NCBI RefSeq assembly: GCF_900143515.1
Contig: NZ_FSQT01000002.1
Span: 3,039,501 to 3,103,500 of the forward strand
From: Micromonospora cremea
Lineage (GTDB): Bacteria; Actinomycetota; Actinomycetes; Mycobacteriales; Micromonosporaceae
DNA length: 64,000 bases
Reading direction: 5' to 3'
Below the pieces are notes generated by a model. It worked only from the letters and a program-made list of their open reading frames with translations. It was not told the DNA's origin and ran no database searches. This document shows positions 1 to 64,000 of the stretch, piece after piece (positions within the stretch are counted from its first letter, which is position 1; each line of letters starts with the position of its first letter). The translations under genes were made by a program, and so were the position numbers.

Positions 1-311
1 TCCTCGGTGTCGTCGTCGAAGTAGATCGTCACCACCATGCCGGGCGACACCGCGTCCGCGGTCGGCGCCTCGCCGACCTTGGCGGTGCGCAGCAGCTCCT
101 GCAGGTAGCGGATCCGGCCCTCGGCCTTGCCCTGCTCCTCGCGGGCGGCGTGGTAGCCGCCGTTCTCCCGCAGGTCGCCCTCCTCGCGCCGGGCGTTGAT
201 CTCCGCGGCGATCGCCGGGCGGTTGGCGATGTGCTCGTCGAGCTCGGCCTGGAGGCGGTCGTACGCGTCCTGGGACAGCCAGGTGGCGGGCGCCTCGTTG
301 CCAGTGGACAC
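1..311 (-). CDS. greA: Transcription elongation factor GreA (5' part, 3' end outside window)
   Basis: GreA binds the RNA polymerase secondary channel and stimulates cleavage of backtracked transcripts. The visible 103 residues hold the N-terminal antiparallel coiled coil, with the family signature [20 protein letters not shown], followed by the start of the FKBP-like domain. I place the start at a GTG (311-309) preceded by GAGGAG about 7 nt upstream. The C-terminal third lies beyond position 1. It is followed on the opposite strand by mca, the gene order seen in mycobacteria. Ordinary housekeeping gene; the identification is firm. Confidence 0.95.
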
Positions 312-479
312 AGGCGGTCTCCTCAGTTGTGCGTGGCTGGCTGACAGGTGAACTACCAAGTTACCAGTGCGGTACGACACAGGGTGTCGGCGATCACCGC
401 TGGTGTCCGCATCACACACCCGGAGTACGTGGCCCGCAGGGGCGTTCACAGCCGCCTGTCGCGGCGCTGTCCCGGCAGC

Positions 480-920
480 TCAGGCCGGGGCTCGGCAGCG
501 CAGCACCTCGCCGATGAACGGCCGCGCGGTGGTGGCCAGGCGGTGCCGGGTGGTCACGTGCCGGTTGCCCGGCCCGGCGTTCACCGTGACCTCCTCGCGG
601 GCCACCTCGGAGCCGGCGCGGTCCCGGGCGCGCAGCACGCAGACCGCCGATCCGCCCGGTGGCACGGTCACCCGGAAGTCGACCAGCACCTGGTTGTCCG
701 TGATGTCTGTATAGGTGATCACTTGGGCGTCGTAGACCGGGTCGCCGTACTGCCGGTAGAGCCGGACCGAGATCAGGCTCAGCGCTCCCACCAGCACCAG
801 CAGCGCCAGCGCGGCCAGCAGCGTGCGGCGGCGCCCGCCGCCGGTCGCCCGACGGCGGCCGTAGCGGCCGGCCGGGAAAATCGGCTCGCCCGTCGAAATT
901 GTGGCGTGCGTCTCGGTCAC
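480..920 (-). CDS. DUF4307 single-pass membrane protein
   Basis: A 146-residue protein with a basic N-terminus, one hydrophobic segment at about residues 33-53 and an extracytoplasmic domain of about 90 residues. Layout and length fit the actinobacterial DUF4307 family (M. tuberculosis Rv1081c type), which lies between greA and mca in many actinobacteria. The GTG start at 920 has AGGAG about 10 nt upstream; a longer upstream reading is open but has no ribosome site. Function unknown. Proximity to mca suggests a link with redox or mycothiol metabolism, but that is only inference. Confidence 0.8.
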   Translation of the reverse strand: MTETHATISTGEPIFPAGRYGRRRATGGGRRRTLLAALALLVLVGALSLISVRLYRQYGDPVYDAQVITYTDITDNQVLVDFRVTVPPGGSAVCVLRARDRAGSEVAREEVTVNAGPGNRHVTTRHRLATTARPFIGEVLRCRAPA

Positions 921-1116
921 CGGCGGGTATCTCCTGGCGTTGTTGTCGGCGGCATCAGCAAGAATGACAGAGTCCATCCTCCCAGCCCAGCTCAGTGGCA
1001 GGAATGGCAGGTCGGGCCCGTGATGCCGACCGGCGAGCGGGTGCGGAGGATCCCGGCTGGTCAGCCGGTCGAGCCCGGTCGGGTCCACCGGCCGGCACAG
1101 ACGAGGAGTGCCGAAG

Positions 1117-1998
1117 TTGGCAGAACAGCTGCGTCTCATGGCCGTGCACGCGCACCCCGACGACGAGTCGAGCAAGGGTGCGGCGACCATGGCCAAGTAC
1201 GTCGCCGAGGGCGTGGATGTCCTGGTCGTGACGTGCACCGGCGGGGAGCGCGGCAGCGTGCTCAACCCCAAGCTCGACCGCCCCGACGTCTGGGCCAACA
1301 TCGGTGAGATCCGCCGCGCCGAGATGGACGCCGCCCGGGCGATCCTCGGCATCGAGCAGGCCTGGCTCGGCTTCGTCGACTCCGGGCTGCCCGAGGGCGA
1401 CCCGCTGCCGCCGCTGCCCGAGGGCAGCTTCGCCCTCCAGGACGTCGAGGTGGCCGCCGGCCCACTGGTGCGGCTGATGCGCGAGTTCCGTCCGCACGTG
1501 GTCACCACGTACGACGAAGAGGGCGGCTACCCGCACCCCGACCACATCATGTGCCACAAGGTGAGCGTGGCGGCCTTCGAGGCGGCCGGCGACCCGGAGC
1601 GCTACCCGGAGTTGGGCGCCCCGTGGCAGCCGCTGAAGCTCTACTACGACATCGGCTTCTCCAAGGCCAAGATCATGGCTTTGCACGAGGGCATGCTCGC
1701 CGCCGGCCAGGAGTCGCCCTACGAGGAGTGGCTCAAGCGTTGGGAGGATCGGCCGGACAAGGGCCCCCGGATCACGACCCGGGTGGAATGTGCCGAATAC
1801 TTCCCGGTCCGCGACGACGCGCTACGCGCCCACGCCACCCAGGTCGACCCGGACGGCTTCTGGTTCCACGTGCCGATGGAGCTCCAGCAGCGCGCCTGGC
1901 CGACGGAGGACTACGAGCTCGCCCGTTCGGTGGTGGACAGCCCGATGCCCGAGTCCGATCTCTTCGCGGGAGTGCGGGAGACGGCGCACGCGCGCTGA
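1117..1998 (+). CDS. mca: Mycothiol S-conjugate amidase Mca
   Basis: Cytosolic zinc amidase that cleaves mycothiol S-conjugates to a mercapturic acid and GlcN-inositol, for toxin and antibiotic export. The LmbE/PIG-L fold is clear: AHPDDE at residues 12-17 (zinc ligands His13 and Asp16) and HPDH at 140-143 (third ligand His143). The ESSKG that follows AHPDD, with Lys20, is typical of Mca; the paralogue MshB has a different sequence there. I prefer the TTG at 1117 because GGAG (1104-1107) sits 9 nt before it; the GTG at 1108 touches that site. The length of 293 residues is normal. Presence of mca marks a mycothiol-producing actinobacterium. Confidence 0.93.
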
Positions 1999-2011
1999 TT
2001 CCGTGCGGGGC

Positions 2012-2017
2012 TACCCT
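2012..2017 (+). promoter_or_regulatory. -10 box (TACCCT) for the small membrane protein gene
   Basis: TACCCT matches the actinobacterial TANNNT -10 pattern and lies 29 nt before the ATG at 2047, leaving a short leader that carries CGGAGGA. No convincing -35 is visible. Confidence 0.5.
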
Positions 2018-2046
2018 GGTAACCAACCGCACATCGGAGGAACGCC

Positions 2047-2340
2047 ATGCTGACCGCTGCCCAGGTGCTCGCGGAGAACAACTTCGGGGACACCCGCACG
2101 GGTGGCCTGGCCGGCCCGATGGGCCTGTTCCTCATCCTGCTGCTGGCCACCGCGACCATCCTGCTGATCCGCAACATGAACGCCCGGCTGCGCCGGCTGC
2201 CCGACCGGTTCCCGCAGCAGACGCCGCCGACCGACCCGACCAGGGCCGAAGCGGCAGTCGCCGATCCGACAGACGGGACCGGAGCGCGTGATTCCTCCAC
2301 GCCCGCTCCCAATGGGCACCAGCAGCACCGGAACGGGTAG
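2047..2340 (+). CDS. Small single-pass membrane protein downstream of mca
   Basis: A 97-residue protein. Residues 1-20 are polar, residues 22-42 form one strongly hydrophobic segment, and the rest is a proline- and charge-rich cytoplasmic-type tail. GGAGG precedes the ATG at the right distance. A short membrane protein of this type follows mca in mycobacteria too (Rv1083 position), so it is conserved by position. Function unknown; it could anchor or assist Mca, but nothing in the sequence proves it. Confidence 0.8.
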   Translation: MLTAAQVLAENNFGDTRTGGLAGPMGLFLILLLATATILLIRNMNARLRRLPDRFPQQTPPTDPTRAEAAVADPTDGTGARDSSTPAPNGHQQHRNG

Positions 2341-2360
2341 TCCGCGCATGATTCACGCCG

Positions 2361-2396
2361 AACCGGGTGGTCGCCCCCTGTTGCGACCACCCGGTT
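2361..2396 (+). terminator. Perfect 14-bp stem hairpin
   Basis: AACCGGGTGGTCGC at 2361-2374 is the exact reverse complement of 2383-2396, with an 8-nt loop. It lies 21 nt after the stop of the small membrane protein. There is no T-run, as is usual in high-GC actinobacteria. Confidence 0.75.
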
Positions 2397-2522
2397 TGGC
2401 TTAGCCTTCCGCCGGGGGGACCAAAAGTCCCCGAGCCGTGCGCGGAAGGGGGCGCCGATGACCGTCGCAGCACCGGCCGCCCGCCGTATCGTCGTCGGTC
2501 GGTCGGCTGACGGGGGAGGTCG

Positions 2523-5054
2523 ATGACCTCCGGCCCGGCCGGCGACCCGTTCGACCGGCTCGGGGTGCGCGGCATGCCTGCCCGGCTGCTCGTGCTCACC
2601 GCCGCCGTGACGCTGACCGCCCTGGTCGCCGCCGCGGTCGGGTTGACCCTCCCGTACCGGCTGCCGGCCGACGATCCGCTCGGCGGTCCGGCCCGCTTCG
2701 GCATCGCCGTCGCCGTCTTCGCCATCGCCCAGTTCGCACGGCTGCGGTTCCGCTCGGCCGCCGGCATGGTCAGCATCACCTGGGGCGAGGCGGCGCTGAT
2801 CGTCTGCCTCTACCTGGCCCCGGCCGGCTGGCTGCCGTCGGCCACGCTGCTCGGCGCCGGGCTGGCCTGGACGGTGCACTCGCTGCACAACGACCGCCGA
2901 CCGGTGCTGGAGATCGTCCGGATCGCCGCGTCGCTGGCCGCAGCGTCGGCCCTGGCCGTGTCCGTGGCCACCGCGCTGGGCCATCCGCTGCTCGCCGCGC
3001 CCACCCCGATGCTGGCGCTGGCCGTGATCGCGGGCTCCGTGACGTACCTCCTGGTGACCGCCTGGCTCAGTGGGGTGACGCTGGGCCTGCGGCACGGGCT
3101 GCCGATCGGGCCGCCGCTGCTCGCCGCGCTGCGCGGCAAGCTGCTGATGTTCGTCGGCAACGTGGCGGTCGGCCTGGTGGTGGTCGCGCTGCTGGAGCTC
3201 GACCCACGCTGGTTGTTGCTGCTTCCGCCGCTGCTCTGGCTGCTTCAGCAGACCTACCGCTACCGGCTGCGCGCCGATCAGGAACGCCGGACGTGGCGGG
3301 CCTTCGCCGAAGCCACCGCGGCCCTCAACCAGCTCGACGAGCGGGGCGTGGCCAGCGCGGCGGTGAGCGGCGCGCTGGCGCTGTTCAACGCCGAGCTGGT
3401 CGATGTGGACGTGGCCCGGGCCGACGGCCGGTGGCGCCGCTACCGGGGTGACGCCGGCGGCCAGTTGGTCGACCGGGAGGTGGGCCCGCCGGACCGGTCG
3501 GAGCCCGACGAGGACGAGCTGATCCGTCCGCTGTCGGTGGGTGCCGCGCCGGTCGGCCGGCTGCGGGTCCGGTTCCCCCGGTCCGCTCCGCCCGCCGCCC
3601 GGGAACGCGACGCGGTGGCCGCGTTCGGCGACGCGCTCGCCGCCGCGCTGCACGACGCCGCGACCCACCGCGAGCTGCGGCTGGTCACCGCCCGATCGTC
3701 GTACGAGGCGGTGCACGACCCGCTCACCGGGCTGGCCAACCGGGCCGCCATGCTCGGCAAGGGCGATCAGGCGCTGCGGCAGCTCGCGCACGACCACCCG
3801 GTGGCGCTGCTGCTGCTGGACATCAACCAGTTCAAGGAAGTCAACGACACACTGGGGCACGCCGCAGGTGACCAGCTGCTGCGGCTGACCGCGAACCGGC
3901 TCGGCGCGCTGGCGCGCCCCGGTGACCTGCTCGGCCGGCTCGGTGGCGACGAGTTCGCCCTGCTGCTCACCTCGGTACCGGTGGTCGGCGACCGGGCCGC
4001 CCCGATGGCGCACGCGCTACGCCAGGCCCGGGAGATCGCCGAACGGCTGGCCGCGCCGACCGAGGTCGCCGGTGTGCGGATGTCGATCGAGGTCTCCGTC
4101 GGGGTGGTCGTGGCGGACGCTGGCGCCGCCGACCTGACGGAGCTGCTGCGGCGGGCCGACATCGCGATGTACCAGGCCAAGGAGGGCGGCGGCAGTGTCG
4201 CCGCGTACGACAGCGCCCGGGACGCGGCCAGCACCGATCAACTGGCCCTGTTGGCCGAGTTGCGCGAGGCGCTGAAGGTCGACGACCAGCTGGTGCTGGC
4301 GTTGCAGCCGGCGGTCGACCTGGCCACCGGCGCGCCCACCGGTGTGGAGGCGCTGATCCGGTGGCGGCATCCCCGGCGCGGCTGGCTGGGCCCGGCCGAC
4401 TTCATCCGCCCCGTGGAGAACAGCGAGCAGCTCGGCACCTTCACCCGGTACGTGCTGGACAAGGCGCTCGGCGTGGCCGCCGGCTGGGCCCAGGAGGGGC
4501 TCGACGTCCCGATCTCGGTGAACCTGTCGGCGCGTAGCCTGCTCGATCCCCGGCTGCCGACGGAGATTGCCGACGCGCTGCGCCGGCACCAGGTGCCGGC
4601 GCGCCGGCTGGTCCTGGAGATCACCGAGACGGTGGTGATGAGCGAGCTGGAGGTCATCGACGAGGTGCTGGCCACGCTCCGGTCGATGGGTGTGCAGCTC
4701 GCGGTGGACGACTTCGGCACCGGCTTCTCCTCGCTGACCTTCCTCACCCGGATCGCGGTGGACGAGTTGAAGGTGGACCGCTCCTTCGTGATCCGGATGG
4801 CGGACTCGCCGGAGGCGGCGGCGATCGTGCGGACGACCGTGGGCCTCGCGCACGAGCTGGGGCTGCGGGTGGTGGCCGAGGGGGTGGAGACCGCCGAGCA
4901 GCGGATGGCGCTCGCCGAGCTGGGGTGCACCTCCGCGCAGGGCTACCACTTCTTCAAGCCGATGCCGGCCGACAAGATCAGTGCCGTGCTGGGGTCGATG
5001 CGCGACTCGGCGGAGTCGAACGTCTTCCGCCTCCGTGCCGACGGCGCCTCCTGA
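2523..5054 (+). CDS. Membrane diguanylate cyclase/phosphodiesterase (GGDEF-EAL)
   Basis: An 843-residue cyclic di-GMP enzyme. Residues 1 to about 245 are hydrophobic with several membrane spans. A poorly conserved GAF-like linker follows, then GGDEF (about 400-555) and EAL (about 585-835). The cyclase motif GGDEF is intact at 474-478. Arg465 and Asp468 form an RxxD inhibitory site five residues before it, so product inhibition is expected. The EAL motif is at 609-611, DDFGTGFSS starts at 729 and the KVD signature follows, so the phosphodiesterase site also looks complete. Either activity, or both, is possible. GGGGGAGG precedes the ATG. It sits between two genes of an otherwise conserved block and is probably a lineage-specific insertion. 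In actinomycetes c-di-GMP controls development through BldD and WhiG/RsiG. Confidence 0.93.
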   Translation: MTSGPAGDPFDRLGVRGMPARLLVLTAAVTLTALVAAAVGLTLPYRLPADDPLGGPARFGIAVAVFAIAQFARLRFRSAAGMVSITWGEAALIVCLYLAPAGWLPSATLLGAGLAWTVHSLHNDRRPVLEIVRIAASLAAASALAVSVATALGHPLLAAPTPMLALAVIAGSVTYLLVTAWLSGVTLGLRHGLPIGPPLLAALRGKLLMFVGNVAVGLVVVALLELDPRWLLLLPPLLWLLQQTYRYRLRADQERRTWRAFAEATAALNQLDERGVASAAVSGALALFNAELVDVDVARADGRWRRYRGDAGGQLVDREVGPPDRSEPDEDELIRPLSVGAAPVGRLRVRFPRSAPPAARERDAVAAFGDALAAALHDAATHRELRLVTARSSYEAVHDPLTGLANRAAMLGKGDQALRQLAHDHPVALLLLDINQFKEVNDTLGHAAGDQLLRLTANRLGALARPGDLLGRLGGDEFALLLTSVPVVGDRAAPMAHALRQAREIAERLAAPTEVAGVRMSIEVSVGVVVADAGAADLTELLRRADIAMYQAKEGGGSVAAYDSARDAASTDQLALLAELREALKVDDQLVLALQPAVDLATGAPTGVEALIRWRHPRRGWLGPADFIRPVENSEQLGTFTRYVLDKALGVAAGWAQEGLDVPISVNLSARSLLDPRLPTEIADALRRHQVPARRLVLEITETVVMSELEVIDEVLATLRSMGVQLAVDDFGTGFSSLTFLTRIAVDELKVDRSFVIRMADSPEAAAIVRTTVGLAHELGLRVVAEGVETAEQRMALAELGCTSAQGYHFFKPMPADKISAVLGSMRDSAESNVFRLRADGAS

Positions 5055-5185
5055 CCGCCGGGACCATCCCCGCTGATCTGTTCCGGACGGGGCAGCAAGA
5101 TCGTGCGTCGACGTCCTAGAGTCGATTGAGCTACGTGGATGTCGTGATCTACGGAGCCGCCACGTTCACCTGTCGGAGGGACAGC

Positions 5186-6073
5186 ATGCGACGCTCCCGG
5201 AAACGTTCCACCCTGGCGGCGGCCCTCGCGCTGGCCGCGGCGACGCTCGGCGCGCTGGCCGCAGCCCCACCCGTGCAGGCCAAGGCGCCCCAGTCCGGCT
5301 CGCTGACGGTCACCGGCGACCCGGACGACCCGATCAGCGAGGGCCGGAGCTACTCGTTCGCCACGGCGGCCGGGGACGGCTTCAACGTCTGGGGCACGGC
5401 CAACCACCTCACCGTCCAGGTCTTCGACCCGCCCGCCGGCCCCTGGACGATCGACCTGAGCGCGCCGGTCGGTCAGCCGCTGACCGTGGGCACCTACACC
5501 GGCGCCACCGAGAACACCTACGAGAGCCCGCTGCCCGGGATCGCGCTGAGCGGCAACGACCGGATCTGCATGTACGGGCAGACCGGCTCGTTCACGGTCA
5601 CGGACATCTCCTGGGGCCCGCACGGCTACCTGGAGCGGTTCGACGCCACGTTCGAGCAGCGCTGCAATTACAGCACCGGCTCGGCCCGCGGCGAGGTGCA
5701 CGTCGCCAACCCACCGGCGCCGCCGGTGCTCGGCGTCGGCGTGGAGGTGGCGGCCTCGGGCACGATCGACTCCCAGACCGGCGAGGTGGCGGTGCGCGGC
5801 ACGGTGACCTGCACGGCACCGGCGACGGTCTACGTGGAGGGTCAGGTCACGCAGTCCCGGCACGGGCAGGTCGCCGAGGGCATCGTCCGGGCGGAGGTTG
5901 CCTGCACCCCCGGCGAGCCGGTCGCCTGGACGTCACGTTCGCCCTCGTTCACCTCCAACCCGTTCCGGCAGGGCGACGTCGACGTGTCGGCCAACGCCAG
6001 CTCCTACGACACGACGTACGACGTCTTCGTTAGCGACTCCGAGACCGCGACGGTCAAGCTCAAGCGGAGCTGA
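5186..6073 (+). CDS. Secreted protein of unknown function
   Basis: A 295-residue protein with a clear Sec signal: arginine/lysine-rich start, alanine-leucine core, and a probable cleavage after VQA at about residue 32. The mature part is rich in small residues, threonine and beta-strand-like segments, with several cysteines. I recognise no enzyme motif. GGAGG precedes the ATG at 5186 by 6 nt; a reading from 5126 adds 20 residues without a ribosome site. It is probably an extracellular beta-sandwich protein. The run GQVAEGIVRAEVACTPGEP suggests a repeated Ig-like fold, but that is weak. Confidence 0.7.
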   Translation: MRRSRKRSTLAAALALAAATLGALAAAPPVQAKAPQSGSLTVTGDPDDPISEGRSYSFATAAGDGFNVWGTANHLTVQVFDPPAGPWTIDLSAPVGQPLTVGTYTGATENTYESPLPGIALSGNDRICMYGQTGSFTVTDISWGPHGYLERFDATFEQRCNYSTGSARGEVHVANPPAPPVLGVGVEVAASGTIDSQTGEVAVRGTVTCTAPATVYVEGQVTQSRHGQVAEGIVRAEVACTPGEPVAWTSRSPSFTSNPFRQGDVDVSANASSYDTTYDVFVSDSETATVKLKRS

Positions 6074-6079
6074 TCCGGG

Positions 6080-6110
6080 CCTGGCCCGGGCCCCCGTGGC
6101 CCGGGCCGGG
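6080..6110 (+). terminator. GC-rich hairpin after the secreted protein gene
   Basis: The arms 6080-6090 and 6100-6110 pair over 11 bp with one G-U pair and a 9-nt loop, 7 nt downstream of the stop codon. Confidence 0.55.
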
Positions 6111-6153
6111 GTGCTCGGCGGGTGACCGCCCGGCGTGACCGGCCGGGGCTGGT

Positions 6154-6159
6154 TATGGT
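6154..6159 (+). promoter_or_regulatory. -10 box (TATGGT) of a probable leaderless transcript
   Basis: TATGGT ends 6 nt before the GTG start at 6166 and no Shine-Dalgarno sequence is present, so transcription should begin at or next to the start codon. Confidence 0.55.
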
Positions 6160-6165
6160 CGTCGG

Positions 6166-8202
<2,037 letters not shown>

Positions 8203-8345
8203 GCGTCCCGCCGCCCGGCCCGACGGTTGCTCGGCGTAGCGGCCCGCGAGGTCGCCCCTGCCCCAGGTCCGGCACCGGGGGCGGCGCCCGGAGGGGTCGA
8301 CGGCGGGAGCGCCGGCCCTGCGGGTGGCCGCGTCGGCGGCCCGGA

Positions 8346-8351
8346 TAGGCT
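8346..8351 (+). promoter_or_regulatory. -10 box (TAGGCT) before purK
   Basis: TAGGCT lies 9 nt before the purK ATG with no ribosome site between, giving an almost leaderless mRNA. Confidence 0.5.
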
Positions 8352-8360
8352 GGCTGCGCT

Positions 8361-9536
8361 ATGGATTCCCGTACCGGTCTGCCTGTTGTCGGCATGGTGG
8401 GTGGCGGCCAGCTGGCCCGGATGACCCACCAGGCCGCGATCGCCCTCGGCCAGTCACTGCGCGTACTCGCGGTCGCCCCCGACGACGGCGCGGCGCTGGT
8501 CGCCGCCGACGTCCAGTACGGCGACCACACCGACCTGGCCGCGCTGCGCACCTTCGCCAAGGGCTGCGACGTGGTCACCTTCGACCACGAGCATGTGCCC
8601 ACCGAGCACATCCGCACGCTGGCGGCGGAGGGTGTGACCCTGCACCCGCCGGCGGACGCGCTGCTGCACGCCCAGGACAAGCAGGTCATGCGGGAACGCC
8701 TGGCCGAGCTGGGCGCGCCCAACCCGGCGTGGCGGCCGGTCGGCGAGCCCGCCGACCTGGTCGGCTTCGGCGAGCAGGTCGGCTGGCCGGTGGTGCTCAA
8801 GGCGGCCCGGGGTGGCTACGACGGCCGGGGGGTCTGGCTGGTCGACGACGCCGCCCAAGCCGTCGAGCTGGCGCGGACGCTGCTCGCCGGCGGGACCCGG
8901 CTGATCGTCGAGGAGCGGGTGCCGCTGCGCCGGGAGCTGGCCGTGCAGGTGGCGCGCTCGCCGTTCGGTCAGGTGGCCGCGTACCCCGTAGTCGAGACGG
9001 TGCAGCGGGACGGCATCTGCGTGGAGGTGCTGGCCCCGGCGCCCGACCTGGACGAGGAGCTGGCGGTCACCGCCCAGCAGCTCGCCATCGACCTGGCCAC
9101 CGCCCTCGGCGTGGTCGGCCTGCTCGCGGTGGAACTCTTCGAGGTGCGCGACGCGACTGGCCGACCGGCGATCGTGGTCAATGAGCTGGCGATGCGTCCG
9201 CACAATTCCGGGCACTGGACCATCGAGGGGGCCCGGACCTCGCAGTTCGAGCAGCACCTGCGGGCGGTGCTCGACTACCCGATGGGCGACACCTCGCTGG
9301 CCGCGCCGGTCGTGGTGATGGCGAACGTGCTCGGCGGCGAGCCGGGCGGGATGTCGATCGACGAGCGGCTGCACCACCTCTTCGCGGCCGAGCCGGGTGC
9401 CAAGGTGCACCTCTACGGCAAGCAGGTGCGGCCCGGCCGCAAGATCGGGCACGTCACGGTGCTCGGTGACGACCTGGATGACGTACGGGCGCGGGCCGCG
9501 CGGGCCATGCGCTGGCTGCGCGAGGGGCGCGAGTGA
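8361..9536 (+). CDS. purK: 5-(carboxyamino)imidazole ribonucleotide synthase PurK
   Basis: ATP-grasp enzyme of de novo purine synthesis: AIR + bicarbonate + ATP gives N5-CAIR. The 391-residue length is normal. Visible features are the N-terminal [12 protein letters not shown] nucleotide-fold motif, the FDHEHVP segment (FEFENVP in many homologues), ATP-grasp residues around [13 protein letters not shown], and the C-terminal [17 protein letters not shown] active-site region. It is followed directly by purE, which uses its product. Confidence 0.97.
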
Positions 9537-9589
9537 CCGCGAAGCGTGAGCCCGCGAGCCCTGCGGTCGCGAACGGAGGAGACACCGGA

Positions 9590-10081
9590 GTGACCACGGT
9601 CGGGTTGATCATGGGTAGTGACTCGGACTGGCCGACCATGCGGGCCGCCGCCGAGGTGCTGGACGACTTCGGGGTGCCGTACGAGGTCCGGGTGATCTCG
9701 GCGCACCGGACCCCGGTCGCGATGATCGAGTACGGCCGCGACGCCGCCGACCGGGGCCTCAAGGTGATCATCGCCGGTGCCGGTGGGGCCGCGGCGCTGC
9801 CCGGCATGGTGGCCTCGGTGACCCCGCTCCCGGTGATCGGCGTGCCGGTGCCGTTGAAGCACCTCGACGGCATGGACTCGCTGCTGTCCATCGTGCAGAT
9901 GCCGGCCGGGATTCCGGTGGCCACCGTCTCGATCGGCAACGCCCGCAACGCCGGCCTGCTCGCCGTGCGGATCCTCGGCGCGGCCGACGAGCACCTGCGC
10001 GCCAAGATGGCGACCTACCAGCAGGACCTTGAGAACCTGGTGGCAGCCAAGGAAGCCGCCCTCCAGGCCACTCTCAGCTAA
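9590..10081 (+). CDS. purE: N5-CAIR mutase PurE
   Basis: Class I PurE isomerises N5-CAIR to CAIR. The motifs [15 protein letters not shown] and [12 protein letters not shown] (phosphate and CO2 site), with [14 protein letters not shown] at the C-terminal end, are all present. I choose the GTG at 9590 because GGAGGA (9575-9580) lies 9 nt upstream and the resulting 163 residues match the family. An earlier GTG at 9533 overlaps the purK stop and would add 19 residues rich in Pro, Ala and Gly. Either way the two genes form one operon. Confidence 0.95.
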
Positions 10082-10152
10082 CCCGACGCGGGTCCCGGCC
10101 GTCCGGGTCCTGGCCGTGGGGTTTCGGGGACCCCGCCCGCTCCAGGCCGTCC

Positions 10153-10227
10153 GGGTTTCGGGGGGGAGCCCACCCGCTCCGGGCGGTCAGGCTTGATCCC
10201 TCCGCGGGCGGGCTCCCCCCGAAACCC
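10153..10227. repeat. Long inverted repeat between convergent genes
   Basis: The left arm 10153-10177 and right arm 10204-10227 (GGGTTTCGGGG...) pair over about 24 bp with one mismatch and one bulged G; the loop is 26 nt. A further direct, less similar copy of the arm begins near 10119. It probably acts as a bidirectional terminator and may be a dispersed element. Confidence 0.6.
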
Positions 10228-10370
10228 TTCGCTCCGCCGGGTCCGCCCGGGTCTAGCGCACTTTCAGGGAAAGTGTGGCCTCGGAAGTGTTCGAGGCAGC
10301 TTCTTCCCTGTTGTTGTGCGGATCTTGGTTGTCGCGATCATCCTGACCCCGCGGGTTGGTAGGCCAGCCC

Positions 10371-10420
10371 CGCTCACCGCAACCGGCGCACCTACCTGCC
10401 ACGCTCACCGCAACCGGCGC
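10371..10420. repeat. 19-bp direct repeat, spacing 31 bp
   Basis: CGCTCACCGCAACCGGCGC occurs identically at 10371-10389 and 10402-10420; a third, degenerate copy starts near 10431 (TGCTCACCGTGCCCGG). Purpose unknown. Confidence 0.6.
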
Positions 10421-10475
10421 TCGTACCCGGCTTGCTCACCGTGCCCGGTCACCCAGGCCGCAGGGACCCTCGAAT

Positions 10476-13400
10476 TCATCTCATGCCGCGGAGGGCGGTC
10501 TGTAGGCGTTCCTGGGCGCGGCGGCGGCGCTCGTTGCTGGCGCCGAGTATCAGCAACAGGATGCCCACCGGGATCAGTGCCAGCCACGGGCCGAGGCTGA
10601 ACAGCGCGTGGATCGCGGCGATCGCGGTGACCGACGCGCCGACGATCACCGGCGCCTGCTGCCGGCTGGACGAGCCGAAGATCAGCACCGCCACCGCGCC
10701 GAGCAGCAGCAGCATCTGCCGCAGCGTGCTGGACTCGGTCGCCAGCACGATCGCCAGAGTGGGCACGAACGCGGCGACCAGCGCCGGCCCGTACGCCACC
10801 CAACTGCTCATGTCCGATCGGTGGCGTAGCTCCAGTACCCCGACCAGCAGGGCCAGCGCGGCGAACGGCAGCGTGTACGCCTCGGGCAGCGCCACGTTGG
10901 CGACCCGCATCAGGATCCACCAGGCGGTGATCTCGCAGGCCACCACCGCCCAGAACAGGATTCGCCGCTCCATCGGCCGGCGACCGGGTCGCGTGGCCGC
11001 CACCCCGAGCACCGCGCCCCAGGCGGCCAGCAGGGCGGCGATGTGCCGGGGCGAGTCGAAGGCGAGGGCCAGCGCGATCAGCGCGGCCGCGTACCCGCTC
11101 CACTCCACGGTCGCGGCCTCGCGCTGCGCCTCCGGGCGGCGCAGCCGGGGCAGGGTCGCCGCGAACACCTGCAGGACCGCACCGACCGCGAGCACCCCGA
11201 ACGCCGACCAGACCGCGGCCAGCCCGGCGACCAGGCCAGCGGTGAGCACGAAGAGTTGCGCCATCAGCGAGGCGAAGAGCCAGCCGAGAATGCGGGCCCG
11301 CTGGGTGGCGCCGTACAGCGCCGCCACCACGCCCACGCCGACCGCGCCGCCGAGGGTGAACAGGGTCAACTCCCGGGTGGCCAGGCTGCCGGCCAGCCCG
11401 GCGCCACCGGCGGCCAGGCCGATGACGAACACCAGCACCCGGGCCAGCCGCAGCGAGCGGGCCGGCTCGACCAGCGGGGGAGGCGGGGTCAGTGCGAGGC
11501 CGAGCATCGCGATGGTGAAGACGGAGAGCGCGGCGAGGGCGCTCGCCGGCCAGCCGTTGCCCAGCGCGATGGGCGCGATCAGCAGCGTGACGGCGGCACC
11601 GGGCAGCACCACCGGCACGGCTCGGGACCGCCGTCCGCCGCTGAACCCGGTGGCGGCCAGCGCCGCGGTCGCGGTGAGCAGCAGCGCGGTCAGCACGTGG
11701 GTCGGGTCGACCACGTCCGGCGGCGGGGCGAGCAGTTCCGGTGGCGGGCCCTGCCAGATGCGGGTCAACACGCGGTGCGGCTCGACCAGGGCGGTGACCA
11801 GGGCGGGTGCGATCGAGGCGAGCGCGAGGGCGGTCGGCAGGGCTGCCGCGGCCAGCGCGCCGGCGGACGGGCTGACCCGCCACCGGCGCCGCTCCGGGTC
11901 GTCGGGCAACCGCCGCAGTGCGCCGTCGAGCAGCACCGCCCAGCGCCGGACCGGCTGGGCCGACCCGGTCGGGGGCACGGTGGCCGCGCGGATCAGCTCG
12001 GCCAGTACGCCGAGCAGCGCCGCGGCGGCCGCGTAGACGCCCGAGGCGAGGCCGGTGGGGATGGCGGCGAGCGCGCTGATGGTGGCCCCGCCGACCACGG
12101 CCACGCTGACCCAGGGCAGGTACTGCGGGACGTGCCGGCGGACCGCGGCCACGGCGGCCAGGCCGAGGCTGGACGCGGCCAGCGCGGCGGTCAGCACCAC
12201 CTGTGCTGAGTGTTCGAACTCGGCGGCCAGTGCCGCCACCGAGCCGGGCAGGGCCAGCAGCGCGGCGCCGGCTGCCGCACCGCCGATCTGCACCAGGTGC
12301 GGTGGCATCCCCTCGGTCTCGATGTCGGTGACCTGTGGGCCGGCCAGTACGCGGGCCAGCGCGGCCACCACCACGCCGATCAGCGCGATGCTGCCCAGCG
12401 CCAGCGCGGTGGTCCACGGCCGGACCAGGCCGGCGCCGGCCGCGTGCAGCGCGACCACTCCCGCCACGGTGGCCCGGGACAACCCGGCGCGGGCCTCCTC
12501 GGTGGCCACCGCGGCCATTCCGTAGACGGTGGCGACCATTCCGCCGACCAGGACCGGTGACCACCAGGGCAGGTCGAACGCTGTCGGGGCGCCGATCGTG
12601 GCGAGCACCACCGCCGCGCCGGACACGTCCCACCGCCACGGAGGAGGTAGCAGGATGCCGGCGGCGACGGCCAGCAGGACCAGCGCGACCGGGGCCTGCC
12701 AGGTGGCGCCACCGGTCGGCGCGGCCGGCCAGCCGCTCAGGTCGCCGTCCCAGATCGGGCCGGGGGTCGCCAGCACGCCCAGCCCACCGCGCAGCGCCGT
12801 CCAGCCGGCGAGTATGCCGATCAGCAGGCCGCCGACGGTGATGCCGAGAATCGGCCCGCGCCGCCACTCCTCGGGCATGGCGCGGGCCCCGACAGCGACC
12901 ACCAGCACCAGGCCGGCGGCGACCGCCAACTGACCGCCCGGGGTCAGCACAGCGGCGATCCGGACCAGTGTGGCGATCAGGGCGGTGGTGACCGCTGCGG
13001 CGGCCAGGTCCGAACCGTCCAGGGTGAGGTCGGAGCGGCGGCCGGCGTCGATCGACGGTGCCAGGAAGAGCAGCACGGCGGCGACGAGCAGCAGGGCGCC
13101 GACCCAGGCGTCGGCGACGGTCGCCCCGGGCGCGCCGAAGGCGGCGGCGGTGACCACCAGCGCGCCCAGCCCGGTGCCGACGGACAGCGGCGCCGGGATG
13201 CGCCGCTGGGACACCTGCACCACAGCGGCGTAGCCGAGGGTCACGCAGACGGCGAGGAAGCTCGCCGCCAGGACCGGGACGGTCACCTCGCGAAGGCTGG
13301 CCGGAGTGGGGGTCGGGTCGGTGGGCACGGTGGCGGCCACGAACGCGGCGACCGCCCCGGGCAGCGCGAACGCGGCGCCCCCGGCGGCCCAGGCGGTCAC

Positions 13401-15371
13401 CGTGTCGGCGGCGGCCGAGGCGATCCGGACCCGGGGTGCCAGGGCGACCAGAGCGCCGGCCGCGAAGAGGGTGAGCAGGGCCGCGGCGGTGAGCGGCGGC
13501 GCGGCCAGGCTGGCGCCCGCACCGAACAGGCCCACCGCGGCGGCCCCGACGCCATGCGCCAGCGCGGCCCGGCTGGTCCGCGCGGAGAGGCCGATCACGC
13601 CGATGCCGACGGCGGTGAGCACCATCGGCCAGGGTGCCGACGCCCAGCCGAGACCGAACGAGGCCGGCACGGCCAGCGCGGTGAGCGCAGCCCCGGCGAC
13701 GGCGAACTCGCGGCGGATGTCCGGGGGCAGGGCCAGCACCGCGGCGATGGTGAGCAGGAACGCGGCGGCAGCGAGCTGCCAGGTGGTCGGGCCGACCGCG
13801 GCGGCCAGTTCGGCCGGGTACCGGTCGAGGTCGGCGCCCCAGGCGGGCAGTGCTGCCCGGACCGGGGCCACGCCGGCGCGCAGCGCGCCCCCGGCGACCA
13901 CAAGCCCGCTGACGGTGAGCGCCACCGCCGAGGCGACCTGCGGGCCTCGCCGGGCGGCCTCGGGAATCGCGCGCACCGCCAGCCCGGTCACCGTGATGAC
14001 CGCCGCGATCAGCAGCAGAGCCCGGCCGGGCAGCGCCACCGAGGCGATCCGGCCGAGCGTACCGATCACGGCCAGGGTGAGGATGCCGGCCGCGACGTCG
14101 GGCAGCGGCGGGCGGCGCAGCACCAGCGCGCCGCCCAGTCCGACCGTGGCGGCCAGCAACAGCACCATCCCGGCGCCGGTCGCCGCCGGCACGGTCTCCG
14201 CCCCGAGCAGGGCGGTGACCGCGTACGCCAGGGCGACGGCGACCGCCACCGCGTGGAGCAGCCAGATCAGCTCGCGCAGCCCGGGCACCGGGCGGGTCGG
14301 CAGGATGGCGGCGGCGCCCGGGTCGGGATCGATCAGCTCGGCGGCCTCCTCCGGGTCGCCCTCGGGCCGGCCCTCGGCGCTGCGTTGCCGGGGCGCCGAC
14401 GGGGTGCCCGGGTCCGGCAGGTCCTGCCGGACGGGTTGCTCCACGGTGACCCCGGTGCGGGTCAGCCAGAGGTCGAGGAGGGCGACCAGGGTGAGCACCA
14501 GGGCCCAGCCGCCCGGCCCGGTGATCCGGTCGTACGCCAGCAGCGGCAGCACCGGCTGCGCGGCGAGCACGGTGGCGAACCGGGGTGTGCGCAGGCCTGT
14601 CCAGCCGGCGTACCCGAACGCGACGGCGGCGGTGACCGCGAAGATCACTCCGGCGAAGACCGCGCCGGAGGCGCCGCCGTTGCCGATCCGGTCCACCGCC
14701 CAGAGGGCGTTTCCGGCCAGCGGCACCAGCAGCAGGCCGACCGCGGAGATCGTCTCGGCGGTCGAGGTGAGCCCGCGTCGAGCCAGCGCCGGCGGGGCGA
14801 GCAGCATCAGCACCGTGGCGAGGAGCAGGATGCCGAGCCGGGCCAGCGCGTCCATCGAGCTGGTCGCCACGGCGGCGAAGACCACCGCGGCCACCCCGAG
14901 CAGCAGCGCGCCCAGCCCGAGCGGGATGTTCTGCACCTCGCGGGAGGACGCCTCCGGTGGGTGCTCCGGGTCGTCCGCATCGAGCCAGGACGCCCGGGGC
15001 GGGGGCGGTGGCGGGTCCTCTGCGGTGGGCGGGGTGCCCTGACGGGGCACCCGGGGCGGGGCGCCGGTGGCGGCGGTCGGCGGCCGGCGGCCGGGACGGC
15101 GGCGCAGCACCCGGCGCGGCCGGGTGGCCTGCTTGAGCCGTTCCTCACCGGCGTGCGCGAGGATGTCGCGCTGGAAGAGGGCCGCCTGCATCTTGGCGGC
15201 GATCTGCCGCTGCTCACGGGCGATGGCGGCGTCGCGCGCCTTCATCTCCGCGATCGAACGCTCGATGTCGGCCAGGTGCTCGACCCACTGGGCCTGATCG
15301 GCCCCGCAGTGCGGGCAGCGGACGGCCGGCTTGATCTCCCGGCCGCACGAGGAGCACTGAAAGGTCGCCAC
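10476..15371 (-). CDS. Giant polytopic membrane protein with N-terminal zinc ribbon
   Basis: A 1631-residue protein. Residues 5-21 contain two CxxC pairs (CSSC and CPHC), a zinc ribbon. An alpha-helical, charged segment follows to about residue 85 and a proline-rich linker to about residue 140. From there on the protein is almost entirely hydrophobic, with dozens of predicted spans separated by short charged or proline-rich loops, including an acidic loop near residue 340. It resembles the large actinobacterial membrane proteins named after Streptomyces SCO7613, some of which also start with a zinc ribbon. The repeated alternation of very similar hydrophobic blocks suggests internal duplication. 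Function unknown. No partner gene is adjacent; the neighbours are convergent or separated by a terminator. Confidence 0.8.
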   Translation of the reverse strand: MATFQCSSCGREIKPAVRCPHCGADQAQWVEHLADIERSIAEMKARDAAIAREQRQIAAKMQAALFQRDILAHAGEERLKQATRPRRVLRRRPGRRPPTAATGAPPRVPRQGTPPTAEDPPPPPPRASWLDADDPEHPPEASSREVQNIPLGLGALLLGVAAVVFAAVATSSMDALARLGILLLATVLMLLAPPALARRGLTSTAETISAVGLLLVPLAGNALWAVDRIGNGGASGAVFAGVIFAVTAAVAFGYAGWTGLRTPRFATVLAAQPVLPLLAYDRITGPGGWALVLTLVALLDLWLTRTGVTVEQPVRQDLPDPGTPSAPRQRSAEGRPEGDPEEAAELIDPDPGAAAILPTRPVPGLRELIWLLHAVAVAVALAYAVTALLGAETVPAATGAGMVLLLAATVGLGGALVLRRPPLPDVAAGILTLAVIGTLGRIASVALPGRALLLIAAVITVTGLAVRAIPEAARRGPQVASAVALTVSGLVVAGGALRAGVAPVRAALPAWGADLDRYPAELAAAVGPTTWQLAAAAFLLTIAAVLALPPDIRREFAVAGAALTALAVPASFGLGWASAPWPMVLTAVGIGVIGLSARTSRAALAHGVGAAAVGLFGAGASLAAPPLTAAALLTLFAAGALVALAPRVRIASAAADTVTAWAAGGAAFALPGAVAAFVAATVPTDPTPTPASLREVTVPVLAASFLAVCVTLGYAAVVQVSQRRIPAPLSVGTGLGALVVTAAAFGAPGATVADAWVGALLLVAAVLLFLAPSIDAGRRSDLTLDGSDLAAAAVTTALIATLVRIAAVLTPGGQLAVAAGLVLVVAVGARAMPEEWRRGPILGITVGGLLIGILAGWTALRGGLGVLATPGPIWDGDLSGWPAAPTGGATWQAPVALVLLAVAAGILLPPPWRWDVSGAAVVLATIGAPTAFDLPWWSPVLVGGMVATVYGMAAVATEEARAGLSRATVAGVVALHAAGAGLVRPWTTALALGSIALIGVVVAALARVLAGPQVTDIETEGMPPHLVQIGGAAAGAALLALPGSVAALAAEFEHSAQVVLTAALAASSLGLAAVAAVRRHVPQYLPWVSVAVVGGATISALAAIPTGLASGVYAAAAALLGVLAELIRAATVPPTGSAQPVRRWAVLLDGALRRLPDDPERRRWRVSPSAGALAAAALPTALALASIAPALVTALVEPHRVLTRIWQGPPPELLAPPPDVVDPTHVLTALLLTATAALAATGFSGGRRSRAVPVVLPGAAVTLLIAPIALGNGWPASALAALSVFTIAMLGLALTPPPPLVEPARSLRLARVLVFVIGLAAGGAGLAGSLATRELTLFTLGGAVGVGVVAALYGATQRARILGWLFASLMAQLFVLTAGLVAGLAAVWSAFGVLAVGAVLQVFAATLPRLRRPEAQREAATVEWSGYAAALIALALAFDSPRHIAALLAAWGAVLGVAATRPGRRPMERRILFWAVVACEITAWWILMRVANVALPEAYTLPFAALALLVGVLELRHRSDMSSWVAYGPALVAAFVPTLAIVLATESSTLRQMLLLLGAVAVLIFGSSSRQQAPVIVGASVTAIAAIHALFSLGPWLALIPVGILLLILGASNERRRRAQERLQTALRGMR

Positions 15372-15469
15372 GACACCCCTCCGCCCGCACTGTGGACTCC
15401 CACTGTCGCAGCATGCCCAAAGCTGGCGCGGATTTCGACACTTGTCGGCGGGTCCGGGGCAAACAACGA

Positions 15470-15511
15470 CACCGGCCGGCCACGGGAGGGATGCTCCGTG
15501 ACCGGCCGGTG
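15470..15511 (-). terminator. 16-bp stem hairpin after the UDP-glucose dehydrogenase gene
   Basis: CACCGGCCGGCCACGG (15470-15485) pairs with 15496-15511 with one mismatch and a 10-nt loop, just beyond the stop codon at 15523 on the minus strand. Confidence 0.65.
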
Positions 15512-15522
15512 GGTCGGATCCG

Positions 15523-16950
15523 TCAGGGGCGGCCCATGCCCCGGTACTCCCAGCCGGCCTGGGTCCACAGTGCGGAGTCGAGGCAGTTGCGGCCGTCGAC
15601 CACCTTGCGGCCGGCGACCAGCTCGCCGAGGGCGACCGGGTCGGCGTTGCGGAAGTCGGCCCACTCGGTGAGGACGCAGACCAGGTCAGCGTTGGCGACC
15701 GCCTCGTTGATGCCGGTCTCGTAGGTCAGCTCGGGGACCGCGCGGCGAGCGTTCTCGGTGCCCTGCGGGTCGTACACGTGCACGTCGGCGCCGGCCTTCT
15801 GCAGCAGCGCGGCGACGGCGAGCGCCGGGGCGTCGCGGACGTCGTCGGTGTTGGGCTTGAAGGTGGCGCCCAGCACGGCGATCCGGGTGCCGGAGAAGTC
15901 CGGGCCGGCCGGCCCGGAGCGGCGGCCGAGCAGGTCCGCGGCGAGGTGGAGCACCCGGGTACGGCGGCGCAGGTTGATCAGGTCGACCTCGTGCAGGAAG
16001 CGCAGCGCCTCGCCGGCACCCAGCTCCTGCGCCCGTGCCTGGAAGGCCCGAATGTCCTTCGGCAGGCAGGCGCCGCCGAAGCCGAGGCCGGCCTGGAGGA
16101 ACCGGTTGCCGATCCGCGGGTCGTAGCCGATCGCGCGGGCCAGCTGGGTGACGTCGCCGCCGGAGGCCTCGCAGACCTCGGCCATCGCGTTGATGAAGGA
16201 GATCTTCGTGGCCAGGAAGGCGTTCGCGGCGACCTTGACCAGCTCGGCGGTCGCGAAGTCGGTGACCACGAGGGGCACCTCGCGGTCCTCGGTGGCGGCC
16301 AGGTCGAAGACGCCCTTGTGCGCGGCGTAGAGCATGCCGTTGGCCCACTCGCTCTTCACGCCGACCACGATCCGGTTCGGGCGCAGCACGTCGTCGACGG
16401 CGAAGCCCTCCTGGAGGAACTCGGGGCTCCACGCCACCTCGACGCCCAGGTCGTTGGGAGTGTGCTTGCCGACCAGCTGCTCCACCCAGTCGGCGGTGCC
16501 CACCGGCACGGTGGACTTGCCGACGATCAGCGACTTGCGGGTCAGGTGTTGCGCCAGGCTGGTCACCGACGCCTCGACGTACGACAGGTCCGCGCCCATC
16601 CCGTCGGCCCGCTGGGGGGTGCCGACGCAGATGAAGTGCACGTCGCCGAACTCGGCGGTCTCCGCGATGTCGGTGCTGAACCGCAGCCGCCCGGCGGCCA
16701 GGTTCCGCTTGAGCAGCTCGTCCAGGCCGGGCTCGTGGATCGGCACCTGACCGGCGTTGAGCATCGCGATCTTGTCAGCGTCCACGTCGAACCCGAGCAC
16801 CTCGTACCCCAGCTCCGCGTAGCAGATGGCGTACGTCGCACCGAGGTAGCCGGTCCCCAGGAAGGTCACCCGCGGACGGGGCGCGCCCGAGGGCGGCGTC
16901 ACCGTGGCGATGGCGGGGGTCGGCTGGATGGTGGGATAGGGGATCGTCAC
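15523..16950 (-). CDS. UDP-glucose/GDP-mannose dehydrogenase family, probable UDP-glucose 6-dehydrogenase
   Basis: Oxidises UDP-glucose (or a related nucleotide sugar) twice with NAD to the uronate. The N-terminal Rossmann motif [12 protein letters not shown], the central helix, the catalytic Cys295 in [10 protein letters not shown] and the C-terminal NAD/UDP domain with [13 protein letters not shown] are all present. I choose the GTG at 16950 because GGAG (16963-16960) is 9 nt upstream; the ATG at 16995 has no ribosome site. The 475 residues include an N-terminal extension of about 24 residues rich in proline and threonine. Product would feed cell-wall or exopolysaccharide synthesis, in keeping with the mannosyl genes further on. 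Confidence 0.9.
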
Positions 16951-17199
16951 GCCTGTCTTCTCCGCTCGCACTGGCGGCGCTTCGTCGCGTCGCATTCTGC
17001 TGCGGCGCCTGGCCGGGCACCGGAGGGGTGGCTCATTGTCCGTCTTCCATCATCGCTCAGCGGCGTGGGTGCTCCCTCAAGCCTGTACCTACGCGCCGGT
17101 AACATCCACCTGAACTGCAGTCGTTATCCTTCAGTCTGCGCGGTCGCGGTCAGGGGAAGCTACAGACTGCGCATGATAGCCGTGAAGGGGAGGGCCAAC

Positions 17200-18369
17200 G
17201 TGGCCGCAGGGGAGTCGTTCGACGTCTACCGGTTGCCGGAGGAGCACGAGGCGATCCGGGAGGCCGTCCGGGAGGTCTGCACGGCGAAGGTGGCTCCGCA
17301 CGCCGCCGAGGCCGACGAGACCGGTGAGTTCCCGAAGGCGTCCTACGACGCTCTGCGGGCGGCCGACTTCCACGCCCCGCACATCCCCGAGGAGTACGGC
17401 GGCGCGGGCGCCGACGCGCTGGCCACCGCCATCGTGATCGAGGAGGTGGCGCGGGCCTGTGCCTCGTCCTCTCTGATCCCCGCGGTCAACAAGCTCGGCA
17501 CCATGCCGCTGCTGCTGGCCGGCTCCGAGGGGCTCAAGCGGCGCTACCTGACGCCGGTGGCGGCTGGCGACGCGATGTTCTCGTACTGCCTCTCGGAGCC
17601 GGAGGCGGGCAGCGACGCGGCCTCGATGACCACCCGCGCGGTACGTGACGGGGATCACTGGGTGCTCAACGGAGTGAAGCGCTGGATCACCAACGCCGGC
17701 GTCTCCGAGTTCTACACCGTCTTCGCGGTCACCGATCCGACCGCCCGGTCCCGGGGAATCTCGGCCTTCGTGGTCGAGAAGTCCGATGCCGGGGTGAGCT
17801 TCGGCGCCCCGGAGAAGAAGCTCGGCATCAAGGGCTCGCCCACCCGCGAGGTCTACCTGGACAACGTGCGGATCCCGGCGGATCGCATCATCGGCGCGGA
17901 GGGCACCGGCTTCGCCACCGCGATGCGGACCCTCGACCACACCCGGGTCACCATCGCCGCCCAGGCCATCGGGATCGCGCAGGGTGCGCTCGACTACGCC
18001 AAGAGGTACGTGGCCGAGCGCCGGCAGTTCGGCAAGGCGGTCGCCGAGTTCCAGGGCGTCCAGTTCATGCTCGCCGACATGGGCATGAAGCTGGAGGCGG
18101 CCCGGCAGCTCACCTACGCCGCGGCCGGCAAGTCCGAGCGCGGCGACGCGGACCTGACCTACTTCGGCGCGGCGGCCAAGTGCTTCGCCTCGGACGCCGC
18201 CATGGAGATCACCACCGACGCGGTGCAGCTGCTCGGTGGCTACGGCTACACCCGCGACTACCCCGTCGAGCGGATGATGCGGGACGCCAAGATCACCCAG
18301 ATCTACGAGGGCACCAACCAGGTGCAGCGGATCGTCATGGCGCGGCAACTGCTCAGCGGCACCGTCTAG
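17200..18369 (+). CDS. Acyl-CoA dehydrogenase, FadE25-like
   Basis: FAD flavoenzyme for the first step of acyl-CoA beta-oxidation. Its 389 residues show the N-terminal helical domain, the signature [15 protein letters not shown], the mid beta-domain with WITNAG, and the C-terminal [12 protein letters not shown] with [11 protein letters not shown], where Glu370 should be the catalytic base. The GTG at 17200 follows GGGGAGGG by 5 nt; an ATG at 17173 is possible. In M. tuberculosis fadE25 is next to purE-purK, and here it lies in the same neighbourhood. Short- to medium-chain or branched substrates are likely but cannot be fixed from sequence. Confidence 0.92.
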
Positions 18370-18390
18370 GCCGCAACCTGATCGAACCCG

Positions 18391-18422
18391 ACCGCCCCAC
18401 CGCCGCCCGGCGGTGGGGCGGT
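18391..18422 (+). terminator. Perfect 14-bp stem hairpin after the acyl-CoA dehydrogenase gene
   Basis: ACCGCCCCACCGCC (18391-18404) is the exact reverse complement of 18409-18422, with a 4-nt loop, 22 nt past the stop. Confidence 0.8.
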
Positions 18423-18597
18423 CGGCGTATGCACGTGAGTCCCCACACAGTCGCCATGTCAGACGGGTCTGCGACGTTAGGGGAAGACAGGATCACAGAA
18501 CCCGATCGTCCGCCGCCACCACCGCTCGCCTCGTCCCCCTTCGCTGCCCAACGTCGGGCACGCCCAACGACGCCCGAAGCCACGCAGAGAAATCGAG

Positions 18598-19890
18598 ATG
18601 ATGAAGCAGTTGGTGGAGAAGACCCGCCCCGATTCCGTCGCCGGCCAGGAGACGCTGCCCGGCGACCTGATGAGCAACCGCCAGCGGGTCCAACTCGTCC
18701 TCGTGCTCGGCGCGATGATCGCGATCGGGCCGCTGACCATCGACATGTACCTGCCGGCGCTGCCCGCCATCACGGCCGGCCTGCAGACCACCGAGACCGC
18801 GGTGCAGTTGACGCTGACCGGCACGCTGCTCGGCCTCGCGCTGGGCCAGCTGCTGGTCGGGCCGCTCTCCGACGTGATCGGGCGGCGCGTGCCCCTGCTG
18901 GCCGGGCTGGCCCTGCACATCGCGGCATCCGTGCTGTGCGTGTTCGCGCCCACCATCGGCGTGCTCGGCGTGCTGCGCGTACTGCAGGGGCTCGGGGTGG
19001 CGGCCGCCACCGTCGTCGCCACCGCAATCGTGCGCGACCTGTTCAGCGGCGCCTCCTTCGCGCGGATCTTCTCCCGGCTGATGCTGGTCATGGGCCTGGC
19101 CCCGATCCTCGCGCCGACCCTGGGCAGCGGCCTGCTGCGCTGGACCGAATGGCGGGGCGTCTTCGCGGCGCTGGCCGTGCTGGGCGCGCTGCTGATCGTC
19201 GTCGCCGCGTTGCGGCTGCCGGAGACGCTTCCCGTGGTGCGCCGGCGGCACGGCGGAGTGGGGGCGACCATGCGGGACTACCGGCGGCTGCTCAACGACC
19301 GGGCGTTCGTCGGTCTGGTGCTGGTCGCCGGGCTGGCCATGGCCGCACTGTTCGCGTACGTCTCCGGGTCGTCCTTCGTGCTCCAGGAGCAGTACGGCCT
19401 CGACGAGCAGCAGTTCGGGCTGGCCTTCGGTGCGGGCGCGGTCGGCCTGATCGCGGCCACCCAGTTCAACGTCCGGCTGCTGCGCCGCTACACCCCGCAG
19501 CAGATCCTGATCAGCGCCCTGATCGGCGGAACCGCGGCCGGGCTGCTGCTGGTCATGTTCGCCACGACCGGCCTCGGTGGTCTGGGCACGCTGCTCGCGT
19601 CGCTGTGGCTCGTCCTGGCGGCGGCGGGCCTGGCCCTGCCGAACGCGCCGGCACTGGCGATGACCCGGCACAGCGAGGCCGCCGGGACCGCTGCCGCGCT
19701 GCTCGGCGCCGTGCAGTTCGGCATCGGCGCGCTGTCGGCGCCCCTGGTCGGCCTGTTCGGCACCGGGAGCGTACCGATGGCGATCGTGATCGCGGGCGGC
19801 ATGGCCGCCGCGACGTTGGTCATGCTCCTCGTCGTTCCCCGCGCCGACCTCGGCGTCGTCGACCCGGACCTGGCCGTCGCACTGCACTAG
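18598..19890 (+). CDS. MFS drug exporter, Bcr/CflA type
   Basis: A 430-residue proton-coupled exporter with 12 predicted spans. The first span contains IGPLTIDMYLPALPAI, the hallmark of the Bcr/CflA group (bicyclomycin and chloramphenicol efflux); GPLSDVIGRR is the MFS loop 2-3 motif. Cytoplasmic N-terminus of about 30 residues. A second ATG follows at once (MMK), so the exact start is uncertain by one codon; the ribosome site is weak. Monocistronic between two hairpins. Substrate unknown. Confidence 0.9.
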   Translation: MMKQLVEKTRPDSVAGQETLPGDLMSNRQRVQLVLVLGAMIAIGPLTIDMYLPALPAITAGLQTTETAVQLTLTGTLLGLALGQLLVGPLSDVIGRRVPLLAGLALHIAASVLCVFAPTIGVLGVLRVLQGLGVAAATVVATAIVRDLFSGASFARIFSRLMLVMGLAPILAPTLGSGLLRWTEWRGVFAALAVLGALLIVVAALRLPETLPVVRRRHGGVGATMRDYRRLLNDRAFVGLVLVAGLAMAALFAYVSGSSFVLQEQYGLDEQQFGLAFGAGAVGLIAATQFNVRLLRRYTPQQILISALIGGTAAGLLLVMFATTGLGGLGTLLASLWLVLAAAGLALPNAPALAMTRHSEAAGTAAALLGAVQFGIGALSAPLVGLFGTGSVPMAIVIAGGMAAATLVMLLVVPRADLGVVDPDLAVALH

Positions 19891-19933
19891 CGCGGCCGGC
19901 GCCGGTTGACCGCGAGCGGTGGCCTCCGGGTTG

Positions 19934-19961
19934 GGGGCGGGCCGGTCGCCCGGCCCGCCCC
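19934..19961. terminator. Bidirectional terminator between convergent genes
   Basis: GGGGCGGGCCGG (19934-19945) pairs exactly with 19950-19961, loop 4 nt. GTTGACCG/CGGTCAAC flank it and extend the fold. It separates the exporter gene from the membrane protein gene ending at 19966. Confidence 0.75.
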
Positions 19962-19965
19962 ACGG

Positions 19966-20628
19966 TCAACGGATCTCGGTGTCCTCCGGGCGCGGCTGGC
20001 CGCGCGGCGGCGCGGACCACGGCGACTCGCCACCGACCCGGCGGGGCAGTGGGTCGGTCGGCGTCGGCTCGGCCGGGTAACCCAGGGTGGGCGGGGTGGC
20101 GTCACGTTCGGCGGGCTCGGGGGGCGGCCAGTCGGTCAGGGTGAAGTCGTCGCTTCCGGGGCCACCCGCCGGCGCCGTTGCCGTTGCCGGCTCGGTCACC
20201 GGCCGCGGCCACTGCTGCCAACGTTGCCTGCTGAACGCCGCTACCAGCAGCAGCAGGCCGATCAGGAAGAGGGTGCCGTTCTCCACCGGAAGCCGCAGCG
20301 GCAGCGGATCGCCGAGCACCTTCCACCCGTGCGGGATCGCGTCCCGCACCTCGAACGGCGCCACGAACATCCCGACGTACGGGGTGACCAGCAGCAGCCC
20401 GGCCACCAGCGGGCCCAACGGCGAGACGCGCAGTGTGCCGAGCAGGCCCAGCAGGACACCGCCGACACCGAGGTACACGGCCGGCTCGATCAGGTTGGCG
20501 GTGTTGAACGTGCCGATCTCCACCCAGCGGTCGACCGTCCGGCTCGACCCGTCCTGCCCGAGTGTGACCAGCACCCACGTGATGGGCACCACCACCAGCC
20601 CGGCGAGGAAGCTCCAGAGATGTCGCAT
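19966..20628 (-). CDS. Four-helix membrane protein with proline-rich tail
   Basis: A 220-residue protein with four hydrophobic segments (about 5-25, 48-65, 70-92 and 118-133) and a cytoplasmic tail of about 80 residues rich in proline, threonine and acidic residues. I recognise no family motif. The ATG at 20628 is 6 nt from a -10 box, so the mRNA is probably leaderless. It is transcribed divergently from a thioesterase gene, from overlapping promoters. Function unknown. Confidence 0.75.
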   Translation of the reverse strand: MRHLWSFLAGLVVVPITWVLVTLGQDGSSRTVDRWVEIGTFNTANLIEPAVYLGVGGVLLGLLGTLRVSPLGPLVAGLLLVTPYVGMFVAPFEVRDAIPHGWKVLGDPLPLRLPVENGTLFLIGLLLLVAAFSRQRWQQWPRPVTEPATATAPAGGPGSDDFTLTDWPPPEPAERDATPPTLGYPAEPTPTDPLPRRVGGESPWSAPPRGQPRPEDTEIR

Positions 20629-20634
20629 CCGCGC

Positions 20635-20644
20635 ACCGTACCGT
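20635..20644. promoter_or_regulatory. Overlapping divergent -10 boxes sharing one TA
   Basis: ACCGTACCGT reads as TACCGT (20639-20644) on the plus strand and TACGGT (20640-20635) on the minus strand; the two hexamers share the dinucleotide 20639-20640. The ATG on each side lies 6-7 nt beyond its box (20628 minus, 20652 plus), so both transcripts should be leaderless and start about 23 bp apart. Confidence 0.6.
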
Positions 20645-20651
20645 TTCCGGC

Positions 20652-21170
20652 ATGACCGAGCACCCCTCCGCCGCTCCGACCGGCAAGCCGACGTCGTACT
20701 CCCGCGTCACCCTTAGCAAGATCATGACCGCCGTCGACGTGAACCTGTACGGCACCGTGCACGGCGGAGTTCTGATGAAGTTCGTCGACGACGTGGCCGG
20801 TGCCGCAGCCGCCCGGCACAGCGGCGGAACCGCGGTGACCGCCGCGATCGACGAGATCGTCTTCTCCGAGGCGGTCCGCGTGGGCGACCTGGTGCACGCG
20901 CACGCCCAGGTGAACTGGACCGGGCAGACCTCGATGGAGGTCGGCGTGCGGGTGGTCGCCGAACGGTGGGACTCGGCCGAGGACGCGCCGGTCCGGGTGG
21001 CCACCGCGTACCTGGTCTTCGTCGGGGTGGACGTGAGCGGGGCGCCACGGACGGTCCGCCCGGTGCTTCCGGAGACGCCGGAGGACGAGCGCCGGTACCG
21101 GGAGGCCGAGATCCGTCGCGCGCACCGCCTCGCCCGTCGCCGCGCCATCCAGGCGCACCGCGCCGGCTGA
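20652..21170 (+). CDS. Hotdog-fold acyl-CoA thioesterase
   Basis: A 172-residue protein of the YciA/ACOT group, which hydrolyses acyl-CoA to the free acid and CoA. The conserved hotdog helix sequence NLYGTVHGGVLMKFVDDVAG is present, with the acidic pair used in catalysis, followed by the beta-sheet run ending in YLVFVGVD. The C-terminal 35 residues are arginine-rich. The short distance to the start from its -10 indicates a leaderless mRNA. Close to acyl-CoA and acetoacetyl-CoA genes, consistent with acyl-CoA metabolism. Confidence 0.88.
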   Translation: MTEHPSAAPTGKPTSYSRVTLSKIMTAVDVNLYGTVHGGVLMKFVDDVAGAAAARHSGGTAVTAAIDEIVFSEAVRVGDLVHAHAQVNWTGQTSMEVGVRVVAERWDSAEDAPVRVATAYLVFVGVDVSGAPRTVRPVLPETPEDERRYREAEIRRAHRLARRRAIQAHRAG

Positions 21171-21190
21171 GGTGTGTAAGTACCACTGCA

Positions 21191-21214
21191 GGCGTTAAGA
21201 AGGTGCCCTTCCTT
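21191..21214. repeat. Palindromic repeat, family D (GTTAAGAAGG...)
   Basis: GGCGTTAAGAAGGTGCCCTT followed by CCTT closely matches the copies near 62221. The core AAGAAGG/CCTTCCTT is an imperfect palindrome. It lies between two plus-strand genes. Confidence 0.55.
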
Positions 21215-21363
21215 GTTGCTTCCCACATGGGCGGATGGGGTGGAGTGTGGGGTGGGCACGCGTCGGTGGCCGTACCCGGTGCGCAGAATGGCGCTTCGAG
21301 GTAGGGCAAGATGGCGCCACGGCCCATTCACAGTGTCGTGCCGGGCCAGGGGAGGGTGGAGCA

Positions 21364-23346
21364 GTGGGTGACGTGCTGTGGACGCCGCCGGCGGACGTAC
21401 GCGAGCGGTCCCGGATCGGCGGCTACCTGCGCTGGCTGCGGGAGCACCGCGGGCTGGACTTCGCTGACTACGACGCGCTGTGGCGCTGGTCGGTCACCGA
21501 CCTGGACGGGTTCTGGCGATCCATCTGGGACCACTTCGAGGTGATGGCGCACACCCCGCCGACCGCCACCCTGGCGGAGCGGGGGATGCCCGGGGCCCGC
21601 TGGTTCCCCGGGGCCACGCTGAACTACGCCGAGAACGTGCTGCGGATGCCGGGGCGCGCCGACGGCGACCCGGTGGTGATCGCGCACGGGCAGACCCGGG
21701 CGCCGGTCACGCTGACCGCCGGCGAACTGCGCGAGCAGGTCCGCCGGGCGGCGGCCGGGCTGCGCCGCCTCGGCGTCACCGCCGGTGACCGGGTGGCGGC
21801 GTACGCCCCGAACATTCCCGAGACGTACGTCCTGCTGCTGGCCACCGCCAGCCTCGGGGCGATCTTCTCGTCCTGCGCGCCCGAGTTCGGCACCCGCAGC
21901 GTCACCGACCGCTGGCAGCAGATCGAGCCGACCGTGCTGGTCGCCGTGGACGGCTACCGGTACGGCGACAAGCCGGTGGACCGCCGCGCCGAGGTCGCCG
22001 CCATCCGGGCCGCCCTACCGTCGGTGCGGCACACCGTCAGCATCGGCTACCTGGACCCGGTGGGCGACCTTGCGGCGGGCGCGCTGGGCTGGGCCGACCT
22101 GACCGCGCCCACCGACGAGCCGCTGACCTTCACGCCGGTGCCGTTCGACCACCCGCTGTACGTGCTCTACTCCTCAGGCACCACCGGGTTGCCCAAGCCG
22201 ATCGTGCACGGCCACGGCGGCATCCTGCTGGAGCACCTGAAGATGCTCGCCCTGCATCACGACCTGGGCCCGGCCGACCGGTTCTTCTGGTTCACCACCA
22301 CCGGCTGGATGATGTGGAACTTCCTGGTCTCCGGTCCGGCGGTGGGCGCGACCATCGTGCTCTTCGACGGCAACCCGGGCCACCCCGACCTGGGCGGGCT
22401 GTGGCGGTTGGCGGCGGAGACCGGCACCACGTACTTCGGCACCTCCGCGCCGTTCCTGCTGGCCTGCCGCAAGGCCGGGCTGGTGCCGCGGGAGGTCGCC
22501 GACCTGTCCGCGCTGCGCGGCGTCGGCTCCACCGGCGCGCCACTGCCCGCCGAGGGCTACACCTGGGTGTACGAGACCGTCGGCGACGACCTCCAGCTCC
22601 AGTCCCTGTCCGGCGGCACCGACGTGTGCACCGGCTTCGTCGGCGGGGTGCCGCTGCTGGCGGTGTACGCCGGCGAGATCGCCTGCCGGGCGTTGGGGGC
22701 CAAGGTGGAGGCTCGCTCCGCAGACGGCACCCCGGTGATCGGCGAGCTGGGTGAGCTGGTGATCACCGAACCGATGCCGAGCATGCCGGTGGGCTTCTGG
22801 AACGACCCGGACGGCACCCGCTACCGCGAGGCCTACTTCGACGTCTACCCGGGCGTCTGGCGGCACGGCGACTGGATCACCATCAACGACCGGGGCGGCT
22901 GCGTGATCACCGGACGCTCGGACGCCACGCTCAACCGTGGTGGGGTGCGGCTGGGCACCGCCGAGTTCTACTCGGTGGTCGAGGGGCTGGACGAGGTGGT
23001 CGACTCGGTCGTCGTGCACCTGGAGGACGACGAGGGCGGCGCCGGCGAGCTGCTGCTCTTCGTGGTGCTCGGCGAGGGTCTGGAGCTGGACGACCCGATG
23101 CGCGCGAAGATTTGCCGCGAGCTGCGTACGGCCCTGTCCCCCCGGCACGTGCCCGACGAGATCCACCAGGTACGCGCGGTGCCCCGCACCCTCTCGGCGA
23201 AGAAGCTGGAGGTCCCGGTCAAGAAGATCCTCACCGGCACCCCGGTCGACTCGGCGGCCGCGAAGGGCGCTCTGGCCAATCCCGAGTCCCTCACGGCCTT
23301 CGCCGCCTTCGCCCAACGCCGCGCCCCCAACAACACCCCAGCCTGA
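21364..23346 (+). CDS. Acetoacetate--CoA ligase (acetoacetyl-CoA synthetase)
   Basis: A 660-residue adenylate-forming enzyme (acetoacetate + ATP + CoA). The ATP-loop YSSGTTGLPKPIVHGHGG begins at residue 269, preceded by the family region PGATLNYAENVL; the hinge GRSDATLNRGGVRLGTAE and the C-terminal LSAKKLEVPVKK catalytic lysine follow. Overall length and the N-terminal block RIGGYLRWL match AacS rather than acetyl-CoA synthetase. GGAGGGTGGA precedes the GTG at 21364; a longer frame opens at 21235 but has no recognisable sequence. Confidence 0.92.
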   Translation: MGDVLWTPPADVRERSRIGGYLRWLREHRGLDFADYDALWRWSVTDLDGFWRSIWDHFEVMAHTPPTATLAERGMPGARWFPGATLNYAENVLRMPGRADGDPVVIAHGQTRAPVTLTAGELREQVRRAAAGLRRLGVTAGDRVAAYAPNIPETYVLLLATASLGAIFSSCAPEFGTRSVTDRWQQIEPTVLVAVDGYRYGDKPVDRRAEVAAIRAALPSVRHTVSIGYLDPVGDLAAGALGWADLTAPTDEPLTFTPVPFDHPLYVLYSSGTTGLPKPIVHGHGGILLEHLKMLALHHDLGPADRFFWFTTTGWMMWNFLVSGPAVGATIVLFDGNPGHPDLGGLWRLAAETGTTYFGTSAPFLLACRKAGLVPREVADLSALRGVGSTGAPLPAEGYTWVYETVGDDLQLQSLSGGTDVCTGFVGGVPLLAVYAGEIACRALGAKVEARSADGTPVIGELGELVITEPMPSMPVGFWNDPDGTRYREAYFDVYPGVWRHGDWITINDRGGCVITGRSDATLNRGGVRLGTAEFYSVVEGLDEVVDSVVVHLEDDEGGAGELLLFVVLGEGLELDDPMRAKICRELRTALSPRHVPDEIHQVRAVPRTLSAKKLEVPVKKILTGTPVDSAAAKGALANPESLTAFAAFAQRRAPNNTPA

Positions 23347-23368
23347 CCACTGGCGGGTGGTGGGTGGG

Positions 23369-24058
23369 TCACGGGAGCGGGTGGGTGACCTGTTCCGCGG
23401 TCAGTCGGGCGGGCAGCCGGGCGGGGTCGAGGTTGGCGCAGAGCACGACGGTGGCGGCCCGGGTCAGCGGTGCCAGCAGCCAGTCCACCGGGTCGGGGTA
23501 CGTCGCGGCGTCGACCAGGATCCGGGCGCCGGGCGTGATGCCCAGCTCCACGGCGCGGGTCTCGGCGCGGGCCAGCAGGGGACCGTCGGCGGGGCCCGGC
23601 CCGGGTTGCGCGGTGAAGTGGTCGCCGTGCCGGCGCACCTCGACCACGTAGTCGGCGAAACCGGGTGGCACCTGCCGCAGCGCGGCGGCGAGCGGCGACA
23701 GCCCCAGGGCGTACCGCTCACCAGCGGACCAGGACTGCGCCTCGTCGAGGCGGTCGGCGGCGGCGAAGAGCACGTCCACGTCGCCCGGCGTGTCGACCAC
23801 GCTCAGCTTGGCCGACCAGCAACCCAGCAGCACCGCCGCGGTCTGCCAGTGCGGCGGCAGGAGCACGCCGGCCGGATCGCCGAGGGCGAGGGCGACCTCG
23901 TCGACGAGGAGGTTGGCGGTCTTCGCCACCCAGTTCGCCAGTGTGGCGCCGGAGAGTTCGGTGCGGTCGCCGCTGGCGTCGTCGTACCAGGTCAGCAACG
24001 GTCGGGTCGGGTCGGTCGCGATCGCGTCGGCGAACACCCGGGCAATGTTGTCGGCCAT
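23369..24058 (-). CDS. TIGR03089 family protein (adenylation-domain fragment)
   Basis: A 229-residue protein that resembles the N-terminal part of AMP-dependent ligases (DRTELSGATLANWVAKTANLL resembles the start of an acyl-adenylating domain) but lacks the ATP-loop and the C-terminal subdomain. Such short proteins, TIGR03089, occur near cell-envelope sugar genes in actinobacteria, as here. It is unlikely to be an active ligase; function unknown. ATG at 24058, 8 nt after a TATCGT -10 box, no ribosome site. Confidence 0.8.
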   Translation of the reverse strand: MADNIARVFADAIATDPTRPLLTWYDDASGDRTELSGATLANWVAKTANLLVDEVALALGDPAGVLLPPHWQTAAVLLGCWSAKLSVVDTPGDVDVLFAAADRLDEAQSWSAGERYALGLSPLAAALRQVPPGFADYVVEVRRHGDHFTAQPGPGPADGPLLARAETRAVELGITPGARILVDAATYPDPVDWLLAPLTRAATVVLCANLDPARLPARLTAEQVTHPLP

Positions 24059-24066
24059 CGGCGCGA

Positions 24067-24072
24067 ACGATA
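24067..24072 (-). promoter_or_regulatory. -10 box (TATCGT) for the TIGR03089 gene
   Basis: On the minus strand TATCGT ends 8 nt before the ATG at 24058; no Shine-Dalgarno is visible, so the transcript is close to leaderless. Confidence 0.5.
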
Positions 24073-24154
24073 CGCCCCTGTGGGCCGTACTCGAAGACGA
24101 TGACAAGTCGGCGTACCGTCGGGTCGCAGTCAGCGTCGCCCCCGTGCTCCGGCG

Positions 24155-24160
24155 TAGGCT
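24155..24160 (+). promoter_or_regulatory. -10 box (TAGGCT) for the glycosyltransferase gene
   Basis: TAGGCT lies 52 nt before the GTG at 24213, whose AAGGAG ribosome site is inside the predicted leader. Confidence 0.45.
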
Positions 24161-24212
24161 TGGCCCCCGGAGTGTTGTACCCCACAGACCCGCCAGTGCA
24201 AGGAGTCGCCCC

Positions 24213-25358
24213 GTGACCGCCGGTCGCCCGCCCCGCGTGCTCATCGACGCCACGAGTGTCCCCGCCGACCGTGGTGGTGTCGGTCGATACGTCGACGGTC
24301 TGCTCGGTGCCCTCGGCAAGGTGTGTGGGTCGGGGGTGGAGCTGGCGGTGGTCAGCCTCCGCACCGACCTCGAGCGGTACACCCGGATGCTGCCCGGCGC
24401 GGAGATCATCCCCGCCCCGGCCGCCGTGGCGCACCGCCCGGCGCGGCTCGCCTGGGAGCAGACCGGCCTTCCGCTGCTCGCCCAGCAGGTGGGCGCGCAC
24501 GTGCTGCACTCGCCCTTCTACACCTGCCCGCTGCGGGCCGGGTGTCCGGTTACGGTCACCGTGCACGACGCGACGTTCTTCACCGAGCCGGAGCACTACG
24601 ACAAGTCCCGCCGGACCTTCTTCCGCAGCGCCATCAAGACCTCGTTGCGCCGGGCGGACCGGGTGATCGTGCCCAGCAAGGCCACCCGGGACGAGCTGAT
24701 CCGGCTGCTCGACGCCGACCCGACCCGGATCGACGTGGCCTACCACGGGGTCGACCACGCCGCCTTCCACGCGCCCAGCGAGGAGGAGAAGGCCCGGGTG
24801 CGCGCCCGCCTGGGGCTGGGCAACAGCAGCTACGTCGCCTTCCTCGGGGCCAAGGAGCCGCGCAAGAACGTGCCCAACCTGATCCGTGGTTGGGCCCGGG
24901 CGGTGGCCGACCGGGTCGATCCGCCCGCCCTGGTGATCGCCGGGGGTCAGGGGCACGACGACGACATCGATCGGGCGGTGGCCGAGGTCCCGTCCCACCT
25001 GCGGCTGTTGCGCCCCGGCTACCTGCGCTACGCCGACCTGCCCGGCTTCCTCGGCGGCGCGCTGGTCGCGGCCTACCCCTCCTACGGCGAGGGCTTCGGT
25101 CTGCCGATCCTGGAGGCGATGGCCTGCGCCGCCCCGGTGCTGACCACGCCCCGGCTGTCGCTACCCGAGGTGGGCGGCGACGCCGTCGCGTACACCTCGG
25201 AGGACGCGGAGCAGATCGGCACCGACCTGGCCGCCCTGCTGGACGACGAGCAGCGCCGGTTGTCCCTGGCGAAGGCCGGGTTCGACCGGGCCAAGGAGTT
25301 CACCTGGGAGTCCAGCGCGGAGGTGCACATCGCCGCGTGGAGCCGCGCCCGCTCGTGA
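24213..25358 (+). CDS. GT4-family glycosyltransferase
   Basis: A 381-residue GT-B enzyme. The N-terminal domain starts VLIDATSVPADRGGVGRYV (glycine-rich acceptor loop). The C-terminal domain carries FLGAKEPRKNVPNLIRGW and the nucleotide-sugar motif EGFGLPILEAMACAAPV, with the ExxxxxxxE pair typical of retaining GT4 enzymes. It lies 62 nt before a GDP-mannose-forming gene, so a mannosyl- or rhamnosyltransferase for envelope glycans is the best guess; the equivalent mycobacterial locus has wbbL next to manB. AAGGAG is 7 nt before the GTG. Confidence 0.88.
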   Translation: MTAGRPPRVLIDATSVPADRGGVGRYVDGLLGALGKVCGSGVELAVVSLRTDLERYTRMLPGAEIIPAPAAVAHRPARLAWEQTGLPLLAQQVGAHVLHSPFYTCPLRAGCPVTVTVHDATFFTEPEHYDKSRRTFFRSAIKTSLRRADRVIVPSKATRDELIRLLDADPTRIDVAYHGVDHAAFHAPSEEEKARVRARLGLGNSSYVAFLGAKEPRKNVPNLIRGWARAVADRVDPPALVIAGGQGHDDDIDRAVAEVPSHLRLLRPGYLRYADLPGFLGGALVAAYPSYGEGFGLPILEAMACAAPVLTTPRLSLPEVGGDAVAYTSEDAEQIGTDLAALLDDEQRRLSLAKAGFDRAKEFTWESSAEVHIAAWSRARS

Positions 25359-25420
25359 CCGTCCGGCCCCCGGATGGCGAGCCGCCCACCCGGCCGGGGT
25401 CCGTCGGGCATGATGTGCGG

Positions 25421-26512
25421 ATGCTCTATGCGGTCATCCCGGCAGGTGGCAGCGGCACGAGGTTGTGGCCGTTGTCCCGCGCCGGTCACCCCAAGTTCCT
25501 TCATCCGCTGACCGGCTCCAACGCGTCGCTCCTCCAGGCGACCGTGGCGCGGCTCGCGCCGCTGACCACATCGGACCGCATCCTCGTGGTCACCGGAGCC
25601 GCGCACGTCGCGGCGGTGGCCCGACAGCTGACCGGGTTGCCCGAGGAGAACATTCTGGTCGAGCCCTCGCCCCGGGACTCCTGCGCGGCGATCGCGCTGG
25701 CCGCCGCGGTGATCGCGCTGCGCGACCCGGACGCGGTGATGGGCAGCTTCGCGGCCGACCACCTGATCGGCGACCCGGAAAGTTGGGTGCGGACGGTCCG
25801 CGAGGCGGTCCGCGGCGCGGAGCAGGGCATGCTGATGACGGTCGGGATCACCCCGACCCGGCCGGAGACCGGTTACGGCTACCTGGAGACTGGCGATCCG
25901 ACCGAGGGCGCCCCCTGGCGTCCGGTGGCCGAGTTCAAGGAGAAGCCGGCTGCCGAGGTCGCCGAGGCGTACGTCCGTTCGGGCCGGCACCTGTGGAACG
26001 CGAGCATGTTCGTCTGGCGGGTGGACGTGTTCCTCGCCGAACTGCTCCGCCAGCAGCCGGCCCTGCACGCCGGGGTCAATGCGATCGCCGCCGCCTGGGG
26101 CACCCCGGAGCAGGACGACGTGCTCGGTACGGTCTGGCCGACCCTGCCGAAGATCTCCGTCGACTACGCGGTGATGGAGGGCGCGGCCACCACGGGCCGG
26201 GTGGCCACCGTGCCAGGCGACTTCGGCTGGAACGACGTCGGCGACTTCCACACCCTCGGCGAGGTGCTGCCGGCCGATGCGTCGGGCAACGTGGTGCTCG
26301 GCACCGACGCCAAGCCGGGGGTGCTGCTGCGGGACAGCAGCAACCTGGTGGTGGTGCCGCAGTCCGGCCGGTTGGTGGCCGCCCTCGGGGTGCATGACCT
26401 GATCGTGGTGGACACCCCGGACGCGGTGCTGGTCTGCCCGCGCGACCGGGCCCAGGACGTCAAGGCTCTGGTCGACGAGCTCAAGGAGCGAGGCGAAGAG
26501 GGCTACGTTTGA
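25421..26512 (+). CDS. Mannose-1-phosphate guanylyltransferase
   Basis: Makes GDP-mannose from mannose-1-phosphate and GTP. A 363-residue single-domain protein with the nucleotidyl-transferase loop GGSGTRLWPLSR (residues 9-20), the AADHLI metal-binding region, ETGYGYLE, the EFKEKP motif and NASMFVWR. It lacks the phosphomannose isomerase domain of bifunctional ManC. It follows the glycosyltransferase closely and its end overlaps the convergent NUDIX gene by 32 nt. An upstream start in the same frame exists; I prefer the ATG that starts at the conserved Rossmann strand. Confidence 0.92.
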   Translation: MLYAVIPAGGSGTRLWPLSRAGHPKFLHPLTGSNASLLQATVARLAPLTTSDRILVVTGAAHVAAVARQLTGLPEENILVEPSPRDSCAAIALAAAVIALRDPDAVMGSFAADHLIGDPESWVRTVREAVRGAEQGMLMTVGITPTRPETGYGYLETGDPTEGAPWRPVAEFKEKPAAEVAEAYVRSGRHLWNASMFVWRVDVFLAELLRQQPALHAGVNAIAAAWGTPEQDDVLGTVWPTLPKISVDYAVMEGAATTGRVATVPGDFGWNDVGDFHTLGEVLPADASGNVVLGTDAKPGVLLRDSSNLVVVPQSGRLVAALGVHDLIVVDTPDAVLVCPRDRAQDVKALVDELKERGEEGYV

Positions 26513-27098
26513 GGGCCGCGAGGGCCGGCGCGACCAGTTGCACGGTCCCGCCGGCCAGTGGCTCGGGGAGCCGGTCCGGCGGGAACCACCCCAGTGCCTC
26601 GGCCTCGTCGCTGACCTGCTCCACCGCGCCGGGCGGGGCGAGCACGGCGAACCGGACGTCGTGGTGCAGGGAGCCGCCCTGGCAGCTCACCGGGTGGATG
26701 TCCACGTCGATCGGCACCGGGTCGATGCGCAGGCCGGCGATCCCGGACTCCTCGGTGGCCTCGCGCAGCGCGGCGCCGGCCAGGGTCCGGTCGGTCGGCT
26801 CGCAGTGCCCGCCGAGCTGCACCCAGCGCCCGAACTTGCCGTGCAGGCAGAGCAGCACCCGTGAGCCGGTGGCGTCCAGCACCAGCGCGCTGGCGGTGAT
26901 GTGCCCGGGGCGGTGCGGTCGGCTCATCGTGACGGGCCCGGCGTCGAGCAGTGTGCGGGTCCGGTCCCGAGCGGCGGCAGCGGCCGGGCTGGTGGGCCGC
27001 CAGCCGTCGAGCAGCGCGATGGCGTCGGCGTGCAGCGCCGCGTACGTCTCGGGGTCGGTCGGGTGGGCGGCGGGTCGGGTGAGCGCAGTGTCGGGCAC
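26481..27098 (-). CDS. NUDIX hydrolase
   Basis: A 205-residue protein with the NUDIX box starting GHCEPTDRTLAGAALREATE and continuing EESGI; REATEESG supplies the metal-binding glutamates, while the usual first glutamate position is aspartate/arginine, as in a subgroup of actinobacterial members. Cleaves nucleoside diphosphates linked to another moiety; substrate unknown. The GTG at 27098 is 6 nt from a TAGAGT -10 box, so the message is leaderless. Its 3' end overlaps the guanylyltransferase gene on the other strand. Confidence 0.85.
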   Translation of the reverse strand: MPDTALTRPAAHPTDPETYAALHADAIALLDGWRPTSPAAAAARDRTRTLLDAGPVTMSRPHRPGHITASALVLDATGSRVLLCLHGKFGRWVQLGGHCEPTDRTLAGAALREATEESGIAGLRIDPVPIDVDIHPVSCQGGSLHHDVRFAVLAPPGAVEQVSDEAEALGWFPPDRLPEPLAGGTVQLVAPALAALKRSPLRLAP

Positions 27099-27104
27099 GC
27101 CGCC

Positions 27105-27131
27105 ACTCTACGAGCGCACGCTCCGTACGCT
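27105..27131. promoter_or_regulatory. Two divergent -10 boxes for leaderless genes
   Basis: Minus strand TAGAGT (27110-27105) is 6 nt before the NUDIX GTG; plus strand TACGCT (27126-27131) is 6 nt before the ATG at 27138. Neither gene has a ribosome site. Confidence 0.6.
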
Positions 27132-27137
27132 GGCGCG

Positions 27138-28196
27138 ATGACCCTGCGAGTCCTCGAATTCGTGGTGGCCGGCAATGAGGCCAGTGATCTGCTGCCGGTG
27201 CGGTCGGCGGCGTTGCTGCGCGCACACGGCGCCCGGCGCGGTTTCTGGACCGTGTTGGACGAGGGACCGGTGGAGCGGTGCCTGGCCCTGCTGCTGGAGT
27301 TGGACGACGGCGAGTGGACGGCTCGGCATGTCGCGGCGGACGCCGGCGTGGAGAACGGCCGGACCGAGGATGGCGAGGCGCTCGCCCACCACGACGGCTG
27401 GGTGTACGTCTTCGGCTCCCACTTCGGCTCCAAGGCCGGTCCGCTGCGCCCCCGGCGCGCCTTCGTGGCCCGGTTCCGGGAGGACGACGCGGCGTCCGGG
27501 CCGGTGCCGGTGCACGTGGTGCGCAACCGGTTCCGTCTGCACCGGGCGGTGAACGACGCGCTGGCCGCGGCGCCGCTGACCCCGTTGCCGCCGGGGGAGC
27601 GGGTGCGGGCTCGGTTCATCGTGGAGACCCTGGCCCGGGGGACCGCCCGGGAGAAGAGTTGGGTGAGCCGGCTGGCCCCGGACGACCTGCCGCTGAACGT
27701 GGAGGCGGCCGCCTTCACTCCGGCCGGCACGGTGCTGCTGGGGCTGCGCTTCCCGGTCACCGTGGCTGGCGAGCCGATCCTGGTCGAGGTGGCCGGCGTG
27801 CCGGGCATGTTCGTGGCGGAGCCGGCCTGGCCCCGGGCGGTGGGGACGTACGCGGTGACCGGGGTGACGCCGCCGGGCGCGCTGACCGGTTTCCGGGCGA
27901 TCGCCCCGACCTCGGACGGCGGGTACGCCGCCGTGATCGGCTCGATCGACGCGCTGGGCAAGGGATCGGTGCTGCTCGACGATCATCCGGGTGGGGGTGA
28001 CGTGGCCTCCCGGCACGTCCGGTTCCGGCTGCCGGCGAGTGACTCGCGCGTCGTGGCCCCGGACCGGCACCTGCTCGCCGGTGAGCTGGTGGCAGACCTG
28101 GCACCGTTGCACCACGTCGAGGGGCTGGCCGAGCTGGATGGGCGGTCCTTCTACGTCACCGACGAGGACCACCGCGTCGCGCTCTGGGTCGGCTGA
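27138..28196 (+). CDS. Uncharacterised protein, possibly DUF3616
   Basis: A 352-residue cytosolic protein with no signal peptide. The segment LPLNVEAAAFTPAGTVLLGL followed by R and later GFRAIAPTSDGGYAAVIG and VEGLAELDGRSFYVTDEDHR look like the blades of a beta-propeller, and the first resembles the DUF3616 consensus. No catalytic residues can be assigned. Leaderless start from the TACGCT box. Function unknown; the family call is tentative. Confidence 0.7.
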   Translation: MTLRVLEFVVAGNEASDLLPVRSAALLRAHGARRGFWTVLDEGPVERCLALLLELDDGEWTARHVAADAGVENGRTEDGEALAHHDGWVYVFGSHFGSKAGPLRPRRAFVARFREDDAASGPVPVHVVRNRFRLHRAVNDALAAAPLTPLPPGERVRARFIVETLARGTAREKSWVSRLAPDDLPLNVEAAAFTPAGTVLLGLRFPVTVAGEPILVEVAGVPGMFVAEPAWPRAVGTYAVTGVTPPGALTGFRAIAPTSDGGYAAVIGSIDALGKGSVLLDDHPGGGDVASRHVRFRLPASDSRVVAPDRHLLAGELVADLAPLHHVEGLAELDGRSFYVTDEDHRVALWVG

Positions 28197-28486
28197 GCCG
28201 GGCACCATGTGATTCGACGACGGGGCGACCGGACGGCACCTCTGCGGAGCAAGGGCCGCAGACCCTCGTGGTGCCGCCCGATCACCGGTCCTCCCCCGGT
28301 CCCGGTGCCCGGCGCCGCGCGCGTGCGTGACGCGTGCGTGCCGTGCTCGGGCACTGGAAGCATGCCGAACCGGCCCGGGAGGCGTCGAGGTTTTTCAGTC
28401 CAGGCTTAAAGATGGAGATAAGTGCCGGCCAGGTAGAGTCGAACAGCCACGCGGCATCCCCCTGCCCGGCGGCTCAGGAGCGCTGC

Positions 28487-29473
28487 ATGCTGAAGATCCA
28501 CTTTTCTGGCGAGGACATCCTCCGGACCCGGGTGGCGCCGGCGGCGGACCCGGTCTGGGAGTTGGTCCTCAGCCTGCACCTGTTGCAGGGCCGCGGCCGT
28601 GACGCGCTGACGGACAACTGGCGGCGCGCAGTGTCCCGAGGGCTGCGCCAGGACGCCGCCTCCGACCAGCTCCGGCTGCTCTTCGCGCTGAGCCCGCCGC
28701 GTGGTTACTTCCCCGACTTCCTCACCCCGTACGCCAGCGTCGACGGCTTCGAGGCCGGGCTGGACGCGGTCCGCAGCACACCGACCCAGCGGCTGCACCG
28801 CGACCTGAGCGTGCTGGCCACCGAGAACCCGCTGCCGTCCTCGGCCAGCGCGCTGGCCCGGGGCGAAGCGCCGGCACTGCGCCACCTCGCCGAGTCGATG
28901 GAGCAGTACCGGTCGCTGGCGATCAGCCCGTACTGGAGCCGGATCCAGTCCGCGGTGGCGGCGGACCGGTCCCGCCGGGCCCGGGCCCTGCTCGACGGCG
29001 GCATGGAGGGGCTGCTCACCAGCCTCCGGCCGGCGATGCGCTGGGAGGACGGGGTGCTCGAGGTCCGCGACTACCCGCACAGCCGGGAGCTGCACCTGGA
29101 CGGCCGAGGTCTGCTGCTCGTGCCGTCGTTCTTCTGCGCCGCCACCCCGGTCGCCCTGCTCGACCCGGCGCTGCCACCGGTGCTGGTCTACCCGGTGGAC
29201 CGGCTGGGCGGGCTGGCGGCGGCCGATGGTGCTGGTCCGGCCGGCCGCGATTCCCTCGCCGCGCTGCTGGGTCGGACGAGGGCGGCGGTGTTGCAGGCCA
29301 GCGACGACGGCTGCACCACCGGCGAGGTGGCCCGCCGGCTCAACATCTCACCGGCGGCGGCGAGTCAGCACGCGACCGTGTTGCGCAACGCCGGCCTGCT
29401 GGTCAGCCACCGGGACCGCAACACCGTGCTGCACACGTTGACCCCGCTCGGCCGGGCCATGCTGGACGCCTGA
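28487..29473 (+). CDS. ArsR-type winged-helix regulator with DUF5937-like N-terminus
   Basis: A 328-residue protein. Residues 1 to about 245 form an actinobacterial-specific domain (starts MLKIHFSGEDILRTRVA, as in DUF5937 regulators). The last 75 residues are a winged helix with the recognition region TTGEVARRLNISPAAASQHA and LVSHRDRNTVLHTLTPLGR. There is no metal-binding cysteine pattern, so it is probably not a metal sensor. CAGGAG precedes the ATG by 6 nt. The 290-nt upstream gap is AT-richer than average just before the gene and contains a possible -10 TAGAGT at 28434-28439. Target genes unknown. Confidence 0.85.
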   Translation: MLKIHFSGEDILRTRVAPAADPVWELVLSLHLLQGRGRDALTDNWRRAVSRGLRQDAASDQLRLLFALSPPRGYFPDFLTPYASVDGFEAGLDAVRSTPTQRLHRDLSVLATENPLPSSASALARGEAPALRHLAESMEQYRSLAISPYWSRIQSAVAADRSRRARALLDGGMEGLLTSLRPAMRWEDGVLEVRDYPHSRELHLDGRGLLLVPSFFCAATPVALLDPALPPVLVYPVDRLGGLAAADGAGPAGRDSLAALLGRTRAAVLQASDDGCTTGEVARRLNISPAAASQHATVLRNAGLLVSHRDRNTVLHTLTPLGRAMLDA

Positions 29474-29489
29474 CCCGGCCGGCTTCACG

Positions 29490-30578
29490 TCACAGGGCGA
29501 GCGTGGCGCTGGCCGGGCTGCCGGCGGGCGGGGGGAGCAGGGTCGACCCGACGCCCTCCACGGCCAGGGCGATGCGCAGCCGGTGCATGTCCGCGCCGAA
29601 GCGGACCAGGTCCATCGGGTCCACCGGGGCCGGTGGCGAGCCGAGCACCAGGGCGGTCGCGCCGTCCGGCCAGCCGGGCACCTTGGCGATCAGGCCGGCG
29701 CGTACGTCCGCCTCGTCGACTAGGGTGAAGACCGTGCCGGGGGCGACCACCCCGGCGACCGCGTCGATCGCGCGTCGCGCCGCGGCCGGGTCGGCCGGCG
29801 CGGCCCCGGGAGCCTCGGTCAGGGTGGCGGCGTCGGCGAGCCCGGCCGCCCGAGCCTCGGCGGTCCCGAGTGAGAAGAGGTCCTGCGCGGCATCGCGGAC
29901 CAGTGCCTGCGCCCCAGCGGAGTCGTCCGCGTGGGTGGCCGAGAGGTAGCCCCGCACCACCGCCACCGGCACCTGGTCGCACTTGCCCTTGATCAGCTCG
30001 CCGGCGCCCGCCAGCTCGTCCACCACGGCCATCTGGGTCAGTTGCAGCTCGTTGCCGTACGGGTCGACCTCGCCACGGTGGTCGCGGATGGCCGGCATCC
30101 CGGCCACCCCGAGCGCCACGTCGGTCAGCCCGTTGCGCCAGGGCCGGCCCATGGTGTCGGTGATGATCACCGCGACGTCCAGGTCGTAGCGCTCCCGCAG
30201 CGTGGCGCGCAGCGCCCGGGCGGAGGCGTCCGGATCGACCGGCAGCAGCACCAGCCGGGTCTTGTCCACGTTCGACGCGTCGATGCCGGCGGAGGCCATC
30301 ACGAAGCCGTGGTGGGTCTGCACGATCCGGGTCGGCCCCCGGCTGGCCACCACCCGGGCGGTCTCCCCGGCCAGCACCTCGTCGCGCGCGGCGAGCCGCT
30401 CGGGCCCGTCCGCCGGCACGTCGACCAACCGCCCCTCCGCCTTGGAGACGATCTTGCTGGTGACGACCAGCACGTCGCCGTCGCGCAGCCAGGGCGCGGC
30501 GGTGGCGATCAGTGCCGCCAGGTCGTCGCCCTCGCTCACGTGGCCGATGCCCAGCACCGGCAGGATCTCCAGCCTCAC
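29490..30578 (-). CDS. fbiB: Coenzyme F420:L-glutamate ligase FbiB (short form)
   Basis: Adds L-glutamate residues to F420-0. The CofE-type ligase domain fills residues 1 to about 245 (ILPVLGIGHVSEGDDL, VVTSKIVSKAEGR, IITDTMGRPWRNGLTDVALG). Mycobacterial FbiB is about 448 residues and carries a full FMN nitroreductase domain that reduces dehydro-F420. Here only about 115 residues follow; FGADMHRLRIALAVEGVGST looks like its last helices, and the usual FMN-binding arginine motif at the domain start is not visible. The GTG at 30578 overlaps the fbiA stop by 4 nt (GTGA), so the genes are translationally coupled. Confidence 0.9.
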   Translation of the reverse strand: MRLEILPVLGIGHVSEGDDLAALIATAAPWLRDGDVLVVTSKIVSKAEGRLVDVPADGPERLAARDEVLAGETARVVASRGPTRIVQTHHGFVMASAGIDASNVDKTRLVLLPVDPDASARALRATLRERYDLDVAVIITDTMGRPWRNGLTDVALGVAGMPAIRDHRGEVDPYGNELQLTQMAVVDELAGAGELIKGKCDQVPVAVVRGYLSATHADDSAGAQALVRDAAQDLFSLGTAEARAAGLADAATLTEAPGAAPADPAAARRAIDAVAGVVAPGTVFTLVDEADVRAGLIAKVPGWPDGATALVLGSPPAPVDPMDLVRFGADMHRLRIALAVEGVGSTLLPPPAGSPASATLAL

Positions 30579-31522
30579 GTCAACTCCACCGCGGCGCGGA
30601 CCATCGCCGCCGTCGCCGCCTCGTCGGTCATCCGCAACGGCACCGCGCGGACCGTCACCTCCGGTACCAGCGTGCCCGCGTCCTCCTCGGCCACCAGCCA
30701 GCCGTCCAGCAGCCCGCCGGACGCCCGGCCGCCGTAGAGCCGGCCCACCCCGGCCGCGCTGCACTCGACACCGAGCACGGCGAGGCACCGGTCGGCCATC
30801 CCGCGGACTGGCGCGCCGCCAATGATCGGAGAGACGCCCACCACCGGGGCCGGGCCCGCCGCGACCGCTTCGCGCAGCCCCGGCACGGCCAGCACCGGCG
30901 CCACGCTCACCACCGGGTTGCTCGGCGCGATCAGCACCAGATCGGCCGTGCCGATCGCCTCCAACACGCCGGGTGCCGGCTTGGCCGTCTCGGCGCCCAC
31001 GAAGACGAAGCGGTGGGTGGGGATGTCCGCCCGGTACCGCACCCACCACTCCTGAAAGTGGATCGCCCGCTGGCCTTGGTCGTCCTCAATGACAGCGTGC
31101 GTCTCGAGCCGGTCGTCGGTCGCCGGCAGCAGGCGTACGCCCGGCTCCCAGCGGGTCGCCAGCGCCTCGGTGACCGCGTGCAGGGGGTAGCCGGCGTTGA
31201 GCATCGTGCTGCGCACCAGGTGGGTGGCGATGTCCTTGTCGCCGAGGCCGAACCAGGTCGGCTCCGCCCCGTACGCGGCCAGCTCCTCCTTGACCGTCCA
31301 GCTCTCCCCGACCCGGCCCCAGCCCCGCTCGGGGTCGGCGCCGCCGCCGAGCGTGTACATGACGCTGTCCAGGTCGGGACAGATCTTCAACCCGTGCAGC
31401 CACAGGTCGTCGCCGACGTTGACGACGGCGGTCACCTCGGCGCCGACCTCGCGGGCGTACGCCCGGACGCCGAGCAGGAACCGGGCGCCACCGATGCCGC
31501 CGGCCAGAACCACGATGCGCAT
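30575..31522 (-). CDS. fbiA: FbiA, 2-phospho-L-lactate (or phosphoenolpyruvate) transferase
   Basis: CofD-family enzyme that joins the phospholactate or enolpyruvyl moiety to Fo, giving (dehydro-)F420-0. The 315 residues start MRIVVLAGGIGGARFLLGV (Rossmann loop) and hold VVNVGDDLWLHGL, DLDSVMYTLGG, WFGLGDKD and the nucleotide-binding SNPVVSVAPVLAVPG region. I choose the ATG at 31522, 8 nt after GAGGA. First gene of the fbiA-fbiB operon, expressed divergently from a proline-rich membrane protein gene. Confidence 0.94.
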   Translation of the reverse strand: MRIVVLAGGIGGARFLLGVRAYAREVGAEVTAVVNVGDDLWLHGLKICPDLDSVMYTLGGGADPERGWGRVGESWTVKEELAAYGAEPTWFGLGDKDIATHLVRSTMLNAGYPLHAVTEALATRWEPGVRLLPATDDRLETHAVIEDDQGQRAIHFQEWWVRYRADIPTHRFVFVGAETAKPAPGVLEAIGTADLVLIAPSNPVVSVAPVLAVPGLREAVAAGPAPVVGVSPIIGGAPVRGMADRCLAVLGVECSAAGVGRLYGGRASGGLLDGWLVAEEDAGTLVPEVTVRAVPLRMTDEAATAAMVRAAVELT

Positions 31523-31571
31523 GTCGACCATCCTCGCGCACGTGACGCCTCCGGTCCGCCGGTGGCCCGGG

Positions 31572-31581
31572 AGACTAGGCT
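31572..31581. promoter_or_regulatory. Overlapping divergent -10 boxes sharing one TA
   Basis: AGACTAGGCT gives TAGGCT (31576-31581) on the plus strand and TAGTCT (31577-31572) on the minus strand, sharing 31576-31577. Predicted leaders are about 40 nt for fbiA and about 35 nt for the membrane protein gene, each with a ribosome site. Confidence 0.55.
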
Positions 31582-31621
31582 CACGTGCGCCCTGTCCGTT
31601 CATGCCCCGAAGGGGGAGCTC

Positions 31622-32587
31622 GTGACCAGCCCCGCCGAGCCCGCGTCCACCGACGCGACCCAGGCCCGCCAGCTGACCAAGCCACTACGCGAACTGGGTG
31701 CGCTCGCGCTGCTCGGCGCCAACGCGGTGTTCCTCTTCGTGGGCCTGCTCCGGCTGCTCACCCCGAACGACTACAGCTCCTTCACCGAGCGTGCGGGCAG
31801 TGCCTTCTTCACGTTCATCGGGTTGGAGGCGGTGGGCCTGCCGCTGCTGGCCGTGCTGCTGGCCACCCACGTCTCGCCGGTGCTGCCGAAGGCGAAACTG
31901 ATCACACAGATGGCTCTCGGCGAGTACGCGGTCAGTGCGCTGCTCGGCACGCTGACCATGCTGATCTGGGCGGTGGGCCGGCTGGCCGAGGCTGAGGTGC
32001 TCGACGCGCTGCTCGGCGTACTCACCCGGTTCGCCTGGTTGATGATCTTCGCGGCCGCCGCCTGGGTCGTCTACGCGATCTGGCGGAAGCTGTACTACGT
32101 GCCGCGGCCGAAGCCCCAGCCGGGCGTCTACGGCCAGCCACAGCCGGGCTGGCCGCAGCAGCAGGGCGGCTGGCCGGCCCCGGGGCAGCCCGGAGGCCAG
32201 CCGGGCGGCGGTTGGTCCGCGCCGGGCCAGCCGGGCGGATACCCGCTAGCGCAGCACCCGGGTCAGCCGGGCGGATATCCGCCGGCGCAGCACCCGGGCC
32301 AGTACGGCCAGCCCTCGCCGCCGTTCGGGTCGGCGCCGCAGTCGGCGCCGCCGTTCGGTTCGCCGCAGTCCCCGCCACCGGTCAACCCGGCGCCGCAGTC
32401 CGCCCCGCCGTTCGCGCCGGCCCCGCAGTCCGCGCCGCCGTTCGGTCAGCCGCCGTCGGCGGACCCGACCCAGGCGATTCCGCGCCAGTCCGCCGATCCG
32501 ACGCAGGCGATCCCCCGACCCGGCGACACCGACAGCGACCGGACTCAGCACATCAACCCGGGCGACAACCCCCAACAACCCCGCTGA
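31622..32587 (+). CDS. Membrane protein with proline/glutamine-rich repeat tail
   Basis: A 321-residue protein with four hydrophobic segments between about residues 25 and 160 and then a disordered cytoplasmic tail of about 160 residues made of PGQPGG-, QHPGQ-, PQSAPPFG- and ADPTQAIPR-type repeats. Tails of this kind occur in actinobacterial septum and polar-growth proteins, but no catalytic domain is present. GGGGGAG lies upstream of the GTG. Divergent from fbiA. Function unknown. Confidence 0.75.
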   Translation: MTSPAEPASTDATQARQLTKPLRELGALALLGANAVFLFVGLLRLLTPNDYSSFTERAGSAFFTFIGLEAVGLPLLAVLLATHVSPVLPKAKLITQMALGEYAVSALLGTLTMLIWAVGRLAEAEVLDALLGVLTRFAWLMIFAAAAWVVYAIWRKLYYVPRPKPQPGVYGQPQPGWPQQQGGWPAPGQPGGQPGGGWSAPGQPGGYPLAQHPGQPGGYPPAQHPGQYGQPSPPFGSAPQSAPPFGSPQSPPPVNPAPQSAPPFAPAPQSAPPFGQPPSADPTQAIPRQSADPTQAIPRPGDTDSDRTQHINPGDNPQQPR

Positions 32588-32637
32588 CCCACCCCCACCG
32601 CGTCCTCCCGCGCCCGTCCCGCCCGCCCCCCCCCCCC

Positions 32638-32700
32638 CGTTGATCATGAAGTTGTTGTCCGTCGGCACGGCGTGTCGTGGCAATAACTTCATGATCAACG
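32638..32700. repeat. Palindromic element, family A, copy 1
   Basis: The 63-nt element starts CGTTGATCATGAAGTTGTTG and ends with the reverse complement of that arm (19 of 20 matches); the variable centre contains CGGCGTGTC. It lies 50 nt after a stop codon, next to a run of 13 C (32626-32638). A second copy is at 39353-39413. Confidence 0.8.
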
Positions 32701-32803
32701 GGGAGGGGCCGGGGAGGGCGCGGGGGAGGGCGCGGGGGGCGCGCGGGGGAGCAGCGTGGGTGGGGTTCGGGTGGGGACCGGTGGGGCGGGCGGGCGCAGC
32801 GCA

Positions 32804-32809
32804 TAGGCT
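32804..32809 (+). promoter_or_regulatory. -10 box (TAGGCT) of a leaderless fbiC transcript
   Basis: TAGGCT ends 6 nt before the fbiC ATG and no ribosome site is present. Confidence 0.6.
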
Positions 32810-32815
32810 GAGCGG

Positions 32816-35326
32816 ATGGTTGATCGCACCCACTCCGGCCCGAGCGAGGCGAGCGTGCGGCGGGCCCTGGGTCGGGCCGCGACCGGGCGGGCGCTGGACG
32901 TCGATGAGGCGACGGCGCTGCTCTCCGCCCGCGGTGACGCGCTCGACGAGCTGCTCCGGGTGGCCGGGGGGATCCGCGACGCCGGGCTGCGCGAGGCCGG
33001 TCGGCCGGGCGTGGTCACGTACTCGAAGAAGGTCTTCATCCCGCTGACCCGGCTCTGCCGGGACCGCTGCCACTACTGCACGTTCGCCACCGTGCCGCAC
33101 CGGCTGCCGTCGCCGTTCCTGGATCGCGACGAGGTGCTGGCCATCGCCCGGGCGGGCGCCGCGCAGGGTTGCAAGGAAGCCCTGTTCACCCTGGGTGACC
33201 GGCCGGAGGAGCGCTGGCCGGCGGCCCGGAGCTGGCTGGACGAGCGCGGTTACGACTCCACTCTGGACTACCTGCGCGCCTGCGCGGTGGCGGTGCTGGA
33301 GGAGACCGGGCTGCTGCCCCACCTCAACCCCGGGGTGCTGTCCTGGTCGGAGCTGCAACGGCTCAAGCCGGTCGCGCCGAGCATGGGCATGATGCTGGAG
33401 ACCACCGCGACGCGGCTCTGGTCCGAGCCGGGCGGTCCGCACTTCGGCTCGCCGGACAAGGAGCCGGCGGTCCGGCTGCGGGTGCTCGACGACGCGGGCC
33501 GGGTCGGGGTGCCGTTCACCACCGGCATCCTGATCGGCATCGGGGAGACCCCGGCCGAGCGGGTGGACGCGCTCTTCGCGATCCGTCGCGCGCACCGGGA
33601 GTACGGGCACCTCCAGGAGGTGATCGTGCAGAACTTCCGCGCCAAGCCGGACACCGCGATGCGGGGGATGCCCGACGCGGAGCTGCACGACCTGGCCGCG
33701 ACGGTGGCGGTGGCCCGGCTGCTGCTCGGGCCGAAGGCCCGCATCCAGGCCCCGCCGAACCTCATCGCCGGCGAGTACGACCTGCTGCTGCGGGCCGGTA
33801 TCGACGACTGGGGCGGTGTCTCCCCGCTCACCCCCGACCACGTCAACCCGGAACGCCCCTGGCCGCAGATCGAGGAACTGGCCCGGCACACCGAGCTGGC
33901 GGGGTTCACGCTGCGCGAGCGGTTGACCATCTACCCCGAGTACGTGCGCGCCGGTGACCCGTGGCTCGACCCGCGGCTGCTGCCGCACGTGGGCGCGCTG
34001 GCCGACCCGGCCTCCGGTCTGGCGGTCGAGTCCGCCCGGCCACAGGGCCGCCCCTGGCAGGAGCCGGAGGAGGTGTTCGGCGGGCGGATCGACCTGCACA
34101 CGACCATCGACACCACCGGCCGTACGGAGGACCGGCGCGGCGACTTCGACAGCGTCTACGGCGACTGGGCGGAGGTGGCCACGAAGGTGACCGCCGGGCC
34201 GAGCGTCCTCGCCGGCGACCACGACCTGCGCGCCGGGCTGCGGCTCGCCGCCGACGACCCGGCCGCGCTGCTGGAGCCGGGGCACACCGACGCCGCGCTG
34301 GCGCTGTTCAACGCGGACGGGCCGGCGCTCGACGAGTTGTGCCGGCTCGCCGACGAGGTGCGTCGGGACGCGGTCGGTGACGACGTCACCTACGTGGTCA
34401 ACCGCAACATCAACTTCAGCAACGTCTGCTACGTCGGCTGCCGGTTCTGCGCCTTCGCGCAACGCGAGCGCGACGCCGACGCGTACCGTCTCTCCGTCGA
34501 TCAGGTCGCCGACCGGGCGGAGGAGGCGTGGGCGGCCGGCGCCAGCGAGGTCTGCCTTCAGGGCGGCATCGACCCGAAGATGCCCGTCACCGGGTACGCC
34601 GACATCGTGCGCGCGATCAAGGCCCGGGTGCCGGGGATGCACCTGCACGCGTTCTCCCCGATGGAGATCGTCACCGCCGCGGCGAAGGCGGGCGTGCGGG
34701 TGCGCGAGTGGCTGACCCAGCTGCGCGAGGCCGGGCTGGACACCATCCCGGGCACCGCCGCGGAGATCCTCGACGACGACGTGCGCTGGGTGTTGACCAA
34801 GGGCAAACTCCCGGCCGCCGCCTGGGTCGACGTGGTCAGCACCGCGCACGAGCTGGGCATCCGGTCCAGCTCCACCATGATGTACGGCCACGTCGACCAT
34901 CCCGGGCAGTGGTTGGCGCACTTCCGGGTGCTGGCGGGTGTGCAGGACCGCACGGGCGGCTTCACCGAGTTCGTCGCGCTGCCGTTCGTGCACACCAACG
35001 CCCCGATCTACCTGGCCGGCATCGCCCGGCCCGGGCCGACCTGGCGCGAGAACCGGGTGGTGCACGCGATGTCCCGGCTGCTGTTGCACGGCCGGATCGA
35101 CAACATCCAGTGCTCGTGGGTGAAGCTGGGCGACGAGGGCACGGTGGCGATGCTCCAGGGCGGCTGCAACGACCTGGGCGGCACGCTGATGGAGGAGACC
35201 ATCTCCCGGATGGCCGGCTCGGGCAACGGTTCGGCGCGGACCGAGGAGCAGTTGCGGGCGATCGCCACGGCGGCCGGCCGACCGGCCCGCAAGCGCACGA
35301 CCGCGTACGGTCACGTCCGGCCCTGA
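32816..35326 (+). CDS. fbiC: Fo synthase FbiC (fused CofG-CofH)
   Basis: Bifunctional radical-SAM enzyme that forms Fo (7,8-didemethyl-8-hydroxy-5-deazariboflavin), the chromophore of F420, from tyrosine and a flavin precursor. The 836 residues hold two radical-SAM halves: Cys81, Cys85 and Cys88 in CRDRCHYC (CofG half), and Cys538, Cys542 and Cys545 in CYVGCRFC (CofH half). The order matches the actinobacterial fusion. Located 1.3 kb from fbiAB, so the F420 genes visible here are clustered; fbiD is not in the window. Transcript probably leaderless. Confidence 0.97.
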
Positions 35327-35340
35327 GTTCGAACCTTTTC

Positions 35341-35375
35341 CCGCCGCCGGCCGTACCACGCGGTGCCGGCGGCGG
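35341..35375 (+). terminator. 11-bp stem hairpin after fbiC
   Basis: CCGCCGCCGGC (35341-35351) pairs exactly with 35365-35375, loop 13 nt, 15 nt after the fbiC stop. Confidence 0.6.
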
Positions 35376-35487
35376 TCGCGGCGAGGACCGCCGCCGGTGT
35401 CCCCCAGGGGCCCGGCGGCGTCGGTAGGCGGCGCCGGACCCGTCCGTCCCCGCGGGCGCGTTCGCGCCACCGCCGGAAAGGTTGCCC

Positions 35488-35766
35488 ATGACCAGTGATC
35501 AGCGGAAGCGGCCCTGGCCGCGACTGACCCGCCGGCAGACGTTGACCGCCGCGGCCAGCGCCACCCTCGGCGCCGCCGCGCTCACCGTGCCGGGCCTGTC
35601 GGCCGCGCAGAACGCTCCGGGCGCGGCCGGCCGCGCCGACGACCCGATCGTCGTGCACCTGCGTGACGCCGCCTCCGGAACGATGGACGTCTTCGTCGGT
35701 GACTCCCGGATCGAGGTACGCGACCGCGGCCTGGCGGATCGGCTGCGGCGCGCCGCCCGGCGCTGA
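35488..35766 (+). CDS. Small Tat-exported protein
   Basis: A 92-residue protein with a twin-arginine signal (TRRQTLTAAASATLGAAAL) and probable cleavage near SAA at about residue 40. The mature part of about 50 residues contains VVHLRDAASGTMDVFVGDSR, followed by a basic end. Homologous small proteins often sit beside DUF4331 genes, and here one follows 50 nt later. No enzyme motif. Start at the ATG 35488. Confidence 0.75.
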   Translation: MTSDQRKRPWPRLTRRQTLTAAASATLGAAALTVPGLSAAQNAPGAAGRADDPIVVHLRDAASGTMDVFVGDSRIEVRDRGLADRLRRAARR

Positions 35767-35816
35767 CTCGACGTTCCGCTCGTCATCCTGTCCCCGCCCA
35801 GTGAGGTTGGTCCGCC

Positions 35817-37211
35817 ATGTCTTCCCACCGCGAGGCTCCGGAGATAGCCAAGGATCCGGTCGCCGACAGCTCCGACCTGTATGCGTTCGTCAGCCCCGAC
35901 AAGCCCGACTCGGTCACGCTGATCGCCAACTACGTGCCGTTGCAGCTCCCCTCCGGGGGCCCGAACTTCTTCGAGTTCGGCGACGATGTGCGGTACGAGA
36001 TCCATATCGACAACGACGGTGACGGCCGTCCGGATGTCACCTACCGGTTCGAATTCACGACCGAGATCACCAATCCGAACAGTTTTCTCTACAACACGGG
36101 CCCGATCGATTCGCTGGACAGCAGGAACTGGAACCGGCGGCAGTTCTACAGCCTGACCCGGGTGGCCGACGGCCGCGAGCACCGGCTGGCGCACAAACTG
36201 CCGTGCCCGCCGTGCAACGTGGGCCCGCTGTCCACCCCGAAGTACGCGGAGCTGGTCCGGCAGGCGACCTACTCGCTCTCCACGGGGGAGCGGGTCTTCG
36301 CCGGGCAGCGCGCGGACGGCTTCTTCGTCGACCTGGGGGCGATCTTCGACCTCGGTACGCTCCGGCCGTTCCAGCAGCTGCACGTGGCGGGCAAGAAGAT
36401 CTTCAAGGCCGAGGGGGAGCCGGTCAACGCCACTGACCGGATGAACGTGCACAGCATCGCCGTGCAGGTGCCGTTGAGCCGGGTGCGCCGGCGCGCCAAC
36501 CGGTACGGCGCGGCCGACCGGGCGTCGGTGATCGGGGTGTGGACGTCGGCGTCGCGCCGGCAGGTCCGGGTGCTCGGCGACGGCGTCGCGGCGGACACCT
36601 CCACCGGCCCGTTCACCCAGGTCTCCCGGCTGGGCAACCCGCTGTTCAACGAGGTCATCGTGCCGATGTCCAAGAAGGACCTGTGGAACTCCCTGCCGCC
36701 GTCGGAGGACAAGCGGTTCGCGCAGTTCGTCGAGCAGCCGGAGCTGGCCGCGTTGCTGCCGGCGCTCTACCCGGACGTCTTTCCCAACCTGGGCAGGCTC
36801 ACCAAGGCGAAGAAGCCCCGGGCGGATCTGGTGGCGATCCTGCTCACCGGCGTGCCGGCCGGGCTGATCGACGGCTTCACCAACGCCACCGGCGACGTGC
36901 AGGCCGACATGCTGCGGCTGAACACCGCCATCCCGCCCACCCGGAGCCCGGACCGGTTCGGTGTGCTCGGCGGTGACCTGGCCGGCTACCCGAACGGCCG
37001 GCGTGTCGGCGACGACGTGGTCAGCATCGCGCTGCGGGCGATCGCCGGGGTGACCGTCCCGCTGGTGGACAAGACGTTCCGCCCGGACGCGGCGGCCGCC
37101 GCGGTCACCCCGGGGTTGAGCGCCGCCGACGTGACCGCGCCGTTCCTCGGGAACTTCCCCTACCTGGGTACGCCGTACGACGGGTTCAACAATCCGCCGG
37201 CGTCGTCCTGA
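35817..37211 (+). CDS. DUF4331 family protein
   Basis: A 464-residue protein that begins MSSHREAPEIAKDPVADSSD, the typical start of DUF4331, and has the internal NDGDGRPDVTYRFEF motif and the C-terminal FGVLGGDLAGYPNGRRVGDD. The family is widespread, often extracytoplasmic, and of unknown activity; no signal peptide is visible here, so it may be cytosolic. Likely operon with the Tat protein upstream and the small protein downstream. Confidence 0.9.
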   Translation: MSSHREAPEIAKDPVADSSDLYAFVSPDKPDSVTLIANYVPLQLPSGGPNFFEFGDDVRYEIHIDNDGDGRPDVTYRFEFTTEITNPNSFLYNTGPIDSLDSRNWNRRQFYSLTRVADGREHRLAHKLPCPPCNVGPLSTPKYAELVRQATYSLSTGERVFAGQRADGFFVDLGAIFDLGTLRPFQQLHVAGKKIFKAEGEPVNATDRMNVHSIAVQVPLSRVRRRANRYGAADRASVIGVWTSASRRQVRVLGDGVAADTSTGPFTQVSRLGNPLFNEVIVPMSKKDLWNSLPPSEDKRFAQFVEQPELAALLPALYPDVFPNLGRLTKAKKPRADLVAILLTGVPAGLIDGFTNATGDVQADMLRLNTAIPPTRSPDRFGVLGGDLAGYPNGRRVGDDVVSIALRAIAGVTVPLVDKTFRPDAAAAAVTPGLSAADVTAPFLGNFPYLGTPYDGFNNPPASS

Positions 37212-37231
37212 CCGGCGCGGGGGAGCAGCGG

Positions 37232-37561
37232 ATGCACGAGCACGCGTACGGGCCGTCGGAGACCGGCAGCGTCGTTCTCGATCTGGGCGGCGAGACCGGC
37301 GCCCTCATCGTCTACACCGGCCGGAATCTGCACGGCCGGGAAATCGAGATCAGCTGGGACGAGGATCGGCGGACCCACTCGGCGGTGCGGGAGCGTCGGG
37401 TGCGGGACGGCTCGTTCCACAGTGCGGTCTACCCGGACCTTCCGGCCGGGAACTATACCGTCTGGTGGGACGAGAGTACGCCCGTGGGGACAGTTTCGGT
37501 CCATGGTGGAGCGATTGCCGAGTTCGTGTGGCCGAGCAGCGGGTTCGGGGCCGCCGACTGA
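37232..37561 (+). CDS. Small hypothetical protein with a predicted beta-sandwich
   Basis: A 109-residue acidic protein. Alternating polar and hydrophobic strands (SVVLDLGGETGALIVYTG, FHSAVYPDLPAGNYTVWWDE) suggest a beta-sandwich of carbohydrate- or lipid-binding type. It lies 20 nt after the DUF4331 stop and before a strong terminator, so it ends the operon. Function unknown. Confidence 0.7.
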   Translation: MHEHAYGPSETGSVVLDLGGETGALIVYTGRNLHGREIEISWDEDRRTHSAVRERRVRDGSFHSAVYPDLPAGNYTVWWDESTPVGTVSVHGGAIAEFVWPSSGFGAAD

Positions 37562-37583
37562 CCACACCACGCTCTTTTTCTGT

Positions 37584-37614
37584 CGCGCCCCGTCCACATT
37601 GTGGACGGGGCGCG
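37584..37614 (+). terminator. Perfect 14-bp stem, 3-nt loop
   Basis: CGCGCCCCGTCCAC (37584-37597) and its exact reverse complement (37601-37614), 23 nt after the end of the DUF4331 operon. One of the strongest hairpins in the window. Confidence 0.85.
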
Positions 37615-37885
37615 TGCGGTGTCCGCTGCTCGACGGGCGGACTGGGCCGTGCCGCGTTAACCTGTCCCCCACCAAGATCAGCTTTGTTGGAAGGGGTCGT
37701 TCGGTGCTCCAGGCGTCGTCGCGGGGGTGGCCTGCCGAGGGAGCGCCACGGCAGAAAAGTCGGGCAACTCGCCGGAGAGGGCGTTACTCGGCCGGGGTCT
37801 GAATCGATAGGGCAGGTTGCGAGGCTGGACGGCCCGAGTGGCCGGCCGGGGGTGTCGGGAGGGCGACTCCATTATCAAGTTTGGC

Positions 37886-37915
37886 TTGACGGCGCACGCA
37901 TTACACGCGTGTAAT
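37886..37915 (+). promoter_or_regulatory. whiB promoter with palindromic operator over the -10
   Basis: TTGACG (37886-37891), 18-nt spacer and TGTAAT (37910-37915) form a near-consensus vegetative promoter. The perfect 16-bp palindrome ATTACACGCGTGTAAT spans 37900-37915 and so covers the -10. Its half-sites TTACAC/GTGTAA match the outer parts of the BldD consensus, but the centre is one base longer. Confidence 0.65.
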
Positions 37916-38029
37916 TTGAATGGGGTTGTTCGCACGGAACGCAACAAAACGGGACCGGACGGACAAGCACGCCTTTCGCGTGGGGGGTTGCAGCGGCGAT
38001 GACGCCGGTGCGCGACAAGGAGGCATTTG

Positions 38030-38287
38030 ATGGACGGCCAGCTTGAGGTGGCCGACCTGCTCGGAAACGCGCCGGAGTGGCAGGAGCGGGCGCTGTGCTC
38101 GCAGACCGACCCCGAGGCGTTTTTTCCCGAGAAGGGCGGCTCGACCCGCGAGGCGAAGCGCATCTGCTCGCGCTGCGAGGTCAAGACCGAATGCCTCGAA
38201 TACGCTCTCGGTCACGACGAGCGGTTCGGCATCTGGGGTGGGCTCTCGGAGCGGGAGCGGCGCAAGTTGAAGCGGCGGGCCGCCTGA
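38030..38287 (+). CDS. whiB: WhiB-family iron-sulfur regulator (WhiB/WhiB2 type)
   Basis: An 85-residue Wbl protein. Cys23, Cys46, Cys49 and Cys55 (C-x22-C-x2-C-x5-C) bind a [4Fe-4S] cluster; GIWGG (67-71) and the basic tail RKLKRRAA contact sigma and DNA. QTDPEAFFPEKGGSTREAKR is the sequence style of Streptomyces WhiB and mycobacterial WhiB2, which control sporulation septation or cell division. AAGGAGG lies 6 nt before the ATG. Followed by the metallopeptidase-like and DUF3499 genes, as in M. tuberculosis Rv3260c-Rv3258c. Confidence 0.94.
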   Translation: MDGQLEVADLLGNAPEWQERALCSQTDPEAFFPEKGGSTREAKRICSRCEVKTECLEYALGHDERFGIWGGLSERERRKLKRRAA

Positions 38288-38341
38288 GCGGTGCGGAGTC
38301 GGGGCGGTGGGGGCCGCCCGGCTCGCCCGCGCGGCGAGGGC

Positions 38342-38791
38342 TCAGGCCAGCTCGTCGGGGTCGACCCCGAGCAGGTTCGCCACCTGTTCGATGATCACGT
38401 CATGCACCAGGTCGGCGAGGTCCTCGCGGTCCATCGCCCGGAACTCCAGCGGCCGCCGGTACAGCACGATCCGCGGCGGCACCTCCTGTCGGCCCGGACG
38501 GCCGGGCAGGAGCCGGGCCAGCGGGACCTCGCCGTCCTCCAGCACATCGGAGTCGTAGACATTCAGGTCCGGCGGGACGTCCTCGACCGCGAACTCGACG
38601 CCGGCCAGCTCCTTGGCGAACCGTCGCTCCAGCGTTTCGACGGTGTCCAGGACCAGGTCGTCGAAGACCTCCGCCTTGGTCCGCGCCAACGGCACGGTCG
38701 CCGGCACCAACCGCCCACGCAGCCCGCGCCCGTGCCGGTCACGGTGGGCGCGCCGGCCGGAACCGGGGCGGCGGTGTTCCGGGCTCGTCAT
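38342..38791 (-). CDS. Metallopeptidase-family (DUF1025) protein without HExxH
   Basis: A 149-residue protein with an arginine-rich start of about 35 residues and a domain like the zincin family PF06262 (VFDDLVLDTVETLERRF, VPPRIVLYRRPLE). Where that family has the zinc motif HExxH, this protein reads LVHDVIIEQVANLLG, so the second histidine is missing and metal-dependent proteolysis is unlikely. It corresponds by position to M. tuberculosis Rv3259. The ATG at 38791 is 7 nt from a TACCCT -10 box; leaderless. Confidence 0.8.
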   Translation of the reverse strand: MTSPEHRRPGSGRRAHRDRHGRGLRGRLVPATVPLARTKAEVFDDLVLDTVETLERRFAKELAGVEFAVEDVPPDLNVYDSDVLEDGEVPLARLLPGRPGRQEVPPRIVLYRRPLEFRAMDREDLADLVHDVIIEQVANLLGVDPDELA

Positions 38792-38798
38792 GAGGCAA

Positions 38799-38804
38799 AG
38801 GGTA
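38799..38804 (-). promoter_or_regulatory. -10 box (TACCCT) of a leaderless transcript
   Basis: On the minus strand TACCCT is 7 nt before the ATG at 38791, without a ribosome site. Confidence 0.55.
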
Positions 38805-38932
38805 GCGCCCGCGTCGGGCTGGTCAGCGGCAGCGCCGCTCCCGTGGCGCGCCGTGCGCCGGACGGGTGGATTGTGATCACCACGACGGGCGTGTCGCAAC
38901 GCGAAGCGATGCGCCGGACCCGGTAATGGAGA

Positions 38933-38938
38933 TACCCT
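38933..38938 (+). promoter_or_regulatory. -10 box (TACCCT) of a leaderless DUF3499 transcript
   Basis: TACCCT is 6 nt before the GTG at 38945, without a ribosome site. Confidence 0.55.
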
Positions 38939-38944
38939 GCCGCC

Positions 38945-39313
38945 GTGAGGTCACCACGGCGCTGCTCCCGTAACGGCTGCCCCCGGCAAGCGGTCGCCAC
39001 ATTGACCTATGTCTACAACGAGTCGACGGCGGTGGTGGGTCCGCTGGCGGCGTTCGCCGAGCCACACACGTACGACCTGTGTGAGCCGCACGCCCGCAGC
39101 CTGACCGCGCCGCGGGGCTGGGACGTGGTCCGGCACGAGGGCGAGTTCGAGCCGCCCCCGCCGACCACGGACGACCTGGTCGCGCTCGCCGAGGCGGTCC
39201 GCGAGGCCGCCCGCCCGGCCCCCCGCCCGCCCGAGCCCGCCCAGCCCTCCGATCACCCCCACCACGCCACCGGCCGCCGAGGCCACCTCCGCGTAATCCC
39301 CCCCAACCACTGA
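38945..39313 (+). CDS. DUF3499 family protein
   Basis: A 122-residue protein with a zinc-finger-like pattern: Cys7, Cys12, Cys46 and His49 (RRCSRNGC and DLCEPHA). The region to about residue 95 (TYVYNESTAVVGPLAAFAEP, LTAPRGWDVVRHEGEFEPP) is the conserved DUF3499 core; the tail is proline-rich. Conserved across actinobacteria next to whiB2, as here. Function unknown. Confidence 0.88.
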   Translation: MRSPRRCSRNGCPRQAVATLTYVYNESTAVVGPLAAFAEPHTYDLCEPHARSLTAPRGWDVVRHEGEFEPPPPTTDDLVALAEAVREAARPAPRPPEPAQPSDHPHHATGRRGHLRVIPPNH

Positions 39314-39352
39314 ACCCCCACCCCCGTCCCGGCTTCCGGGGCGCACCCTCGC

Positions 39353-39413
39353 GTTGATCATGAAGTTATTGCCACTCGCCTCGGCGTGTCATGGCGATAA
39401 CTTCATGATCAAC
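39353..39413. repeat. Palindromic element, family A, copy 2
   Basis: GTTGATCATGAAGTTATTGC begins the left arm, and the right arm is its reverse complement with one mismatch over 21 nt. The centre again contains CGGCGTGTC. It sits between the convergent DUF3499 and oxidoreductase genes and probably also ends transcription. Confidence 0.8.
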
Positions 39414-39450
39414 AGGGGGGACGGGCGGGGCGGGACGGCGCCGGGTGGGT

Positions 39451-40857
39451 TCAGTTGCCGAGGAGGCGGGAGAGGGTCGTCGCCTGGCGGGAGGGGCGGT
39501 TGGTGCGGATCTCCGTCGCGTCGGCGTTGGTCATGACGCGCAGGGCGGTGTTGACGGCCAGCCACCGGAGGGGTTCCGGCTCCCAGCGGGGGGAGCGGTG
39601 GTTCACCCAGGGCAGGGTGGTCAGCTCGGTGCGCTCCCCGCGGATCAGGTCCGCCAGGGTGCGGCCGGCGAGGTTGCTGGAGCCCACCCCGTCCCCGACG
39701 TAGCCGCCCGCCCAGGCCAGCCCGCTGGCCCGGTCGAAGCCGACCGAGGCCGCCCAGTCCCGGGCCACCCCGAGCGGGCCACCCCAGGTGTGCGTCACCG
39801 GCACGTCCGGGCCGAGCACCGGGAAGAGCTCCCCGAGCGTCCGCCGCAGCGCCGCGAAGACCCGTGGCTCCCGGTCGTAGCCGGGGGAGACCCGGGACCC
39901 GAAGTGGTACGGAGCGCCACGCCCGCCGAAGGCCAGCCGGCCGTCCGCGGTGCGCTGGCCGTAGATGATCACGTGCCGGTGGTCGGAGAACGTCTCGCGC
40001 TGGGCGAGCCCGATCCGCGCCCAGGTCTCCTCCGGCAGCGGCTCGGTGGCCACCATCAGCGAGTACACCGGTGCCACGGACCGTCGCTGACCGGGCAGCG
40101 TGGGCGTGTACCCCTCGGTCGCCCGGACCACCACCGGGGCCCGTACCGTGCCGAACCCGGTGACCGCCGCGCCGGCCCGGATCGCGGTGACCCCGGTCCG
40201 CTCGTGGATGGTGACCCCCAGCCGTTCCACCACCCGGGCCAGGCCGCGGACCAGCTTCGCCGGGTGCACCGCCGCGCAGTGCGGGGTGTACGTCCCACCG
40301 CGTACCCCCTCAGCGGCGCAGCGGGCGGTGGCCTCGCCGCTGTCGAGCAGCGCCAGGTGCTCGATGCCGAAGCCGAACGCGCGGGCCTCGTCCACGGCGG
40401 CCCGGGCCCGGGCGAGCTGCGGGCCGGTGCGGGCGAGCGTGACCGTGCCGCCGTCCGCCCAGTCGCAGTCGATGCGCTCTGCCGCGACCACCCGGCCCAC
40501 CTCGCGCACCGTTTCGTGCAGGGCCCGCTGCATGGCGATCGCCGCGTCCCGGCCGTGCCGGCGGGCCAGGCCGGTCAGCGAGGTGGGGAAGAGCGCGGAG
40601 CACCAGCCACCGTTGCGGCCGGAAGCGCCGTATCCGGCGATCTCCTTCTCCAGCACGATGATCCGCAGCCCCGGCTCGGCCCGGGCCAGGTGGTACGCCG
40701 TCCACAGCCCGGTGTAGCCGGCGCCGACGATCACCACGTCGGCGTCGGCGTCGCCGGTCAGCGCCGGTCGCGGGGTCAGCGGCTCGTCCAGGGCGGACAA
40801 CCAGTGCGACAGCTCCCGGTAGTGCCCGGCGGGGTCGCCGCTCAGAGTCGTGCCCAT
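39451..40857 (-). CDS. FAD-dependent amine oxidoreductase (PuuB-like)
   Basis: A 468-residue DAO-family flavoprotein. VVIVGAGYTGLWTAYHLA is the FAD dinucleotide motif, GYGASGRNGGWCSALFP the conserved flavin loop of the gamma-glutamylputrescine oxidase group, and GLAWAGGYVGDGVGSSNLAG the C-terminal FAD motif. It should oxidise a primary or secondary amine of polyamine type with release of H2O2. It overlaps the upstream aminotransferase gene by 16 nt, so both are in one operon; the Lrp regulator lies beyond. Confidence 0.88.
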   Translation of the reverse strand: MGTTLSGDPAGHYRELSHWLSALDEPLTPRPALTGDADADVVIVGAGYTGLWTAYHLARAEPGLRIIVLEKEIAGYGASGRNGGWCSALFPTSLTGLARRHGRDAAIAMQRALHETVREVGRVVAAERIDCDWADGGTVTLARTGPQLARARAAVDEARAFGFGIEHLALLDSGEATARCAAEGVRGGTYTPHCAAVHPAKLVRGLARVVERLGVTIHERTGVTAIRAGAAVTGFGTVRAPVVVRATEGYTPTLPGQRRSVAPVYSLMVATEPLPEETWARIGLAQRETFSDHRHVIIYGQRTADGRLAFGGRGAPYHFGSRVSPGYDREPRVFAALRRTLGELFPVLGPDVPVTHTWGGPLGVARDWAASVGFDRASGLAWAGGYVGDGVGSSNLAGRTLADLIRGERTELTTLPWVNHRSPRWEPEPLRWLAVNTALRVMTNADATEIRTNRPSRQATTLSRLLGN

Positions 40858-42188
40858 GCCTCGGTGAGCACCGTGCGCAGGATCTGCTCGATCTCGTCGA
40901 AGTGCTGCTGCTCGGCGATCAGCGGCGGCGCGAGCTGCACGACGGGGTCGCCCCGGTCGTCCGCCCGGCAGTAGAGCCCGGCCTGGAACAGGGCCGTGGA
41001 GAGGAAGCCGCGCAGCAACCGCTCCGACTCGGCCTCGTCGAACGTCTCCCGGGTCGTCTTGTCCTTGACCAGCTCGATGCCGTAGAAGTAGCCGTCACCG
41101 CGCACGTCGCCGACGATCGGCAGGTCGTGGAGCTTCTCCAGGGTGGACCGGAACGCGTCCTCGTTGGCCCGTACGTGCCCGACCAGGTCCTCGCGGGCGA
41201 AGACCTCCAGGTTGGCCAGGGCGACCGCGCAGGAGACCGGGTGGCCACCGAAGGTCACCCCGTGGGCGAACATGCCGGTCTCGGTGAGGAACGGCTCCAT
41301 CAGCCGGTCGCTCGCGATCATCGCGCCGAGCGGGGCGTACCCGGAGGTGATGCCCTTGGCGGTGGTGATGATGTCCGGCTGGTAGCCGTAGCGCACGGCG
41401 CCGAAGTATTCGCCGAGCCGCCCCCACGAGCAGATCACCTCGTCGGAGACGAGCAGCACGTCGTACGCGTCGCAGATCTCCCGGACCCGCTCGAAGTAGC
41501 CGGGCGGGGGTGGGAAACAGCCGCCGGAGTTCTGCACCGGCTCCAGGAACACCGCGGCAACCGTGTCCGGCCCCTCCCGCTCGATCGCCCGGCCGATCTC
41601 GTCGGCGGCCCAGCGGCCGAACGCCTCGGGCGAGTCGCCGTGCTCCGGCGCCCGGTAGAAGTTGGTGTTCGGCACCTTGATCGCGCCGGGGACCAGCGGC
41701 TCGAAGTCGCTCTTGATGCCGGGCAGTCCGGTGATCGACAACGCGCCCATCGAGGTGCCGTGGTAGGCGATGTAGCGGCTGACCACCTTGTACTTGTTGG
41801 GCTGGCCGGTGCGCTTGAAGTAGGCCCGGGCCAGCTTCCACGCCGCCTCGACGGCCTCCGAGCCACCGGTGGTGAAGAAGACCCGGTTCAGGTCGCCGGG
41901 GGTGAGCGTGGCGATCTTCTCGGCCAGCTCGACGGCTTTGGGGTGGGCGTACGACCAGAGCGGGAAGTACGCCAGCTCACCGGCCTGCTTGGCGGCCGCC
42001 TCGGCCAGTTCGGTGCGGCCGTGACCGGCGTTGACGACGAAGAGCCCGGCGAGCCCGTCCAGGTAGCGGCGGCCCTGCGCGTCCCACACGTACGCGCCCT
42101 CACCGCGCACGATGGTCGGCACCTCGCCGGCGGAGTAGCTCGCCATCCGGGTGAAGTGCATCCAGAGGTGGTCGGTGGCGTTGGCCAT
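40842..42188 (-). CDS. Class III aminotransferase, probable putrescine (polyamine) aminotransferase
   Basis: A 448-residue PLP enzyme of the SpuC-like omega-aminotransferase group. Features: FFTTGGSEAVEAAWKLAR for phosphate binding, AYHGTSMGALSITG, DEVICSWGRLGEYFG, and the PLP lysine Lys278 in TTAKGITSGYAPLGA. Start ATG 42188 at MANATDHLWMHFTRMA, a family-typical start. With the downstream oxidase it would convert putrescine or spermidine derivatives to aminoaldehydes. Transcribed away from the Lrp gene. Confidence 0.9.
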   Translation of the reverse strand: MANATDHLWMHFTRMASYSAGEVPTIVRGEGAYVWDAQGRRYLDGLAGLFVVNAGHGRTELAEAAAKQAGELAYFPLWSYAHPKAVELAEKIATLTPGDLNRVFFTTGGSEAVEAAWKLARAYFKRTGQPNKYKVVSRYIAYHGTSMGALSITGLPGIKSDFEPLVPGAIKVPNTNFYRAPEHGDSPEAFGRWAADEIGRAIEREGPDTVAAVFLEPVQNSGGCFPPPPGYFERVREICDAYDVLLVSDEVICSWGRLGEYFGAVRYGYQPDIITTAKGITSGYAPLGAMIASDRLMEPFLTETGMFAHGVTFGGHPVSCAVALANLEVFAREDLVGHVRANEDAFRSTLEKLHDLPIVGDVRGDGYFYGIELVKDKTTRETFDEAESERLLRGFLSTALFQAGLYCRADDRGDPVVQLAPPLIAEQQHFDEIEQILRTVLTEAWARL

Positions 42189-42246
42189 GTCAGCCCCATC
42201 GGTCGTCGGGCCGGTCAAAGGGGTGAGGCCGGCCGCTCTGCCCACG

Positions 42247-42276
42247 GTTATCGCACAGTCTCGGGCCCCGAGGCAA
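42247..42276 (-). promoter_or_regulatory. Promoter of the aminotransferase-oxidase operon
   Basis: On the minus strand TTGCCT (42276-42271), an 18-nt spacer and GATAAC (42252-42247) form a plausible vegetative promoter about 58 nt before the ATG at 42188. Confidence 0.5.
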
Positions 42277-42411
42277 GTGTTATCGGTAGCTCGCTGGCCG
42301 CTACGCAACGGAATCAGCGCACGGCGACAGTCCAGACAACGGAATTCGCACCCTGGGTGGTTGGCCTGGTCGGCGCCCGCCGCCCGCCGCCCGCCGCCTG
42401 CGGCCTGCCGC

Positions 42412-42489
42412 TTGATCCACTCGATATCGCCGACATCGGGGTGTCGGGCGGGGTTGATACCGCGATATCGGCGATGTCGAGTGGATCAA
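42412..42489. repeat. Palindromic element, family C, copy 1
   Basis: The left arm 42412-42437 starts TTGATCCACTCGATATCGCC; the right arm 42464-42489 is its reverse complement with two compensating differences, loop 26 nt. A decayed copy lies at 43281-43360, on the other side of the DUF5753/DUF397 remnant. Confidence 0.75.
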
Positions 42490-42590
42490 CCGACCCGATC
42501 AACCGGGACGGGGGCGGGGCGCCTTCGGGGCGGTTGCGGAGCGTCCTGGAAGCGCGCCAACACGTCCCTCGCAACACGCCGGTAGGCGGC

Positions 42591-42626
42591 GGACACGGAC
42601 ACGGACACGGACACGGACACGGACAC
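42591..42626. repeat. Hexamer tandem repeat (GGACAC x6)
   Basis: Six perfect copies of GGACAC directly before the remnant of a DUF5753 gene. It may mark the deletion or slippage joint where the N-terminal helix-turn-helix was lost. Confidence 0.8.
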
Positions 42627-42629
42627 GCA

Positions 42630-43098
42630 GCGTGGCTGCGTGCGCCGCAGTGTGCACCCGGCGGTCTGCTCGCGTCGGCGGAGGTGGACCAGATCGTGGC
42701 GAGCCGGCTCGAGCGTCAGTCGGTTCTCGCCCGGGGAAACCCGCCGCAGCTCGTCGTGGTGATCGACGAGGTGGTGCTTCGGCGGCCGGTCGGCGATGGG
42801 TCGGTGATGGCCGGCCAACTGGCCCACCTCGCGGCGGTGGCCGACTGCGAGCACGTGCAGGTCCGGGTGATTCCGGCCGAGAGCCCGTGGCACACCGGCC
42901 TGGCCGGGCCCTTCGTTCTGGGCCGGCTGCCCGACGGGACGGAATTGGCGTATCGACAACCAGTTACGCGGTCAGGTCGTGACCGATCTGATCGACATCG
43001 CTAACCTGGGGCGCAGGTGGGAGAGCGTCGCCGGCGAGGCGTTGCCCCAGCGCCGGTCGATCGAGCTGATCAGGGAAGTGGCCAGGACATGGACATGA
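42630..43098 (+). pseudogene. Broken DUF5753 (XRE-associated) regulator
   Basis: The C-terminal ligand or partner domain of a DUF5753 protein is readable in two frames. Frame one gives VASRLERQSVLARGNPPQLV up to FVLGRLPDGTELAY near 42953; frame two continues IDNQLRGQVVTDLIDIANLG and ends LIREVARTWT at 43098. A 2-nt deletion at about 42952 explains the break. The N-terminal XRE helix-turn-helix and the first part of DUF5753 are absent, replaced by the hexamer repeat. The second frame contains a TTA codon, rare in such genomes. The stop overlaps the DUF397 gene by 10 nt, the normal operon arrangement. Confidence 0.85.
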
Positions 43099-43283
43099 CC
43101 GACGCGCGCTGGCGCACCGCCAGCCGCAGCAGCAACAACGGCGGGGACTGCGTCGAGGTGGCCGACAATCTGCCCGGCCGTGTGCTGGTGCGTGACAGCA
43201 AGGACCGCGACGGCGGCACCCTGGTCTTTGCGCCGGCCGCCTGGGCGTCGTTCGTCGGCGCGGTCCGCCAGGCGGCCCACTGA
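43089..43283 (+). CDS. DUF397 protein
   Basis: A 64-residue protein with the complete DUF397 consensus: W-x-ASRSSNNGGDCVEVADN, VLVRDSKDRDGGTLVF, AAWASFVGAVR. DUF397 genes pair with XRE-DUF5753 regulators in actinomycetes (Scr1/Scr2, BldB/AbaA-like modules), where the small protein is often the effector or antitoxin-like partner. Here the partner is broken, so this copy is an orphan. Its stop codon TGA forms the first bases of palindromic element C2. Confidence 0.92.
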   Translation: MDMTDARWRTASRSSNNGGDCVEVADNLPGRVLVRDSKDRDGGTLVFAPAAWASFVGAVRQAAH

Positions 43284-43360
43284 TCCACTCGGGTTCACCG
43301 AAATCGGGCTGTGAGAGCGGTGCGGACACCGCGACATCCTGGGAAGTCGAGTGGACCAAC
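43281..43360. repeat. Palindromic element, family C, decayed copy 2
   Basis: TGATCCACTCG at the left end and its near reverse complement (CGAGTGGACCA) at the right end, 80 nt in total, close to the 78 nt of copy 1. Inner arms have drifted. The left end supplies the stop codon of the DUF397 gene. Confidence 0.55.
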
Positions 43361-43371
43361 CGGTATGAGCG

Positions 43372-43884
43372 TCAGGCCGTGCCCCAGGTGTAGGTCTGCT
43401 TGCGCAGCTTGAGGTAGACGAACGCCTCGGTGGACAGCACCCCGGGCACCGCGCGCAGTCGTTGCAGGATCTCCAGCAGGTGGTCGTCGTTGCGGCAGAC
43501 CACCTCGGTGAGCAGGTCGAACGACCCGGCGGTGATCACCACGTAGTCGACCTCCTCCAGCTCGGCCAGCCGGTCGGCCACCGCCTCCAGGTCGCCGTCG
43601 GTACGCAGGCCGATCATCGCCTGGCGGGGGAAGCCGAGCTGGAGCGGATCGGTCACCGCGACGATCTGCATCACGCCGGCGTCGAGCAGCCGCTGCACCC
43701 GCTGGCGTACCGCCGCCTCGGAGAGCCCGACCGCCTTGCCGATGCTGGCGTACGGCCGCCGGCCATCCTCCTGGAGCTGTTCGATGATCCGCTTGGCCAC
43801 GTCGTCCAGCAGAGCGTGATTGGCACCTTCACGGACAGCGACGCGTCGACCGCCGTTGCCGTTCTCGTGCTGCCGGTTCGTCAT
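43372..43884 (-). CDS. Lrp/AsnC-family regulator
   Basis: A 170-residue protein. Residues about 25-85 are the winged helix (LLDDVAKRIIEQLQEDGRRP, LSEAAVRQRVQRLLDAGVMQ); the C-terminal RAM domain covers VDYVVITAGSFDLLTEVVCR. The N-terminus has about 20 extra polar residues. It lies between two divergent sets of polyamine genes and is the natural candidate for their regulator. Effector may be a polyamine or an amino acid; this is inference from position. Confidence 0.9.
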   Translation of the reverse strand: MTNRQHENGNGGRRVAVREGANHALLDDVAKRIIEQLQEDGRRPYASIGKAVGLSEAAVRQRVQRLLDAGVMQIVAVTDPLQLGFPRQAMIGLRTDGDLEAVADRLAELEEVDYVVITAGSFDLLTEVVCRNDDHLLEILQRLRAVPGVLSTEAFVYLKLRKQTYTWGTA

Positions 43885-43968
43885 CGTCCGCTCCCCATGT
43901 CCCGAATCGTGATGTCGCGCGTGTGTCCTCGCGCAGTCTGGCGTATTTCGTCGTGCATCGCTATTCCC

Positions 43969-43978
43969 GCAACGGAAT
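43969..43978. promoter_or_regulatory. Shared motif GCAACGGAAT before the polyamine transporter operon
   Basis: GCAACGGAAT recurs at 42305-42314 and, as CAACGGAAT, at 42337-42345, all in the gaps upstream of polyamine genes on both sides of the Lrp gene. Candidate operator for the Lrp protein or another local regulator. Confidence 0.4.
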
Positions 43979-44089
43979 CCCTTGTAAGGAAGGTCACCTC
44001 ATGTCAGGATCAGTCGTCCATGGCACCTGACCCTCCGCCGGCGCGCCACCCCCGTTCCGCCCGCCGACGATGACCCCTTAGGAGTCGTC

Positions 44090-45274
44090 ATGCGTACTCC
44101 CCTCCGGCCCCTCACCCGGCGTGGACTGCTCACCGGCACTCTCGGTTCGGCCGCGCTCCTCGCCGCGGGCGGCAGCCTCGCCGGCTGCGGCACCAAGGGC
44201 GCGCAGCAGACCGAGGCCGGCTGCGTCAGCGAAGACCTTTCCGGCACCGAGAAGAAGCTTGCCTTCTCCAACTGGCCGCAGTACATGGACGTGGACGAGA
44301 AGGACGAGTCCAAGCGGCCCAGCCTGGACGGGTTCATCGCCAAGACCGGCATCCAGGTGACGTACACCGAGGACATCAACGACAACAACGAGTTCTTCGG
44401 CAAGGTGCAGAACCAGCTCGCGGCCTGCCAGAGCACGGATCGGGACCTCATGGTGCTGACCGACTGGATGGCTGCCCGGATGATCCGGCTCGGCTGGATC
44501 CAGAAGCTCGATCCGGCGAAGATCCCGAACGTCCAGGCCAACCTGCTCCCGTCGCTGCTCAACCGCTCCTTCGACAGCGAGAACCGGATCTCCATCCCGT
44601 GGCAGTCCGGCCTCGCCGGTCTGGCGTACAACGGCGACGTCACCAAGGAGCTGCGCACCGTCGACGAACTGCTCACCCGCCCCGACCTCAAGGGCAAGGT
44701 GACCGCGCTCAGCGAGATGCGCGACACGATGGGCCTGCTGCTCGGCTCCAACGGGCACGACCCGGCCAACTTCACCACCGCCCAGTTCGACGACGCGCTC
44801 AACAAGCTCAAGAAGGCCGTCGATTCCGGGCAGATCCGCAAGTTCACCGGCAACGACTACGCACCCGACCTGGCCAAGGGTGACATCGCCGCGTGCATCG
44901 GCTGGTCCGGGGACGTCATTCAGCTCTCCAGCGAGAACGCCAAGGTGCAGTTCGTCGCGCCCGACTCGGGCGTGATGCTGTTCAGCGACAACATGATGGT
45001 CCCCAACAAGGCCACCCACAAGGGCAACGCCGAGGCGCTGATCAACTACTACTACGAGCCGGCCGTCGCCGCGACGCTCGCCGCGTACGTCAACTACATC
45101 TGCCCGGTCAAGGGTGCCCAGGCCGAGATGGAGAAGATCGATCCCGAGCTGGCCGCCAACCCGCTGATCTTCCCCGACGAGGCGCTGCTGTCGAAGTCCA
45201 AGGTGTTCATGGCCCTGGACGAGAAGCAGGAGAAGGAGTACGAGGGCAAGTTCCAGCAGGTCATCGGGGCGTGA
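44090..45274 (+). CDS. Polyamine ABC transporter substrate-binding lipoprotein (PotD-like)
   Basis: A 394-residue exported protein. The signal has a twin arginine (TRRGLLTGTLGSAALL) and a lipobox LAGC with lipidated Cys33, so it is Tat-exported and membrane anchored. The mature part has NWPQYMDVDE, DLMVLTDWMAARMI, IPWQSGLAGLAYN and IAACIGWSGDVIQL, the PotD/PotF-type fold. AGGAG is 5 nt before the ATG. First gene of the transporter operon that runs to the agmatinase-type enzyme. Confidence 0.92.
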   Translation: MRTPLRPLTRRGLLTGTLGSAALLAAGGSLAGCGTKGAQQTEAGCVSEDLSGTEKKLAFSNWPQYMDVDEKDESKRPSLDGFIAKTGIQVTYTEDINDNNEFFGKVQNQLAACQSTDRDLMVLTDWMAARMIRLGWIQKLDPAKIPNVQANLLPSLLNRSFDSENRISIPWQSGLAGLAYNGDVTKELRTVDELLTRPDLKGKVTALSEMRDTMGLLLGSNGHDPANFTTAQFDDALNKLKKAVDSGQIRKFTGNDYAPDLAKGDIAACIGWSGDVIQLSSENAKVQFVAPDSGVMLFSDNMMVPNKATHKGNAEALINYYYEPAVAATLAAYVNYICPVKGAQAEMEKIDPELAANPLIFPDEALLSKSKVFMALDEKQEKEYEGKFQQVIGA

Positions 45275-45278
45275 CGGG

Positions 45279-46430
45279 ATGACGCGCGAGACACCGGCCG
45301 GCGACCTGCGCCTGGCCAACCTCACCAAGCGGTTCGGCATCTTCACCGCGGTCGACGACCTTAGCCTGACCGTTCCGCAGGGCTCGTTCTTCGCCCTGCT
45401 CGGCGCGTCCGGCTGCGGCAAGACCACCACGCTGCGGATGATCGCCGGCCTGGAGGAGCCGACCAGCGGTCAGGTGCTGCTCGGCGACCGCGACATCGCG
45501 CGGCTGCGGCCGTACAAGCGGCCGGTCAACACCGTGTTCCAGAGCTACGCGCTCTTCCCGCACCTGAACATCTTCGAGAACGTGGCGTTCGGGTTGCGCC
45601 GGCGCGGCATCCGCTCGGTCGACGACGAGGTCCTGCGGATGCTGTCCCTGGTGCAGCTCGACGACTACGGCAACCGCCGCCCGGCCCAGCTCTCCGGCGG
45701 CCAGCAGCAGCGGGTCGCGTTGGCCCGCGCGCTGATCAACCGGCCGCAGGTGCTGCTGCTCGACGAGCCGCTGGGCGCGCTCGACCTGAAGCTGCGCCGA
45801 CAGATGCAGATCGAGCTGAAGCGGATCCAGACCGAGGTGGGCATCACGTTCGTGCACGTCACGCACGACCAGGAGGAGGCCATGACCATGGCCGACACCG
45901 TGGCGGTGATGAACGCCGGCCGGATCGAGCAACTCGGCGCCCCGGCCGACATCTACGAGTTCCCCGCCACCGCGTTCGTGGCGAACTTCCTCGGCCAGTC
46001 CAACCTGCTTGCCGCCGAGGCCGCCGGCATCGCTGGCGACGAGGTGGCGGTGACGGCGCACGGCGCGCGCTTCTCGGTGCCCGCCGGCCGGGCCCGGGCC
46101 GACCGTGGCCCGGTCCACCTGGGGGTACGCCCGGAGAAGCTTCATCTGGTCGGCTCCGCCGACCAGGTGCCCGCCGGCCACCAGCACGTCACCGGGGTGG
46201 TCACCGACGCCTCCTACGTCGGGGTCAGCACGCAGTACCTGCTGCGTACCGGCTGGGGCACCGAGTTGTCGGTCTTCACGGCCAACAGTGGGGCGGCGAC
46301 TCAGGTGCCGGTCGGCAGCGAGGCCGTGGCGTACTGGGACCCACGGCACGCGTTCCTGCTGTCCCGGGACGCCGCCGACAGCGACCGGACCGCGCCGGTG
46401 GTCGACGAACCGGTGGGTGCGTCGTCGTGA
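45279..46430 (+). CDS. Polyamine ABC transporter ATP-binding protein (PotA-like)
   Basis: A 383-residue ATPase with Walker [11 protein letters not shown]-loop [11 protein letters not shown], signature [15 protein letters not shown], Walker [12 protein letters not shown] and the switch His in VTHDQEEA, followed by a C-terminal TOBE domain (about 270-360). It lies 4 nt after the binding-protein gene and overlaps the next gene by 4 nt. Confidence 0.94.
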
Positions 46431-47341
46431 CCGTCCTGGCCCAGGTGCCCACGGGATCGGGGCAACCGCCGCCAACGCCCCCGGCCGCCCGGTCCGGGCG
46501 GCACCGCCTGCTGCCGTACCTGCTGCTGCTGCCCGGGGCGGCCTGGCTGCTGGTGTTCTTCGGCGTGCCGCTGGTGCAACTCGCCGCGGCCAGCCTCTAC
46601 GACCCCAGCGGCTCGCTCTCCACCGGGTACGCGCTGACCTGGGCGTTCGGCAACTACCCGGACGTGTTGCAGGCGTACTGGCCGCAGTTCCTGCGCTCGT
46701 TCGGCTACGCCGGAATCGCCCTGGTGCTGGCACTGCTGCTGGGCTACCCACTGGCGTACGCCATCGCGCAGAAGGCCGGCCGCTGGAAGAACCTGCTGCT
46801 GGTGTGCGTGGTCGCGCCGATGTTCACCAGCTTCCTGGTCCGCACGCTGGCCTGGAAGACCATCCTGTCGGACAACGGCGCGCTGGTCGGCCTGCTGCGC
46901 GACGTGCACCTGCTCGCCCCGGACGGCCGGTTGCTGGCCACCCCGTTCGCGGTGGTGCTCGGCCTGACGTACAACTTCCTGCCGTTCCTGGTCCTGCCGC
47001 TGTACGCGAGCCTGGAGCGGCTGGACCACCGGCTGCTGGAGGCGGCCAGCGACCTGTACGCCAGCCCGGTGCAGGCCTTCCGGCGGGTGACCCTGCCGCT
47101 GTCCATGCCGGGCCTGGTCGCCGGCACGCTGCTGTTCTTCATCCCGGCCAGCGGCGACTACATCAACGCCGAGCTGCTCGGCACCCCGAACGAGTACATG
47201 ATCGGCAACGTCATCGACTCGGCGTTCCTGGTCCGGCTCGACTACCCGCAGGGCGCCGCGCTGTCGTTCCTGCTGATGGCGGCGATCCTCGCGATGGTCT
47301 TCGGCTACCTGCGCAGGGCCGGCACGGAGGAGGTGCTCTAA
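46427..47341 (+). CDS. Polyamine ABC transporter permease (PotB-like)
   Basis: A 304-residue inner-membrane protein with six predicted spans and the EAA loop EAASDLYASPVQAFRRVTLP that docks on the ATPase. A proline-rich N-terminus of about 28 residues precedes the first span. GTG start overlapping the ATPase gene stop (GTGA). Confidence 0.92.
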   Translation: MTVLAQVPTGSGQPPPTPPAARSGRHRLLPYLLLLPGAAWLLVFFGVPLVQLAAASLYDPSGSLSTGYALTWAFGNYPDVLQAYWPQFLRSFGYAGIALVLALLLGYPLAYAIAQKAGRWKNLLLVCVVAPMFTSFLVRTLAWKTILSDNGALVGLLRDVHLLAPDGRLLATPFAVVLGLTYNFLPFLVLPLYASLERLDHRLLEAASDLYASPVQAFRRVTLPLSMPGLVAGTLLFFIPASGDYINAELLGTPNEYMIGNVIDSAFLVRLDYPQGAALSFLLMAAILAMVFGYLRRAGTEEVL

Positions 47342-48184
47342 ATGAGGGTGTCCCGCTGGCTGGCCGACCGCTGGGTGATGATCGTGGCGCTGCTCGTGCT
47401 CGGCTACCTGGCGCTGCCGATCCTGGTGGTGGCCGGGCTGTCGTTCAACCGCCCGTCCAGCCGGCTGTCGTACGACTTCAACGAGTTCACCCTGGACAAC
47501 TGGCGCCAGCCGTGCGCCACCTCCGACATGTGCGACGCGGTCGTCCGGAGTGTGCAGATCGGCTTCATCGCCACCGTGGTCGCCACGGTGCTCGGCACCC
47601 TGATGGCGTTCGCGCTGGTCCGGCACCGCTTCCGCGGCCGGTCCGGCATCAACGTGCTGATCTTCCTGCCGATGGCCACTCCGGAGCTGGTGATGGGTAC
47701 CTCGCTGCTGGCGCTCTTCGTCTCCGCCGGGGTGCCGCTGGGCTTCTGGACGATCGTCATCGCGCACGTGATGTTCTGCGTCTCGTTCGTGGTGGTCACC
47801 GTCAAGGCGCGGCTGGCCGGGATGGACCGGCGGCTGGAGGAGGCCGCCATGGACCTGTACGCCAGCGAGTGGCAGACCTTCCGGCGGATCACCCTGCCGC
47901 TGGTGCTGCCCGGCATCGTGGCCGCCGCGCTGCTCGCGTTCTCGCTCAGCTTCGACGACTTCATCATCACGAACTTCAACGCCGGCACCACCGTCACGTT
48001 CCCGATGTACGTCTGGGGCGCCGCCCAGCGGGGCATCCCGCCCCAGGTCAACGTCATCGGCACCGCGATGCTCGCGATCGCGCTGCTGCTGGTCGGGCTC
48101 AGCTCGCTGCGCGGCCGGCGGTCCCGCCGCGCCAACCTGCTGATCGGCCCGGGGCAGGGCCCTCAGGCGCGCCGGCCGTCATGA
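47342..48184 (+). CDS. Polyamine ABC transporter permease (PotC-like)
   Basis: A 280-residue permease with six spans and the EAA loop EAAMDLYASEWQTFRRITLP. The ATG directly follows the stop of the previous gene (TAAATG). Completes a one-binding-protein, one-ATPase, two-permease importer. Confidence 0.92.
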   Translation: MRVSRWLADRWVMIVALLVLGYLALPILVVAGLSFNRPSSRLSYDFNEFTLDNWRQPCATSDMCDAVVRSVQIGFIATVVATVLGTLMAFALVRHRFRGRSGINVLIFLPMATPELVMGTSLLALFVSAGVPLGFWTIVIAHVMFCVSFVVVTVKARLAGMDRRLEEAAMDLYASEWQTFRRITLPLVLPGIVAAALLAFSLSFDDFIITNFNAGTTVTFPMYVWGAAQRGIPPQVNVIGTAMLAIALLLVGLSSLRGRRSRRANLLIGPGQGPQARRPS

Positions 48185-49602
48185 CCCTTCCGCACACCGG
48201 CCGGGCGCTCGCCGACGCGGCCCCCGTGCCGTACTGGCTCGACCGCCCGGACCGCCCCGACCCACTGCCGCCGCTCGCCGGCCCGCAGCACGCCGACCTG
48301 CTGGTGATCGGCGGCGGGTACAGCGGGCTCTGGGCCGCCCTGCTGGCCAAGCAGGCCGACCCCGACCGCGACGTGCTACTGGTTGACGCGGGCACCTGCG
48401 GCTGGGCCGCGTCCGGGCGCAACGGCGGGTTCTGCGCCGCCTCGCTCACCCACGGCCTGGCCAACGGCGTCGATCGGTTCCCCGGCGAGGTCGGCGAGCT
48501 GGAACGCCTCGGCCGGGAAAACCTGGGCGCCATCGCCGCCACCATCGCCGAATTCGGCATCGACTGCGACTTCGAGCGCACCGGTGAACTCGCCGTCGCC
48601 GTCGAGCCGTACCAGCTGGCCGGGCTCGCCGCCGACGCGGAACTGGCCCGCCGGTACGGCCACCAGGTGCGGCTGCTGGACTGCGACGAGGTGCGCGCCG
48701 AGGTGAACTCGCCGACGTACCTGGGCGGGATGTTCGACGCCGACCGGGTGGCCATGCTGGACCCGGCGAAGCTGGCGTGGGGCCTGCGCCGCGCCTGCCT
48801 CGACCTCGGCGTGCGGGTGCACGAGCACACCCGGGTCACCGGGCTGCGCGCCGACGGCCCCGCGCTGCACGCGCAGACGACCGGCGGGTCGGACGGCGCG
48901 CCCGGGTCGGTGCGGGCACGGCGGGTGGTGCTGGCCACCAACGCCTTCCCGCCGCTGCTGCGCCGGCTGCGGGCGTACCTGGTGCCGGTCTACGACCACG
49001 TGCTGATGACCGAGCCGCTCACTCCAACTCAGCGGGACGCGATCGGCTGGCGCAACCGGCAGGGGCTGGCCGACACCGGCAACCAGTTCCACTACTACCG
49101 GATCACGTCCGACGGGCGGATCCTCTTCGGCGGCTACGACGCGGTCTACCACTACGGCAACCGGGTCGCCCCGGAGCTGGAGCAGCGCCAGGCCACCTTC
49201 ACCGTCCTCGCCCAGCACTTCTTCACCACCTTCCCGCAGCTCGCCGACTTGCGCTTCAGCCACCGCTGGGGCGGCGTCATCGACACCTGCACCCGGTTCT
49301 GCCCGTTCTTCGGCACCGCGTACGGCGGTCGGTTGGCGTACGCGGCCGGCTACACCGGTCTCGGCGTGGGTGCCACCCGCTTCGGTGCCCGGGTGCTGCT
49401 CGACCTGCTGGCCGGCGGGGACACCCCGTTGACCGGGCTCGACCTGGTCCGCACCAAGCCACTGCCGTTTCCGCCGGAACCCGTCCGCTCGGTCGGCATC
49501 AATCTCACCCGCTGGTCACTGGCCCGCGCCGACGCGCGCGACGGCCGGCGCGACCTCTGGCTCCGTACTCTCGATCGTCTCGGTTTGGGGTTTGATTCCT
49601 GA
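48181..49602 (+). CDS. Second FAD-dependent amine oxidoreductase
   Basis: A 473-residue PuuB-like flavoprotein, related to but clearly different from that at 39451. FAD motif LLVIGGGYSGLWAALLAKQA, flavin loop CGWAASGRNGGFCAASLTHG, and C-terminal AYAAGYTGLGVGATRFGAR. Start ATG overlaps the permease stop by 4 nt, so expression is coupled to uptake: import, then oxidation. Actual amine substrate unknown. Confidence 0.88.
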   Translation: MTLPHTGRALADAAPVPYWLDRPDRPDPLPPLAGPQHADLLVIGGGYSGLWAALLAKQADPDRDVLLVDAGTCGWAASGRNGGFCAASLTHGLANGVDRFPGEVGELERLGRENLGAIAATIAEFGIDCDFERTGELAVAVEPYQLAGLAADAELARRYGHQVRLLDCDEVRAEVNSPTYLGGMFDADRVAMLDPAKLAWGLRRACLDLGVRVHEHTRVTGLRADGPALHAQTTGGSDGAPGSVRARRVVLATNAFPPLLRRLRAYLVPVYDHVLMTEPLTPTQRDAIGWRNRQGLADTGNQFHYYRITSDGRILFGGYDAVYHYGNRVAPELEQRQATFTVLAQHFFTTFPQLADLRFSHRWGGVIDTCTRFCPFFGTAYGGRLAYAAGYTGLGVGATRFGARVLLDLLAGGDTPLTGLDLVRTKPLPFPPEPVRSVGINLTRWSLARADARDGRRDLWLRTLDRLGLGFDS

Positions 49603-50804
49603 TGCGTGTCCTGCTCGTCGGCGCCGGTGGCGTCGGCTCCGCCGCCGTAGCCATCGCCGCCCGACGGTCCTTCTTCGAGACGATGGTGGTCGCCGACCAC
49701 GACCCGGGCCGCGCCGAGCGTGCGGTCGCCGGGCACGGTGACCGCTTCGTCGCCGCGCAGGTGGACGCGTCCTCGGCCGACGCGGTCGCCGCGCTCTGCC
49801 GGGAGCACCGGATCACCCACGTGCTCAACGCCGTCGACCCGCGCTTCGTCATGCCGATCTTCGACGGTGCGTTCGCGGCCGGCGCGGACTACCTGGACAT
49901 GGCGATGTCGCTGTCCCAGCCGCACCCGTCCCGCCCGTACGCCGAAACGGGCGTGATGCTCGGCGACGCGCAGTTCGCACTGTCCGATGCCTGGTCCGCG
50001 GCCGGCCGGCTGGCGCTGTGCGGCATCGGCGTCGAACCCGGCCTGTCCGACGTCTTCGCCCGGTACGCCGCCGACAAACTGTTCAGCGAGATCGACGAGA
50101 TCGGCGTCCGGGACGGGGCGAACCTCACCGTCGACGGCTACGACTTCGCGCCCTCGTTCTCCATCTGGACGACGATCGAGGAGTGCCTCAACCCGCCGGT
50201 GGTCTGGGAGAAGGACCGGGGCTGGTACACCACCGAGCCGTTCTCCGAGCCGGAGGTCTTCCACTTCCCCGAGGGGATCGGGCCGGTCGAGTGCGTCAAC
50301 GTCGAGCACGAGGAGGTGTTGCTCATCCCGCGCTGGGTCAATGCCCGCCGCGTCACCTTCAAGTACGGCCTCGGCGACGAGTTCATCGAGGTGCTCAGGA
50401 CGCTGCACAAGCTCGGGTTGGACTCGACCGCGCCGGTCAGCGTGCGCGGCGTCCAGGTGTCGCCGCGGGACGTGGTGGCCGCCTGCCTGCCCGACCCGGC
50501 CACCCTCGGCGACCGGATGCGCGGCAAGACCTGCGCCGGCACCTGGGTGCGCGGCCTCGGCCCGGACGGCGAGCCCCGGGAGGTCTACCTGTACCACGTG
50601 GTCGACAACGAGTGGTCCATGCGGGAATACGGTCACCAGGCGGTGGTCTGGCAGACGGCCGTGAACCCGGTGGTGGCGCTGGAGCTGCTCGCCAGCGGCG
50701 CCTGGGCCGGCGTCGGGGTGCTCGGCCCGGAGGCGCTGCCCCCGGTGCCGTTCCTCGACCTGCTGGCCGGCTACGGGTCGCCGTGGGGAATGGAGGAGCG
50801 ATGA
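49602..50804 (+). CDS. Saccharopine dehydrogenase-like oxidoreductase
   Basis: A 400-residue protein with an N-terminal NAD(P) Rossmann motif VLLVGAGGVGSAAVAIAARR and the family region GVEPGLSDVFARYAADKL. Related enzymes include saccharopine dehydrogenase and carboxynorspermidine/carboxyspermidine dehydrogenase, which reductively join an aminoaldehyde and an amine. Within a polyamine operon such a reaction is plausible, in either direction, but the substrate is not shown by sequence. Stop-start overlap TGATG with the gene before and ATGA with the one after. Confidence 0.82.
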   Translation: MRVLLVGAGGVGSAAVAIAARRSFFETMVVADHDPGRAERAVAGHGDRFVAAQVDASSADAVAALCREHRITHVLNAVDPRFVMPIFDGAFAAGADYLDMAMSLSQPHPSRPYAETGVMLGDAQFALSDAWSAAGRLALCGIGVEPGLSDVFARYAADKLFSEIDEIGVRDGANLTVDGYDFAPSFSIWTTIEECLNPPVVWEKDRGWYTTEPFSEPEVFHFPEGIGPVECVNVEHEEVLLIPRWVNARRVTFKYGLGDEFIEVLRTLHKLGLDSTAPVSVRGVQVSPRDVVAACLPDPATLGDRMRGKTCAGTWVRGLGPDGEPREVYLYHVVDNEWSMREYGHQAVVWQTAVNPVVALELLASGAWAGVGVLGPEALPPVPFLDLLAGYGSPWGMEER

Positions 50805-51814
50805 GCCGCTACGGGACGATGTACGGGCCGGACATCACCTTCCTCGGGGTGGACCGGTGCACGCTCGACGACCCCGGGTCGTACGCCGACGCAGATGTGG
50901 TGATCATCGGGGCGCCCTTCGACGGCGGCACCTCGCACCGGCCCGGCACCCGGTTCGGGCCGTCCGCGATCCGCCAGGCCTGCTACCTGGCCCACGACGG
51001 CTCCCGCCCGTCCCTCGCGCTGCGCGTCGACGCGCTGCGCGACCTGCGGGTGTACGACGCCGGCGACGTGGAGATGTTCTCCGGCGACATCGAACGCTCG
51101 CTGGGCGCCCTGGAATCCGCGGTATACGCCGTGTCGTCCTCCGGCGCCATCCCCGTGGTGCTCGGCGGAGACCACTCCATCGCGCTGCCCGACGCCACCG
51201 GCGTGGCCCGGCAGCACGGGCACGGGCGCGTGTCGCTCGTGCACTTCGACGCGCACGCGGACACCGGAGAGATCGAGTTCGGCTCCCTGCACGGGCACGG
51301 CCAGCCGATGCGCCGGCTCATCGAGTCCGGCGCGGTACGCGGCGACCGCTTCCTCCAGATCGGGCTGCGCGGCTACTGGCCGGGCCCGGACATCCTGTCC
51401 TGGATGGCGGAGCAGCGGATGCGGTCGTACGAGATGACCGAACTGGTCGCCCGTGGGCTCGACCCGTGCCTCACCGAGGCGTTCGCGATCGCGGTCGACG
51501 AGTGCGAGGGGGTGTTCCTCTCCGTCGACGTGGACGTGGTGGATCCCGGGATGGCACCCGGCACCGGCACGCCCGAGCCGGGCGGCCTGACCTCGCGGCA
51601 ACTGCTCGACGCGGTCCGCCGGGTCTGCTACGAGCTGCCCGTTGTCGGGGTGGACGTGGTCGAGGTCGCCCCGCCGTACGACCATGCCGACATGACGGCG
51701 TACCTCGGCAACCGCGTGGTCCTGGAGGCGCTCTCGGCGATCGCCCGCCGCCGCCGCGACGCGGCCGGCGGTCCACCCTGGAACCCCCAGCAGCCCCTCC
51801 TAGACGCCCGCTGA
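50801..51814 (+). CDS. Agmatinase-family ureohydrolase
   Basis: A 337-residue manganese ureohydrolase. Metal-binding motifs GGDHSIALP, HFDAHADTGE and SVDVDVVDPGMAPGTGTPEP are complete. Could be agmatinase (agmatine to putrescine plus urea), guanidinobutyrase or guanidinopropionase; position with a polyamine importer and oxidases makes agmatine or guanidinobutyrate likely. GGAGGAG precedes the ATG. Last gene of the transporter operon, followed by palindromic element B1. Confidence 0.9.
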   Translation: MSRYGTMYGPDITFLGVDRCTLDDPGSYADADVVIIGAPFDGGTSHRPGTRFGPSAIRQACYLAHDGSRPSLALRVDALRDLRVYDAGDVEMFSGDIERSLGALESAVYAVSSSGAIPVVLGGDHSIALPDATGVARQHGHGRVSLVHFDAHADTGEIEFGSLHGHGQPMRRLIESGAVRGDRFLQIGLRGYWPGPDILSWMAEQRMRSYEMTELVARGLDPCLTEAFAIAVDECEGVFLSVDVDVVDPGMAPGTGTPEPGGLTSRQLLDAVRRVCYELPVVGVDVVEVAPPYDHADMTAYLGNRVVLEALSAIARRRRDAAGGPPWNPQQPLLDAR

Positions 51815-51847
51815 CCCGTCCCCGCTCCCGTCCTCCCTCCACCCCGG

Positions 51848-51916
51848 CGATCTTGCACTTACTGCCGCCACATTCCCGGCATCTCGGGCAGTTCGGCGGC
51901 AGTAAGTGCAAGATCG
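51848..51916. repeat. Palindromic element, family B, copy 1
   Basis: The 69-nt element begins CGATCTTGCACTTACTGCCG; its 22-nt arms (51848-51869 and 51895-51916) are perfect inverted repeats with a 25-nt loop. Also a likely terminator of the transporter operon. Confidence 0.85.
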
Positions 51917-51960
51917 GGTGCCAGAGGGAGGCGCTAGCAGAGACGGGGTGTGGGTGGGGG

Positions 51961-51987
51961 TTGTCCACAGGGGGTTGGTTGTCCACA
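51961..51987 (+). promoter_or_regulatory. Two perfect TTGTCCACA boxes (DnaA-box sequence)
   Basis: TTGTCCACA occurs at 51961-51969 and 51979-51987 in direct orientation, 18 bp apart. This is the consensus DnaA box of high-GC actinobacteria. No dnaA, dnaN or AT-rich unwinding stretch is near, so it is not the origin; possibly a DnaA-responsive or titration site, or chance. Confidence 0.45.
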
Positions 51988-52038
51988 GGCAGGGAGTGGG
52001 GGCTCAGATGGTGGGCCAGCGTGGGTCAGTCTGCCGGC

Positions 52039-53159
52039 ATGGTTACTCAGTTGTGGCGTACCGACGCGCTGATGCGAGCACTCACCGTGCGGCGAATCCG
52101 CACCCGGCTCGGCCGCGAGGAGCTGATCAGGGTGCGCAGGGGTGTCTATGCCGACCGGCCCTGCGGTGACGATGACGAGCTGCGCGCGTTGATGCTGCGC
52201 CTGCCCGAAGGGGCCATGCTGGCCAGGCAGAGTGCCGCGCGACGACACGGCTTTGGCGTGCTGCGGGACGACCTGGTCCATGTCCAACTGCCTGCCGACG
52301 TCCCGAAGCCCCGCCTGCCCGGTCTGGTGGTACACCACACGGTCCTGCCCGTTCGGCCGGTCCACGTCGGGGGTCTGCCCTGCACCGCGGCGGCCCGCTG
52401 CGCCCTGCACCGCGGCGGCCCGCTGCGCCCTGCACCGCGGCGGCCCGCTGCGCCCTGCACCGCGGCGGCCCGCTGCGCCCTGCACCGCGGCGGCCCGCTG
52501 CGCCCTGCACCGCGGCGGCCCGCTGCGCCCTGCACCGCGGCGGCCCGCTGCGCCCTGCACCGCGGCGGCCCGCTGCGCCCTGCACCGCGGCGGCCCGCTG
52601 CGCCCTGCACCGCGGCGGCCCGCTGCGCCCTGCACCGCGGCGGCCCGCTGCGCCCTGCACCGCGGCGGCCCGCTGCGCCGTGGACCTCGCCCGCGCTGTC
52701 CGACGGATGGACGCACTGCCGGTACTCGACGCGGCGCTTCGGTCGGGTGTGGTCACCCAGGACGAGCTGCTCGCGGAGGTTTCGGCGCATCGGGCGCTGC
52801 GCGGCGTCCGGCAGGCTCGGGAACTCGTACCGCTGGCGGACGGTCAGGCGGAGTGCCGGCAGGAGAGCCAACTCCGACTGATCCTGATCGACGCACGCCT
52901 ACCTCCGCCGGAGCCGCAGCTCTGGGTGTACGACCGTCACGGCATCGCTCTCTACCGGCTCGATCTGGGCTACCGCGAGCGCCGAATCGGCATCGAGTAC
53001 GACGGACTGTCGCATCTGGATCGTGATCGGCTCCGATACGACCGGGAACGGGTCAACTGGCTCGACGCGAATGGCTGGCGGATGCGCTACTTCACCGACC
53101 GTGACCTCTACCGCCGCCCCCAATACATCACCGCCACCATCCGCGCCGCCCTCTCCTAA
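52039..53159 (+). pseudogene. AbiEi-like/DUF559 nuclease gene, out of frame through a 12-copy 25-bp repeat
   Basis: The N-terminal part (ATG 52039) encodes LMRALTVRRIRTRLGREELI and the run ARQSAARRHGFGVLRDDLVHVQLP, like proteins with an AbiEi-type winged-helix antitoxin domain. The C-terminal part, readable from 52680, encodes VDLARAVRRMDALPVLDAAL and then RIGIEYDGLSHLDRDRLRYD followed by LDANGWRMRYF, a DUF559/Vsr-like PD-(D/E)xK nuclease domain. The two parts are in different frames, separated by 300 nt of perfect tandem repeat. With one repeat unit instead of 12 the frame is continuous (281 residues). As it stands, translation leaves the correct frame and stops at 52881 after 280 residues. 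Could be a switched-off phase-variable gene, a decayed gene or an assembly artefact. Confidence 0.8.
52380..52679. repeat. 25-bp tandem repeat, 12 identical copies (VNTR)
   Basis: The unit starts CTGCACCGCGGCGG and ends CCCGCTGCGCC; copies begin at 52380, 52405 and so on to 52655, and all 12 agree. There is no stop codon in any plus-strand frame; in one frame it encodes a 25-residue motif four times. The unit equals the gene's own sequence for CTAAARC followed by A, so it arose by duplication in place. Confidence 0.95.
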
Positions 53160-53217
53160 TCCACCCCGCCCCTGCCCCTCCCCCCGCCCCCCACCCCTGC
53201 CCCACCCCCACCCCTGC

Positions 53218-53286
53218 CGATCTTGCACTTTCTGCCTCGACCATTGCCGCAATAGCGACATTCGAACGGCAGGAAGTGCAAGATCG
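53218..53286. repeat. Palindromic element, family B, copy 2
   Basis: Again 69 nt, starting CGATCTTGCACTTTCTGCC; 19-nt arms (53218-53236, 53268-53286) pair with one mismatch. The centre does not resemble that of copy 1. Together the two copies bracket the repeat-containing nuclease gene. Confidence 0.85.
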
Positions 53287-53288
53287 CC

Positions 53289-53348
53289 GGGGCGGGGCGG
53301 GGCGGGGCGGGGCGGGGCGGGGCGGGGCGGGGCGGGGCGGGGCGGGGC
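53289..53348. repeat. GGGGC x12 pentamer repeat
   Basis: Twelve perfect GGGGC copies directly after element B2 and before the end of the convergent DUF779 gene. The plus strand could form G-quadruplexes. Slippage-prone and hard to sequence. Confidence 0.9.
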
Positions 53349-53360
53349 GGCGGGGGTGGG

Positions 53361-53705
53361 TTAGGTGGCTAGGTGGGAGCGGATGAGGAAGCGGAGGCCG
53401 TCGGGGGCCTCCAGGGAGAATCCGCTGCCCCGGCCGGGGACCACGTCGACGGTCAGCCTCGTGTGCTTCCACAGCTCCCACTGGGACGTCGACATCCAGA
53501 ACTCGACCGGCTCCGGCACCCCGTCCACGAGGAGCGAGGCGAGCAGGACGTCGGACGAGCCGGTGCGGAACTCGCCCGCCGGGTAGCACATCGGGGCACT
53601 GCCGTCGCAGCAGCCGCCGGACTGGTGGAACATCAGCGGCCCGTGCCGCCCCCGCAGCGACCGGATCAGGTCGGCCGCCGCAGGGGTGATGGAGACGACG
53701 GACAT
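53361..53705 (-). CDS. DUF779 protein
   Basis: A 114-residue protein with the DUF779 core MFHQSGGCCDGSAPMCYPAG (three cysteines that may bind metal) and VEFWMSTSQWELWKHTRLTV. Almost always encoded next to an acetaldehyde/aldehyde dehydrogenase gene, as here (stop-start overlap TGATG), and thought to help that enzyme; exact role unknown. Confidence 0.9.
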   Translation of the reverse strand: MSVVSITPAAADLIRSLRGRHGPLMFHQSGGCCDGSAPMCYPAGEFRTGSSDVLLASLLVDGVPEPVEFWMSTSQWELWKHTRLTVDVVPGRGSGFSLEAPDGLRFLIRSHLAT

Positions 53706-55210
53706 CAGAAGAAGCCGAGCTTCTGCGTCGAGTAGCTGACCAGCAGGTTCTTGGTCTGCTGATAGTGCTCCAGCATCATCTTGTGGTTCTCCCGGCCGAT
53801 GCCGGACTGCTTGTACCCGCCGAAGGCGGCGTGGGCCGGGTACGCGTGGTAGCAGTTGGTCCACACCCGGCCCGCCTGGATGGCCCGCCCGGCCCGGTAC
53901 GCGGTGTTCATGTCCCGGGTCCAGACGCCCGCGCCAAGCCCGTACAGGGTGTCGTTCGCGGTCTTGACGGCGTCGTCGAGGTCGGCGAAGGAGGTCACCG
54001 AGACCACCGGGCCGAAGATCTCCTCCTGGAAGACTCGCATCGAGTTGTCGCCCTCGAAGATCGTCGGCTCGACGTAGTACCCGCCGGACAGCTCGCCGCC
54101 CAGGTCCGCGCGGGACCCGCCGGTGAGCACCCGGGCGCCCTCCTGCCGGCCGATGTCCAGGTAGGACAGAATCTTCTCCAGCTGGTCGTTGGAGGCCTGC
54201 GCCCCGATCATCGTGTCGGTGTCCAGGGGATGCCCGGCGACGATCGCCTTCGTGCGGTCCACCGCCGCCGCGAGGAAGTCGCTGTAGTGGCCCTGCTGGA
54301 TCAGCGCCCGCGACGGGCAGGTGCAGACCTCGCCCTGGTTGAGGGCGAACATGGTGAAGCCCTCGAGCGCCTTGTCGAAGAAGTCGTCGCGGGACGCGCT
54401 GACGTCGTCGAAAAAGATGTTCGGGCTCTTGCCGCCCAGCTCCAGGGTGACCGGCTTGATGTTCTCACTGGCGTACTGCATGATCAGCCGCCCGGTGGTG
54501 GTCTCACCAGTGAACGCCACCTTGGCCACCCGCGCCGAGGACGCCAGTGGCTTGCCGGCCTCCACGCCGAAGCCGTTGACGATGTTGAGCACGCCCGGCG
54601 GCAGCAGGTCCGCCACCAGCGACAGCCAGTAGTGGATCGACGCCGGGGTCTGCTCGGCCGGCTTGAGCACCACGGCGTTGCCGGCGGCCAGCGCGGGCGC
54701 CAGCTTCCAGGTGGCCATCAGGATCGGGAAGTTCCACGGGATGATCTGCCCGACCACGCCGAGCGGCTCGTGGAAGTGGTACGCCACGGTGTCGTCGTCG
54801 ATCTCGCCGAGCGAGCCCTCCTGCGCCCGGATCGCCCCGGCGAAGTACCGGAAGTGGTCGATGGCGAGCGGGATGTCGGCGGCCAGCGTCTCGCGGATCG
54901 GCTTGCCGTTCTCCCAGGTCTCGGCGATGGCCAGCGACTCCAGGTTCTCCTGCATCCGGTCGGCGATGCGATTGAGGATCAGCGCCCGTTCGGCCACCGA
55001 GGTGCGCCCCCAGGCGTCGGCGGCGCCGTGCGCGGCGTCCAGGGCCCTCTCGACGTCCGGGGCGGTGCCTCGGGCCACCTCGGTGAAGGTCTGCCCGGTG
55101 ACCGGGGTCGGGTTCTCGAAGTAGCCGCCACCGTGCGGCTTGACGTACTCGCCGCCGATGAAGTGGTCGTAACGGGACTGCCAGTGGGTGGGCGCGTCGT
55201 AGCGCGTCAT
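53705..55210 (-). CDS. NAD-dependent aldehyde dehydrogenase (AldA/ExaC type)
   Basis: A 501-residue enzyme with the ALDH motifs [34 protein letters not shown] (general-base Glu) and [11 protein letters not shown] (catalytic Cys). The pair of cysteines in EVCTC and the DUF779 partner are typical of acetaldehyde dehydrogenases used with alcohols or ethanolamine; it could also serve aminoaldehydes of the polyamine genes. The upstream GAF regulator probably controls it. Confidence 0.92.
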
Positions 55211-55258
55211 GGTTACCTCCGCCGTCGTTGTGCGGGTGTGCCGACGGCGACGTTAGTT

Positions 55259-56536
55259 TCAGGAACGTTGCAGCCACGTTGCGCGCGTCAGGTCGTACTC
55301 CCCGGCGAGCTGGTCGATGCGGGCGAGCGCGAGCGGCCGGCGTGGCGCGCCCGTCGGCAGCGCCCGCGCCAGGGCCTGCCATGCGGTCAGGTCGTCGGCC
55401 CCGGCGGGCGTCGCGGTCCAGGCCGCGAGCAGCGCCGGGTCCGCGGCGGCCAGCACGGCCGCGCGGAGCTGGCCGTCAATGAGGCGGCGTAGTCGCGTCA
55501 CTCCCGGCGCGTCCGAGCCGGGCAGCAACGACCCGGAGTACGCGTCGAGCGCGCCCGCCGGATCGCCCTGGTCCAACCTGTCGCTGACGGTGGTGAAGTC
55601 GGCGCGGACGGTGCCGCGCAGCCGGTACGGGCGGGAGTCGAGCAGCTCGGGGCCGAGGACCCGGCGCAGCCGGGACAGCTCCGCGCGCAGGGTGACCGGG
55701 TGCAGTCGGTCGTCTCCGTACAGGTCGAGGCCGAGCTGTTCGCCGGTGCGCCCCTCGGGATGGTGCAGCAGCAGCACCAGCAGTTCGCTGTGCCGGCGGC
55801 CGAGCCGGATCCGCCGTCCGTCGACCCGCAGCTCCGCCTCGTCCCGGCCGAGCGCGGTCACCGTGGCGACGCCGGGCTCCACCGGTCGGTCGGTGGCGAG
55901 CTGCGCCTCGGCGGCCCGGGCGGTGGCCCGGACCAGCGCCAGGCTGTGCGGGTTGGCCAGGTGGTCGCCGCCGGTGATGTCGACGGCGCCGAGCAGCCGC
56001 CCGGTGGCCGGGTCGTGGATCGGCGCTGCGGCGCAGGTCCAGCGCTGCACCGGCCGGCTGAAGTGCTCGGTGGCGAAGATCTGCACGCTGTGGTCGACGG
56101 CCAGCGCGGTGCCGGGGGCGTTGGTGCCGGCGTGTCTCTCGTCCCACAGGGCGCCGGGCACGAAGTTCATCCGCTCGGCGTGCCGGCGCACCCCCGGGTG
56201 GCCCTCCACCCAGAGCAGCCGCCCGTACGCGTCGCAGACCGCCATCAGGTGCGCGCCGTCCTGCGCGATGCCGCCCAGCAGATCCCGGAACAGCGGCAGC
56301 ACCCGGGCCAGCGGGTGAGCGGCCCGGTAGCCCGCCAGCGCGTCGTCGGCCAGGTCGATCGGCGGGGTGGCCTCCGGGTCGAGCCGCGCCGAGCGTTCCC
56401 ACGAGCGGCGTACCACCTCCCGCACCCGGTGCGGCGCGGCGCCGGCGGCGAGGAACGCCTCGTGGGCGGCGCCGACCTGCGCGATCCGCTCCGCCGGATC
56501 GACGCCGAACTCCAGGGCGAGCCACGGGTCAGCCAT
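55259..56536 (-). CDS. GAF-domain transcriptional regulator of the aldehyde dehydrogenase genes
   Basis: A 425-residue protein. Residues about 75-215 form a GAF domain like that of AcoR-type activators (DERHAGTNAPGTALAVDHSV, CAAAPIHDPATGRLLGAVDI). Instead of an AAA+ domain it has a C-terminal winged helix (about 240-315: LRVDGRRIRLGRRHSELLVL, TLRAELSRLRRVLGPELLDS) of the OmpR/SARP kind, and a helical end. GGAGG precedes the ATG at 56536. It lies 48 nt upstream of the aldehyde dehydrogenase on the same strand. Confidence 0.85.
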   Translation of the reverse strand: MADPWLALEFGVDPAERIAQVGAAHEAFLAAGAAPHRVREVVRRSWERSARLDPEATPPIDLADDALAGYRAAHPLARVLPLFRDLLGGIAQDGAHLMAVCDAYGRLLWVEGHPGVRRHAERMNFVPGALWDERHAGTNAPGTALAVDHSVQIFATEHFSRPVQRWTCAAAPIHDPATGRLLGAVDITGGDHLANPHSLALVRATARAAEAQLATDRPVEPGVATVTALGRDEAELRVDGRRIRLGRRHSELLVLLLHHPEGRTGEQLGLDLYGDDRLHPVTLRAELSRLRRVLGPELLDSRPYRLRGTVRADFTTVSDRLDQGDPAGALDAYSGSLLPGSDAPGVTRLRRLIDGQLRAAVLAAADPALLAAWTATPAGADDLTAWQALARALPTGAPRRPLALARIDQLAGEYDLTRATWLQRS

Positions 56537-56773
56537 CGGGCGACCTCCTCGGCCCCCATCGTGACGCAGCTCACCTCTGATCGCCAACCGCCTGATCCGG
56601 TCGGGACGGTGGACGCAGAGAGCACGGCGCGGGTACGAAGCCGACGGAGCGTGGCTTGCGACGGTTTGTCCGGCAGGCGGTGCCGTGGAGGATGGTCCGG
56701 CGGGTGCTTACAGAACCCTTAACCCCGGCCTGCGACGGTATGCCGGACGAGCGGAACCACGGGGAGCGGAAAC

Positions 56774-57439
56774 GTGCGGGTGCTGGTGGCGGACGACGAG
56801 CGGTTGCTGGCGGACACGGTGGCCGAGGGGCTGCGACGCCTCTCGATGGCCGTCGACGTCTGCTACGACGGCGACGGTGCGCTGGAGCGGATCGGAGTGA
56901 ACCGGTACGACGTGGCGGTCCTGGACCGGGACATGCCCGGGCACACCGGCGACGAGGTGTGCCGCAGCATCGCCGGCTCCCAGGCGGGCACCCGGGTGCT
57001 GCTGCTCACCGCGGCGGCCGGCATCCGGGACCGGGTGGCCGGTCTGGACCTCGGCGCGGACGACTACCTGACCAAGCCGTTCGCCTTCGCCGAGCTGGTC
57101 GCCCGGGTGCAGGCCCTCGGCCGGCGGTCCACCCCGGCGCTCCCGCCGGTGCTGGCGCAGGACGGTGTGGTGCTCGACGTGGCCCGGCACGTGGCCACCC
57201 GGGACGGCCGCCCGCTGGCGCTGAGCCCGAAGGAGTTCGCCGTGCTGCACGTGCTGCTGCGCGCCGCCGGGCAGGTGGTCAGCGCCGAGGAGCTGCTGGA
57301 GCAGGCCTGGGACGAGTTCGCCGATCCGTTCACCAACGCCGTACGGGTCACCGTGATGACGCTGCGCAAGAAGCTCGGCGACCCGGCGGTCATCCACACC
57401 GTGCCCAAGGCCGGCTACCGGCTCGGCGGCGCGGCGTGA
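56774..57439 (+). CDS. OmpR-family response regulator, VanR-like
   Basis: A 221-residue regulator: receiver domain with acidic pair at Asp7/Asp8, phospho-acceptor Asp51 (AVLDRDMPG), Thr79 and Lys101 (LTKPF), then a winged helix (about 130-220) with LSPKEFAVLHVLL and RVTVMTLRKKLGDPAVIHTV. DRDMPG is the sequence at the same place in VanR proteins. GTG start with GGGGAGCGGA upstream; stop overlaps the kinase start (GTGA). Probable activator of the genes at 58621-61444. Confidence 0.9.
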   Translation: MRVLVADDERLLADTVAEGLRRLSMAVDVCYDGDGALERIGVNRYDVAVLDRDMPGHTGDEVCRSIAGSQAGTRVLLLTAAAGIRDRVAGLDLGADDYLTKPFAFAELVARVQALGRRSTPALPPVLAQDGVVLDVARHVATRDGRPLALSPKEFAVLHVLLRAAGQVVSAEELLEQAWDEFADPFTNAVRVTVMTLRKKLGDPAVIHTVPKAGYRLGGAA

Positions 57440-58500
57440 GCTGGACCCCCCGTCGCCGAGTACTGCTGGTGGGCCTGTTGGCGCTGCTGGCCGGGCCGCT
57501 GCTGCCGGCGGTCGGCGGGTGGCTGACCGGGCTGATCTGGTCCCGCGGCCAGGGGCTCTGCCACCTGCCCGTGCCCGGCCTGATGGACGTCTGCGCGCCG
57601 GTACGCCAGGTCGCGTTCGTACTGCCGGTGCTGGCCGTGCTGATCGTGGTCCTGGCCACCCTGGTGGCGCTCTGGTTCGGCGCGGTGTGGTGCCTGCGCC
57701 CGGTCCGCGACCTGGCCGACCCGATCGCGCACCTCGGCCCGCAGAACCTCGGCCACCGGATCCGGCCCCGGGGGCGCGACGAGCTGGCCCGACTGTCCCG
57801 GGCGATCGACGAGATGATGGAGCGCGTCTCCGCCGGGTATGAGGGCCAGCGGCGGTTCGCCGCGAACGCCTCGCACGAGCTGCGCACTCCGCTGGCGGTG
57901 CAGCGGACGCTGATCGAGGTGGGGATGGCCCGGTCGCTCACCGCCGAGCAACTGGAGCTGTTGACCGGCCAGCTGCTGGAGACCAACGAGCGCAACGAGC
58001 GGCTGATCGAGGGCCTTCTCGCGCTCAGCGAGTGCGAGCAGGGCCTGCGCTCGCGTACCCCGCACCGGCTCGACGAGATCGTCGGCGCGGTCCTCGCCGG
58101 GTATCGGGACCGCGCCCGGGACGCCGCCGTGACGATCTACACCCACTTCACGCCCCGGGTCGTCATCGGCGAACGGGTGCTGCTGGAACGCCTGGTCACC
58201 AACCTGGTGGAGAACGGGATCAAGTACAACCGGCGCAGCGGCTCGCTGACCGTCACGGTCGGCGGCACGCCCGCGCTGTCCGTGGTCAACACGGGGCAGC
58301 CCGTGCCCGCGGAGGCGGTGGCCAGCCTCTTCGAGCCGTTCCGCCGCCTCGCCCGGGATCGCACCTCGCACGGCGGCGGCGCCGGTCTGGGCCTGGCCAT
58401 CGCCCGCTCGATCACCCAGGCGCACGACGGCATCATCGCGGCCCGGCCCGGCGAGCACGGCGGCCTGCGGGTGGACGTCCAGCTACCCAGCCCGCCCTAG
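57436..58500 (+). CDS. Sensor histidine kinase, VanS-like
   Basis: A 354-residue membrane kinase. Two spans (about 8-31 and 59-86) enclose an outside loop of only about 27 residues with two cysteines, so there is no large ligand domain. HAMP follows (about 87-138), then the phosphorylated His147 in NASHELRTPLAVQ, N-box NLVENGIKYN and G-box GGGAGLGLAIARS. Short-loop architecture matches actinomycete VanS kinases that sense glycopeptides or cell-wall damage. Translationally coupled to the regulator. Confidence 0.88.
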   Translation: MSWTPRRRVLLVGLLALLAGPLLPAVGGWLTGLIWSRGQGLCHLPVPGLMDVCAPVRQVAFVLPVLAVLIVVLATLVALWFGAVWCLRPVRDLADPIAHLGPQNLGHRIRPRGRDELARLSRAIDEMMERVSAGYEGQRRFAANASHELRTPLAVQRTLIEVGMARSLTAEQLELLTGQLLETNERNERLIEGLLALSECEQGLRSRTPHRLDEIVGAVLAGYRDRARDAAVTIYTHFTPRVVIGERVLLERLVTNLVENGIKYNRRSGSLTVTVGGTPALSVVNTGQPVPAEAVASLFEPFRRLARDRTSHGGGAGLGLAIARSITQAHDGIIAARPGEHGGLRVDVQLPSPP

Positions 58501-58620
58501 CACTTCCACCCGCCGTCCCGGGGCCCCGCGTATCGCGGCGTCCCTGCCTTCGGCGTGCCCGAGAACAACCGTCTGCCGGCCGTGGACCCGGTCCCGGCCC
58601 AGCGCGACAGAAGGAGAACC

Positions 58621-59649
58621 ATGTCCCGCACCGCTGCCCCGGCCGGTCTGCGCCGCGCCGACGTCGAGGAGGCCGCTTCCTGGCTCTCCGGCCGGGTGGT
58701 CCGTACCCCCGTGCTGCGGTCCCCGGTGATCGACAAGCTGGCCGGGGCCCGGGTCCTGCTCAAGGCGGAGAACCTCCAGGACGGCGGCTCGTACAAGATG
58801 CGCGGCGCGCTGCGGGCGGTCGGCCGGGTCGCCACGGCCGACCGCGCCGGGGTGATCGCGCAGAGCACCGGCAACCACGCGGTGGCCGTGGCGTTGGCGG
58901 CCCGGCAGCACGGGCTCGCGGCAACCGTGGTGCTGCCGGTCGACGCGGCGCAGACCAAGGTCGACCGGGCCCGGGCGGCGGGGGCGCGGGTGGTGTTCGC
59001 CGGCACCGGCGTCGAGGAGCGGGTCGCGGCGGCCCGGAGGCTCAGCGAGGAGACCGGTCACCCCGTCATCGACGCGTACGACCACCCGGACGTGATCGCC
59101 GGGCAGGGCAGCGCCAGCCTGGAGCTGATCGAGGAGGCCGAGCGTCTCGGCACTCCGCTGGACACGCTGGTGGTCCCGGTCGGCGGCGGCGGTGGAGTGG
59201 CGGGCGCCTGCCTGGCCGCCGCCGGCACCGGCATCGAGGTGTACGGCGTGGAGCCGGTGGGCTGCGACTCGTTGGCCCGCAGCCTCGCGGCCGGCGAGCG
59301 GGTTCCGGTCGCCCCGGCGCCCACGATCGCCGACGGACTGCGGCCGTCCTGCGTGGGTGAACTGCCGTTCGCCATCCTGCGGACCGCCCTGCGCGGGGTC
59401 GTCCGGGTCGACGACGAGGAGATCGCGGCGGCCTTCCGGCTGCTCCTGATGGAGCTGAAGGTGCTGGTCGAGCCGTCCGGTGCGGCCGGTCTGGCCGGTG
59501 CGCTCCGGCTCGCCGCCGAGTCCGGTGCGCGGCGGAAACGAACGGTCGGCGTGGTGCTGACCGGCGGAAATGTGGAGGCGGCGCTGGTGGCCCGGTTGAC
59601 GGTCCAGCGGCTCGCCGAGCTGACGACTGTGGAAGGAGCGGCCGCATGA
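58621..59649 (+). CDS. PLP-dependent serine racemase / threonine dehydratase-like enzyme
   Basis: A 342-residue fold-type II PLP enzyme without ACT domain. Lys59 in GSYKMRGAL binds PLP; QSTGNHAVAVALAARQHG is the substrate loop; the glycine loop VPVGGGGGVAGAC holds the phosphate; LTGGNVEAAL is the C-terminal signature. Residue Thr83, just before GNH, is where serine racemases have the catalytic serine and dehydratases alanine. AGAAGGAG precedes the ATG; the stop overlaps the ligase start (ATGA). In this context racemisation of serine to supply D-Ser is attractive, but dehydratase activity is equally possible. Confidence 0.85.
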   Translation: MSRTAAPAGLRRADVEEAASWLSGRVVRTPVLRSPVIDKLAGARVLLKAENLQDGGSYKMRGALRAVGRVATADRAGVIAQSTGNHAVAVALAARQHGLAATVVLPVDAAQTKVDRARAAGARVVFAGTGVEERVAAARRLSEETGHPVIDAYDHPDVIAGQGSASLELIEEAERLGTPLDTLVVPVGGGGGVAGACLAAAGTGIEVYGVEPVGCDSLARSLAAGERVPVAPAPTIADGLRPSCVGELPFAILRTALRGVVRVDDEEIAAAFRLLLMELKVLVEPSGAAGLAGALRLAAESGARRKRTVGVVLTGGNVEAALVARLTVQRLAELTTVEGAAA

Positions 59650-60776
59650 GCGCGCCAACTCGGATCGGAATCCTGTTCGGTGGCCCGTCGGCGGAGCACG
59701 AGGTCTCCTGCGCCTCCGCGCTCGGCGTGGCCCGGGCGCTGGCCGGCGGCGGGTACCGCACGGTCGCCATCGGCGTCACCCGCACCGGCGGGTTCCGGCT
59801 GATGCCGGACGCGGTGCTGGCCGAGCTGCGCGACCGGCCCGCTACCGAGCGGGCCATCGACGACCGGCTGACGGTGACCGGGCCGGCGGTTGAGCTACGC
59901 TCCGGCCCGCGCCCGGGCACCGTGCAGGTGTCCGCGGTGAACGCCCCCGGCGCGGTGCACGCGGAACTGGACGTGGTCTTCCCCGTGCTGCACGGCCCGT
60001 TCGGTGAGGACGGGGTGGTGCAGGGGCTGCTCGAGTCACTGAACGTGCCGTACGTCGGGTGCGGCATCCTGGCCTCCGCCGTGGGCATGAACAAGGTGGC
60101 GATGAAGCGGGCGCTGCGCGCCGACGGCATCCCGATCACCCCGCACGTCGCGTTCGAGGCGCACACCTACCGCGCCACCGAGGACCCGGAGAAGCTGGTG
60201 CTCGGCCTGCGCCGGCCACTGTTCGTCAAGCCCGCCAGCATGGGCTCCTCAATCGGGATCTCCCGGGTCGCGGAGGGCGACGACCTGGCCGCCGCCATCG
60301 AGGAGGCGCTCCGGCACGACCAGCTCGTCATGGTCGAGCAGGGAGTCACCGGCCGGGAGTTGGAGTGCGCGGTGCTCGGCGGCTGGCGCCCGGAGGCGTC
60401 GGCCGTGGGCGAGGTGCGCGTCGCCGGCGGCTGGTTCGACTACCAGCAGAAGTACTTCGGTGACGCCGACCCCATGATCGTCCCGGCTGTGCTGCCCGAC
60501 GAGGTGACCGAGCGGGTTCGCGAGCTGTCGTTGCGCGCGTTCGCCGCGATCGGCGGCTGGGGCCTGGCCCGGGTCGACTTCCTGTACGACAAGACGACCG
60601 GTGAGCTGTACGTCAACGAGCTGAACACGATGCCCGGCTTCACCGCGCACTCCATGTACCCGAAGGTGTGGGCGGCGGCCGGCGTCGGCTACCGGGAGGT
60701 GGTGGACCGGCTGGTCGAGCTGGCCCGTACCCGGCACGCGAGCCGACCCGTGACCGCCACAGGAAGCGACCGGTGA
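59646..60776 (+). CDS. D-Ala-D-X ligase (Ddl family)
   Basis: A 376-residue ATP-grasp ligase. GGPSAEHEVS carries the D-Ala1-binding Glu17; KPASMGSSIGIS holds the serine loop; VNELNTMPGFTAHSMYP the metal site. The omega loop reads WFDYQQKYFGDAD; Lys269-Tyr270 is the pair found in D-Ala-D-Ala and D-Ala-D-Ser ligases, while D-Ala-D-Lac ligases (VanA type) have histidine there. It may therefore be a D-Ala-D-Ser or a second D-Ala-D-Ala ligase. Coupled to its neighbours on both sides. Confidence 0.9.
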   Translation: MSAPTRIGILFGGPSAEHEVSCASALGVARALAGGGYRTVAIGVTRTGGFRLMPDAVLAELRDRPATERAIDDRLTVTGPAVELRSGPRPGTVQVSAVNAPGAVHAELDVVFPVLHGPFGEDGVVQGLLESLNVPYVGCGILASAVGMNKVAMKRALRADGIPITPHVAFEAHTYRATEDPEKLVLGLRRPLFVKPASMGSSIGISRVAEGDDLAAAIEEALRHDQLVMVEQGVTGRELECAVLGGWRPEASAVGEVRVAGGWFDYQQKYFGDADPMIVPAVLPDEVTERVRELSLRAFAAIGGWGLARVDFLYDKTTGELYVNELNTMPGFTAHSMYPKVWAAAGVGYREVVDRLVELARTRHASRPVTATGSDR

Positions 60777-61444
60777 TCCTGCTCTCCGATCCCCGGGTGG
60801 CGGCGGTGCCCAGCGCCGACGACGGCTGCCCGCTGGTGGACCTGCGCGAGCTGCCGGAGCTGCGACTGGACGGGCGCGCGGCCGACCCGTCCGGCGCGTA
60901 CACCCGGCTGCGCGCCGGTGTCGCGGACCGGCTCCTGGCCGCGCAGCGCGCGCTGCCCGCCGGGGTGCGCCTACTGGTCATCGAGGGGTACCGGCCGTAC
61001 CAGGCCCAGCTGGCCATCTTCACCGGCTACCGGGACGAGCTGCGCCGACGGCACCCGGACTGGTCCCCGCAGCGGCTGCACCGGGAGACCACCAAGTTCG
61101 TCTCGCCGGTCGAGGTGGCCCCGCACAGCACCGGCGGGGCAGTCGATCTGACCCTGTGCACCAACGACGGCGTGGAGCTGGATCTGGGCACGGCCGTCGA
61201 CGCCACGCCGGAGGACAGCGCGGACGCCTGCTTCACCGACGCCCCCACCATCGACGCGGCCGCCCGGCGGCACCGGCAGATCATGGTGGACGCGCTCGGC
61301 GGCGCCGGGCTGGTGAACTACCCGACCGAGTGGTGGCACTGGTCGTACGGGGACCGCTACTGGGCGCTGACCACCGGGGCGCCGCGCACCCGGTACGGGC
61401 CGGTGGATCTGGCCGCCGCAGCGATCGGTGCCCGTGTCGGCTGA
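60773..61444 (+). CDS. D-Ala-D-Ala dipeptidase, VanX family
   Basis: A 223-residue cytosolic zinc peptidase of family M15D without signal peptide. Arg74 in GYRPYQAQ, zinc ligands His118 and Asp125 in HSTGGAVDLTL, catalytic Glu186 and third ligand His189 in EWWHW reproduce VanX Arg71, His116, Asp123, Glu181 and His184, with identical spacings within each pair. It should hydrolyse D-Ala-D-Ala and so remove the normal precursor. GTG start overlaps the ligase stop by 4 nt. Confidence 0.92.
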   Translation: MILLSDPRVAAVPSADDGCPLVDLRELPELRLDGRAADPSGAYTRLRAGVADRLLAAQRALPAGVRLLVIEGYRPYQAQLAIFTGYRDELRRRHPDWSPQRLHRETTKFVSPVEVAPHSTGGAVDLTLCTNDGVELDLGTAVDATPEDSADACFTDAPTIDAAARRHRQIMVDALGGAGLVNYPTEWWHWSYGDRYWALTTGAPRTRYGPVDLAAAAIGARVG

Positions 61445-61507
61445 ACGGTAGGGCGCTCCCGTCCGTACCACGCGGTGAAGGACACACCGAGGACGGGAGT
61501 GACGGCG

Positions 61508-62185
61508 ATGAGGGTGCAGCGCAAGCACGTGCTGGCGGCGACCGTGGCGGTGCTCGCCGCGGCGGGCGTGGCGGTGGGAACCGGTTTCGGGTTCGCCGGA
61601 ACCGCACCGGCGCGGCAGTCCGTCTGCTCGGGCTCGGTCACCTTCTCGGCGGAGGGCGGGGCGCCGGCGGCGACCAGCGATCGTTTCCCGGTGGGTACGC
61701 GGCTGCGGGTGACCAACCTGGACAACAACCGGGCGGCCACGGTGACGGTGACCGGCCCGTCGGGCAGTTGCGTGCTGCTCAACGCCGCCGCGATGGAGCT
61801 GGTCCGCGAGCCGGGTAAGAACGTGGTCCGCCGCAACGTGGTGGAACGGCTCGACGGCGAGGCCGCTCCGCCCGCCGCCCCGCCGGCAGCCGGCACGATC
61901 CGCCCCGGCGCGGCGTCTCCCGGCGCGCCGGGCCCGGCGCCCCGTTCGGCCTGCTCGGGCGCGATCACCTTCTTCGCCGAGGGCGGGGCGCCGGGGGCGA
62001 CCAGCGGGCAGTTCCCGGTGGGTACGCGGCTGCGGGTCACCAACCTGGACAACAACCGGGTGACCACGGTGACGGTGACCGGCCCGTCGGGCAGTTGCGT
62101 GCTTCTGAACACCGCGGCGATGGACCAGATCCGCGAGCCGGGCAAGAACGTGGTCCGCCGCAACACCGTCGAGGTGCTCCGCTGA
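61508..62185 (+). CDS. Secreted protein with two RlpA-like (double-psi barrel) repeats
   Basis: A 225-residue protein: signal peptide or anchor (residues 1-36), repeat 1 (about 40-115), a proline-alanine linker, repeat 2 (about 149-224). Each repeat has FPVGTRLRVTNLDNNR, TVTVTGPSGSCVLLN and EPGKNVVRRN and one cysteine pair (40/88 and 149/197). RVTNLDNNR followed by a small-residue turn resembles RlpA-type double-psi barrels, but the catalytic aspartate of lytic RlpA is not evident. The DNA of the two repeats is also nearly identical, so duplication is recent or kept alike by conversion. Confidence 0.75.
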   Translation: MRVQRKHVLAATVAVLAAAGVAVGTGFGFAGTAPARQSVCSGSVTFSAEGGAPAATSDRFPVGTRLRVTNLDNNRAATVTVTGPSGSCVLLNAAAMELVREPGKNVVRRNVVERLDGEAAPPAAPPAAGTIRPGAASPGAPGPAPRSACSGAITFFAEGGAPGATSGQFPVGTRLRVTNLDNNRVTTVTVTGPSGSCVLLNTAAMDQIREPGKNVVRRNTVEVLR

Positions 62186-62192
62186 CACCGCC

Positions 62193-62244
62193 GTTAGGAA
62201 GGGCCCCTTCTTATGCACCAGGCGTTAAGAAGGGCCCTTCCTTC
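62193..62244. repeat. Pair of family D palindromes
   Basis: GTTAGGAAGGGCCCCTTCTT (62193-62212) and GTTAAGAAGGGCCCTTCCTT (62224-62243) lie in tandem between convergent genes, separated by TATGCACCAGGC. A single related copy is at 21191-21214. The AAGGGCCCTT core is self-complementary, so each forms a hairpin. Confidence 0.75.
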
Positions 62245-62247
62245 GGT

Positions 62248-63519
62248 TCAGCGGAAGGCGGCGTCGAGGATGTCGGCGCCGCGGGTGAGATGGGCGTCAG
62301 AGATCACCAGCGGGGGCAGGAAGCGCAGCACGTTGCCGTACGTGCCGCAGGTCAGGGTGAGCAGGCCTGCGGCGTGACAGGCGGCCGAGATCGCCGCCGT
62401 GGCCGATGGGTCGGGGATGAGCGTCCCCGGCTGCACCAGCTCAACGGCGAGCATCGCGCCCCGACCGCGCACCTCGGCGATCCGGGGGTCCCGGTCGGCG
62501 ATGGCCCGTAGCCGGGGAGCCAGCACGGCCTCGATCCGGCGGGCCGCACCGGCCAGGTCCAGCTCGTGCATGGTCTCGATGGTGGCCAGCGCGGCGGCGC
62601 AGGCGAGCGGGTTGCCGCCGTACGTGCCGCCGAGCCCGCCGACGTGCACCGCGTCCATCAGCTCGGCCCGGCCGGTCACCGCCGCCAGCGGCAGGCCGCC
62701 GGCGATGCCCTTGGCCAGGGTGACCAGGTCGGGCTCGACGCCCTCGTGCTGGCAGGCGAACCAGTCGCCGGTGCGGCAGAAGCCGGTCTGGATCTCGTCG
62801 GCGACGAAGACCACCCCGGCCGTCGTCGCCCAGTCGCGCAGAGCCGGCAGGAAACCCGGCGCGGGCACCACGAAGCCGCCCTCGCCCTGGATCGGCTCGA
62901 TGAGCAGCGCGGCGACGTTCTCCGCGCCGACCTGCTTCTCGATCATCTCGATCGCCCGCGCCGCCGCGTCCGCGCCGGACAGCCCGCCGTCGCGCAGCGG
63001 GTACGACATCGGCACCCGGTAGATCTCACCGGCGAACGGCCCGAACCGGTGCTTGTACGGCATGTTCTTCGCGGTCAACGCCATGGTCAGGTTGGTGCGG
63101 CCGTGGTACGCGTGGTCGAAGACCACGACCGCCGGCCGCCCGGTGGCGTGCCGGGCGATCTTCACGGCGTTCTCCACCGCCTCGGCGCCGGAGTTGAACA
63201 GGGCCGAGCGCTTCTCGAACCCGCCCGGCGTCAGCGCGTTGAGCTGCTCGCACACCGCCACGTACGACTCGTACGGCGCGACCATGAAGCAGGTGTGGGT
63301 GAAGCGCTCGACCTGCGCCCGTACCGCCTCGACCACCTTCGGCGCGGAGTTGCCGACGCTGGTCACCGCGATGCCGGCGGCGAAGTCGATCCATTCCCGG
63401 CCGTCGACGTCGGTGAGCGTGCCTCCGCCAGCGCTGTCCACGTAGGACGGAATGACGCTGCCGACGCCCCGGGCGACCGCCGCCCCGCGCCGCTTGTGCA
63501 GTTCCTCCGACGATGCCAT
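62248..63519 (-). CDS. gabT: 4-aminobutyrate aminotransferase
   Basis: A 423-residue class III PLP enzyme (GABA + 2-oxoglutarate to succinate semialdehyde + glutamate). LFNSGAEAVENAVKIARHAT, AYHGRTNLTMALTAKNMPYK, EPIQGEGGFVVPAPGFLP, DEIQTGFCRTGDWFA and the PLP lysine Lys270 in LAKGIAGGLPLAAV are all in place. It follows the aldehyde dehydrogenase gene by 4 nt, so the pair turns aminobutyraldehyde into GABA and then succinate semialdehyde: the lower part of putrescine breakdown. Confidence 0.93.
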   Translation of the reverse strand: MASSEELHKRRGAAVARGVGSVIPSYVDSAGGGTLTDVDGREWIDFAAGIAVTSVGNSAPKVVEAVRAQVERFTHTCFMVAPYESYVAVCEQLNALTPGGFEKRSALFNSGAEAVENAVKIARHATGRPAVVVFDHAYHGRTNLTMALTAKNMPYKHRFGPFAGEIYRVPMSYPLRDGGLSGADAAARAIEMIEKQVGAENVAALLIEPIQGEGGFVVPAPGFLPALRDWATTAGVVFVADEIQTGFCRTGDWFACQHEGVEPDLVTLAKGIAGGLPLAAVTGRAELMDAVHVGGLGGTYGGNPLACAAALATIETMHELDLAGAARRIEAVLAPRLRAIADRDPRIAEVRGRGAMLAVELVQPGTLIPDPSATAAISAACHAAGLLTLTCGTYGNVLRFLPPLVISDAHLTRGADILDAAFR

Positions 63520-63523
63520 CCGC

Positions 63524-64000
63524 TCAGCCTTCGATGTTGTGCATGACGTGCTTGATCCGGGTGTAGTCCTCCAGGCTGTAGACCGAGAGGTCCTTGCCGT
63601 GCCCGGAGTGCTTGAAGCCGCCGTGCGGCATCTCGGAGACGAACGGGATGTGCGTGTTCACCCAGACGCAGCCGAAGTCCAGCCGGCGGGTCATTCGCAT
63701 GGCCCGGCCGTGGTCCTTCGTCCAGACCGACGCCGAGAGGCCGTAGTCGACGCCGTTGGCCCAGCGCACCGCCTCGTCCTCGTCGGAGAACCGCTGCACG
63801 GTGATGACCGGCCCGAACACCTCGTCCTGGATGATCTCGTCGGCCTGGCGCAGCCCGGAGACCACGGTCGGCGCGTAGAAGTAGCCGCGCTCGCCCTGGC
63901 GGGAGCCGCCGGTCTGGATCGCCGCGTGGTCCGGCAGGCGGTCGACGAAACCGGTGACCCGGGCGAGCTGGTTGGCGTTGTTCAGCGGGCCGTAGAGCAC
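63524..64000 (-). CDS. Aldehyde dehydrogenase, probable gamma-aminobutyraldehyde dehydrogenase (3' part; 5' part outside window)
   Basis: Only the last 158 residues are visible. [20 protein letters not shown] followed by [10 protein letters not shown], and [20 protein letters not shown] followed by HGKDLS, are typical of PatD/gamma-aminobutyraldehyde dehydrogenases. The catalytic cysteine lies beyond position 64000. Directly upstream of gabT, consistent with putrescine-to-GABA conversion. Confidence 0.88.

Follow-up and report, generated by a model that had tools for sequence, protein, structure and literature searches.

The window analysed here, a stretch of 64,000 nucleotides from the Micromonospora cremea contig NZ_FSQT01000002.1, contains a resident chromosomal gene for an AbiEi-like/DUF559 protein that was probably inactivated recently in this isolate, by a slippage-type expansion of an internal 25-bp segment from one unit to 12. 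The unit, CTGCACCGCGGCGGCCCGCTGCGCC, is repeated head to tail in perfect copies and separates the 5' half of the gene from a 3' half lying in a different reading frame (Table 1). The array was delimited by TRF at 52377–52686 (period 25, 12.4 copies, 99% matches, score 606). A count over the whole genome gave 12 exact units, always inside the array, and 0 for a reversed-pattern control, thus excluding a chance origin of the array.

Table 1. Features of the interrupted gene and of its immediate surroundings (positions in the window).
Feature	Position	Strand	Basis
Array of 12 identical 25-bp units	52380..52679	+	Sequence, TRF, genome count
5' half of the gene, ending at the base that precedes the array: N-terminal part, AbiEi-like (wHTH-type)	52039..52379	+	tblastn, PADLOC, Foldseek
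3' half of the gene, in a different frame: remaining AbiEi-like region and DUF559 / Vsr-like nuclease domain	52680..53159	+	Pfam
Frame open from the ATG of the gene: N part, array and out-of-frame tail	52039..52881	+	ORF, translation
Palindromic repeat of the genus, upstream and outside the mechanism, GATCTTGCACTTACTGCC ... GGCAGTAAGTGCAAGATC	51849..51915	.	Sequence; context
Second copy of the palindrome, downstream of the gene	53219..53285	.	Sequence; context
Perfect microsatellite, (CGGGG)12.6, separating the gene from the convergent DUF779 gene	53288..53350	.	TRF; context

Counted modulo 3, the N-terminal half read from 52039 is in frame 1 and the C-terminal half read from 52680 in frame 0. 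The N frame runs through the array without a stop, leaves the nuclease frame and closes at 52881, about 280 aa from the ATG at 52039, whereas no ATG, GTG or TTG is found in the C frame upstream of the GTG at 52680, leaving the nuclease half without an obvious start codon. With a frame shift behind the N part and no start codon for the nuclease half, this allele would not be expected to yield a working nuclease. The preliminary description had counted the 12 identical units, placed the two halves in different frames, reckoned that the gene is in frame only with 1, 4, 7, 10 or 13 units and stated that the unit is free of stops in every plus-strand frame; the sequence and TRF, the frame count, the arithmetic and the translation of the array agree with it on each point.

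The copy number of the unit in related genes was obtained by searching 160 genomes of the genus with the 3' half (E 1e-30 or better), which gave 81 places in 72 genomes; two of them, the window included, belong to the genome under study, and the other 79 are distributed over 71 genomes. A single unit was found at 79/79 of these places, all of them in other species, as no conspecific strain was found, and this is the main limit of the comparison. At the nine loci of relatives in which both halves could be placed up to the junction, the gap between N and C halves is 27 nt, as compared with 302 nt in the window, a difference of 11 extra units exactly. Identity between the unit and the 25-mer in front of it does not exceed 60% at any of 95 loci (the genus places except L141, 78 in number, and 17 named loci carrying a relative of the gene, namely 14 from Micromonospora, 1 from Verrucosispora and 2 from Micromonosporaceae, with genomes partly shared between the two sets). 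A tandem duplication at the junction (period 10–60, at least 88% match, from 200 bases before to 100 after) was detected at 0/79 places, while the array of the window, used as positive control, was recovered. A single ancestral unit, expanded here, is therefore supported by these sequence comparisons. The ancestor with one unit that had been proposed is borne out by the 79 places, the 27-nt gap and the junction tests, and the search for orthologues with tabulation of their unit number, which had been suggested as a check, returned one unit at every one of the 79 places and no in-frame multi-unit form.

In the relatives, the single unit encodes the conserved motif (P)C-x-P-A-A-R-C-A. Over the nine codons preceding the VDLAR helix (n = 79), P114 is present in 79, C115 in 73, P117 in 72, R120 in 72 and C121 in 75; L141, which carries a frameshift of its own, was read out of frame in this count and has PCAPAARCA in its own frame. 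Upstream of the junction, 74 of the 79 places have 122 open codons, four have a stop (L107, L111, L119 and L141) and one meets a contig edge. Other members of the family are also broken: L119 has an in-frame TGA and, besides the stop upstream of the junction, one 24 codons into the 3' half, L141 is frameshifted, and the protein P0045 departs from the family sequence beyond VDLARG and is only 175 aa long. The comparison as a whole fits a private, recent inactivation in the window.

Homologous proteins gave a concordant picture. The N half retrieved 80 proteins at E 1e-10 or better (about 118–374 aa), and 558 were retrieved with the C half (E 1e-30 or better), 120 of which were listed; for the translation of the array, the 7987 candidates with most words in common were scored (about 180–572 aa), and no match reached E 1e-5. 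In 122 homologous proteins the motif pattern was found once in 108 and twice in 0, and was unmatched in 14. A repeated six-residue word was present in only one of the 122 (LLRVRR in P0057, which is not the motif), as against 25 such words in the array translation of the window. The extra length of P0019, P0020, P0039, P0048, P0107 and P0111 is therefore not due to a repeat.

The nearest relative among the matches listed, P0010, is a 281-aa protein with one unit, whose C half is 96% identical to that of the window. Compared with the translation of 52039–53156, P0010 differs at 16 of 113 residues in the N half (86% identical) and at 6 of 159 in the C half, with no difference at residues 117–151. 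This contrast between the halves makes a recombination joint near the array possible. Against the 14 other relatives, synonymous differences of the window are 0.518 in the N half and 0.445 in the C half, levels like those of the relatives among themselves (0.510 and 0.456). Recombination at the array is kept here as a lead.

As to the nature of the gene product, the C half alone matched Pfam DUF559 (PF04480) with 25.8 bits, above the cut-off of 20.6, and MTES_1575 with 29.3 bits, below its cut-off of 38.2. No Pfam match was obtained with the 5' half, which is recognized by the AbiEi models of PADLOC (best E 1.2e-9; 1.5e-10 for an intact relative) and has, by tblastn, 65–84% identity with the relatives at eight loci and 39% at a ninth (L036). 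Four relatives scanned with Pfam showed no AbiEi family; a precomputed database column assigns PF09407 to many. A structure was predicted with AlphaFold for the intact relative P0003, from a 51-sequence alignment (mean pLDDT 91.3). Searched with Foldseek, the model matched AbiEi (6y8q, E 9.1e-6) and Rv2827c (1zel, E 4.5e-6), with modest TM-scores of 0.42–0.60, and its C-terminal domain matched the nuclease domain of I-Bth0305I (3r3p, E 0.06, probability 1.00). On profile and model evidence, we read the product, 281 aa long when intact, as a fusion in which an AbiEi-like protein carries a Vsr-like nuclease domain. The AbiEi/DUF559-like assignment made earlier thus holds, through DUF559 for the C half and through PADLOC and the fold of the intact relative for the N part.

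The best fold matches (1zel and 6y8q) and the PADLOC models bring the gene close to the AbiEi antitoxin and Rv2827c of the type IV AbiE systems, from which it differs by its fusion to the putative Vsr-like nuclease domain and by having no AbiEii partner beside it. In the AbiE system the AbiEii toxin is encoded adjacently, in a bicistronic operon (PMC3985639). In the present genome no AbiEii gene (DUF1814, PF08843) adjoins the gene, whose neighbours are those for saccharopine dehydrogenase, arginase, DUF779 and aldehyde dehydrogenase; three AbiEii matches lie elsewhere, the nearest about 0.18 Mb away. For this reason the gene was not assigned to an AbiE toxin-antitoxin pair. The C-terminal domain resembles the I-Bth0305I / Vsr-like fold (DUF559, MTES_1575), with DUF559 above its cut-off and 3r3p matched by fold; the nuclease role of the present family is predicted, no activity being reported in the literature read. 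Within the searches made, no paper pairing DUF559 with Micromonospora and no reported role for the nuclease-fold family were found.

Both halves of the gene have evolved under a constraint comparable to that of intact relatives. The pN/pS ratio of the window against 14 relatives (of 21 extracted, seven being left out by an N-terminal sequence filter) is 0.226 for the N half and 0.197 for the C half, as compared with 0.277 and 0.213 among the relatives; with pS at about 0.45–0.52 the test is coarse, it excludes only a long decay, and the last small part of the branch is not visible to it. In the 51-protein alignment, the window keeps 70 of 71 invariant residues (R178Q being the loss) and 80 of 82 near-invariant ones (V116T and P117A). 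The low ratios and the kept residues indicate that selection on the gene lasted until a fairly recent time; a young array is indicated by the perfect copies. The frame break is probably recent, as judged from sequence, and the recent expansion proposed in the preliminary description stands as probable, on perfect copies and on pN/pS without sign of a long decay.

In the model of the intact relative, residues 113–115 form a strand and residues 118–128 a helix, and the unit, which begins with the third base of codon 114 and extends to codon 122, would correspond to the turn and the first part of the helix. C115 and C121 are invariant in the 51-protein alignment. According to the model, if several units were in frame, the helix would continue to be supplied by the final copy, and the extra residues would lie in the turn. 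The substitutions V116T and P117A both fall inside the unit (52384–52389, repeated in each copy) and occur at 0/79 of the other places; where the unit has ACCGCG, the relatives mostly have GTNCC(G). It is as if a small compensated change had preceded the amplification.

The proposed origin would start from the ancestral single 25-bp segment encoding PCxPAARCA, which has a 3-bp direct repeat, GCC, on both borders. A border repeat such as GCC suffices for slippage duplication, and replication slippage at GCC would be the probable cause of the duplication of the segment. Once two copies were present, further slippage or unequal recombination would become easy, up to the 12 units with which translation of the N part would continue through the array and then lose the frame, leaving the nuclease half without a start. 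Revertants in copy number should arise, given the instability of perfect tandem arrays. Repeats in the coding sequence of a beta-lactamase gene are reported to revert at 3.6e-5 and 9.3e-7 (PMC4169377). Reversal is mechanically possible for arrays of this kind and plausible here; nothing shows the use of this one as a switch, or selection for one. Two further contributors were considered. For a DNA hairpin as a driver, the folding energy was only mildly lower than in shuffled sequences with two units (z of −1.47 and −1.44) and not clearly lower with three (−0.53 and +0.27), so that no special structure is proposed; and a general mutator through loss of mismatch repair was not supported, NucS being present.

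The gene is syntenic in 8/8 relatives examined (of 71 with a match), between shared upstream and downstream genes, which we take to be a permease-like ORF and a response regulator, respectively. Flanking palindromes, together with relatives matching only around the gene, had raised the possibility of a mobile gene, which was rejected on this synteny. The palindrome (GATCTTGCACTTNCTGCC ... GGCAGNAAGTGCAAGATC) has an exact 18-bp arm found 11 times in the genome, four of them here, with a reversed control of 0, and in 18 of 41 genomes of the genus, own included. By its sequence it looks like a REP-like family, and nothing related was found in the literature search made on it. The (CGGGG)12.6 microsatellite lies about 130 bp downstream of the gene, and short C/G-rich repeats also lie close to the gene in relatives (L153 9790–9826, L157 9762–9931, L159 9087–9147 and L160 9950–9981).

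The background of tandem repeats was taken from a 1.44-Mb sample of the genome (69 stretches of 20 kb, two of them overlapping by 15 kb, and the window), for which TRF gave 410 rows. Arrays with a period of at least 10, at least three copies and at least 90% match account for 11 rows, eight of them with a period divisible by 3; the remaining three comprise the 25-bp array and two others, with lengths of 34 and 52 bp. Such arrays number five, with four divisible by 3, in a 0.4-Mb sample of another genome (G002), and again five, with four divisible by 3, in 0.16 Mb around the gene in eight relatives, coding or noncoding alike in all three samples. An 8-bp array of CCGCACCA (15.9 copies, 95% matches), with a period likewise not divisible by 3, is located in the own genome at L150 13008–13135 (C2, about 113.0 kb).

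Several facts sit uneasily with a simple inactivation. Genes are usually broken by one small indel, while the passage from one to 12 perfect copies indicates a very active array, which agrees with ongoing variation; the intact and constrained state of both halves is what a contingency locus would show; pN/pS is too coarse to date the break closely; and the changes at V116 and P117 inside the unit imply that mutation at this site did not follow a simple course. A rival reading takes the array as a phase-variable contingency locus, in which the copy number often changes, one state in three is ON and a clone mixes ON and OFF cells. In its favour, the length of the unit is not divisible by 3 and none of its frames on this strand has a stop, its copies are perfect, purifying constraint is visible on both halves, and the modelled site is a turn between strand 113–115 and helix 118–128 where a loop insert might conceivably be tolerated. 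By analogy, the Pgl G tract, the promoter repeats of M. tuberculosis and the beta-lactamase coding repeats may serve as precedents for the mechanism. Of the features by which a phase-variable gene is recognized, a repeat array inside the reading frame, with a unit not divisible by 3, is found here, whereas related genomes show no difference in copy number, more than one unit being present in no homologue among the 79 other genus places; the array translation is likewise absent from the proteins searched (7987 candidates, E 1e-5). Multi-unit ON forms would, moreover, put at least 25 low-complexity residues into a motif with the invariant C115 and C121. The gene is also a single case among the places examined, while the GeneTack scheme wants at least five affected homologues with repeats in a phase-variation cluster and regards singletons as likely indels or sequencing errors (PMC3711429). 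We consequently regard the contingency locus as doubtful. The on/off frame switch of the preliminary description is unsupported by the comparison, with one unit at 79/79 places and a repeated motif in 0/122 proteins; intact relatives all with one unit had been named there as an outcome counting against it, and the comparison, made with other species, does go against a conserved switch. Unlikely, too, is the bolder proposal that the 25-bp coding minisatellite works as a reversible three-state frame counter for the AbiEi-DUF559 nuclease, with ON and OFF segments in a clonal mycelium and with every in-frame gain of three units lengthening by 25 residues the turn that precedes the conserved helix.

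That the true copy number differs from the assembled one, or that the array arose on passage of the sequenced clone, is favoured by the species being represented by a single genome, with no own-species comparison. We consider it very unlikely, as the assembly consists of two contigs for 7.76 Mb, which suggests long reads, and the authors of one M. tuberculosis assembly argue that errors should collapse tandem copies and not expand them (PMC12817950). Hardly credible is that the N part with its repeat tail is kept as a shorter, wHTH-only regulator, the nuclease having been shed by selection: the N frame is open through the array and the N part is AbiEi-like, but the constraint on the C half equals that in intact relatives, the array interrupts a motif that is part of the AbiEi-like fold, and AbiEi truncations from S. 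agalactiae are described as unstable and not autoregulatory (PMC3985639). A recent inactivating expansion of a resident gene remains our preferred reading.

The array shares with SSR/VNTR contingency loci a tandem arrangement within a reading frame, whose unit is not divisible by 3 and whose copy number sets the frame. It differs from them in the length of the unit, 25 bp as against the 1–5 nt usual for phase-variation repeats (PMC4692102), in the one unit found throughout the relatives, and in its reversibility, which is here a candidate property. Phase variation by a 25-bp coding repeat in a nuclease- or toxin-antitoxin-like gene had been presented as something not known from actinomycetes; phase variation through repeat length has in fact been reported there (PMC4365076, PMC12817950). 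In Streptomyces coelicolor, the phage-defence system Pgl phase varies at 1e-2 to 1e-3 in one direction and 1e-3 to 1e-4 in the other, which is attributed to a G tract in pglX (PMC4365076). Pgl resembles the present case in being a DNA-acting actinomycete gene varying by repeat length, and differs from it by its homopolymer tract, its measured switching and its protein family. In M. tuberculosis, the copy number of promoter tandem repeats is reported to be phase-variable, with variants at 1e-2 to 1e-3 per chromosome (PMC12817950); this too is an actinomycete with gain and loss of repeats within a culture, though its repeats lie in promoters and tune expression, and not in a reading frame. A 25-bp coding repeat unit and out-of-frame VNTRs were not found within the literature searches made. 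The principle would thus not be new; the novelty would lie in the variant, with a coding unit of 25 bp and a gene of the AbiEi-DUF559 type.

If the allele is only broken, it represents one more accessory gene broken by slippage, and a caution against reading frame-shifting arrays as switches. If, instead, cultures do show a varying copy number, a soil actinomycete would have a coding contingency locus of high GC and with a long unit, which would offer an ON/OFF handle on this nuclease-fold family.
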